DNA of 34,267 bases from Bacilli bacterium (GTDB lineage Bacteria; Bacillota_I; Bacilli_A; ML615J-28; CAG-698): assembly GCA_918272565.1 (NCBI GenBank), contig CAKJYW010000036.1:1-34267 (forward strand). Direction: 5' to 3'. Below the pieces are notes generated by a model. That model had not been told where the DNA came from. It saw only the letters and a program-made list of their open reading frames with translations, and ran no database searches. The position numbers and the translations under genes are program-made. Shown here in pieces: positions 1-34,267 of this stretch. Every line of letters starts with the position of its first letter. Within the stretch, counting starts at the first letter, position 1.

Positions 1-12
1 CCTTTTAAACAT
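1..12 (-). CDS. Start of a gene running off the left edge
   Basis: On the minus strand an ATG at 10-12 opens a frame beginning M-F-K-R that leaves the window after four codons. An AGGTGG-like ribosome binding site lies about 9 bases upstream, and a promoter-like pair (TTGGAA, 17 bases, TAAAAT) lies inside the repeat array just upstream. The product cannot be read. The start resembles those of the two ATPase genes in this window (M-I-R-R-K and M-Y-I-K-R), and the upstream 33-bp array matches the arrangement in front of the 22076-23413 ATPase. A DUF4143-type ATPase is therefore a reasonable guess, but only by inference. Confidence 0.4.
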
Positions 13-15
13 ATT

Positions 16-156
16 TTAATCACCACCTATACAATTTTCCAATATTATTTTACCATATTTTATACACTTTTCCAATACTTTTTTGTGGTTTTTTATACAC
101 TTTTCTAATACTTTTTGCACCTCTTTTTGACACTTTTCCAAAAACTCTAATAACAT
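16..156 (-). CDS. Possible repeat-encoded micro-ORF (46 aa)
   Basis: A minus-strand ATG at 154-156 opens a 46-codon frame that crosses all four 33-bp repeats. Because 33 bases equal 11 codons, it encodes an 11-residue repeat of the form VLEKCIKNHKK. It stops at TAA (16-18), in frame with and one codon before the ATG of the gene at 12. No clear ribosome binding site precedes it, and the best promoter in the array lies inside it, so translation is doubtful. It may be only a by-product of the repeat period. Confidence 0.2.
   Translation of the reverse strand: MLLEFLEKCQKEVQKVLEKCIKNHKKVLEKCIKYGKIILENCIGGD
28..139. repeat. Four-copy 33-bp tandem array (array 1)
   Basis: A core of the form TATACACTTTTCCAATA starts at 28, 61, 94 and 127, exactly 33 bp apart each time. 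The middle two copies agree best. The first has TATACAATTTTCC and the last TTGACACTTTTCC. The parts between cores are AT-rich and vary. The array ends 16 bp upstream of the minus-strand gene start at 12. A promoter-like pair is formed within it: -35 TTGGAA from one repeat core (70-75) and TAAAAT (47-52), 17 bases apart. The second array at 23422-23535 has the same period and copy number but a different core. Confidence 0.85.
47..75 (-). promoter_or_regulatory. Promoter inside array 1
   Basis: On the minus strand TTGGAA (70-75) and TAAAAT (47-52) are separated by 17 bases. This would start transcription about 28 bases before the ATG at 12. The -35 box is part of the repeated core; the -10 lies in a variable part, so only this unit forms a full promoter. 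Confidence 0.45.
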
Positions 157-160
157 CAAA

Positions 161-191
161 TAAAAAAGATGTCAAAATTTCTTTTGACACC
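161..191 (-). terminator. Intrinsic terminator of the small lipoprotein gene
   Basis: Ten-base-pair stem (168-177 with 182-191, one G-U pair) and a 4-base loop, followed on the minus strand by a T-run. It sits 26 bases after the lipoprotein stop codon. Confidence 0.8.
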
Positions 192-216
192 TTTAGTAAA
201 TCTATTTGAGTTTAGA

Positions 217-603
217 TTATTTCTTAAATGCTTTTACTGCAGCTTCGCTTCCGTAAACAACCCATTTACCAACTAATGTGTAGTTAGTCTTTCCTTCAGC
301 GTTCTTTGAATCATCAAATGCAGCTTTAGCTTCTTTTGCTGATGCATATAATGTACCAGTTAGGTTATCATCTAGAGCAGAACCGATTTGTGATAAGATG
401 TTACCATCACTCTTCTTAGTACAAACGATAGAAGCAACTTCTCCAGCGTCACCTTTTTCGCTTCTAACTGAAACTACTACGCTGTAATCAGCTTTTTCCA
501 TTTTCTTCTTTGCAGCATCAGTAGATGATGGAGCACAAGCAGCGAAAGTAAATGTTAATGCAACAAACATTGCAACAACCAATAATTTAAAAACTTTTTT
601 CAT
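217..603 (-). CDS. Small secreted lipoprotein, function unknown
   Basis: The 128-residue product starts with a lipoprotein signal: K-K, a hydrophobic run, then the lipobox FAAC with Cys23 as the lipidated residue. The mature part is about 105 residues, Lys/Ala-rich, with a predicted mixed alpha/beta character and no motif I recognise. AAAGGAG precedes the ATG, and TTGAAA-17-TAAAAT gives it its own promoter. It is a single-gene unit closed by a terminator at 161-191. It would sit on the outer face of the membrane. A link to the neighbouring accessory genes is not evident, and I do not assign a function. Confidence 0.85.
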   Translation of the reverse strand: MKKVFKLLVVAMFVALTFTFAACAPSSTDAAKKKMEKADYSVVVSVRSEKGDAGEVASIVCTKKSDGNILSQIGSALDDNLTGTLYASAKEAKAAFDDSKNAEGKTNYTLVGKWVVYGSEAAVKAFKK

Positions 604-635
604 TTAATTATTCTCCTTTCAAATAGTTCAATAAT

Positions 636-664
636 ATTTTAGCACAAATTTTATCAACTTTCAA
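636..664 (-). promoter_or_regulatory. Sigma-A promoter of the small lipoprotein gene
   Basis: Minus-strand -35 TTGAAA (659-664), 17-base spacer, -10 TAAAAT (636-641) with a TG one base upstream (extended -10). Confidence 0.6.
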
Positions 665-686
665 TAAATCATTATTTTTTATTAAT

Positions 687-1943
687 TTATTTACCTAATA
701 GATAAACAGGATATGTATATACCATTTCGTTTATTGGTCTAATCTTATCACATGTGTCAATGACTAAACCTTCTTTAATCTCAAGTCCATATTTTCTTAA
801 CACATTAAAGTTTTTATTTGGCTTACTTGGGTTTTCCCCTTTCTTTATTTCTATTGGATAAATAGCATTATTTTCCACATATAATAAATCCACTTCTTTT
901 TGATCAATGTCACGATAATAGTACAAATAGTTTTTAACATTTATATTAAAGTTATAAAAACTTTTTATAATCTCCGATACAACAAATGTTTCAAAAAAGT
1001 CACCACTCATCGCGCATTCTTCTAACATTTCTGCACTAGGCCATTTACACAAATATGCGCAAAGACCAGTGTCCATAAAATATAATTTAGGTGCTTTTAT
1101 AATTCTATTAGAGACATTAGACATATATGGCTCTAAAAGTACTATAATGCCTGAAGTAACTAATATTGATAACCATCTTTTTATAGTATTTGAATCAATT
1201 CCTAACTCCCTAGCAAACACCTCATAGTTTACCACTTTTCCAGTTCGTAGTGCCAAGTAAGAGATAAAGCGCCTAAATTGAAGTTCGCTAGAAGCAGATA
1301 TAAGCTTAAGCACATCTTTTTCTATGTAAGTGTCAAAATATGATTTAAAATAAATCTCTCTTTCTGAATTATTAGTGACTATATCAGGCATTCCACCTCT
1401 AAATATTAATTCAAATATTTCTTTTTTATTCTTGTATTTAATATTAGATGTATTTTCTTTTTCAAGTAATTCTTTTATTTTTGGAATAAACTGTGTTCCT
1501 GATAATCCCTGTGATTCAATTTGATTCATAGAAGACATATTTAAAACAGCTGCTCTTCCAGCAAGTGATTCTGATATGGTTTGTTGCAACTCAAATTGAT
1601 TAGAACCAGTTAAAACATACATCAGTTCTCTATCTTTATTTTCTTTTAACCATATTTTTCTTTGTTCATCGATTATAACCTTAATCTCACTTAAAAGATC
1701 AGGGGCTTTTTGAACCTCATCTATAATCAATGGCCAAGGATGAACTTCTAAAAAACCTTTAGGATTATTAATAGCAAGTTCTCTTTCTTTTGTATCATCT
1801 AAAGTAACACTTTTAAATCTATCTCCAAATAACATATCGACAGTTGTTGATTTACCAACTTGTCTAGGCCCATAAATAACAATAGCTTGAAAAGATTTCT
1901 CCGCCTTTATAATTGATTGCTCTATATCTCTTTTAATATACAT
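687..1943 (-). CDS. AAA+ ATPase with DUF4143 C-terminal domain
   Basis: The 418-residue protein has an N-terminal P-loop domain: Walker A GPRQVGKST at about 25-33, and Walker B PLIIDEVQ at about 71-78. A sensor-like strand with TGSN follows. The C-terminal half matches the DUF4143 family, with a winged-helix-like middle (SNTIKRWLSIL). It ends in a restriction-endonuclease-like motif, VDLLYV followed by PIEIKKG (D...ExK). Such proteins are common in gut Firmicutes and Bacteroidetes and their role is unsettled; links to DNA or mobile-element defence are proposed. It is a single-gene unit with promoter at 1964-1992. It is the only complete ATPase of this type here without a 33-bp array. The family call is firm; the function is not. 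Confidence 0.9.
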   Translation of the reverse strand: MYIKRDIEQSIIKAEKSFQAIVIYGPRQVGKSTTVDMLFGDRFKSVTLDDTKERELAINNPKGFLEVHPWPLIIDEVQKAPDLLSEIKVIIDEQRKIWLKENKDRELMYVLTGSNQFELQQTISESLAGRAAVLNMSSMNQIESQGLSGTQFIPKIKELLEKENTSNIKYKNKKEIFELIFRGGMPDIVTNNSEREIYFKSYFDTYIEKDVLKLISASSELQFRRFISYLALRTGKVVNYEVFARELGIDSNTIKRWLSILVTSGIIVLLEPYMSNVSNRIIKAPKLYFMDTGLCAYLCKWPSAEMLEECAMSGDFFETFVVSEIIKSFYNFNINVKNYLYYYRDIDQKEVDLLYVENNAIYPIEIKKGENPSKPNKNFNVLRKYGLEIKEGLVIDTCDKIRPINEMVYTYPVYLLGK

Positions 1944-1963
1944 TATGCCACCTCTACAATAAT

Positions 1964-1992
1964 ATTTTACTATTAAGACTTGCTCGTGTCAA
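1964..1992 (-). promoter_or_regulatory. Sigma-A promoter of the 687-1943 ATPase
   Basis: Minus-strand TTGACA (1987-1992), 17-base spacer, TAAAAT (1964-1969). The start codon lies about 20 bases below the -10. Confidence 0.65.
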
Positions 1993-1998
1993 GTATTT

Positions 1999-2130
1999 TT
2001 TCGATTAAATGACTAGTCGACTCGCCATTTAATCGAAAGTTCCTTTTAGAGAGCTATACATTTTTTATGACGAGTCGTTTATTCTCTCTAGAGATAACTG
2101 GTTTTTTTAGGTTTGCCACATCAGTTATCT
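1999..2130. other. Three inverted repeats with complementary loops
   Basis: Three stems lie in series. Stem 1 is a perfect 13-bp pair (1999-2011 with 2026-2038) around a 14-base loop. Stem 2 is a 7-bp pair (2047-2053 with 2084-2090) around a 30-base loop. Stem 3 is a 9-bp pair (2092-2100 with 2122-2130) that overlaps the stop codon of the nuclease gene. The loop of stem 1 holds CGACTCG (2018-2024) and the loop of stem 2 holds its exact complement CGAGTCG (2071-2077), so a loop-loop contact is possible. Neither strand has a clean T-run after a stem, so these do not look like ordinary terminators. Strand and role are unknown. Confidence 0.55.
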
Positions 2131-2661
2131 ATAACTTATTTCGCGTATTGACTCTATTTTCCATAGAGTACCTTCTTTTGTATATTCTTTTTGTTCATTT
2201 CTATTAAAAAATGAGCATGGCAAATAATCTTTTACTTCTTTGGCAAAAAATAAAAAAACAAATTCAGTATCATCAATTTTTGTGGTTAGCACAAAATCAG
2301 CTTCTATACCTTTAAATTTCCCATGTAATGACTTAAAATATAACGAATTTACACTTAAAAGCTTCTCTATATGTTGAAAATAAAACAAGCGATCTTTAAT
2401 TTGATCAATATAAACACTATTCTCTATATTTTGATATGTAATCTTTTCGTCAAGGATTTCTTTATATATACTTTTAGCTTTACGTTGAACAATAGGTATA
2501 TCTTTTAATTTGTTTAAACCAACTAGATGATAAAAATTTGCTATAGGAAAAAAGATAGTTAAAGTCTTGACTTCACCCTTGCGTTTAATACATAGCATAT
2601 ATCTTTTTTCTTTAATTCTTTCATAAACTGATGCAGCGTCTTTTAAAATGTTTTTCTCCAT
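2125..2661 (-). CDS. PBECR4-type predicted nuclease
   Basis: The 178-residue protein resembles the PBECR4 family (phage-Barnase-EndoU-ColicinE5/D-RelE-like nuclease 4). Shared features are an N-terminal helix and strand region, the block NFYHLVGLNKLKDIP at about 42-56, the helical middle with the pattern IKDRLFYFQ, and a C-terminal strand set with FLFFAKE. Family members are predicted RNases found in phages and mobile elements; I recognise the family by sequence resemblance only. It has no signal peptide. The ribosome binding site (GAGG) sits directly between the terminator T-run at 2671-2678 and the ATG, so the gene is reached only by read-through of the upstream RNA or by a cryptic promoter. 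This layout recalls type III toxin-antitoxin loci and riboswitch-controlled genes. Confidence 0.65.
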   Translation of the reverse strand: MEKNILKDAASVYERIKEKRYMLCIKRKGEVKTLTIFFPIANFYHLVGLNKLKDIPIVQRKAKSIYKEILDEKITYQNIENSVYIDQIKDRLFYFQHIEKLLSVNSLYFKSLHGKFKGIEADFVLTTKIDDTEFVFLFFAKEVKDYLPCSFFNRNEQKEYTKEGTLWKIESIREISYR

Positions 2662-2670
2662 GTTATCCTC

Positions 2671-2700
2671 AAAAAAAAGACAATCAAAGTGATTGTCTTT
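2671..2700 (-). terminator. Intrinsic terminator between the RNA and the PBECR4 gene
   Basis: Perfect 10-bp stem (2676-2685 with 2691-2700), 5-base loop, then a run of eight T on the minus strand. It ends about 10 bases before the nuclease start codon. Confidence 0.9.
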
Positions 2701-2848
2701 AATAATAATGCTTTTCTTTCGGCGAACCTATTTAGGAATTGGATAAGCATTAACCGGTGTAGACCCTCTGAAAGCCACTCCCCTAACCGAGCAACTTCCG
2801 TCTTCGGCTTAGCAACTAAAAAATTGCTCTAAGATGCATACATCTTAC
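2671..2848 (-). ncRNA. Structured RNA upstream of the PBECR4 gene
   Basis: A consensus promoter (2855-2883) and an intrinsic terminator (2671-2700) bound a transcript of about 178 bases on the minus strand. The middle is clearly richer in G and C than the flanks, which is typical of functional RNA in an AT-rich genome. It begins with a 7-bp hairpin (2830-2836 with 2841-2847). GAGCAA then follows, which can pair with either of two downstream copies of TTGCT. An 8-bp stem TAATGCTT/AAGCATTA lies near the 3' end. The 5' and 3' ends do not pair with each other, which argues against 6S RNA and SRP RNA. I see no RNase P, tmRNA or common riboswitch signature. It may be a cis-acting leader of the nuclease gene or a separate small RNA. 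Confidence 0.6.
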
Positions 2849-2854
2849 ATATAT

Positions 2855-2883
2855 ATTATATTTAATCATCTTAAAAATGTCAA
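2855..2883 (-). promoter_or_regulatory. Consensus sigma-A promoter of the structured RNA
   Basis: Minus-strand TTGACA (2878-2883), exactly 17 bases, TATAAT (2855-2860). This perfect consensus predicts strong, constitutive transcription starting near 2848. Confidence 0.85.
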
Positions 2884-2958
2884 TATTTTTAGATTTTTTT
2901 CAAATTTTCATCTAGTTGTCTTGTGATATTTACAAAAGATACTAACACAAAAAGTTTG

Positions 2959-2993
2959 ATAATCGGGTCATTAATAATTTTTGACCCGATTAT
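2959..2993. repeat. 12-bp perfect inverted repeat
   Basis: ATAATCGGGTCA (2959-2970) and its exact reverse complement (2982-2993) flank 11 AT-rich bases. It lies between the tRNA terminator and the structured-RNA promoter. There is no good T-run next to either arm, so it may be a protein-binding site or a weak two-way terminator. Confidence 0.55.
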
Positions 2994-3011
2994 TTGTCAA
3001 TTTTTAAAAAT

Positions 3012-3053
3012 AAAAACCCCCTTAAATTGTACCACAAGGACAACTTTTGGGGG
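3012..3053 (-). terminator. Terminator of the tRNA operon
   Basis: A stem starts from CCCCC (3017-3021) pairing with GGGGG (3049-3053), with weaker pairing inside. It is followed on the minus strand by TTTTTATTTTT. It lies 16 bases after the tRNA-His 3' end. Confidence 0.65.
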
Positions 3054-3068
3054 TAAATTCATCTCATA

Positions 3069-3145
3069 TGGGGCGAACTAAGGGGATCGAACCCTTGCAT
3101 GCCGGAGCCACAATCCGGAGTGTTAACCACTTCACCAAGTTCGCC
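3069..3145 (-). tRNA. tRNA-His (GTG)
   Basis: The 77-base gene has a clover-leaf fold with anticodon GTG (complement at 3109-3111). The extra G at position -1 pairs with C73, the identity mark of histidine tRNA, and the CCA end is encoded. It is one base downstream of tRNA-Trp, so both are cut from one transcript. Confidence 0.95.
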
Positions 3146-3146
3146 A

Positions 3147-3220
3147 TGGCAGGGGTAGAAGGATTCGAACCCTCATCTACGGTTTTGGAGACCGCTGCTC
3201 TACCATTGAACTATACCCCT
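3147..3220 (-). tRNA. tRNA-Trp (CCA)
   Basis: The 74-base gene has a 7-bp acceptor stem, T-loop GTTCGAATC, anticodon CCA (complement at 3186-3188), discriminator G and encoded CCA. It reads UGG only. With TGA stop codons in the neighbourhood this supports the standard code, unlike mycoplasmas. Confidence 0.95.
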
Positions 3221-3237
3221 ATTTATCTTGCTTAAGT

Positions 3238-3266
3238 ATTATATCAAATAATAGCATTAAAAGCAA
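3238..3266 (-). promoter_or_regulatory. Promoter of the tRNA operon
   Basis: Minus-strand TTGCTT (3261-3266), 17 bases, TATAAT (3238-3243), ending 17 bases before the tRNA-Trp 5' end. Confidence 0.7.
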
Positions 3267-3286
3267 CACAATTTTAAAAATAACAA

Positions 3287-3311
3287 GAAAAAGGAGGATA
3301 AAAATCCTCCT
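3287..3311 (-). terminator. Terminator of the ABC exporter operon
   Basis: Perfect 8-bp GC-containing stem AGGAGGAT/ATCCTCCT (3292-3299, 3304-3311) with a 4-base loop, then TTTTT on the minus strand. It overlaps the stop codon of the permease gene. Confidence 0.85.
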
Positions 3312-4905
3312 AACAAACAATTTTTTCGTATTTCTTTTTACCTACTTTTTTAAGTAATACTGATACTAATATATATATTAATAATAACACTACTAAAGTA
3401 ACAAGATAGCTAACAATCTTAATCTTTGTTATTAAATATAAAGTTATTAGTAATCCACTTAAAAAAGGAACTAAAGCAAATGATATTAACATCGTAAATA
3501 AAACAGGTGTTGTTTGCTTGATTACTTTTGCGGGATTATCAAAGTCTAAGATTACTTTATTTAAATTAAATAATAACCCTATCTTAGATATTATTATTAC
3601 ATTAACTGCTGGTATTAATAATATAGCTAGATATTCATACCATTCAAATCTTTTAATAATTAAACTAATAATTAAAACAATAAAGATAAAAGGAAGTGTA
3701 ACAATGTAACTAACAAAGAGCTTAGAATTAATTATATCTTTATAATTAATAGGGCTACTCTTTATTATCCACATGTTTTTACCTTCTAGGGAGATTGCGG
3801 CTGGAGTAGTTGGTGACATAGATGACGCTACACTTAAAATTAGCACAACTAAAAATGGAAGAAGTACACTCATCTCAACTAACTTACCATCACCCAAATC
3901 AACAAAATCAGCTTTACTTCTAATCATGATAAATATAGCACCAATTACTCCCATTATAGGACCAATAACAGTATTAGCTACATATACTGGTAAAGTAAAA
4001 TAACCTCTTAATTCTTTTTTAAGTAATGTAGATATTTTACTACTTGCTTTAATCTTTATTTCTTTATTCTTACTACTAACACTATAATTATCATTTGATT
4101 TATTTTTTAAATAGCTGCGACTAGCAAAAGCCATAAAAAGAATAAAAGGAACGATAGAAATAGCAATAAACAATAAATATTTTAAATAATCTCCTCTTAA
4201 GCCCTCGTAAGCCAAATATCCAGGATAATAAACTTTAACTAGATTATTATAGATATTAAGAGCAAAATTCTCATCACCTGCTCCACTACTTATGCTAAAA
4301 GAAACAAACAAAATACCAATTACTAGAGCTAAATAAAGAATAGTTCTAATAATCTTTTTAACCTTTAAGCTAATCTTTAAAAAACCAAAGAGATAGCTTA
4401 GCATTCCAAAGACCGCTATTGGAAGTAGCGGAATTAAGAAAAAGGCAATTATCGCTAAAACAAAATACATGAAGCCTACATCATTATAAAATGTGTAAAC
4501 GACCATTGAAGGAACATAAATATATAGAAGTGTCACATAATTTAAGATAAGTAAATCTATCGCTTTACTTAAAAAGATTGTTCTAGGCTTAACTGGCATT
4601 GCCATAAGCAAATCAAAATCTTTAGGATTAAATAAATAAGCGTTAGTGTTTGTGGCTGAAGTTAGGGCAGTTATAATTGATCCTAGGTTAATAGCTAGAA
4701 CCATTATGCCTCCATCAACTCCACCTTCATGAAACATCTGTCCATATATAGTCATATAAATAAAAGCAATAACGAAGAAGACAATTCCTAAAACAAGTAA
4801 TAAGATAATAGGACCTTTTCCTTCTCTCTTTTTGCCTTTAAAGAACCTATTAATTCTTAAAGTATTAATAGTTCCATATTTTAATAATATACCTAATTTA
4901 CTCAT
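3310..4905 (-). CDS. ABC exporter permease
   Basis: I place the start at the ATG at 4905 (531 residues). A GGAG box lies about 8 bases upstream, and this gives the usual short overlap (8 bases) with the ATPase stop; an ATG 7 codons earlier has no such site. The protein has about 12 to 14 membrane segments in two similar halves, split by a basic cytoplasmic stretch with KKELRGYF near residue 290. This is the layout of large ABC-2-like exporter permeases from Firmicutes. It pairs with the ATPase upstream and has no substrate-binding protein, so export is likely. The substrate (peptide, lipid, ion or drug) cannot be told. Confidence 0.85.
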   Translation of the reverse strand: MSKLGILLKYGTINTLRINRFFKGKKREGKGPIILLLVLGIVFFVIAFIYMTIYGQMFHEGGVDGGIMVLAINLGSIITALTSATNTNAYLFNPKDFDLLMAMPVKPRTIFLSKAIDLLILNYVTLLYIYVPSMVVYTFYNDVGFMYFVLAIIAFFLIPLLPIAVFGMLSYLFGFLKISLKVKKIIRTILYLALVIGILFVSFSISSGAGDENFALNIYNNLVKVYYPGYLAYEGLRGDYLKYLLFIAISIVPFILFMAFASRSYLKNKSNDNYSVSSKNKEIKIKASSKISTLLKKELRGYFTLPVYVANTVIGPIMGVIGAIFIMIRSKADFVDLGDGKLVEMSVLLPFLVVLILSVASSMSPTTPAAISLEGKNMWIIKSSPINYKDIINSKLFVSYIVTLPFIFIVLIISLIIKRFEWYEYLAILLIPAVNVIIISKIGLLFNLNKVILDFDNPAKVIKQTTPVLFTMLISFALVPFLSGLLITLYLITKIKIVSYLVTLVVLLLIYILVSVLLKKVGKKKYEKIVC

Positions 4906-5608
4906 CGACTTGCTCCAAGAAGACATCTTCTAGTGACTTATCGCCTTTAACTTCTTCTACAGTGCCTAAAGTTATAAGTTCACCATTTTTAATAATACCA
5001 ACTCTATCACAAAGCTTTTCAGCAACCTCTAAAACGTGAGTAGAGAAGAATATGCTACTGCCACTTGCACAAAGTTCCTTCATTAATTCTTTTACATCAT
5101 GGCTAGCTTTAGGATCAAGCCCAACAAATGGTTCATCTAGAATTAAAAGCTTAGGTTTACGAATAAAAGCACTAATCAAAGCAAGCTTTTGCTTCATACC
5201 ATGAGACAAACTAGATACTAAATCATTTAAGTTATCTTCTAACTTAAACACTTTAGCATATTTTAATATTAATTCTTTTCTTTCTTCTTTATTTATTTCA
5301 TAAATATCAGATATAAAATTCAAATATTGAATAGCAGTTAGCTGCTCATATAAATCAGGATTATCAGGTATATATGCTATTACCTTTTTACATTCAATAG
5401 GATATTCTTTAATAGATTTGCTATCTATTAATACATCACCAGCTTCAAACGCTAATATCCCAACAACACATTTGATTGTTGTGGTTTTACCAGCACCATT
5501 GTGACCGATAAATCCAAAGATTTCACCATCATTAATAGTTAATGACAAATCACTAACAGCATTAGTTTTTCCATCATAAGATTTAGTTAAGTTCTTAATT
5601 TCTAACAT
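4898..5608 (-). CDS. ABC exporter ATP-binding protein
   Basis: This 236-residue protein powers the permease encoded next to it. It has Walker A GHNGAGKTT (about 35-43), signature LSHGMKQKL (about 138), Walker B LLILDEPFVGLD and the switch histidine in STHVLE. LSHGM in place of LSGGQ is typical of the CcmA/ABC-2 exporter branch. AAGAGG precedes the ATG. It is translationally coupled to the permease through the overlapping stop and start. Confidence 0.92.
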   Translation of the reverse strand: MLEIKNLTKSYDGKTNAVSDLSLTINDGEIFGFIGHNGAGKTTTIKCVVGILAFEAGDVLIDSKSIKEYPIECKKVIAYIPDNPDLYEQLTAIQYLNFISDIYEINKEERKELILKYAKVFKLEDNLNDLVSSLSHGMKQKLALISAFIRKPKLLILDEPFVGLDPKASHDVKELMKELCASGSSIFFSTHVLEVAEKLCDRVGIIKNGELITLGTVEEVKGDKSLEDVFLEQVDE

Positions 5609-5651
5609 TTTGTCCTCTTTCTAGTTATTCATTTATAACAATATCTATTAT

Positions 5652-5657
5652 ATTATA
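5652..5657 (-). promoter_or_regulatory. Likely extended -10 of the ABC exporter operon
   Basis: Minus-strand TGATATAAT, an extended -10 (hexamer at 5652-5657), lies about 44 bases before the ATPase ATG. No convincing -35 is present. Confidence 0.4.
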
Positions 5658-5712
5658 TCAAATTTTATATATCTTTTGCTTCTTTTTTCTTTTATTTTTG
5701 TGATAAGCGTGC

Positions 5713-5718
5713 TATAAT
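5713..5718 (+). promoter_or_regulatory. Extended -10 promoter of the AbiE operon
   Basis: TGCTATAAT: a perfect -10 hexamer at 5713-5718 with an upstream TG. The -35 is poor, as is usual for extended -10 promoters. The operator follows directly. Confidence 0.65.
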
Positions 5719-5725
5719 TATATTG

Positions 5726-5761
5726 CAATATTGCCAAAAAGTCTAAAAAGTGGCAAGATTG
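5726..5761. promoter_or_regulatory. Inverted-repeat operator of the AbiE operon
   Basis: Arms at 5726-5736 and 5751-5761 match at 10 of 11 positions (core TTGCCA / TGGCAA). They are separated by 14 bases and lie across the expected transcription start. Known AbiEi proteins repress their own operon by binding paired inverted repeats in the promoter, so this is the probable site for the 5784-6467 product. Confidence 0.65.
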
Positions 5762-5783
5762 CAAAAAAAGGAAGTGAATTACT

Positions 5784-6467
5784 TTGAATAATTTTACATC
5801 TAAAAATGAACTCTATAATCAATACAAAAAGAATAATATGAGTCAAAGATCAAAAGCATTATTAATTAACAAATTAATAGAGGATGGTGTAATTGCTAAA
5901 ATTAATAATGATCAATACAAATTTGTGAATAAAAAGAAATATCATATTTATAGAGAATATGATGAAACAAAAGACTTTATAAATGTATTAAAGGATATAA
6001 AATTTGACTATATCATCTATAATATTACTTTTTTAAATGAGTGGTTAAATCACTTAATTGGAAAAAATACAATATTTATTGAAGTAGACAAAAAATATGC
6101 AAATACGATATATGAAGTGCTAGTAGATAATAATTATAAAAACATATTACTGAATCCATCATTAGAAGAAATTGATAAATATTCATCTAGTGACTTAATA
6201 ATTATCAAACCGCTATTTACTAGATCACCAATTAATAGAAAAGATAAATCTTTTACAATAGAAAAAATTATTGTTGATCTGTTTGTTGATGCTATTCTAA
6301 AGAGATTCTTCTCTACATCAGAATTGCCTGATATTTACAAACAAATATTTGAAAAATATGCGATTGATGAACTTTCATTAAACGCATATTTAACAAGACG
6401 AAAAATAAAAAAATCATTTTTTGAGTTCTTAAGTAATAATAAATTGGAGGACAAAATAAATGATTGA
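5784..6467 (+). CDS. AbiEi-like antitoxin / repressor
   Basis: The 227-residue product starts at TTG (5784) after an AAGGAAG site; no ATG fits as well. The N-terminal 50 residues look like a winged helix (LINKLIEDGVIAKINNDQYKF), the DNA-binding part of AbiEi antitoxins. The rest is a mixed alpha/beta domain without clear catalytic residues. It overlaps the downstream AbiEii-type toxin gene by 8 bases. In type IV systems the antitoxin counters the toxin without binding it and represses the operon. The sequence itself is distant from well-known AbiEi proteins; the call rests largely on the N-terminal domain, gene order and operator. Confidence 0.7.
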   Translation: MNNFTSKNELYNQYKKNNMSQRSKALLINKLIEDGVIAKINNDQYKFVNKKKYHIYREYDETKDFINVLKDIKFDYIIYNITFLNEWLNHLIGKNTIFIEVDKKYANTIYEVLVDNNYKNILLNPSLEEIDKYSSSDLIIIKPLFTRSPINRKDKSFTIEKIIVDLFVDAILKRFFSTSELPDIYKQIFEKYAIDELSLNAYLTRRKIKKSFFEFLSNNKLEDKIND

Positions 6468-7524
6468 TAAAAAGACATACACAAAAGAGCACTTATTATT
6501 TTTGTTAGGAAAATATAAGATAGATCCGCAATTACTAGAAAGATCAATATTTGCTTTGGGTTTATTAGAAGCATTATCGAAAGTATCAACTGATTTTTGC
6601 TTTAAGGGTGGGAGTTCATTAATGATTTTAACTAACAATCCTAAAAGATTAAGCACAGATATTGATATTTTAGTTGAACCTGATTTCGATATAGAATATC
6701 TTATTAAAGAAGCATCGAAGATTTACCCATTTATAAGTTATGAAGAATCTATAAGGAAGGCATCTACAAATATAAGCAAAAAACATTATCGCTTTAATTA
6801 CAAATCTGTTTTAAGAGAAGGAAAAGAAACGCAAATACTATTAGATGTCTTATTCGAGAAGATACCATTTGATACACTAATAAAAACACCTATTAGAAAT
6901 GAAATGTTAATCAATGCAAATGAGGATAGTTACGTTAATACACCTACAATCGAAGCACTACTAGGCGACAAATTAACAGCCTTTGCCCCACATACGGTTG
7001 GAATCAAATTCCACAATGAAGATTTTAGTAATGATAAGCGATTAGAAGTAATTAAGCAGTTATTAGATATATCTTCTTTATTTAATTTGGCTCATGATAT
7101 TGAATCAATAAAAAAAAATTATATTTCCGTATGTAATAAAGAAATAAAATATCGAAACTTAAACATCACTTATAAGGAATGTTTGCTTGATTCTTTCAAC
7201 ACTGCTTTATCCATTGTATCAAGAGGCGCATATAATAAAGAAGATTATTCTCTATTAGTAGAAGGAATTATCGCCGTTATTAATCATGTTTATGGGGAAA
7301 AGTATTCTGGAGAAAAAGCTGTTGATGATGCAGCTAATGTGATTTTACTTGTTGCTGGTATCTTAACAAATACAAACATCTTTATTGCAGAGATAAATGA
7401 ACAGCCATTAATAAATAACACGAATTATAATAAGATTAATTTTCAAAAAAAGAATCACTTTGAGGCATTTAATAAATGTGCATATGCAATTGATTTAATG
7501 CTAAAAAACAAAATCATACAATAA
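6460..7524 (+). CDS. AbiEii-type nucleotidyltransferase toxin
   Basis: The 354-residue product has the nucleotidyltransferase signature of AbiEii/DUF1814: KGGSSL at about 49-54 followed by RLSTDIDIL at about 63-71, which supplies the GS and DxD metal-binding residues. The later block LLGDKLTAF fits the family's conserved Lys/Asp motif. Characterised homologues are nucleotidyltransferase toxins of type IV systems that stop growth upon phage infection, and some modify tRNA. GGAGG precedes the ATG, which overlaps the antitoxin stop. All visible active-site residues are present, so it appears intact. A hairpin terminator ends the operon at 7542-7568. Confidence 0.85.
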   Translation: MIDKKTYTKEHLLFLLGKYKIDPQLLERSIFALGLLEALSKVSTDFCFKGGSSLMILTNNPKRLSTDIDILVEPDFDIEYLIKEASKIYPFISYEESIRKASTNISKKHYRFNYKSVLREGKETQILLDVLFEKIPFDTLIKTPIRNEMLINANEDSYVNTPTIEALLGDKLTAFAPHTVGIKFHNEDFSNDKRLEVIKQLLDISSLFNLAHDIESIKKNYISVCNKEIKYRNLNITYKECLLDSFNTALSIVSRGAYNKEDYSLLVEGIIAVINHVYGEKYSGEKAVDDAANVILLVAGILTNTNIFIAEINEQPLINNTNYNKINFQKKNHFEAFNKCAYAIDLMLKNKIIQ

Positions 7525-7541
7525 AATTGTTTTCATTAAAA

Positions 7542-7568
7542 AAGAGATCATTCGATCTCTTCTTTTAT
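7542..7568 (+). terminator. Terminator of the AbiE operon
   Basis: Perfect 8-bp stem AAGAGATC/GATCTCTT (7542-7549, 7554-7561) with a 4-base loop, followed by CTTTTATT. Confidence 0.8.
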
Positions 7569-7638
7569 TAGACATACAAAAACACGAAAAAGTAAAGATT
7601 TTTAGATGAATAAGTAAAGATTAAATTTATAAAGCCAC

Positions 7639-7678
7639 AAAAAAGGGATATATTGAACAAACCAAAGTCAACATATCC
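7639..7678 (-). terminator. Terminator of the polyamine operon
   Basis: Eleven-base-pair stem (7646-7656 with 7668-7678, one G-U pair), 11-base loop, then CTTTTTT on the minus strand, just after the CofE-like gene. Confidence 0.75.
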
Positions 7679-7695
7679 TCTTATTTAAAATATTA

Positions 7696-8886
7696 TTAAT
7701 TTGTATAATTATCAAAATATCCTTGAATTAATACAATTGGTGTTCCTTTGTCACCACTACCGCTAGTTAGGTCGCATAGTGATCCAATTAGGTCAGTTAA
7801 ACGACGTGGAGTAGTTCCTTGAGAAACCATTTGGCCTTTTAGGTTACTATCTTTCTTCTTAATGTATTCGCTAATTGCTTTCTTTAGCTCTTCCCCTTTA
7901 AGGTCTTTAAAGTCGTTATCTGCTAAATATTTTAGCTTAACTTCATTAGGTTGACCAACTAAGCCACTAGTATAGAATGGAGAAACAACTGGGTCAGCTA
8001 ATTCCCAAATCTTACCAACAGGGTCTTTAAAGGCACCGTCACCATAAACCATTGCTTCAACGTGTTTACCAGTCTTTTCAAAGATTTCTTTTTGAATTCT
8101 TTCAACAACCTTTTGAGCGTCTCTTGGGAATAGTTTAACTTTATCTTCTGTTGCTTTATTTGTGCCTAAAAGTCCATATTTTTCGTTATAGCCACTTCCA
8201 TCAACTGATTTAGTTAAAATATCATCTAGTCCGTAAACGATTTTTCCACCGTTTTCTTTTAATAAACGTTTGCTACGTTCACGTGTGTGGATATCGCAAC
8301 ATAAAACATTCTTAGTGTATTTTAAAATAGTTCTAGCATCGTTTGCAAAGATGATTTCGCACTTGCAGCCTTCCCCTTCAATTAGTTCTTTATAATATTT
8401 AACGTAATCAACACCAGTAAATACGTGTTCTTTATAACCAAATAATTCACGGTATTTAGCTTCAGTTAATACATCACTATAAGGATTGATTCCTTTCTCA
8501 TCCAAATCATCTAAACTAATTAAGTGATTACCAACTTCATCTGATGGATAGCTTAACATTAAAATGATCTTTTTTAGTCCACGAGCAATTCCCTTTAAAC
8601 AAATAGCAAAACGATTACGACTTAAAATTGGGAAAATAAGACCAACAGCTTCTTCTCCATATTTAGTCTTAACATCTTTAGCTATTTGGTCAATTGTAGC
8701 GTAGTTTCCTTGACTACGAGCAACAACTGCTTCTGTTACACTAATTACATCACGATCTCTTAAGCTAAAGCCTTCAGCTTCACTTGCCTTTAATACACTA
8801 TCAATAACGATACTAGCGATGTCATCGCCTTCACGAATAATTGGAGCTCTAATTCCACGAGCAACAGTTCCTACTAATCTTTCCAT
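7696..8886 (-). CDS. CofE-like gamma-glutamyl ligase family protein
   Basis: The 396-residue protein belongs to the coenzyme F420-0:L-glutamate ligase family. It shows RDRDVISVTEAVVARSQG near residue 43, SRNRFAICLKGIA near 89, and a C-terminal VYGDGAFKDPVGKIWELADP. CofE enzymes use GTP and metal to form gamma-glutamyl amide bonds on F420. No other F420 gene is visible and F420 is not expected in this kind of bacterium, so the true substrate is probably different. It is the last gene of the polyamine operon, 4 bases after the potD stop, with a GGTGA ribosome binding site. A role in glutamylating polyamines or a related amine is a hypothesis from context only. Confidence 0.8.
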   Translation of the reverse strand: MERLVGTVARGIRAPIIREGDDIASIVIDSVLKASEAEGFSLRDRDVISVTEAVVARSQGNYATIDQIAKDVKTKYGEEAVGLIFPILSRNRFAICLKGIARGLKKIILMLSYPSDEVGNHLISLDDLDEKGINPYSDVLTEAKYRELFGYKEHVFTGVDYVKYYKELIEGEGCKCEIIFANDARTILKYTKNVLCCDIHTRERSKRLLKENGGKIVYGLDDILTKSVDGSGYNEKYGLLGTNKATEDKVKLFPRDAQKVVERIQKEIFEKTGKHVEAMVYGDGAFKDPVGKIWELADPVVSPFYTSGLVGQPNEVKLKYLADNDFKDLKGEELKKAISEYIKKKDSNLKGQMVSQGTTPRRLTDLIGSLCDLTSGSGDKGTPIVLIQGYFDNYTN

Positions 8887-8890
8887 AAAA

Positions 8891-10333
8891 TCACCAATCT
8901 AATTTCTTATTCTTCTTTCTTCTAGATTTTAATGCTTTAATATAATAACCTAATCCTATAATAACTACTACTCCAGCGCCAACACCGACTGTTAGCCAAA
9001 TAGAATATTCACCTAATTTAACACTCTCCCACATCGCTAAAACATTATCGTTTTGGTCTTTGAAGTCTTCCATAATAGCACATCTATCTAGTACTTCAAT
9101 TGTAGGGTACTGTGTCTCTAGGCCTCTATTTCTTTCGCTTGTTCTAAAGATTACCTTACCATCTTCTAGATATTCATCACTAATTGTGCCATCAAAGAAA
9201 TATGTTAAATCAATTTCATATTCTCCGTCTTCTTCATAATACATATCATATGCAAGTTCATAGATTTCGTCCCCTGCTATAGGAGATGTATAACCGATAT
9301 ATTCCATGTTACGAGATGCAATGCTTGGATGGCAGATGAAATTAACAAAGTCTTGGGCAAGTTCTTTGTTAGCGCCTTTTGGCATTACCCAGCCATCAAA
9401 CCAAACATTACCACCTTCAAGTGGAACTTTGTAACTTAAATAAACTTCTTCTTCCTCTTCAGCTGTAGCCATAGAATAAACAGCGTCTCCACTCCAAGCA
9501 ACATTAATTGCAATTTTGCCTGTAACGATATCGTTTTTACCACTATCAACTTCAAATCCGAAGATGTTCTCTTTCATTTCTTTTAAGACTCTAGCTACAC
9601 CTTCTAAATCAGATGTATCGTTCATTACACTTGATACAAATGCATTATAACTTTCTGCTGTAATTAAACCATTTAAATATTTTTCTCTTTCAGCCATTAA
9701 TTTATCATGATTTAAATACATTACACCAGCTACATAAGTATCTCTAACAGAGTCTTTAGCACTAGCTAAATTCTTATAGTCTTCATCCCATAAAGCGCCC
9801 CATGAGTCGAGGTCCTCTTCTTCTACCATCTCCGGGTTATAAAGAAGTCCTAAAGTTCCCCACATATAAGGAACAGCATACTCACTTAAGCCACTTTCAG
9901 TAAACACTTTTTTAATATAAGGAGATGCATAATCATTATAATTAGTGATATATAGATATTCACCATCATGATCATATTTTTCTAGCATTCCTTCTCTAAT
10001 CATCTTTTGAATAGCATATTCACTAGGACAACATAGGTCATATGTAGTTTTACCAGTCTTTAGGGTGTTTAGCATTGTTTCATTTGTTTCAAATGTATCA
10101 TAAACTACGCTAACCACTTTACCAGTTCTATTTTTATAATCTTCTGCCCAGTCTTCCATAACTGATGTTGAAACCTTATTACCAACATCATCTAGTCCTT
10201 CATCAATATAATCTTGACAGTTATAAATCCTAAGTACGAGATTTTCTTCTTCAGTGTCGCTACATCCAACTAAACATACCACCATTAAAAGTAAAGCAAA
10301 TACTAAAACTTTTCTAACATATCTATCTAACAT
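8891..10333 (-). CDS. potD: Spermidine/putrescine-binding lipoprotein PotD
   Basis: I choose the ATG at 10333 (480 residues): AAGAGG lies 8 bases upstream, whereas a start 14 codons earlier would put charged residues before the signal. The lipobox is LVGCS, making a membrane-anchored lipoprotein. The mature part matches PotD-type periplasmic-binding folds (LRIYNCQDYID, YDLCCPSEYAIQKM, MWGTLGLLYNPE, VAWSGDAVYSMA). A second hydrophobic segment of about 20 residues near the C-terminus, followed by a basic tail (KSRRKKNKK), is unusual and suggests the protein is held in the membrane at both ends. It captures polyamines for PotABC. It overlaps the potC stop by 11 bases. Confidence 0.92.
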   Translation of the reverse strand: MLDRYVRKVLVFALLLMVVCLVGCSDTEEENLVLRIYNCQDYIDEGLDDVGNKVSTSVMEDWAEDYKNRTGKVVSVVYDTFETNETMLNTLKTGKTTYDLCCPSEYAIQKMIREGMLEKYDHDGEYLYITNYNDYASPYIKKVFTESGLSEYAVPYMWGTLGLLYNPEMVEEEDLDSWGALWDEDYKNLASAKDSVRDTYVAGVMYLNHDKLMAEREKYLNGLITAESYNAFVSSVMNDTSDLEGVARVLKEMKENIFGFEVDSGKNDIVTGKIAINVAWSGDAVYSMATAEEEEEVYLSYKVPLEGGNVWFDGWVMPKGANKELAQDFVNFICHPSIASRNMEYIGYTSPIAGDEIYELAYDMYYEEDGEYEIDLTYFFDGTISDEYLEDGKVIFRTSERNRGLETQYPTIEVLDRCAIMEDFKDQNDNVLAMWESVKLGEYSIWLTVGVGAGVVVIIGLGYYIKALKSRRKKNKKLDW

Positions 10334-11126
10334 CTTTATGCCTCTTAATAGTTGCTTGATTTTTAGTTTTAGCATTAATTATTAATAATACTACTAAAAT
10401 AATCAATGTGAGAATTGTTGATAGGGCTCTTAGGGTAGGTGGTAAGGCACCCTTTTTAGCTGTAGCTCCATAAACGTAAGTTGATAAAGTAGAGAAAGAG
10501 TTATCTCTAGTAAAAGCAGTGATGATGTAATCATCTAGTGATAATGTTATTGATAACATAAAACCACTAAAGATACCAGGTAAAATCTCAGGAATCACTA
10601 CTCCCCATAATGCTTTTTTAGGAGTAGCACCTAAGTCTAGCGCTGCTTCATAAATGTTTGGATCAAGTTGCTTTAGCTTTGGAGTAACACTTAATACTAC
10701 AAAAGGAATTGTTAAAACAACATGACCAATTAATAAAGTTACAAAATTAAATTTAACACCAAAGAAAACAAAGAGGATAGTAAGTGAAATAGCTGTTACA
10801 ATTTCAGCATTCATTACAGGGATTTGACCAATCATGTCAAAGGCCTTTTTTGTTTTCTTTTTACTATAGAATATTCCAATTGCGCCTAATGTTCCAATTA
10901 CTGTACTTACCAAAGCACTACTAACAGCTATTAATATTGTATTAAGCAAAGCTGTCATGATTTCTTCATTTTTAAACATATCTAAATAAAGTCTAAATGA
11001 AAAACCAGTCCAACTACCGATGTTTTTACTTTCAGTAAAACTAAATACAAATAAAGTTAATATTGGAGCATACATTATAAGAAGAATCAACCAAATGTAG
11101 CACTTAGCAAAAATCTTTTTTACCAT
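10323..11126 (-). CDS. potC: Polyamine ABC permease PotC
   Basis: The 267-residue inner-membrane permease has six hydrophobic segments. The cytoplasmic EAA loop is complete (YEAALDLGATPKKALW followed by IPEILPG), where PotA docks. It forms a heterodimeric channel with PotB. It overlaps potB by 7 bases, and potD starts within its last codons, so the genes are translationally coupled. Confidence 0.94.
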   Translation of the reverse strand: MVKKIFAKCYIWLILLIMYAPILTLFVFSFTESKNIGSWTGFSFRLYLDMFKNEEIMTALLNTILIAVSSALVSTVIGTLGAIGIFYSKKKTKKAFDMIGQIPVMNAEIVTAISLTILFVFFGVKFNFVTLLIGHVVLTIPFVVLSVTPKLKQLDPNIYEAALDLGATPKKALWGVVIPEILPGIFSGFMLSITLSLDDYIITAFTRDNSFSTLSTYVYGATAKKGALPPTLRALSTILTLIILVVLLIINAKTKNQATIKRHKDVR

Positions 11127-11917
11127 ATACTACCTCTCGCATCTTCTTGCTTTTGAATGTTTCTTGTAAGTAGTGAAATTATTACAATAATTAATAACAT
11201 TATTAAAGCAATGAGTGATCCATCATTCCATCTACTTTGGTCAAAGTTGAATTGAATAGCATTACCAATCAAACTGATCTTTCTTTCACCCATGATGTCA
11301 CTAATAACAAATGATGACATTGTTGGCATGAAGACCATTGTGGCAGCTGAAACAATTCCTGGCATAGTCATAGGAATGATAGTCTTAAAGAATGTTTGAT
11401 GAGGGCGAGCACCTAAGTCGTAGCTAGCCTCAATCAAAGTCTTATCCATCTTAAGCATTGTTGTGTAAAGTGGTAGGATAGTGAAAGGTAGATAGTTATA
11501 AACCATACCAATCATTGTAGCGAGATACGGCATCTCACCACCATTAATTCCAATCCAATATAATAAGTCACGAGTTGCGGCTGTTCTTAAAACGAAATTT
11601 ATCCACATAGGCATGATAAATAGTAAGAAGAGCACCTTACTCTTATTATATTTCTTATTAACAAGTAGCATTGCTATAGGATAACCGATAAGTAAACACA
11701 ATATTGTGTTTATTAGTCCGATAATAACACTAAATGAAAGCAAACCTAACTTATTCTTATCTTTAAAGAAGTTAACAAAATTCGAGAAGTTTATTGCTCC
11801 AGTTTTATCACTAATTGCATAATAAACAATTAATAATAAAGGTAAGATAATAAATAAAATCAAGAATATTGCATAAGGAATAGATAGGTGTTTTCTTTGA
11901 AACCTAATCTTTAACAT
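11120..11917 (-). CDS. potB: Polyamine ABC permease PotB
   Basis: The 265-residue permease has six membrane segments and an EAA loop ([16 protein letters not shown], then IPMTMPG). It partners PotC in the polyamine importer. The start overlaps the potA stop by 14 bases; the ribosome binding site (AAGGA) is very close to the ATG, so initiation probably depends on coupling to potA translation. Confidence 0.94.
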
Positions 11918-13418
11918 ATTCCTTAATATCCTTCTTTAATGTCATTTTAATCTTACTTGGATCAATCTTTAAGCTAACTTTATCAAATTCATTCCAAGTC
12001 CATTCAGTGTCAATAACGAAATCATCATAATCAGGAGTTCTAACAATTACTTGATAGTGGTCACCTTTATAAATGATTGATACGATTTCTCCACTCACAT
12101 TGCCATCATCTTCATTATCGATGATTTCAATGTCTTTTAGACCAACTTCTACTTTTACTAAAGCATCAGTTAAATCATATAATTTACCATTTTTATCTAC
12201 TAAATAACCATCTTCATCAAGTGATGATCCTGGGAGCAAGTCAGTAACATTACATTCCCACTCGCCTTCAGCAAACAATAGCTTATTGTTTTTATCGATG
12301 TAACCATCAAAGATGTTACTAACGAACTCTTTGTGCATGATGTGAATATCAAATGGTTTGATATAGAAACTCATAGTTTCTCCAACTTCATATTCTTTAG
12401 TATCTTGGATAACAACTTCGTTCTTACCAACCATCATTACGTATTCATAATGAACACCTTTAAATACTTTACTAACAATCTTACCATTAACCATACCTTT
12501 ATCTTTTTCAAGTAAAAAGATATCTTCAGGTCTTAGTACTACATCAACCTTTTCATTTTTTTCGAAATCATCAACCATTTCGAATTCATGATTTAAGAAG
12601 ATTACTTTATGTTCACCAGTAATAGTACCATTATAGATGTTACTTTCACCAATAAAGTCAGCTACAAACGCATTCTTTGGTTCGTTATAAATATCAGTTG
12701 GAGTACCGATTTGTTGGATCATACCGTCCTTCATAACTACAATAGTATCACTCATTGTTAGAGCTTCTTCTTGGTCGTGAGTAACATAAATAAATGTGAT
12801 ACCTAACTTCTTGTGCATCTCTTTTAATTCAAGTTGCATATCTTTACGCATCTTTAAGTCAAGTGCACCAAGTGGCTCATCTAAAAGTAAGATTTCTGGT
12901 TCATTAACAATCGCACGAGCAATAGCAACACGTTGTTGTTGACCACCAGATAGAGTAGTAATATCTCTAGTTTCAAATTCCTCTAAGTCAACGATCTTTA
13001 GTGCTTCCATTACCTTAGTATCGATTTCTTTTCTTGTTAATTTTCGTAAGACAGTCTTTTCGTTACCGTCTTTATCTTTTTTCTTATCTTCTATCTTCTT
13101 TAGCTTTAATCCAAAGGCTACGTTATCATAAACATCTAAATGAGGAAACAAAGCATATCTTTGGAATACAGTGTTAATTGGTCTTTTATATGGAGGGATA
13201 TCAGTAATATCAGTTCCATTTAAATAGATCTTACCTTTTGTTGGCATTTCAAACCCAGCAATCATTCTAAGTGTAGTAGTTTTACCACATCCAGAAGGAC
13301 CTAAGAAGGTAACAAATTCACCTTTTCTAATGTATAAATTGAAGTCATCCACAACAACATTGTTATCGTATTCTTTACTTACCCCAACAAGTTCAATTAT
13401 TTTATCGTTCTTTTCCAT
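11904..13418 (-). CDS. potA: Polyamine ABC ATPase PotA, enlarged C-terminus
   Basis: At 504 residues it is about 125 longer than the E. coli protein (378). The nucleotide-binding domain is complete: Walker [10 protein letters not shown] (about 39-47), signature LSGGQQQRV, Walker [12 protein letters not shown] and switch VTHD. A charged insert ([15 protein letters not shown]) lies between Walker A and the signature. The C-terminal part appears to hold two TOBE-like units, one around [17 protein letters not shown] and a second around [17 protein letters not shown], separated by about 70 residues. This duplication explains the extra length. It starts 9 bases after the regulator stop, with its ribosome binding site in that gap. 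Confidence 0.93.
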
Positions 13419-13427
13419 AATTCACCT

Positions 13428-13961
13428 CTAAAAATTAGGAGGGCTTGAAACCCATATTATCTTTGCTTCACTATCTTTTACATTCTTTATATAGTGATTC
13501 TTATCTGTTGTATAGTAGAATGTTTCACCTTTTTTGCACCTTAATACTTTACTTCCGATATGAACTTCTACTTCACCACATAAAACATATCCAAATTCTT
13601 GCCCTTCATGAGGCATATCGATGTCTGTCTTCTTTCCACCGCTTAATTTAAGCAAAATTGGCTCCATCTCGTTTTTTTGAGCATTAGGAACAAGCCAGGT
13701 TATTAAGCCATATTCTGCTTCTTTTTCAATGTAATCATCATCACTAAACACAATCTTCTCGTCGTCATCATCACTAAAGAACTCTTTTAGATTGGTGCCT
13801 AGAGCACTTAAAATATCAACTAAAGTTGATATCGAAGGACTCGTTAGATCATTCTCTATTTGTGATATAAACCCTTTAGTTAGTTCACACCTATCAGCAA
13901 GTTCTTCTTGCGTTAGTTGATTCAAGACTCGAAGGTCTTTTATCTTAGAACCCAAGCTCAT
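13428..13961 (-). CDS. XRE-cupin regulator of the polyamine operon (PuuR-like)
   Basis: I place the start at the ATG at 13961 (177 residues), 5 bases after AAAGGAG; an earlier GTG would contain that site. Residues 1-65 are an XRE helix-turn-helix (LTQEELADRCELTKGFISQI). Residues about 100-175 are a small cupin with PHEGQEFGYVLCGEVEVHIG. This combination is typical of PuuR and of regulators next to potABCD in Firmicutes, where the cupin is thought to sense polyamine or a derivative. It is the first gene of the operon, so it probably controls itself through the repeats at 13975-13993. Confidence 0.88.
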   Translation of the reverse strand: MSLGSKIKDLRVLNQLTQEELADRCELTKGFISQIENDLTSPSISTLVDILSALGTNLKEFFSDDDDEKIVFSDDDYIEKEAEYGLITWLVPNAQKNEMEPILLKLSGGKKTDIDMPHEGQEFGYVLCGEVEVHIGSKVLRCKKGETFYYTTDKNHYIKNVKDSEAKIIWVSSPPNF

Positions 13962-13974
13962 AAAACTCCTTTCC

Positions 13975-13993
13975 ACTAAACAAAAAGTTTAGT
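13975..13993. promoter_or_regulatory. Probable operator of the polyamine regulator
   Basis: Perfect inverted repeat ACTAAAC-AAAAA-GTTTAGT. Further half-sites of the same kind (AAACTAA near 14000, ACTAAA near 14028) run through the promoter. It lies between the transcription start and the regulator's ribosome binding site, a position suited to repression. Confidence 0.6.
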
Positions 13994-14010
13994 AAAATTA
14001 AACTAATTTA

Positions 14011-14038
14011 ATTATATCATATCTACACTAAATGTCAA
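14011..14038 (-). promoter_or_regulatory. Sigma-A promoter of the polyamine operon
   Basis: Minus-strand TTGACA (14033-14038), 16-base spacer, TATAAT (14011-14016). Confidence 0.75.
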
Positions 14039-14058
14039 TAAAATAAAAGAGTTTTCAT

Positions 14059-14085
14059 AAAAAAAACGTGCCTTAATTAAGACAC
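14059..14085 (-). terminator. Terminator after the GlmU-like gene
   Basis: Seven-base-pair stem GTGTCTT/AAGGCAC (one G-U pair) with AATT loop (14068-14085), followed on the minus strand by G and eight T. Confidence 0.8.
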
Positions 14086-14093
14086 TTATTTCT

Positions 14094-14831
14094 TTATTTA
14101 TTCTTCTTATCTTCAAAATATAATCTTTCAACAGCTTCTTTATCTTCGATAGTGTTAACACCCATGATATGATAATCATTTTTAGCAATGTAAGCATCAA
14201 CTTTTTTGTTATCATTTAACATTATTTCAACAATATCAGTTAGATAATATTCATGTTGATGATTGTTGTTTTGTACTTTATTAATAGCATCAAATAACAA
14301 ATGAGTATCTGCACAGTAGAAAGCTACATTGATTTCTTTGATCTCTTTTTGTTCATCAGTACAATCTTTAAATTCAATAATACGTTTAAATTTACCATTT
14401 TCCCTATAGATTCTACCGTAACTTTTAGCATCATCTAGGATTGTTGTTACAACTGTTAAGTCATTTTTGTTATCTAGGTGATATTTAGTGAGGTTACTAA
14501 TTAGCTCTTCCCCAATAAAAGGAACGTCTCCAGGAAATACTAAAGTTATTCCGTCTAATCCTTTTAGTGCATCCTTAGCAGCAAGGCAAGCATGAGCAGT
14601 GCCATCTTGCACTGTTTGAGTTGCAAAGCTAACTTTAGAATCAATTGAAGCCATCATTTCTTCTTTTTTGTACCCAACAACAACTACTACATCGTCTATA
14701 TCTGAATTATTTAGAGCATCAACGATATGTTGAGCCATTGACTTACCAGCTACTTTAACACTACATTTAGGTACATCAATATTCATTCTTGTGCCTTTTC
14801 CGGCCGCAAGTATTATCGCATGTTTATTCAT
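14094..14831 (-). CDS. Stand-alone GlmU-type uridyltransferase domain
   Basis: I choose the ATG at 14831 (245 residues), which overlaps the cpsB stop by 8 bases; an upstream GTG lies in the ribosome binding region. The protein follows the N-terminal domain of GlmU along its length: LAAGKGTRM, QDGTAHA, PGDVPF, EFKDCTDEQ, HEYYLTDI and GVNT. It should join N-acetylhexosamine-1-phosphate and UTP into UDP-GlcNAc or UDP-GalNAc. The left-handed beta-helix acetyltransferase half of normal GlmU (about 450 residues) is absent, so it must be fed with an already acetylated sugar phosphate. The NahK kinase encoded just upstream (17093-18280) makes exactly that. Confidence 0.85.
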   Translation of the reverse strand: MNKHAIILAAGKGTRMNIDVPKCSVKVAGKSMAQHIVDALNNSDIDDVVVVVGYKKEEMMASIDSKVSFATQTVQDGTAHACLAAKDALKGLDGITLVFPGDVPFIGEELISNLTKYHLDNKNDLTVVTTILDDAKSYGRIYRENGKFKRIIEFKDCTDEQKEIKEINVAFYCADTHLLFDAINKVQNNNHQHEYYLTDIVEIMLNDNKKVDAYIAKNDYHIMGVNTIEDKEAVERLYFEDKKNK

Positions 14832-15549
14832 AATCACTCTTCTCTAGTAACACCTTAGCATTATCTTTAAATAATTTAAGTGCTACACTACTACCAAACT
14901 TTCTTAATATAAGATTATATGCTTTATCATAATCGTATTCTCTAGTTGCATGACAGTCACTTGCCACAAAATCAACTAGCCCCTCTTTTATATATTTAAG
15001 GGTCTTTCTCTTCATACCAAAGCCATATCTACCAACTATACTACTAGCATTAACTTGAATCAAAGCACCTGTTGCTTTAATCTCTTCAGCTTCTTTTAGT
15101 GTTATGTAATTATATTTTTCGATATGAGCAATAATTGCTTTTTTCTTTAATAATTTCAAATTATAAACAACTTCGCTAATATCAATCTCACTATCATAAG
15201 AAAACTCAATCAAATAATAGTTAGTATCATTTAAAGGAATAACTTTACCACTTTCTAGATATTCTTTAAAAGAGCCAACTCTTCTAATATAGATCTCTTG
15301 ACCTAAATATAGATTAATATCGATATTATTTTCTTTAGCTATTTTTTGTAATTCACTAAATCCTTCTTTGATTTTATCAACTGATGCTTCAAACATCCCA
15401 CGCCTAAAGTGAGGTGTTAGTATCAAATCTTTAATCCCTGCATTTTTAGCTAGCCTTAATAAATAAATGGAAGCTTCAATATTTTCACTTCCATCATCTA
15501 CTTTGGTGATAATATGGGAATGAATATCAACCAAATTGTCTCTTTCCAT
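14824..15549 (-). CDS. cpsB: Tyrosine-protein phosphatase CpsB (PHP family)
   Basis: The 241-residue enzyme is of the CpsB/YwqE type. The PHP metal ligands are visible: DIHSHI at 8-13, DDGS, TPHFRRGMF, HIEKY and a C-terminal SDCHATREY. It removes phosphate from the tyrosine-rich tail of CpsD and so controls polysaccharide assembly. It is encoded two bases after the cpsD stop and overlaps the GlmU-like gene, in the order C-D-B seen in many capsule loci. Confidence 0.92.
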   Translation of the reverse strand: MERDNLVDIHSHIITKVDDGSENIEASIYLLRLAKNAGIKDLILTPHFRRGMFEASVDKIKEGFSELQKIAKENNIDINLYLGQEIYIRRVGSFKEYLESGKVIPLNDTNYYLIEFSYDSEIDISEVVYNLKLLKKKAIIAHIEKYNYITLKEAEEIKATGALIQVNASSIVGRYGFGMKRKTLKYIKEGLVDFVASDCHATREYDYDKAYNLILRKFGSSVALKLFKDNAKVLLEKSDYE

Positions 15550-15551
15550 AA

Positions 15552-16304
15552 TTATCCTTGATTTTCTTTTTCTTTATCATTCTTTTGATAATAGTAATAA
15601 TAATATGAACCATTATAGTCATAATATGTACTACTAATCTTAGGATCATAATATGAGAATACTGATCCAATGATATTGATATTGTTATTTCTTAGTAAGT
15701 TGACAGCATCAGTAACATATTTCTTCTTTGTAATTCCATATGCTACAACTAATAATACGCCATCAGATAAACGAGCGATGTGCATATAGTCACTTACTAA
15801 AACTACTGGAGGGCAGTCTAGAAGAATAAAGTCATATTCTTTCTTTAATTCTTCAATTAAATCAATCATCTTTTGACTTGTGAAAATCATAGAAGAAGAT
15901 TTAACTGAATGCCCTTTAGTGATTATATCAACGTTTTCATATGATGTCTTTTTAATTAACTCTTCCTTAGTGATATTACCTAAGATGTAGTCATTAACTC
16001 CACCATGGTTTTCAACTAAGAATAATCTATGTAAGCATCCTCTAGCAAAGTCGAAGTCGATAGCTACAACCTTCTTGCCACTAGCACCTAAGGCAACAGC
16101 AAGGTTAGCGGTTGTGGTAGTTTTACCTTCTTGTTCAACGCTTGATTCAACTTGAATAACTTTCTTGCCATCAACTGCAAAACACAAAATGTTATCTTTT
16201 AAACGAGTGTATTGTTCAATTGATTTCCCGTATCCTTCGTTTTCCTTATCAAAAATGATTGCTTCTTCTCTTAGTAATTTCTTACGCTTTTTGCTTAGTA
16301 TCAT
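15552..16304 (-). CDS. cpsD: Bacterial tyrosine autokinase CpsD
   Basis: The ATG at 16304 (250 residues) is preferred: GGAGG lies 5 bases upstream, and a GTG four codons earlier would overlap that box. The kinase has a P-loop EQEGKTTTT, Walker A' VVAIDFDFARG and Walker B FILLDCPPVV. The C-terminus carries a dense tyrosine cluster (SSTYYDYNGSYYYYYYQ), the autophosphorylation site of BY-kinases. It needs the cytoplasmic end of CpsC for activation, and the two genes overlap by 23 bases. With CpsB it forms the phosphorylation switch of surface-polysaccharide export. Confidence 0.92.
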   Translation of the reverse strand: MILSKKRKKLLREEAIIFDKENEGYGKSIEQYTRLKDNILCFAVDGKKVIQVESSVEQEGKTTTTANLAVALGASGKKVVAIDFDFARGCLHRLFLVENHGGVNDYILGNITKEELIKKTSYENVDIITKGHSVKSSSMIFTSQKMIDLIEELKKEYDFILLDCPPVVLVSDYMHIARLSDGVLLVVAYGITKKKYVTDAVNLLRNNNINIIGSVFSYYDPKISSTYYDYNGSYYYYYYQKNDKEKENQG

Positions 16305-17040
16305 TTTTGCCTCCACTACTGTAACGTTCTGGAATACTTGCTAGAACTTCAATTCCATATGTGTTTTCAAATTCACTCTTTGATGTATATGTGTCATTTG
16401 CAAGATATTGGATAAATATAATAGCAAATGAAAGAATCAAACCAGCCGCAACTGCAATTAAAACGATCTTTAATGTTCCACGAGAAGCACTTACTTCAGA
16501 TGCTTCTTGAACGATCTTAAGTTTGTTTGATAGAATCTTGAAACTTGGATCTCCAGTTTCCTCGTCAATACTATTAGCACATTCTTGTGCTGCATGCATC
16601 ATACTATTAGCAATATCAATTGATAATTTAGGGTCATTAGTAGATGCTGTTAGAGTAACAATCATACTAGCACTTGAAGTTTCAAATTTTACAGCACTCT
16701 TAATTGCTCCCTTAGTTAATGTTGGATATTTACCTTTTAAGTTATTATAAGCAATATCAATTACAGGGTCACTAACAACAAACACTTTGAATGTATTTGT
16801 TAAGTTGATTGAATAAGAGTAAGCTGTTGCTTCACTGCTACTACTTACAGGCTCAGCTTCAACTAGGCCTGTAGCTTTTGTTGAATAAGTTACATCTTTA
16901 ATAAAGAAACCATATATTGCTCCAGCTAATCCTAGAACAAACACGATTATAATTATTAAAAGTAAGTTCTTCTTAATTAAGAATAAAATCTGGTTGAGAG
17001 ATAAGCCATCCTCCACAGTATTATTTACTTTTTCTTCCAT
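16282..17040 (-). CDS. cpsC: Polysaccharide chain-length regulator CpsC (Wzz family)
   Basis: This 252-residue protein has the Wzz/CapA layout. A cytoplasmic start (SLNQILFLIKKN) leads into a first membrane segment at about 27-50, then an extracellular alpha/beta domain. A second membrane segment lies at about 190-213. A cytoplasmic tail follows (YGIEVLASIPE) that activates CpsD. It has its own promoter at 17068-17096. No glycosyltransferase or flippase is in the window, so the rest of the pathway is elsewhere. Confidence 0.9.
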   Translation of the reverse strand: MEEKVNNTVEDGLSLNQILFLIKKNLLLIIIIVFVLGLAGAIYGFFIKDVTYSTKATGLVEAEPVSSSSEATAYSYSINLTNTFKVFVVSDPVIDIAYNNLKGKYPTLTKGAIKSAVKFETSSASMIVTLTASTNDPKLSIDIANSMMHAAQECANSIDEETGDPSFKILSNKLKIVQEASEVSASRGTLKIVLIAVAAGLILSFAIIFIQYLANDTYTSKSEFENTYGIEVLASIPERYSSGGKNDTKQKA

Positions 17041-17067
17041 GATTTTCCTCCATCATTTTGCGTAACT

Positions 17068-17096
17068 ATTTTAACACAAAACTATAATTTAATCAA
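17068..17096 (-). promoter_or_regulatory. Promoter of the cpsCDB-GlmU-like operon
   Basis: Minus-strand TTGATT (17091-17096), 17 bases, TAAAAT (17068-17073). The -35 overlaps the end of nahK. Confidence 0.55.
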
Positions 17097-18280
17097 CCTT
17101 TAAAACCAGTTGGAAATTTGTCATTTAAAAACCCACTAGGGTGTTTATCAACAAATCTAAATTCCTTATCAAATCCAAGTTCAATAACGATATTATTGAT
17201 TATATCAAATATTTCTTTTCTCTTGTCTATGATTTCATCAAATAGCTTTAGTTGGTTTTTAGCTCTATCTAGGTTGTGTGTAGGGTAACTAGTCTTAAAA
17301 TACTTATCGCCATCTAAGTAGTCATCTAAGAAACGCATTCCAAGTTCCATTGTCATTAAAGCATAAGCATAGAATAAATTTGCTACTTCTTTTGGAGTAA
17401 TGATACCCTTCATCTCAGCTAACATTCCTTTAGTGAAAGCTTCAACCATTCTTAAATCAACTGTTACTTTGCTTAAATCTTTCTCATCTTCTTTTGCAGT
17501 TGAAGCACCACCTCTTAAGGCATCACCATAATCAAACAAAATTGAGCCCTTCATAACAGTATCTAAGTCAATTAGACAAATTGCTTTCTTAGTTTTACTA
17601 TCAAATAAAACATTAGAAGGCTTTGTGTCATTGTGAGTGACACGACGTGGAATCTCTTTATCTTCAATTAGTTTGTTAATATATGAAAAGCATGGAGAAA
17701 AATATTTAATTTTTGCAATCTCTTCTTTTACTTCCTTTACTCTATCACAAGAGTCAAGTTTTACAATTTGTAAGAAATGATCATAACGATAAGCAGTATC
17801 ATGGAAATGAGGAATAGTGTCCTCTAGGATTCTTGTGTGGAATCCATCAAGCAACCCTTGGAAATCTCCAACAATCCTACCCATCTCATAAAACATCTCA
17901 GGGTCATCTAATCTCTCATAAGCAGTAGCGTTATTGATGAATTGAGTACATCTCCAATATTCATCTTCAATAATCGCTAATGTTTGATCATATCTAGTTA
18001 AAACGATGTTTAAAACACCTCGTTGAGGGTTTAAGCCAGTATAAACAATCTTCTTTCTAATGAAGTCAGTTACTTCTTGAATGTTGTGCATCATTCCATA
18101 AGGACTTCTAAAAACATGAGTATTTATCTTTTGTAAAGTGTACTCAACCTCAGGCATAGTAATCAAATAACTTTCATTAATATGACCACCCTTAAGCTCA
18201 CTTATTTCAACAACTTTACTAACATCAACAAATTCTTTACAGACTTTTAAAAGATGTTCTTTCTTTTCTAATGTAATCAT
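17093..18280 (-). CDS. nahK: N-acetylhexosamine 1-kinase NahK
   Basis: The 395-residue kinase is of the aminoglycoside-phosphotransferase fold and resembles bifidobacterial NahK closely. Shared blocks are GGHINESYL, TIPHFHDTAYRYDHF, VTHNDTKPSNVL (catalytic loop), IDLDTVMKGSILFDYGD (metal-binding DxD) and STAKEDEKDLSKV. It phosphorylates GlcNAc or GalNAc at C1 with ATP. The GlmU-like enzyme downstream could then form the UDP-sugar, giving a two-step salvage route from host glycans to polysaccharide precursors. It has its own promoter and a leader of about 165 bases. Confidence 0.9.
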   Translation of the reverse strand: MITLEKKEHLLKVCKEFVDVSKVVEISELKGGHINESYLITMPEVEYTLQKINTHVFRSPYGMMHNIQEVTDFIRKKIVYTGLNPQRGVLNIVLTRYDQTLAIIEDEYWRCTQFINNATAYERLDDPEMFYEMGRIVGDFQGLLDGFHTRILEDTIPHFHDTAYRYDHFLQIVKLDSCDRVKEVKEEIAKIKYFSPCFSYINKLIEDKEIPRRVTHNDTKPSNVLFDSKTKKAICLIDLDTVMKGSILFDYGDALRGGASTAKEDEKDLSKVTVDLRMVEAFTKGMLAEMKGIITPKEVANLFYAYALMTMELGMRFLDDYLDGDKYFKTSYPTHNLDRAKNQLKLFDEIIDKRKEIFDIINNIVIELGFDKEFRFVDKHPSGFLNDKFPTGFKG

Positions 18281-18299
18281 TTTGTTTCCTCTATTATTA

Positions 18300-18423
18300 T
18301 TTACTCTTACATCTAGTTTTTTATTTTATTAATTATCATCCTGACAAATAATAAAAACCAATTGAGAGTAAAAAAAGGTGCCTTATTTAGCGTTTTAATA
18401 TTCATTTTCTAAAAACTAAATAA
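18300..18423 (-). promoter_or_regulatory. Structured 5' leader of nahK
   Basis: The leader holds two perfect 8-bp inverted repeats: TTATTTAG/CTAAATAA (18383-18390 with 18416-18423), followed on the minus strand by GGCACC and seven T; and TTTACTCT/AGAGTAAA (18300-18307 with 18365-18372), whose 3' arm lies just before the ribosome binding site. The first could act as a weak attenuator. No known riboswitch class is recognised. Confidence 0.35.
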
Positions 18424-18454
18424 AACATTTTATATAATTTCCTATTACATAGAT

Positions 18455-18483
18455 ATAATATACTATTCTCATAAAATAGTCAA
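18455..18483 (-). promoter_or_regulatory. Promoter of nahK
   Basis: Minus-strand TTGACT (18478-18483), 17 bases, TATTAT (18455-18460). Confidence 0.6.
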
Positions 18484-18525
18484 GTTTATTATAATTAAAA
18501 AAACTTTTTCTAAGGAAATTTTCCG

Positions 18526-18559
18526 AAAAAAAGGCAGTTAGTTTAAGTTAACTAACTGC
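18526..18559 (-). terminator. Terminator of the lactate dehydrogenase operon
   Basis: Perfect 10-bp stem (18534-18543 with 18550-18559) with 6-base loop, followed by CTTTTTTT on the minus strand. A T-run on the other side means it could also work in the plus direction. Confidence 0.85.
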
Positions 18560-18568
18560 TTATTTTTT

Positions 18569-19972
18569 TTATTCACTAATTTTACCTGGATTTAAAATGT
18601 CATTTGGATCAAACACTTTCTTAATACCAGCCATTAATCTAATTTGATTTTCTCCAAGCAAGTCTTTCATAAAGCCTTTTTTAGCATAACCAATTCCGTG
18701 CTCACCACTTACAAGTCCTCCAACACGGCTAGCTTCTTTATACATTTCATCAAACACTTTAGCAAGTTTCTTTTCAAATTCTTCTTTAGAATAGTCATCT
18801 CTACAAATGTAGATATGCAAATTACCGTCCCCCGCATGACCAAAGCTAGGGATACGAATGTTATATTTACTAGCAAGTTCATAAGTGAATTTGATGTAAT
18901 TAGCAACTTCGCTTCTTGGAACAACTACGTCGCACTCATCCATTTCTGTTGTAGAGGCTTTGATGGCTTCTAAGAATGCTCCACGAGCTTTCCAAACAGA
19001 ATCTTTTCTTTCTTCAGTATCAACGATTAGTCCGTCAATAGCATTAAGTTTATTAATGCACATATCAGCAGCCTTAGAATAATTAGCTTTTAATTCTTCT
19101 TTATTTGCTCCTTCAAATGTTAATAAGATATAAGCATCGCTTTTAGTATCTGGGAACTTCTTTCCCAAGAACTCTTCAGCAAATCCAATAGTATTTCTTT
19201 CAAAGAATTCAATAGCGATAGTATTAACTTGAGCTTTAATGATTTCAGGAACAGCATCAAGCGCTTCTTCCTCGCTTCTAAATGGTAAAAGTAAACTTAA
19301 AGTTTCAGCTGGTTTTGGAATAACTTTTAAAATGGCTTTTGTAACAATACCTAAAGTACCTTCACTTCCGATAATTAAGTTCTTAAGTGAATAACCTGTT
19401 GAATCTTTAACAACTTTTCTTCCGAAATATTCAATATCACCATTAGGTAGGACAACTTCTAGTCCCATTACCCAATCCCTTGTTGTACCGTATTTAACAG
19501 CACGCATACCACCAGCGTTTGTTGAAATGTTACCACCGATTGTAGCAGTCTTTTCACCTGGGTCTGGTGCATAGAAATATCCACGAGGTTCTACATATGA
19601 ATAAATATCCATTAGTAATACACCTGGTTCTACTGTTAAAGTAAGATTTGCTTCATCAAGTTCTAAAATGTGATTCATTTTAGAAGTACACATTACGATT
19701 CCGCCTTCAAGAGGAACGCATCCCCCAACAAGTCCAGTTCCGCTACCACGAACGACTACTGGGATATGTCTTTCATTAGCATAGCGCATTACTTTACTAG
19801 CTTCTTCCGCATTATTAATAAACACTAATGCTTCAGGCATATTTCTTACAGTAGAAAGTTCATCACGTCCATAGTCTTCACCGATTTCATCACCAAAGAA
19901 ACAGTCATCACTACTGAAAATACTCTTTAAATATTCGATGTCTTTGTTATTTAACTTATTGTATTTTGCCAT
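18569..19972 (-). CDS. lctD: FAD-linked lactate dehydrogenase, LctD type
   Basis: The 467-residue flavoprotein of the GlcD/LDH family has a PCMH FAD-binding domain ([52 protein letters not shown]). The C-terminal substrate domain carries [11 protein letters not shown] and [11 protein letters not shown]. Glycolate oxidase subunits look alike, but the operon order etfB-etfA-dehydrogenase is that of the electron-bifurcating LctBCD complex of Acetobacterium woodii. There, lactate oxidation by NAD+ is driven by simultaneous electron flow from reduced ferredoxin. It follows etfA by 1 base. Confidence 0.85.
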
Positions 19973-19973
19973 A

Positions 19974-21176
19974 TTAAATTCCTCTTTCCTTGTTAATTAA
20001 GTCGATTAGATTAGGAACTATCTTATATAAGTCTCCAACAATTCCGTAATGACTTACATCAAAGATTGGAGCATTAGGGTCTTTATTAATACTAATTATA
20101 AGTCCACTACCATTCATTCCTGCAACAAACTGTACAGCTCCACTTATTCCAAGGGTGATGATAAGTTTAGGAGCAACAGTCTTGCCACTTAAACCGATTT
20201 GGTATTTTGCTTCTTTTAATCCATTTTCTACCAAAGGACGAGAACAAGCAACGATTCCACCTAAAGCATCAGCTAGGTCGTAAGCTATCTTTAAGTCATC
20301 TTCGTTCTTAAATGCTCTACCAACAGCCACAATCACATCAGCTTCACTAATATCAACGATTTTCTCTTTTGGAGTGATATTAAGTAATTTAATACTAGAT
20401 AAAAGTGATAAGCCTTTTGTTTCCATTAAAACTACTTCACCATGAGGAGCCTCAGGTTCTGGCTTTTTAAAGATTTTGTATCTAACTGTTGCCATTTGAG
20501 GACGACGGTTAGTACAAATGATTTGAGCCATAACGTTACCACCAAAAGCAGGACGAACTTGGATTAAGTCAGTATTTTCTTTCATACCAAGACGTGTACA
20601 GTCAGCAGTTAGTCCTGTATGGAAGTGTGCTGCAATGCGTGGTGCAAAGCTACGTCCAAGTGGAGTTCCTCCGTAGAGGATTGTTGAAGGTTTGATTTTT
20701 TCAATAAAGTCTTCTAGGCAGCGTGCATAGCGCTCTGCATTAAAGTATTTATATTCATCATTAACATATACGAACAATTTATCTACGCCATATGATAAGA
20801 TTTCATCTTTGTACTTTTCTAACTGTTTGCTATCACAAACTAATATAGCGTACACTGGATGATGAGTTACAGAAGCAAGTTCCCTTGCTTTTCCAATTAA
20901 TTCATAACTAACAGGATGAACATTTTCTAATTCTTGTTCAATGTAAACTGCTATACCTTTCCATTCATCTTTGTTAATAGTTGGTCCTTCTTGCTCTTCA
21001 ACAAGCTTCATAACACCAGTAGGACCTTTTCTAGCACATATTCCACAAGTCTTACATGCCGCATTGACAATTAACTTACCATCTTTATATTCGATAGCAC
21101 CAAATGGACAAACATTTATTAATTCTTGGGCAATATCATTTGTAACTTTAGATTGATCAATTACTAGTTTTCTCAT
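19974..21176 (-). CDS. lctC: Electron-transfer flavoprotein alpha subunit with ferredoxin domain, LctC type
   Basis: The 400-residue EtfA carries an N-terminal ferredoxin-like domain of about 65 residues. Cysteines occur as CPFGA (24) and CKTCGIC (42, 45, 48), enough for one [4Fe-4S] cluster. The first CxxCxxC motif of a two-cluster ferredoxin is missing, and the position after the second motif is Gly instead of Cys. The C-terminal FAD domain shows [19 protein letters not shown] and [11 protein letters not shown]. The extra cluster fits entry of electrons from reduced ferredoxin in a bifurcating or confurcating Etf. Confidence 0.88.
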
Positions 21177-21186
21177 AACTTATCAC

Positions 21187-21975
21187 CTATAGGTACTTTC
21201 CTTCTTTTAAGATATCTTTTAGTTTATTAGCAAGTTCTTCTTCAGTTCCATTTAATACCACTTTATTAGTGTTCTTATCAGGATTAAACATTCTTTCAAC
21301 TTGAGTTGGAGATCCTTTTAGTCCATAGCTTGCTTCATTTTGGTCAGGTAAATCATTGAATGTAACAAAATGGAATTCTTTATCTTTAAATTCTACACTT
21401 CTTTTATATGAAGGTAGTCTTGGAGTAACGCTACCTTTATCAACTGTGATTAAGCAAGGATAAGCAATTTCTAATGTTTCAAATGTCTTATCCATATTAG
21501 TTCTAACAACAATTGATTTATCTTTTACTTCGATGATTTTATCAACGTAACAAGCATAAGGAATACCTAAGTGTTCAGCAAGTTCTGCACCAACTTGAGC
21601 AGTATCACCATCTGTTGTTTGTTTTCCACAGATGATTAAGTCATAATCACCCATAAAACGAATGCCTTGACTTAAAGTGTATGATGTAGCTACAACATCA
21701 GCACCAGCAAACTTTCTATCAGTCATTAGATATCCATCATCACAACCCATCCAAATAGCTTCTTCTAAGACTGAAGTTGCGGCTGGAGGGCCCATTGTAA
21801 TGACTTTTACAAAAGCACCATGTTGCTCTTTTATCTTTAGTGCAATCTCTAGTCCATATAAATCATATGGATTCATCTTAGTGTTTTTTCCATCTCTAAT
21901 CATTGCTCCAGTTTCTGGATCAATCTTTACATCACTAGAAGCAGGAACTTGTTTGATACACGTAATAATATTCAT
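21187..21975 (-). CDS. lctB: Electron-transfer flavoprotein beta subunit, LctB type
   Basis: The 262-residue EtfB begins with IITCIKQVPAS and holds the FAD-phosphate loop QTTDGDTAQVGAELAEHLG near residue 119, as in bifurcating Etfs, where this subunit binds the bifurcating FAD and NAD. It forms a heterodimer with the EtfA product 10 bases downstream. GGAGG precedes the ATG. First gene of the operon, with a strong promoter. Confidence 0.9.
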   Translation of the reverse strand: MNIITCIKQVPASSDVKIDPETGAMIRDGKNTKMNPYDLYGLEIALKIKEQHGAFVKVITMGPPAATSVLEEAIWMGCDDGYLMTDRKFAGADVVATSYTLSQGIRFMGDYDLIICGKQTTDGDTAQVGAELAEHLGIPYACYVDKIIEVKDKSIVVRTNMDKTFETLEIAYPCLITVDKGSVTPRLPSYKRSVEFKDKEFHFVTFNDLPDQNEASYGLKGSPTQVERMFNPDKNTNKVVLNGTEEELANKLKDILKEGKYL

Positions 21976-22014
21976 ACTGATATTACCTCCATAAATACAT
22001 TTTTTTCCTTAATT

Positions 22015-22043
22015 ATTATATCACACCACTAATTCTAATACAA
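22015..22043 (-). promoter_or_regulatory. Promoter of the lctBCD-like operon
   Basis: Minus-strand TTGTAT (22038-22043), 17 bases, TATAAT (22015-22020) with upstream TG. No Rex-type or other operator stands out. Confidence 0.65.
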
Positions 22044-22075
22044 AGATTATTACATAATACTTATTATATTTTTAT

Positions 22076-23413
22076 CTACCATTCTATATAATTAGTTTCT
22101 TTAAAAAATCTTCTCAATAAGAAAGATAAGAAATAAGGGAAAGTAAATTTATTATTGGAAAATCCTATATTCCCATTTGTCAATTTCACACCATATTTAA
22201 TGCTATTTGAACTATTCTCAATCACTGTGTTTAATGATGCTGACCTTCCTCTTTCTTTTTTTACTTCTATCGGAATGATTTCGTTTTTAATCCTAATAAC
22301 AAAATCGAGTTCTACTGTTGAGTCTTTTGATTTATAATAATATATTTTATATCCACTCTTTACTAACGCTTCAGACACCAAACTTTCATACAAAGATCCA
22401 TTATATATTTCATAATTTGAATTAACTATTAAATCCTCTTTTGATTCCTCATCTAGGTTTGCTATAAAAAGTGAGTGGTCTTGATAATAAACTCTATAGT
22501 TATCGCTAATTTCATAAACATCAAACGGAATATTTAATTCGCTTATATTATAAGCAACATTGATAATTCCTGCATCCTTTAGCCAATCTTCTATACCAGT
22601 ATATTCTCTAAACCTTGCCCCATGTCCGATTTTAGATATTTGATATTTGTGATTGTCTTTGGAAAGTTGACTTGGGATGTGACGATAAAAGTTTTTTACC
22701 CTAGCATTATCTAGTCCTTCAACATATTTAGTTATATCATCTTCATAGTCTCTACAAATTCTTTTTTGTATCTCAAAAGCTTCTCCATAACTATTTGTAT
22801 CAATGAATTTTTTGACAACCTCGGGCATCCCACCAACGAATATATATTCTTTATATATTTTTTGTAAAGTAGAAAAATAACTATCAGGTAGTGGTTTTAA
22901 TTCTTTCATATAAGAGAATATATCATCAATTTGACTTTCTTTATATCCTCTTGCCCAAAGATATTCCTCAAAATCAAGAGAATGCATTTCATATTCTTCT
23001 TTACTTCCTACTGGTATACTTTTAATTTTATTATAATTCACACCAAGTAAAGATCCAGAACAGATCACATCAAATCTTCCATCGGATGCAAATGATTTTA
23101 GTGAAGTAACAGCATCAGGATATTCCTGAATTTCATCAAATAAAATAAGAGTATTATTTGGAATAAATCTACATTTTGGGTCTAACAAACTAATCAATTT
23201 GATAACATCATTAACAGTATAGCCATCATCAAATATAGACTTAAACTTTGGTTCTAAGACAAAATTAATCTCTATAAACGAATCATAGTTCTTTCCAAAC
23301 TCTCTAATAGATGTTGTTTTTCCAATTTGTCTTGCGCCACTAACTATCAAAGGTTTATGATCTTCTCGTCTCTTCCAATCAAGTAATACTTTGTCAATTT
23401 TTCTTCTTATCAT
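22076..23413 (-). CDS. AAA+ ATPase with DUF4143 C-terminal domain
   Basis: The 445-residue protein has Walker A GARQIGKTT (about 26-34), Walker B LILFDEIQ and the sensor-like VICSGSLLG, followed by a long helical middle. The C-terminal domain carries VELDFVIRI and IPIEVKKERG, a D...ExK pattern like restriction-endonuclease folds. It belongs to the same broad family as the 687-1943 protein, but the two are distant. The function of the family is not settled. It is a single gene whose promoter region is the 33-bp array at 23422-23535. No clear terminator follows before the etfB promoter. Confidence 0.9.
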   Translation of the reverse strand: MIRRKIDKVLLDWKRREDHKPLIVSGARQIGKTTSIREFGKNYDSFIEINFVLEPKFKSIFDDGYTVNDVIKLISLLDPKCRFIPNNTLILFDEIQEYPDAVTSLKSFASDGRFDVICSGSLLGVNYNKIKSIPVGSKEEYEMHSLDFEEYLWARGYKESQIDDIFSYMKELKPLPDSYFSTLQKIYKEYIFVGGMPEVVKKFIDTNSYGEAFEIQKRICRDYEDDITKYVEGLDNARVKNFYRHIPSQLSKDNHKYQISKIGHGARFREYTGIEDWLKDAGIINVAYNISELNIPFDVYEISDNYRVYYQDHSLFIANLDEESKEDLIVNSNYEIYNGSLYESLVSEALVKSGYKIYYYKSKDSTVELDFVIRIKNEIIPIEVKKERGRSASLNTVIENSSNSIKYGVKLTNGNIGFSNNKFTFPYFLSFLLRRFFKETNYIEW

Positions 23414-23421
23414 AACTTCCT

Positions 23422-23535
23422 CACATTTTTGTATATGTTTTCACCTATATTTTACACATTTTTGTATATAATTTCAAGTGCTTTTTACACATTTTTGTAT
23501 ATGTTTTTGGATGCTTTTTACACATTTTTGTGTAT
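23422..23535. repeat. Four-copy 33-bp tandem array (array 2)
   Basis: The core CACATTTTTGTATAT (last copy CACATTTTTGTGTAT) starts at 23422, 23455, 23488 and 23521, exactly 33 bp apart. The first core is 9 bases upstream of the ATPase start codon. Core and linker are partly shared (CTTTTTACACATTTTTGTATAT). A promoter (TTGAAA-17-TAAAAT) is built into the third unit on the minus strand. As in array 1, the period is 11 codons, and a short minus-strand frame (23445-23525, 26 residues, unit like MCKKHPKTYTK) crosses it. Confidence 0.9.
23449..23477 (-). promoter_or_regulatory. Promoter inside array 2
   Basis: Minus-strand TTGAAA (23472-23477), 17 bases, TAAAAT (23449-23454), with TG upstream of the -10. 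The -10 overlaps the end of a repeat core, so a protein bound to the repeats would block or shape transcription of the ATPase. Confidence 0.55.
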
Positions 23536-23550
23536 AATCATTCGTTAAAG

Positions 23551-23580
23551 GAAAAAAAGATGACCTATAAAAGGTCATCT
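23551..23580 (-). terminator. Terminator of the GGGtGRT operon
   Basis: Perfect 8-bp stem AGATGACC/GGTCATCT (23558-23565, 23573-23580), then seven T on the minus strand. Confidence 0.88.
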
Positions 23581-23588
23581 ATAATTAA

Positions 23589-24590
23589 CTATTTAGCTAA
23601 TGCTTCACTAACAGCTACAGCTACAGCAACAGTAGCACCAACCATTGGGTTATTACCCATACCGATTAAGCCCATCATTTCAACGTGAGCTGGAACTGAG
23701 CTTGAACCAGCAAATTGTGCATCACTATGCATTCTACCCATAGTATCAGTCATACCATATGAAGCAGGTCCTGCTGCCATGTTGTCTGGATGAAGAGTTC
23801 TACCAGTTCCACCACCTGATGCAACTGAGAAGTATTTCTTACCTTTTTCAACACATTCCTTCTTGTATGTTCCTGCAACTGGATGTTGGAAACGAGTAGG
23901 ATTAGTTGAGTTACCAGTGATTGATACATCTACATCTTCAAGGTGCATAATTGCTACACCTTCTCTAACGTCATCGCTACCATAGCAACGTACTTTTCCT
24001 CTATCACCAGTTGAATATGGAGTTTCTTTAACGATTCTTACTTTACCAGTCTTATAATCGAATTCAGTTTCAACATGAGTGAATCCATTAACTCTACTGA
24101 TGATCTTAGCTGCATCTTTTCCTAAACCGTTTAAAATAACTTTTAGAGGTTCTTTACGAACTTTGTTAGCAGTCTTTGCAATACCAATTGCACCTTCAGC
24201 AGCTGCAAATGATTCATGACCAGCTAAGAATGCGAAACATTTAGTTTCTTCAGAAAGTAGCATTGCACCTAAATTACCATGTCCTAAACCAACTTTTCTG
24301 TCATCAGCAACTGATCCAGGGATACAGAATGATTGAAGTCCAACACCAATTAATTTTGCTGCATCAGCTGCAGTTTTTGCTTTTTCCTTTAATGCGATAG
24401 CAGCTCCAACAGTATAAGCCCAACATGCATTTTCAAAGCAAATGGGTTGAATTGACTTAACTAAATTGTAAACATCTAAACCATATTTATCGCAAACTTC
24501 TTTTGCTTCTTCAATAGATTTAATTCCGTGTTCATTTAAAGTCTTATTGATTTGATCTATTCTTCTTTCGTAACTTTCAAATAATGCCAT
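23589..24590 (-). CDS. GGGtGRT protein
   Basis: The ATG at 24590 (333 residues) follows AGGAGG by 5 bases; an ATG ten codons earlier would include this site, so I discard it. The protein carries the diagnostic VASGGGTGRTLHPDNMAAGP near residue 260 and a glycine-rich end (MGLIGMGNNPMVGATVAVAV). A conserved Cys lies in SIQPICFENACWAY. The family is named after its motif and has no established biochemical role. It is nearly always encoded with the NifU-like scaffold found here directly upstream, which suggests a role in iron-sulfur or redox metabolism of anaerobes. Confidence 0.88.
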   Translation of the reverse strand: MALFESYERRIDQINKTLNEHGIKSIEEAKEVCDKYGLDVYNLVKSIQPICFENACWAYTVGAAIALKEKAKTAADAAKLIGVGLQSFCIPGSVADDRKVGLGHGNLGAMLLSEETKCFAFLAGHESFAAAEGAIGIAKTANKVRKEPLKVILNGLGKDAAKIISRVNGFTHVETEFDYKTGKVRIVKETPYSTGDRGKVRCYGSDDVREGVAIMHLEDVDVSITGNSTNPTRFQHPVAGTYKKECVEKGKKYFSVASGGGTGRTLHPDNMAAGPASYGMTDTMGRMHSDAQFAGSSSVPAHVEMMGLIGMGNNPMVGATVAVAVAVSEALAK

Positions 24591-24600
24591 GATTTGCCTC

Positions 24601-25293
24601 CTATTCTTGACGTGGGTCAATGATCTTAACGCCTTCTTCGAAACGTCCGTATTGACCTTTAGCCTTTTCTAAAGCTTCTTCAGCAGGTAAACCCTTCTTC
24701 ATGAAGTCCATGAATTTACCAAGTGATAAATATTGGTAACCAATGATTTCATTGTTAGCGTCTAGTGCAATCTTAGTAATGTAACCTTCAGTTAATTCTA
24801 GATAACGAGGTCCCTTTTCTTTTGTAGCATAGCATGTACCAACTTGACTTCTTAAGCCTTTACCTAAGTCTTCAAGTCCTGCACCGATTGCTAGACCATC
24901 TTCACTAAATGCAGATTGTGTACGTCCGTAAACGATTTGTAAGAATAATTCACGCATAGCAGTGTTGATTGCATCACATACTAAGTCAGTGTTAACTGCT
25001 TCAAGTATTGTTTTACCAACAATCGCTTCACTAGCCATTGCGGCAGAGTGTGTCATACCAGAGCATCCTAATGTTTCAATTAGAGCTTCCATGATGATTC
25101 CACCCTTAACGTTTAAAGTTAACTTACATGCACCTTGTTGAGGAGCACACCAGCCAATACCATGAGTAAAACCATTAATGTCTTTGATTTCACGAGCATA
25201 TGTCCATTCGCCTTCTTGAGGGATAGGAGCACATCCATGGCTTGCACCGCAAGTTACTTTACACATGTTTTTAATTTGATTTGTGTATTCCAT
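24601..25293 (-). CDS. NifU/IscU-like iron-sulfur scaffold family protein
   Basis: I choose the ATG at 25293 (230 residues), 5 bases after AGGAGAGG; an ATG ten codons upstream encodes that box and is unlikely. The middle resembles the IscU/NifU N-terminal fold (KLTLNVKGGIIMEALIETLGCSGMTHSAAMASEAIVG cited here by its ends: KLTLNV and GCSGMTHSA), with further Cys residues in TCGASHGCAP, GWCAPQQGAC, LVCDA and GTCYAT. It is longer than IscU (about 130 residues) and richer in cysteine. It is translated just before the GGGtGRT gene, 10 bases apart. Cluster binding is expected; its client is unknown. Confidence 0.82.
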   Translation of the reverse strand: MEYTNQIKNMCKVTCGASHGCAPIPQEGEWTYAREIKDINGFTHGIGWCAPQQGACKLTLNVKGGIIMEALIETLGCSGMTHSAAMASEAIVGKTILEAVNTDLVCDAINTAMRELFLQIVYGRTQSAFSEDGLAIGAGLEDLGKGLRSQVGTCYATKEKGPRYLELTEGYITKIALDANNEIIGYQYLSLGKFMDFMKKGLPAEEALEKAKGQYGRFEEGVKIIDPRQE

Positions 25294-25328
25294 ATTTATC
25301 CTCTCCTTATATGTTTTTACCATTAGTA

Positions 25329-25357
25329 ATTATACACACATCTTGTCTTTTTTTCAA
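25329..25357 (-). promoter_or_regulatory. Promoter of the NifU-like / GGGtGRT operon
   Basis: Minus-strand TTGAAA (25352-25357), 17 bases, TATAAT (25329-25334) preceded by a TG. Confidence 0.7.
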
Positions 25358-25383
25358 GATATTTTTATTGTAAGTGCTTTTAC

Positions 25384-25419
25384 ATAACTTGTTTGTATCA
25401 TTTGATACAAACAAGTTAT
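25384..25419. promoter_or_regulatory. 16-bp perfect palindrome between divergent operons
   Basis: Arms of 16 bases (25384-25399 and 25404-25419) are exact reverse complements around ATTT. The right arm ends on the first base of the -35 of the XRE-DUF3990 gene. There is no T-run on the plus strand, so it looks like an operator. The XRE protein encoded just downstream is the likely ligand. Confidence 0.65.
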
Positions 25420-25447
25420 TGACTTTACCTCATCTCTATGTTAAAAT
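25419..25447 (+). promoter_or_regulatory. Promoter of the XRE-DUF3990 operon
   Basis: TTGACT (25419-25424), 17 bases, TAAAAT (25442-25447). Confidence 0.7.
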
Positions 25448-25469
25448 TATCATAGAAGCGAGGCATAAA

Positions 25470-26324
25470 ATGGATTATAAAATTAAAAAAGACATTCAAC
25501 TTATTAGAGACTTCTTTGAACTTACCCAAGAAAACCTAGCCCGTGAACTAGGGGTAGAGCGAGTTAGAATAGCTAGAATTGAAAGTGGCTTAAACTATCC
25601 TCGAGAAGAGTTCTTAGATTTATTATATAATTATTGCTTTAATAAAGGTCTAAGACTAAACGCTCAAAAAGAAGCGTTTTATAAAGAGGAATTATTAGCT
25701 AACCATATTTTATTAACACACGCTTCACGTAGCGAGCTTGTTGGAGAGATTAAATCAGATTACGGAAAAGCTAATAACGACTTTGGTAAAGGTTTTTACT
25801 GTGGAGAGTCTTACGAAAAATCAGCTTCTTTTATTTGTAGATCTAATAATTCATCTATCTATTTTCTAGACTTTTTTGATGATAATCTTAAAAAAGTAGA
25901 ATTTTCTGTAGATCAAGAATGGATGTTTGCTATAGCATATTTTAGAGGAAGACTAGATGAATATAAAGATAGTGAGATAGTTTTAAAGATAATAAATAAA
26001 ATAAAGAACGCTGACTATATCATTGCTCCAATAGCTGACAATAGAATGTTTAGTATTATCGATGAATTCATTAATGGCTATATAACAGATGAGCAATGCA
26101 AACACTGCCTTGCTGCTACACCCCTTGGTCTTCAATATGTATTATTAACAGAAAAAGCTGTTAAAAACATCAAGATATTAGAAAAATGCTATATCTCAAG
26201 TAGTGAAAGAAATTATTATGCAAAAAAGCAAACGGATTTTCAAAAACAAGGCTTCGATAAAACAAAGCTTGCTAGAATTGAGTACAAGGGGAAAGGAAAA
26301 TACATTGAGGAGATATTCAAATGA
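25470..26324 (+). CDS. XRE helix-turn-helix fused to DUF3990 domain
   Basis: I start at the ATG at 25470 (284 residues), after GAGG and below the promoter; an earlier ATG lies upstream of the -35. Residues 1-60 are an XRE domain (LTQENLARELGVERVRIARIESG). From about 80 a DUF3990 domain follows, with LTHAS (His84) and DFGKGFYCGES (104-114). This resembles the H...YGxGFY elements of ADP-ribosyltransferase-like folds. DUF3990 proteins often sit in toxin-antitoxin-like gene pairs. The fused XRE domain would let the protein control its own operon through the palindrome at 25384-25419. It overlaps the next gene by 4 bases (ATGA). Enzymatic activity is inferred, not shown. Confidence 0.78.
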   Translation: MDYKIKKDIQLIRDFFELTQENLARELGVERVRIARIESGLNYPREEFLDLLYNYCFNKGLRLNAQKEAFYKEELLANHILLTHASRSELVGEIKSDYGKANNDFGKGFYCGESYEKSASFICRSNNSSIYFLDFFDDNLKKVEFSVDQEWMFAIAYFRGRLDEYKDSEIVLKIINKIKNADYIIAPIADNRMFSIIDEFINGYITDEQCKHCLAATPLGLQYVLLTEKAVKNIKILEKCYISSSERNYYAKKQTDFQKQGFDKTKLARIEYKGKGKYIEEIFK

Positions 26325-27184
26325 TCAAAAAAATAGATACTGATGGCCTCTCTTTATGTAAGATTCAAGGCACTCTTTTTGAAGAATCAGCAAATAAAAC
26401 AAGTACAAGTTCAAGTATCTTCATTAGACGCTTTATGAATTCTAGCGTTTCAAAAGAAATGGATTCAATTGACTTTCTAAATAACACCAAAAGAGTAGAT
26501 GATATCTTTTTAGAACTTGACGAAGAATTTGGTAAAAGTGATTATGGTAAAATTAAATACAACACCGAAGTGTTGTATTGGATTGGTTACATTTATCGTT
26601 ATTTTGCATATACTTACAACCTAAGTTCAAAACAAGTTTATAACATGGTTAAACCCGATGAACTAAATAAAAGATATTATGTATTTCACACATTTGACCC
26701 TGCTTATGCAATTGATAGGATCCTAGAAGAAAAAGGAATTAGCTTTGATGAAGCAAAACTAAACGATAGATTACTTAAAATGATAAGAGCTAGTGCCTAT
26801 AAAGAAAACCTCGTAATCTTACCAAAAGAGGAAAGAAGCAAAGATAACGTGCTAAAAGAAGATTCCATCTTTAGTAGCACAATAACATTAATAGTAGAAT
26901 ATAAAGATATGGATGTAGCAAAAGCCATTTTTAATAATACCGTATTTGGCAGTGCAGTGTTTTTAGTTTCATTTTTAAACGAAAAATACAAAAACGAAGA
27001 AATGGTCGATGTTATAATTAGAAAAGCTCTACTATATGCTATAGATAATCTTAATTTATCAGCATTAAAAATAGAAAAAGATGATGAATTATTACAAAAC
27101 GCCTTAATAAAAATAGGCGCCACTTCATATAACGAAGATTTAGATTATAAATATTTTAATATACCAAAGAATATAAAAAGATAG
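26321..27184 (+). CDS. Antitoxin-like domain, possibly joined to a GNAT-like tail
   Basis: The 287-residue product has two parts. Residues about 30-140 (FIRRFMNSSV, WIGYIYRYFAYTYNLSSKQVYNMV, YVFHTFDPAYAIDRILE) resemble small proteins commonly encoded next to DUF3990-like and related toxins in Firmicutes, which I take for an antitoxin or immunity domain. The C-terminal part from about 170 ends in a pattern reminiscent of an acetyltransferase (ALLYAIDNLNLSALKIEKDD, then IKIGATSYNED), but the acetyl-CoA P-loop is not evident, so this is a weak call. ATGA overlap with the XRE-DUF3990 gene implies matched expression. Confidence 0.6.
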   Translation: MIKKIDTDGLSLCKIQGTLFEESANKTSTSSSIFIRRFMNSSVSKEMDSIDFLNNTKRVDDIFLELDEEFGKSDYGKIKYNTEVLYWIGYIYRYFAYTYNLSSKQVYNMVKPDELNKRYYVFHTFDPAYAIDRILEEKGISFDEAKLNDRLLKMIRASAYKENLVILPKEERSKDNVLKEDSIFSSTITLIVEYKDMDVAKAIFNNTVFGSAVFLVSFLNEKYKNEEMVDVIIRKALLYAIDNLNLSALKIEKDDELLQNALIKIGATSYNEDLDYKYFNIPKNIKR

Positions 27185-27205
27185 ACTTCAAAAGTCTATC
27201 TTTTT
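27179..27205. terminator. Two-way terminator between convergent genes
   Basis: Perfect 10-bp stem AGATAGACTT/AAGTCTATCT (27179-27188, 27192-27201) followed by T-rich sequence in the plus direction. It contains the stop codon of the 26321-27184 gene and can also serve the htrA gene, which ends at 27211, though its minus-side T-run is weaker. Confidence 0.75.
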
Positions 27206-27210
27206 GTCTT

Positions 27211-28398
27211 TTATTCACCATATTGCTTAGCAATTGTTTTGAATGTTGTTGATTCGTTTTCAAAACTAATACCACTACTCCAGAAGCTTTGAGATATATA
27301 TCCTCTATATACTTCTATTTCTACTTCTTCTCCAGCAGCAATCTTTGATAATGCGATATTATAATCTAGTAAAGATGTGATTTCTACACCATTGATTTTA
27401 TAAATCATATCGTATTCTTTAAATCCAGTTGATGAATCTGAGTTAGTTGACGTTACATATACTATTGTTCTAGTTTGACTGCTCATTGCCTTTTGTGAGA
27501 TTGTTCCTTCAGCTACTTCAACATTAAATGTTGCTCTACCTAGAATGTAACCATAGCTAATTAAATCATCATAAACTCTTTTAGCAATATTAATAGGAAT
27601 AGCAAAACAAATTCCTTCGATCTCTTCATCACTTGTTTTGGCATTAACGATTCCAATTAGTTCACCTTTCATGTTAAATAGTCCACCACCAGAGTTTCCT
27701 GGGTTGATTGCGGTATCGGTTTGAAGTAGTGTCATTGAATAATTACCTATTTGAATCATTCTTCCTGTTGCAGATAGAATTCCTTTTGTAACAGTTCCAC
27801 CTAATGAACCAAGTGGGTTACCAATTGCAATCAAGTCTTCACCAATCTCTAAATCATCACTATTACCAATTACTGCTAAGGAAAGTTCCTCGTAAGAAGT
27901 TATCTTAACAACAGCAATATCAGCTGAATCATCAGTAGCTACAAGTGTTGCTTTATATGTTACACCATCCCTTGTTGCTACAGTAATATCGTTAGCATCT
28001 TCAATTACATGATTATTAGTAATAATATAATAAGTATTATCACTTGCACCAACTATAACACCACTACCAGCACCAGATGAAATATATTGTCTACCCCATG
28101 ATGTAACAACAGTCTCAGTGCTTATTTCAACAACACTATCAGCCACATTCTTAACAACTTCAGCTGTTGAGGAATATACTTTAGAGTCAGTAGAAACATA
28201 AGAAACTACCGTGTTAACAATTGTTTCAGTTTCACACTCTTTGTTACTATCTTCTTTATCATTAATAACTTCAACTTCTTTATCCTTTGGTGTATCAACA
28301 ACAAAATCAGAAACATTAAAAGAGCATCCACTAAATAAAATAAGCGCAAATGCCATTACTAATACCATAAATCTAATAATCATTTTATTCTTTTTCAT
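27211..28398 (-). CDS. htrA: HtrA/DegP-type serine protease, lipoprotein-anchored
   Basis: The start at 28398 (395 residues) follows GAGG and lies below the -10 box; an ATG at 28434 would precede the -10. A lipobox (LFSGC) replaces the usual membrane helix of Gram-positive HtrA. The trypsin-like domain has the full triad: His in ITNNHVIED, Asp in DDSADIAVVKI and Ser in NPGNSGGGLF. One PDZ domain follows (EYDMIYKINGVEITSLLDYN). It would degrade or refold damaged proteins outside the membrane. It is a single-gene unit. Family call is firm. Confidence 0.92.
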   Translation of the reverse strand: MKKNKMIIRFMVLVMAFALILFSGCSFNVSDFVVDTPKDKEVEVINDKEDSNKECETETIVNTVVSYVSTDSKVYSSTAEVVKNVADSVVEISTETVVTSWGRQYISSGAGSGVIVGASDNTYYIITNNHVIEDANDITVATRDGVTYKATLVATDDSADIAVVKITSYEELSLAVIGNSDDLEIGEDLIAIGNPLGSLGGTVTKGILSATGRMIQIGNYSMTLLQTDTAINPGNSGGGLFNMKGELIGIVNAKTSDEEIEGICFAIPINIAKRVYDDLISYGYILGRATFNVEVAEGTISQKAMSSQTRTIVYVTSTNSDSSTGFKEYDMIYKINGVEITSLLDYNIALSKIAAGEEVEIEVYRGYISQSFWSSGISFENESTTFKTIAKQYGE

Positions 28399-28422
28399 AT
28401 TCTTTACCTCATCTTTACTTAT

Positions 28423-28428
28423 ATTATA
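28423..28428 (-). promoter_or_regulatory. -10 box of htrA
   Basis: Minus-strand TATAAT at 28423-28428, 24 bases before the chosen ATG. The -35 region is weak, which fits activation under stress. Confidence 0.5.
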
Positions 28429-28451
28429 GTACACTTAACTAAAATTAGCTT

Positions 28452-28479
28452 AAAAAAAACAGGTATTTTTTAATACCTG
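28452..28479 (-). terminator. Terminator of the OB-fold-like lipoprotein gene
   Basis: Perfect 8-bp stem CAGGTATT/AATACCTG (28460-28467, 28472-28479), then eight T on the minus strand. Confidence 0.88.
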
Positions 28480-28501
28480 CTTTCTTAAATTCGTTTCTCA
28501 A

Positions 28502-29248
28502 TTATTTTTTAACAACCTTTGAAGTATGAGGTTGAGGTCCATTGTACCAATAAAGGATTCCATAGATATCTAGTTTGTCACCAATCTTAGCTCCTTCTAA
28601 AGCTTTGTAAGTTTCAGAATCAGCATTTTGGTAATCACTTTCAACTACGAATGTGTAAACTTCATCACCAATCTTAACATTGTAATAGATGTCGTCTCCT
28701 CTATCTCCACTACCATTGTACTTGTATAGGAATGGATAAGAAGTGTCGTCATCTTTAATAGTTGATGCTACAAGTTCAGCTCCTTTAATAACAACATACA
28801 TATTTTGGAAATTAACTAATTCTTCTGTTCCAAATTTAGCTGTTACATCAGTTGGATCAGCTGTCCAAAGTTTAGCATCTAAAACTTCAACTTTTGCGTC
28901 TTTGATTTCAACTTCGCCACTCCAAGATGTCTTAGTACCAGTAACTTTTACTAAGCTACCAACTTTAACATTGTCATATTCTTCTTGAGTGCATACCCAT
29001 CTATAAACGAAGTATCCACCATTTTCATCTTGTAAATATAAAGAAGTATTACCATATGCTTCTGCATAAACTTGTTTGCCTTGAACGTATGCAGCAATAA
29101 CAACTGCTTCGTCATCTGCTTTAGCCATATATTCAGCGTAAGTTAGGCAACCTTCAATCTTATCGGTAGCAGGTGCTTTGTTACTTTTACAAGCACTAAC
29201 TAATGCTACTGCAAAAACTAAAACTAATAAAGCGAATAATTTTTTCAT
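28502..29248 (-). CDS. Lipoprotein with repeated OB-fold-like domains
   Basis: The 248-residue product has a lipoprotein signal with lipobox VSAC (Cys20). The mature part appears to hold two beta-rich units of about 100 residues, with YLQDENGGYFVYRW and VKVGSLVKVTGTKTSWSGEVEI in the first and KIGDKLDIYGILYWYNG in the second. This is the pattern of OB-fold lipoproteins often found in AT-rich Firmicutes. The ligand is unknown. It has its own promoter, whose -35 overlaps the stop codon of the preceding gene, and its own terminator. Confidence 0.75.
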   Translation of the reverse strand: MKKLFALLVLVFAVALVSACKSNKAPATDKIEGCLTYAEYMAKADDEAVVIAAYVQGKQVYAEAYGNTSLYLQDENGGYFVYRWVCTQEEYDNVKVGSLVKVTGTKTSWSGEVEIKDAKVEVLDAKLWTADPTDVTAKFGTEELVNFQNMYVVIKGAELVASTIKDDDTSYPFLYKYNGSGDRGDDIYYNVKIGDEVYTFVVESDYQNADSETYKALEGAKIGDKLDIYGILYWYNGPQPHTSKVVKK

Positions 29249-29281
29249 TTTTTCCCCTCTCTTATTTCTCTTTATATAATC

Positions 29282-29310
29282 ATTATAACAAACATACTAT
29301 AGAAAGTCAA
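29282..29310 (-). promoter_or_regulatory. Promoter of the OB-fold-like lipoprotein gene
   Basis: Minus-strand TTGACT (29305-29310), 17 bases, TATAAT (29282-29287). The -35 covers the TGA stop of the sugar-binding protein gene. Confidence 0.65.
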
Positions 29311-30875
29311 TTTCTATCATGTCTCTTTTTCTTTAAAAACGCATACAAAAAGTAACCACCAATTCCAAGCCAAACAACACCTAAAGTAATTAGTAATGTT
29401 TTACTTATATTAGGAATTGGACCTAAATCATTAAGATTAGTATCACCAAGCTCATCAAGTTTGTACAAAATCTTAATGTTTTTGTAAAGTTCATCGTACC
29501 ACTCATCGCTATCATCATATGTTTTAGATTTAGCTTGTTGGAGAGTGGATTCAATTAATTCTCCTGCTGCACTTCTAACTAAGCTTGATCCATTAAATAC
29601 TGGAGTAATAAATGTATTATCAATATTATCCATTACTAGCTTACTAGCATCAATTTTAACGTAATAATATTCATCGTTATCTTCACCACTTCTAGATAAA
29701 TAATCAAGATATGCGCTTGATGAAAGGGCAGTTTTTGTAACAGGAACATACCCTTCAGTTTTACTAAACGCTACTTGTGTTTCGTCATTTAATAAAAACT
29801 GTGCAAATAGCCAACTAGCTAAAACTTCACCTTTATCATCTTTATTAAAAATACAAATAGAAGGTCCTTGACTTATCATTTTAGGACTCGCTGAATCAGT
29901 TTGAGGGACGCTTCTTACAACCGTTTCAAATTGTTTTACATCATTTTCGTGTATTTCAATTAGAGGCGCATCACTACCAATCCAAGTAGCTCCCGCAGTT
30001 GAGTCGATTGCAAATATACAATTACCAGCATTAAAGAAGTTACCAGGATAACTTACACGCTTAAACGTATCAAAATAGTTGTTTAAGCCGTATGTTACTA
30101 GTTCTCTTAAAAGCACTTTAGTCTTATCATTGAACAATAAGATGTCGCCACTAGATGTTGAATAATCGATATCTCTTTGTTTTGCTAATTGAATAAACAT
30201 ATTATCTGTTGATTTATAAATCATTGGAATAAATGTTTTTTCCGGATGAACTTCTTTAGCTTTTTTAGATACTTCCCAGATAAAATCCCAAGTGACAATA
30301 TCAGGAACGCTAAAGCCTAATGCTTCTACTTCTGTTTTGTTGATGTATGTTGCTTCACTACTTCTAACAAAAGGAATTGCATAATATTTATCATTAATGA
30401 TAAGTTCATCTAAGAATTTATCGACTAAATCTTCTCTTTTAATAGAATCATATTTGATCTCACTACCACCAAAACCATATTTTTCATTATTCATAAGATC
30501 ATCAAGAGCCACAACAACATTATTTCCTTCTAAGTATGTAGCCACAAAATCAGGATAAGTGATTGATACATTAGGAGTAGTGTTTGTTGAAATGTTTTTG
30601 ATTACATCATTATAAATCTTAGTGTAATCACTATAGTTTTGAATAGTAACATGAATATTAGGATAGTATGATTCAAATCTTTCAACAGTTTGTTTAAAGA
30701 TATTCTTTTGAACAGGGTTACTATCGTTCTTCGCCCAGAAAGTAATGTTATATTCTTTGCTTTCATCAAAGCTTTCAGGGACAGTGAATTCACTTGATGC
30801 TTTTGCTCCATGACACCCAAAAGCACCACCAATTACAAATATTAATAACAAATAAATAAATATTTTCCTTCTCAT
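29307..30875 (-). CDS. Sugar ABC transporter substrate-binding lipoprotein
   Basis: I choose the ATG at 30875 (522 residues), after AAGGGG and 4 bases past the permease stop. The lipobox is AFGC. The mature part has the extracellular solute-binding family 1 pattern (NITFWAKNDSNPVQK, YYPNIHVTIQNY, YAIPFVRSSEATYINK, NAGNCIFAID), typical of oligosaccharide or glycerol-phosphate importers. Like PotD in this window, it ends in a membrane segment (about 490-510, TLLITLGVVWLGIGGYFLYA) and a basic tail, so both ends are likely membrane-bound. The sugar is not known. Stop codon is TGA. Confidence 0.88.
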   Translation of the reverse strand: MRRKIFIYLLLIFVIGGAFGCHGAKASSEFTVPESFDESKEYNITFWAKNDSNPVQKNIFKQTVERFESYYPNIHVTIQNYSDYTKIYNDVIKNISTNTTPNVSITYPDFVATYLEGNNVVVALDDLMNNEKYGFGGSEIKYDSIKREDLVDKFLDELIINDKYYAIPFVRSSEATYINKTEVEALGFSVPDIVTWDFIWEVSKKAKEVHPEKTFIPMIYKSTDNMFIQLAKQRDIDYSTSSGDILLFNDKTKVLLRELVTYGLNNYFDTFKRVSYPGNFFNAGNCIFAIDSTAGATWIGSDAPLIEIHENDVKQFETVVRSVPQTDSASPKMISQGPSICIFNKDDKGEVLASWLFAQFLLNDETQVAFSKTEGYVPVTKTALSSSAYLDYLSRSGEDNDEYYYVKIDASKLVMDNIDNTFITPVFNGSSLVRSAAGELIESTLQQAKSKTYDDSDEWYDELYKNIKILYKLDELGDTNLNDLGPIPNISKTLLITLGVVWLGIGGYFLYAFLKKKRHDRN

Positions 30876-30879
30876 TCTT

Positions 30880-31749
30880 TTACCCCTTAATTCCACTTCT
30901 AGAAACGCCTGTCATGATTTGCTTTCTAAATACTAAGAATATAACAAGTAAAGGAACAGAAACGATAACAACAGCAGCCATCATAGCAGGGATGTTTTCT
31001 CTACCAAATCCATTAGATTTGATCTCTTCAATCGCATTACTTACTAAATAATATTTACTGTTTGTTGTGATAAGTCTAGGCCAAACAAATGAGTTCCAAC
31101 ATTCAATAACCTTTAATATCAATATTGAAACAAGGGTAGGACGAGCAATAGGAACTAAGACTTTAAGTAAATAATTAAAGTCGGTTGTTCCGTCAACCTT
31201 TGCGGCATAATACAGCTCATCAGGAACTTGCATGAATGTCTGACGAAGCAAGTAGATATAGAACACACTCATAATACTAGGAACAATCAAACCAGTATAA
31301 GTGTTCCTTAAATTCAAATTAACGATTGTTACATAATTAGTGATAATAACTAATTCATTAGGAATTATCATTAATGATAAGAATAATGTGAATAATAAGT
31401 CTTTACCTTTGAAATTAAGTCTAGCAAAAGCATATGCTGCTAGTACTGCTACAATTACCATTACTATAGTAGTAACAGATGCAAAAATAACAGTATTAAT
31501 CATATATCTACCTAATTCAACTTCTCTAAATGCAGTGATATAGTTTTCTAAAGTTGGTCTTAAGGTAAATAGTTTAGGTACCATTTCACCATTATAATCA
31601 CTAAATGATTTGATTGATGTTAGAACCATCCAATAGAATGGGAACAAAACAACCAAAGCACAAATTCCTAAGAAGGCATAGGTTACCACTTTTCTAACGA
31701 TTCCTTTTACTTGGGAGGCTTTAGTAATCTTCTTGTAATCTTGATCCAT
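30880..31749 (-). CDS. Sugar ABC permease, MalG/UgpE type
   Basis: The 289-residue permease has six membrane segments and a good EAA loop (YYAAKVDGTTDFNYLL followed by VPIARP). It forms the channel with the 31758-32651 product and lies 8 bases after it. The importer has no ATPase gene nearby, so it must share an MsmX-type ATPase encoded elsewhere, as in many Firmicutes. Confidence 0.93.
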   Translation of the reverse strand: MDQDYKKITKASQVKGIVRKVVTYAFLGICALVVLFPFYWMVLTSIKSFSDYNGEMVPKLFTLRPTLENYITAFREVELGRYMINTVIFASVTTIVMVIVAVLAAYAFARLNFKGKDLLFTLFLSLMIIPNELVIITNYVTIVNLNLRNTYTGLIVPSIMSVFYIYLLRQTFMQVPDELYYAAKVDGTTDFNYLLKVLVPIARPTLVSILILKVIECWNSFVWPRLITTNSKYYLVSNAIEEIKSNGFGRENIPAMMAAVVIVSVPLLVIFLVFRKQIMTGVSRSGIKG

Positions 31750-31757
31750 TTTTCCTC

Positions 31758-32651
31758 CTAGTAATGTACCACTTTCTTATTAACCATTAGGTTAATAACA
31801 GTGATAGTAAGTACTATTACAAATAGAATGATTGCGGCACTTGATGCATATGATGGATATCCTCCCGTTTCGTTATAAAGCATGTTATAAACATATCCAA
31901 CAATTGTATTCATTCCTTGACTATCAAGGTCAGTACCAAACAAAGCCACCGCATCATTATATTGTTTAAATGCTCCAATAAAACCAGTAATAACTAAATA
32001 TGAAATATATGGTGAAATAATTGGAACAGTAATTCTACTAAAGATTGTGAATTTGCTTGCTTGGTCAACCATAGCCGCATCATAATAATCTTTTTTAACT
32101 GATTGTAAAGCAGATAATAATATTAAAACCTTAAATGGCATTACAACCCAAATAATATAGAAACACAAAACGAACATCTTTGCAGCATATGGACCATCGA
32201 TGAAATCGATTGGTCCTAAGCTAAAGAGCTTCAAAACTAAGTTTGCAAAGCCTATTGAATACGGTGTTTCATCAAATATAATCATAAATACTAATCCTAC
32301 CGCAATCGTATTAGTTACGTAAGGTAAGAAGAATATTGTTTGGAATAACTTTTGTAATGGTTTGATAGAATTGAGTGCCACTGCCATGAGTAGTGCGATA
32401 ACAGTAGAAAGAGGCACTGTAATTATAACCACTAGAAAAGTATTCTTAATGGACTTTAAAAAGTATGGATCTCTTAAAACAAAACGATAGTTGTATAAAC
32501 CTATTCCATTATATGATTGGCTGACAAAACTATAGCTTTCCTCAAACGAGTAGACGATAACATCAACTAGAGGATAAACCATAAAGACCCCAATCAAGAT
32601 AATCGCAGGTAGTAAGTACAACCACGCTTTTAAGTTGTTCTTCTCAAGCAT
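31758..32651 (-). CDS. Sugar ABC permease, MalF/UgpA type
   Basis: The 297-residue permease has six membrane segments (first one WLYLLPAIILIGVFMVYPL). The EAA loop reads YYDAAMVDQASKFTIFSRI then VPIISP; the usually conserved Gly (EAAxxDG) is Gln here, which is unusual but may be tolerated. First gene of the sugar import operon; its promoter lies at 32678-32683. Confidence 0.92.
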   Translation of the reverse strand: MLEKNNLKAWLYLLPAIILIGVFMVYPLVDVIVYSFEESYSFVSQSYNGIGLYNYRFVLRDPYFLKSIKNTFLVVIITVPLSTVIALLMAVALNSIKPLQKLFQTIFFLPYVTNTIAVGLVFMIIFDETPYSIGFANLVLKLFSLGPIDFIDGPYAAKMFVLCFYIIWVVMPFKVLILLSALQSVKKDYYDAAMVDQASKFTIFSRITVPIISPYISYLVITGFIGAFKQYNDAVALFGTDLDSQGMNTIVGYVYNMLYNETGGYPSYASSAAIILFVIVLTITVINLMVNKKVVHY

Positions 32652-32677
32652 GTATGCATTCCTTTCTATACACTAAT

Positions 32678-32715
32678 ATTATACCACTTTTGCTTATTTA
32701 AAAAAATAAACGTTT
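32678..32715 (-). promoter_or_regulatory. Promoter and possible LacI-type operator of the sugar operon
   Basis: Minus-strand extended -10 TGGTATAAT (hexamer 32678-32683) with a weak T-rich -35. The self-complementary AAACGTTT (32708-32715) lies just upstream, a centre typical of LacI-family or CcpA-like sites. Such a site would allow sugar control; the regulator is not in the window. Confidence 0.45.
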
Positions 32716-32760
32716 GGAAACAATTTTGTAAAATATGGTTGCTTTGATATATTTTGGGAA

Positions 32761-32820
32761 AATGACACAATAAATGATACAATAAATGACACAATAAATG
32801 ACACAATAAATGATACAATA
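32761..32820. repeat. Five 12-bp tandem repeats
   Basis: Five contiguous copies of AATGAYACAATA, with Y = C, T, C, C, T and no other change. They lie about 80 bp upstream of the sugar operon -10 and 45 bp from the SGNH gene terminator. The unit is four codons, so an open minus-strand frame crosses it, but it has no ribosome binding site and is likely chance. Near-identity suggests recent slippage, so copy number may vary among strains. Confidence 0.9.
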
Positions 32821-32864
32821 AAATTAAATGAGATTAAATCTCTGGTTTCATAACTTATTATATG

Positions 32865-32892
32865 AAAAATGACCAGCACAAATGTACTAGTC
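32865..32892 (-). terminator. Terminator of the SGNH hydrolase gene
   Basis: Nine-base-pair stem with two G-U pairs (32871-32879 with 32884-32892), 4-base loop, then ATTTTT on the minus strand. Confidence 0.65.
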
Positions 32893-32903
32893 TTTTTCCC
32901 TTT

Positions 32904-34267
32904 TTATTTACTTTCACTAAATCTTAATTCATAACAATTTAATTTGAAATTACTAAATGTCATCTTATTACTATCAAATGAGAATAGTCCCATATATCCA
33001 CCCTTAGGTAGATCAACTCCAATAACATATCCGCTTAATACACCATTTACATAAACACCATATTTTTGTTCACTTATGTTGAAATAGATTTGAATATGAT
33101 AAATCTTATTAAGTTCAGTAACTAAGTGTTCTACTCTTACTAAATCAAAGCCTCTATCAAATGAATAATATCCGCTTGTGTTGTATTTAGCAGGATCATA
33201 TACTCTCATAGCTTGCAAAGCGATAGATGTATTATATCTTCTTCTACCTAAGATTAGTGCTTCGTTTCCATCAAAATAAGACAAAGTAGGAGTATAACTA
33301 GCTAGTAGTATTCCTCTAGCATAAGTGTAGCTTTCAACTTCTTCTTTTAAAACGAAATCAAATGATAATGTGTACCATAAATCTTTTTCTTCTATTAGTT
33401 CTTCTTGGAACATTAGAACTGATTTATCGCTAGTATTAGCAAATGATGTTTTACCTTTACTATCAACTGAAACATTCCAGCTTCCACTAGTTACTTTATA
33501 AGTAACATCGATTGTTCCTTCTACACTATTATCAACTTCGATTTTCTTATTAAAGCCTTCTAATTGGTCTAGGTTTCTTTCTACACCAATTGATGAAGTA
33601 ATGTTTTCTTCACTAACAATACTACTACCAAACATCGCTTCATTACATATTTCGATAATATCATTTTGAAGTTCATCACTAATATGTTCTAAAGTTTTAG
33701 CATGGAATGTGATACTACTATCATTTACATAGTCGTTATAAGTATATTGCATTCTTTCTATCTTTTTACCAAACACTAAAATATAGTGACATAAAGACGC
33801 AATATATGTACCAATAGTTGATGGGTGGTTACCATCAGATGCATACAGTTCAATCTCTGGGTGCTTTAAACTAAATAAATAGATAGCAACCCCTGTCTTA
33901 CTAACAAGTGAACCCACTTCACTAGCTATAGCATCGTAAGCTGCTTCAACTTTTTCTGTAACATCAAGTACACTATATGCTCTATTAGGATAACCGTTCT
34001 TATCACTCCAAGTTGAATAGAACGCTACTTTTGTTCCTTTTTCTTTAAAGAAATTAACTAGTTCTCTAGAACTTGAATAGAAGTCACCTGGATCAACCAT
34101 TGTATTCTTTGATTGCTCTTGTAAAAAGGCTAGGTCATATTTAGTTGAGGAAGTCATTCCAACTAAATATTTATAGTGGTCAGCTCCCTTAATGTAGTTG
34201 TGTAAATACTGGCTACCATAAGCACACTTATCAACAGTAATGTTCTTGCCTTCACCTTTAAACATAC
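32904..34267 (-). CDS. SGNH-type esterase with C-terminal beta-sandwich-like region (5' end missing)
   Basis: The frame is open to the right edge, so the true start and the N-terminal block with the catalytic Ser lie outside. The visible 453 residues begin inside the esterase domain. YDLAFLQEQS and ASDGNHPSTIGTYIASL (Asp and His of block V) match SGNH hydrolases of the DUF4886 kind, which remove acyl groups from glycans. From about residue 240 the sequence becomes beta-rich (WYTLSFDFVL, YHIQIYFNISEQKYGVYVNG), resembling a carbohydrate-binding jelly-roll. It likely works outside the cell on host or dietary glycans and, being next to a sugar importer, may supply its substrate. Confidence 0.7.
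   Translation of the reverse strand, partial: MFKGEGKNITVDKCAYGSQYLHNYIKGADHYKYLVGMTSSTKYDLAFLQEQSKNTMVDPGDFYSSSRELVNFFKEKGTKVAFYSTWSDKNGYPNRAYSVLDVTEKVEAAYDAIASEVGSLVSKTGVAIYLFSLKHPEIELYASDGNHPSTIGTYIASLCHYILVFGKKIERMQYTYNDYVNDSSITFHAKTLEHISDELQNDIIEICNEAMFGSSIVSEENITSSIGVERNLDQLEGFNKKIEVDNSVEGTIDVTYKVTSGSWNVSVDSKGKTSFANTSDKSVLMFQEELIEEKDLWYTLSFDFVLKEEVESYTYARGILLASYTPTLSYFDGNEALILGRRRYNTSIALQAMRVYDPAKYNTSGYYSFDRGFDLVRVEHLVTELNKIYHIQIYFNISEQKYGVYVNGVLSGYVIGVDLPKGGYMGLFSFDSNKMTFSNFKLNCYELRFSESK

Follow-up and report, generated by a model that had tools for sequence, protein, structure and literature searches.

What is the role of a structured RNA that is preceded by its own promoter and separated by a terminator from the gene for a predicted nuclease? 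The question was raised by a cassette on the minus strand of the 34,267-nucleotide contig CAKJYW010000036.1 from a Bacilli bacterium (assembly GCA_918272565.1; the whole stretch is here called the window), for which an initial annotation had proposed an arrangement like that of a type III toxin-antitoxin system or a riboswitch. The anatomy described there was borne out. A sigma-A type promoter with a perfect match to the consensus (TTGACA-17-TATAAT, 12 of 12 positions, 2855-2883) is followed by an RNA of about 178 nucleotides, a Rho-independent terminator with an 11-bp stem and a T run that separates the RNA from the gene (2676-2700), a GAGG ribosome-binding site located 5 nucleotides ahead of the ATG (2667-2670), and a gene for a PBECR4-domain protein of 178 amino acids, a predicted BECR-fold endoribonuclease (2125-2661), all on the minus strand. 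The fold predicted for the transcript (2848-2671) had an energy of -49.7 kcal/mol (z = -3.07), and none of 200 shuffled sequences was equally stable. It starts with two short 5' hairpins (2847-2830 and 2828-2811) that together span 2811-2847 and precede the core of the RNA.

The cassette lies next to two tRNA genes, for tRNA-His and tRNA-Trp (3069-3220, minus strand), which are located just upstream and mark a typical island site. A gene for an AAA_14-DUF4143 ATPase (687-1943, minus strand) follows immediately downstream of the nuclease gene, and a second ATPase gene of this kind is found at 22076-23413 (minus strand). Elsewhere in the window, a gene for a DUF6577 protein and one for an AbiEii nucleotidyltransferase (5784-7524, plus strand) form an AbiE-like (type IV toxin-antitoxin) pair and thus a second candidate defence or toxin-antitoxin locus, and an HTH-DUF3990 gene that overlaps a gene with a weak DUF3791 match (25374-27184, plus strand) also looks like a toxin-antitoxin-like pair.

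The covariance-model search that the initial annotation had recommended identified the core of the RNA (2704-2809, minus strand) as the Rfam family RF02958, named drum. The match covered the whole model (1-112) with a score of 46.3 bits against a gathering score of 43 (E = 3.6e-7 in a searched stretch of 1.4 kb), and a covariance model of our own, R1, which was built with the window drum among its sequences, gave 58.6 bits. The RNA is therefore already known as a motif, which the initial annotation had not recognised, although its function is undescribed: the Rfam entry is an orphan motif, filed as an sRNA gene with no function given. The motif reportedly originates in the Weinberg/Breaker comparative-genomics set. 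A search for a paper on its function returned none from the open literature, short of the original 224-motif paper, subscription journals and preprints; the entry is covered in PMC7779021 without a function, and for the k-turn of drum, folding in the presence of Mg2+ and in vitro binding of L7Ae have been described (PMC8191799). A match of the window RNA to Clostridioides SQ1002 was dismissed as a chance hit (19.9 bits versus a cut-off of 128).

Comparison of 19 drum RNAs revealed that the apical loop of helix P2 pairs with a segment close to the 3' end, using 14 different sequence pairs. The mean length of the paired run was 5.6, compared with 4.0 +/- 0.2 when partners were swapped between RNAs, and 0 of 2000 swaps did as well. 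In the window, this pseudoknot connects UUAGG in the P2 apical loop (2782-2786) with CCUAA (2732-2736), and 88% of the corresponding alignment cells were paired. For the pseudoknot and the nested helices together, 69% of the cells were paired versus 57% in shuffled alignments, and the covariation score was 0.37 versus 0.19, with none of 500 shuffles as good; these figures are probably underestimates, since the alignment was made with MAFFT only and some of its rows are mis-registered. No tandem repeats above chance were detected at the drum loci, where drum is present as a single copy, in agreement with the initial description of the RNA as unrepeated.

An RNA followed by a terminator and a gene has the order of an attenuator, and drum contains a k-turn, an element also known from riboswitches (PMC8191799), so that it might be a cis-acting leader in which a signal opens the terminator and PBECR4 is expressed. 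The initial annotation had pointed to a possible switch, in which GAGCAA would pair with either of two copies of TTGCT. These letters are present, but the predicted fold joins GAGCAA and the first TTGCT in a local hairpin, and the second TTGCT is located in one arm of P2, a drum helix supported by covariation. A hairpin composed of other letters (AACAATAAT/ATTATTGTT) is located in the same position in the related locus L011, as judged by eye. The conserved local hairpin and the covariation in P2 both contradict the alternative pairing, which was the only one examined systematically for the riboswitch reading.

The protein matched the Pfam family PF18813 (PBECR4) with 98.3 bits, far above the cut-off of 27, and is of the PBECR4 kind, as had been proposed; Pfam alone recognised it, and it had no match in NCBIfam or PADLOC. 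His45 (codon 2527-2529) was invariant in all 22 aligned PBECR4 proteins of diverse origin, while position 150 (codon 2212-2214), a serine in the window, was Ser or Thr in most of them. This combination of His and Ser/Thr is the active-site pattern of PBECR domains (PMC5512222). A model of the protein obtained with AF2 (pLDDT 76, pTM 0.75) placed His45 in a helix (residues 40-46) and Ser150 in a strand (residues 145-152). Foldseek searches with this model gave no significant match, the best relevant one being to HigB2 (5jaa, probability 0.20), and the assignment to the BECR fold thus rests on Pfam and on the conserved residues, not on structure. A sequence search of the PDB gave nothing significant, and NCBI names solo PBECR4 genes only by their domain.

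To quantify how often the RNA and the protein occur together, we searched whole genomes with the Rfam model and with our own models and obtained 32 convincing drum loci. PBECR4 was detected with its HMM directly downstream and on the same strand at 27 of these, and relics of it followed drum at two more (L122, a weak match of 12.9 bits, and L133, recognised by eye), which leaves three loci without PBECR4 (L044, L049 and L135). Omission of the window and L011, through which the association was discovered, gave 25 of 30. Of the 20 loci that the last search contributed, many were close relatives within a single family and not independent; the 12 loci from earlier searches came from diverse genomes and included 10 with PBECR4. 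Starting from the protein and inspecting upstream regions, as had been suggested, we found drum just upstream of the gene in all plasmids (20/20) that matched the window's PBECR4 and in L011, the protein of which is 48% identical to that in the window. A promoter-like site, defined as at least 9 of 12 consensus positions within 110 nucleotides upstream of drum, was present in 28 of the 30 loci with drum and PBECR4 (30% in shuffled sequence), and a terminator within 75 nucleotides downstream of drum was present in all 30 (4.5% in shuffled sequence). A drum match of 31 bits in G029 was rejected as a false positive because it was located inside a coding sequence, and the multi-domain PBECR4 proteins (L005-L010) had no drum.

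The linkage of drum to PBECR4 is thus conserved across many Firmicutes, and the RNA, with its covarying pairing, is neither peculiar to the window nor a housekeeping RNA found apart from PBECR4, either of which would have counted against the initial proposal. It is highly improbable that drum is a small RNA with a function of its own that merely happens to be located next to PBECR4. Rfam does file drum as an sRNA gene, and the three genomic loci and the phage copies described below are without PBECR4, but an adjacency of 27 in 32, in many families, contrasts with the scarcity of PBECR4 in general, for which 344 genomes of the phylum gave a total of only 14 matches. Nor was such an adjacency observed for another orphan RNA, skipping-rope (RF02924), which served as a control: PBECR4 was undetected near 21 of its 22 loci in a scan of open reading frames of at least 50 amino acids with a start codon, a scan that short relics may escape and that missed even the exception, the relic in L031. 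With no PBECR4 near those 21 loci, skipping-rope was rejected as a second partner. In L031 (1588-2324), skipping-rope and a terminator are located ahead of the PBECR4 relic, with an apparent inserted stretch between them and no indication of a general link.

Drum also occurs without PBECR4 in phages, in decayed plasmids and in a few genomes. In the Enterococcus plasmid type represented by L019, whose drum match is shared by ten plasmids, drum is followed by a broken terminator and PBECR4 is gone, whereas L020 has kept drum and a PBECR4 gene truncated to its first ~58 residues. In the Kochikohdavirus ECP3, drum is located between the split reading frames of the DNA polymerase, probably inside an intron, for which Rfam gave no match in the region; it is 79% identical to the drum of plasmids from E. 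faecalis, the host species common to both. In the Listeria Pecentumvirus LMSP-25, drum is found inside a tRNA array, which also contains a ROOL-like RNA (L018:6444-6995; 88.5 bits, below the cut-off of 99.1). Among contigs from IMG/VR, drum was located among tRNAs in L064 and L076 and ahead of an integrase-like gene in the type represented by L073, L089 and L097. A looser DNA pattern for drum yielded 46 stretches in viral contigs, with five loci, three of them alike, judged convincing by R1, while two stricter patterns had no viral match. Searches of the viral contigs for PBECR4 of the drum type, based on an alignment and on two single proteins, found nothing, and no PBECR4 match was present in any of the drum-bearing phage records and contigs searched, of which the IMG/VR contigs may be fragments.

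All five phage drums have kept the pseudoknot, and none of them has a promoter or a terminator of its own. The lack of these signals and of PBECR4 is the pattern expected of an RNA that acts in trans. By analogy with the pseudo-ToxI of phage PhiTE, a copy of an RNA antitoxin that the phage carries with no toxin beside it (PMC3475682), the drums of phages may act as antitoxin decoys; they differ from that precedent in that they are putative and that some are located in tRNA arrays. A cis-acting leader, by contrast, is difficult to reconcile with phage drums that have no terminator or PBECR4 after them and with the persistence of drum where the toxin gene has been lost, and we consider it unlikely. 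Drum might instead serve PBECR4 as a cofactor, as a guide or as its preferred substrate, for example by directing or activating the nuclease. Linkage and co-inheritance cannot separate inhibition from activation, but an RNA that is kept without the protein, and carried by phages without it, fits an inhibitor better than an activator, and an upstream RNA followed by a terminator provides the excess of RNA that antitoxins need. We regard a cofactor role as quite unlikely.

Further evidence comes from solo PBECR4 genes without drum, which we found on plasmids of Enterococcus, Pediococcus and Macrococcoides, in phages and on chromosomes. At 11 such loci (L021, L024, L027, L032, L038, L039, L040, L042, L043, L120 and L121) the place of drum is taken by tandem repeats of about 50 nucleotides (83-84 nucleotides in L024 and L032) that are unrelated to drum and are followed by a terminator and then by PBECR4. 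Their self-match scores ranged from 23 to 46, as compared with a maximum of 13 for shuffled sequence. In eight of these loci, a 5' hairpin and two repeats generate three loops and three linkers, which pair as pseudoknots (loop0-tail2, loop1-tail1 and loop2-tail0). We counted 109 paired bases versus 80 +/- 4.2 when loops and tails were swapped between loci (0 of 2000 as good), a result that is suggestive, the segments having been delimited by eye with the pairing idea in mind and not blindly. In a tree of the proteins, a branch with 100/100 support separated PBECR4 of the repeat type from the drum type, and the RNA types clustered on the tree with 6 changes compared with 14.3 after shuffling; long branches make the details within each half unsure. 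RNA-like stretches with a terminator that are neither drum nor tandem repeats precede PBECR4 in L004 (1360-1504), L026, L029 and L035 and are possible further antitoxin families, while no RNA was evident ahead of PBECR4 in L036 and L037. The repeat-type module of L040 (pEfm741160-vanA) recurs on some 75 other Enterococcus plasmids and is possibly a plasmid-stability module.

That a sister clade has unrelated tandem repeats in the same slot is again not what is expected of a cis-acting leader, and together with the drums of phages and decayed plasmids this replacement favours an antitoxin over a riboswitch. Of the two interpretations offered initially, the one that likened the locus to type III systems is therefore sustained by the conservation of RNA, terminator and PBECR4 in many genomes and by the repeats of the sister clade, and the riboswitch is not. 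Type III systems (ToxIN, AbiQ, CptIN and TenpIN) share with the drum cassette the order of promoter, RNA, Rho-independent terminator and endoribonuclease gene (PMC5086642), RNase activity being a prediction for PBECR4, as well as a pseudoknotted RNA and a distribution over plasmids, phages and chromosomes; the ~50-nucleotide tandem repeats and terminators of the sister clades are a further likeness (PMC5086642). They differ in that drum is a single-copy RNA of about 106 nucleotides rather than a series of repeats of 34-50 nucleotides, and in that PBECR4, assigned to the BECR fold, gave no hit at the sequence level to whichever type III toxin models Pfam, NCBIfam and PADLOC contain. The best reading is that drum and PBECR4 work like a type III system without being a member of the ToxN family; the cassette is not filed as type III because repeats and a ToxN-type toxin were looked for and were absent.

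A second parallel is AbiF with its abiF RNA (RF03085), exemplified by RCd22 of C. difficile, which likewise comprises an Rfam orphan motif with a SigA promoter, a terminator and a toxin gene downstream, and in which the RNA neutralises the toxin through direct binding (PMC12373285). The AbiF toxin is an Abi_2 (HEPN) protein, unlike PBECR4, and its RNA belongs to a different family with two motifs; neither an Abi_2 toxin nor an RF03085 RNA was found at the drum-PBECR4 locus. The gene order is the same in type III systems and in AbiF, and both rely on binding of the RNA to neutralise the protein (PMC5086642, PMC12373285). The window protein shares the Pfam domain PF18813 and the active-site pattern with the PBECR domains known from polyvalent proteins, for which solo versions are mentioned; these were proposed to be injected effectors with no RNA partner named (PMC5512222), nor was an RNA partner of PBECR named elsewhere in the open literature that was searched. 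Within the same literature we found no mention of the PBECR4 link, the P2-loop pseudoknot or the idea of phage decoys.

We therefore propose, with a probability of roughly three in four, that the locus is a toxin-antitoxin module made of two genes, one for an RNA antitoxin, drum, and one for the PBECR4 RNase that drum keeps in check. What the comparisons establish is that the order of the cassette is conserved, that it has a promoter and a terminator, that drum contains a pseudoknot and is linked to one clade of proteins, and that another RNA family takes its place in the sister clade. The single sigma-A promoter would produce a short pseudoknotted drum RNA that mostly ends at the terminator, and occasional read-through would allow the PBECR4 gene to be transcribed too. 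This order would keep the RNA in excess over the nuclease, as antitoxins need, and the RNA would bind the nuclease and hold it inactive. If the supply of RNA were stopped or the RNA destroyed, for example upon loss of the plasmid or when a phage shuts off host transcription, the longer-lived nuclease would be freed to cut cellular RNA. Direct inhibition of the protein by the RNA, RNase activity, toxicity and a role in phage defence are what we infer from the comparisons above. Counting against an antitoxin are the single copy of drum, given that type III antitoxins are repeated, the three genomic drum loci without PBECR4, and the failure of PBECR4 to match the searched type III toxin models.

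More broadly, and with the chances evenly balanced, PBECR4 may be the toxin of a large unrecognised superfamily of RNA-antitoxin systems in Firmicutes and their mobile elements. Its antitoxins would be of two or more architectures that are unrelated to each other, one being drum, a pseudoknotted RNA present as a single copy, and another the 5' hairpin with two ~50-nucleotide repeats whose three loops pair with three linkers. Drum would also have been acquired as a decoy antitoxin by large phages, among them phages of Enterococcus with hosts that carry drum-PBECR4 plasmids, and would in some cases have been placed within tRNA arrays. The proposal offers a testable function for the orphan drum RNA and for solo PBECR4 genes, and would add to the toxins neutralised by RNA a nuclease without detectable similarity to ToxN. 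The module is found on enterococcal plasmids, including vanA and optrA plasmids, and the drum RNAs carried by phages are predicted to be anti-defence decoys.
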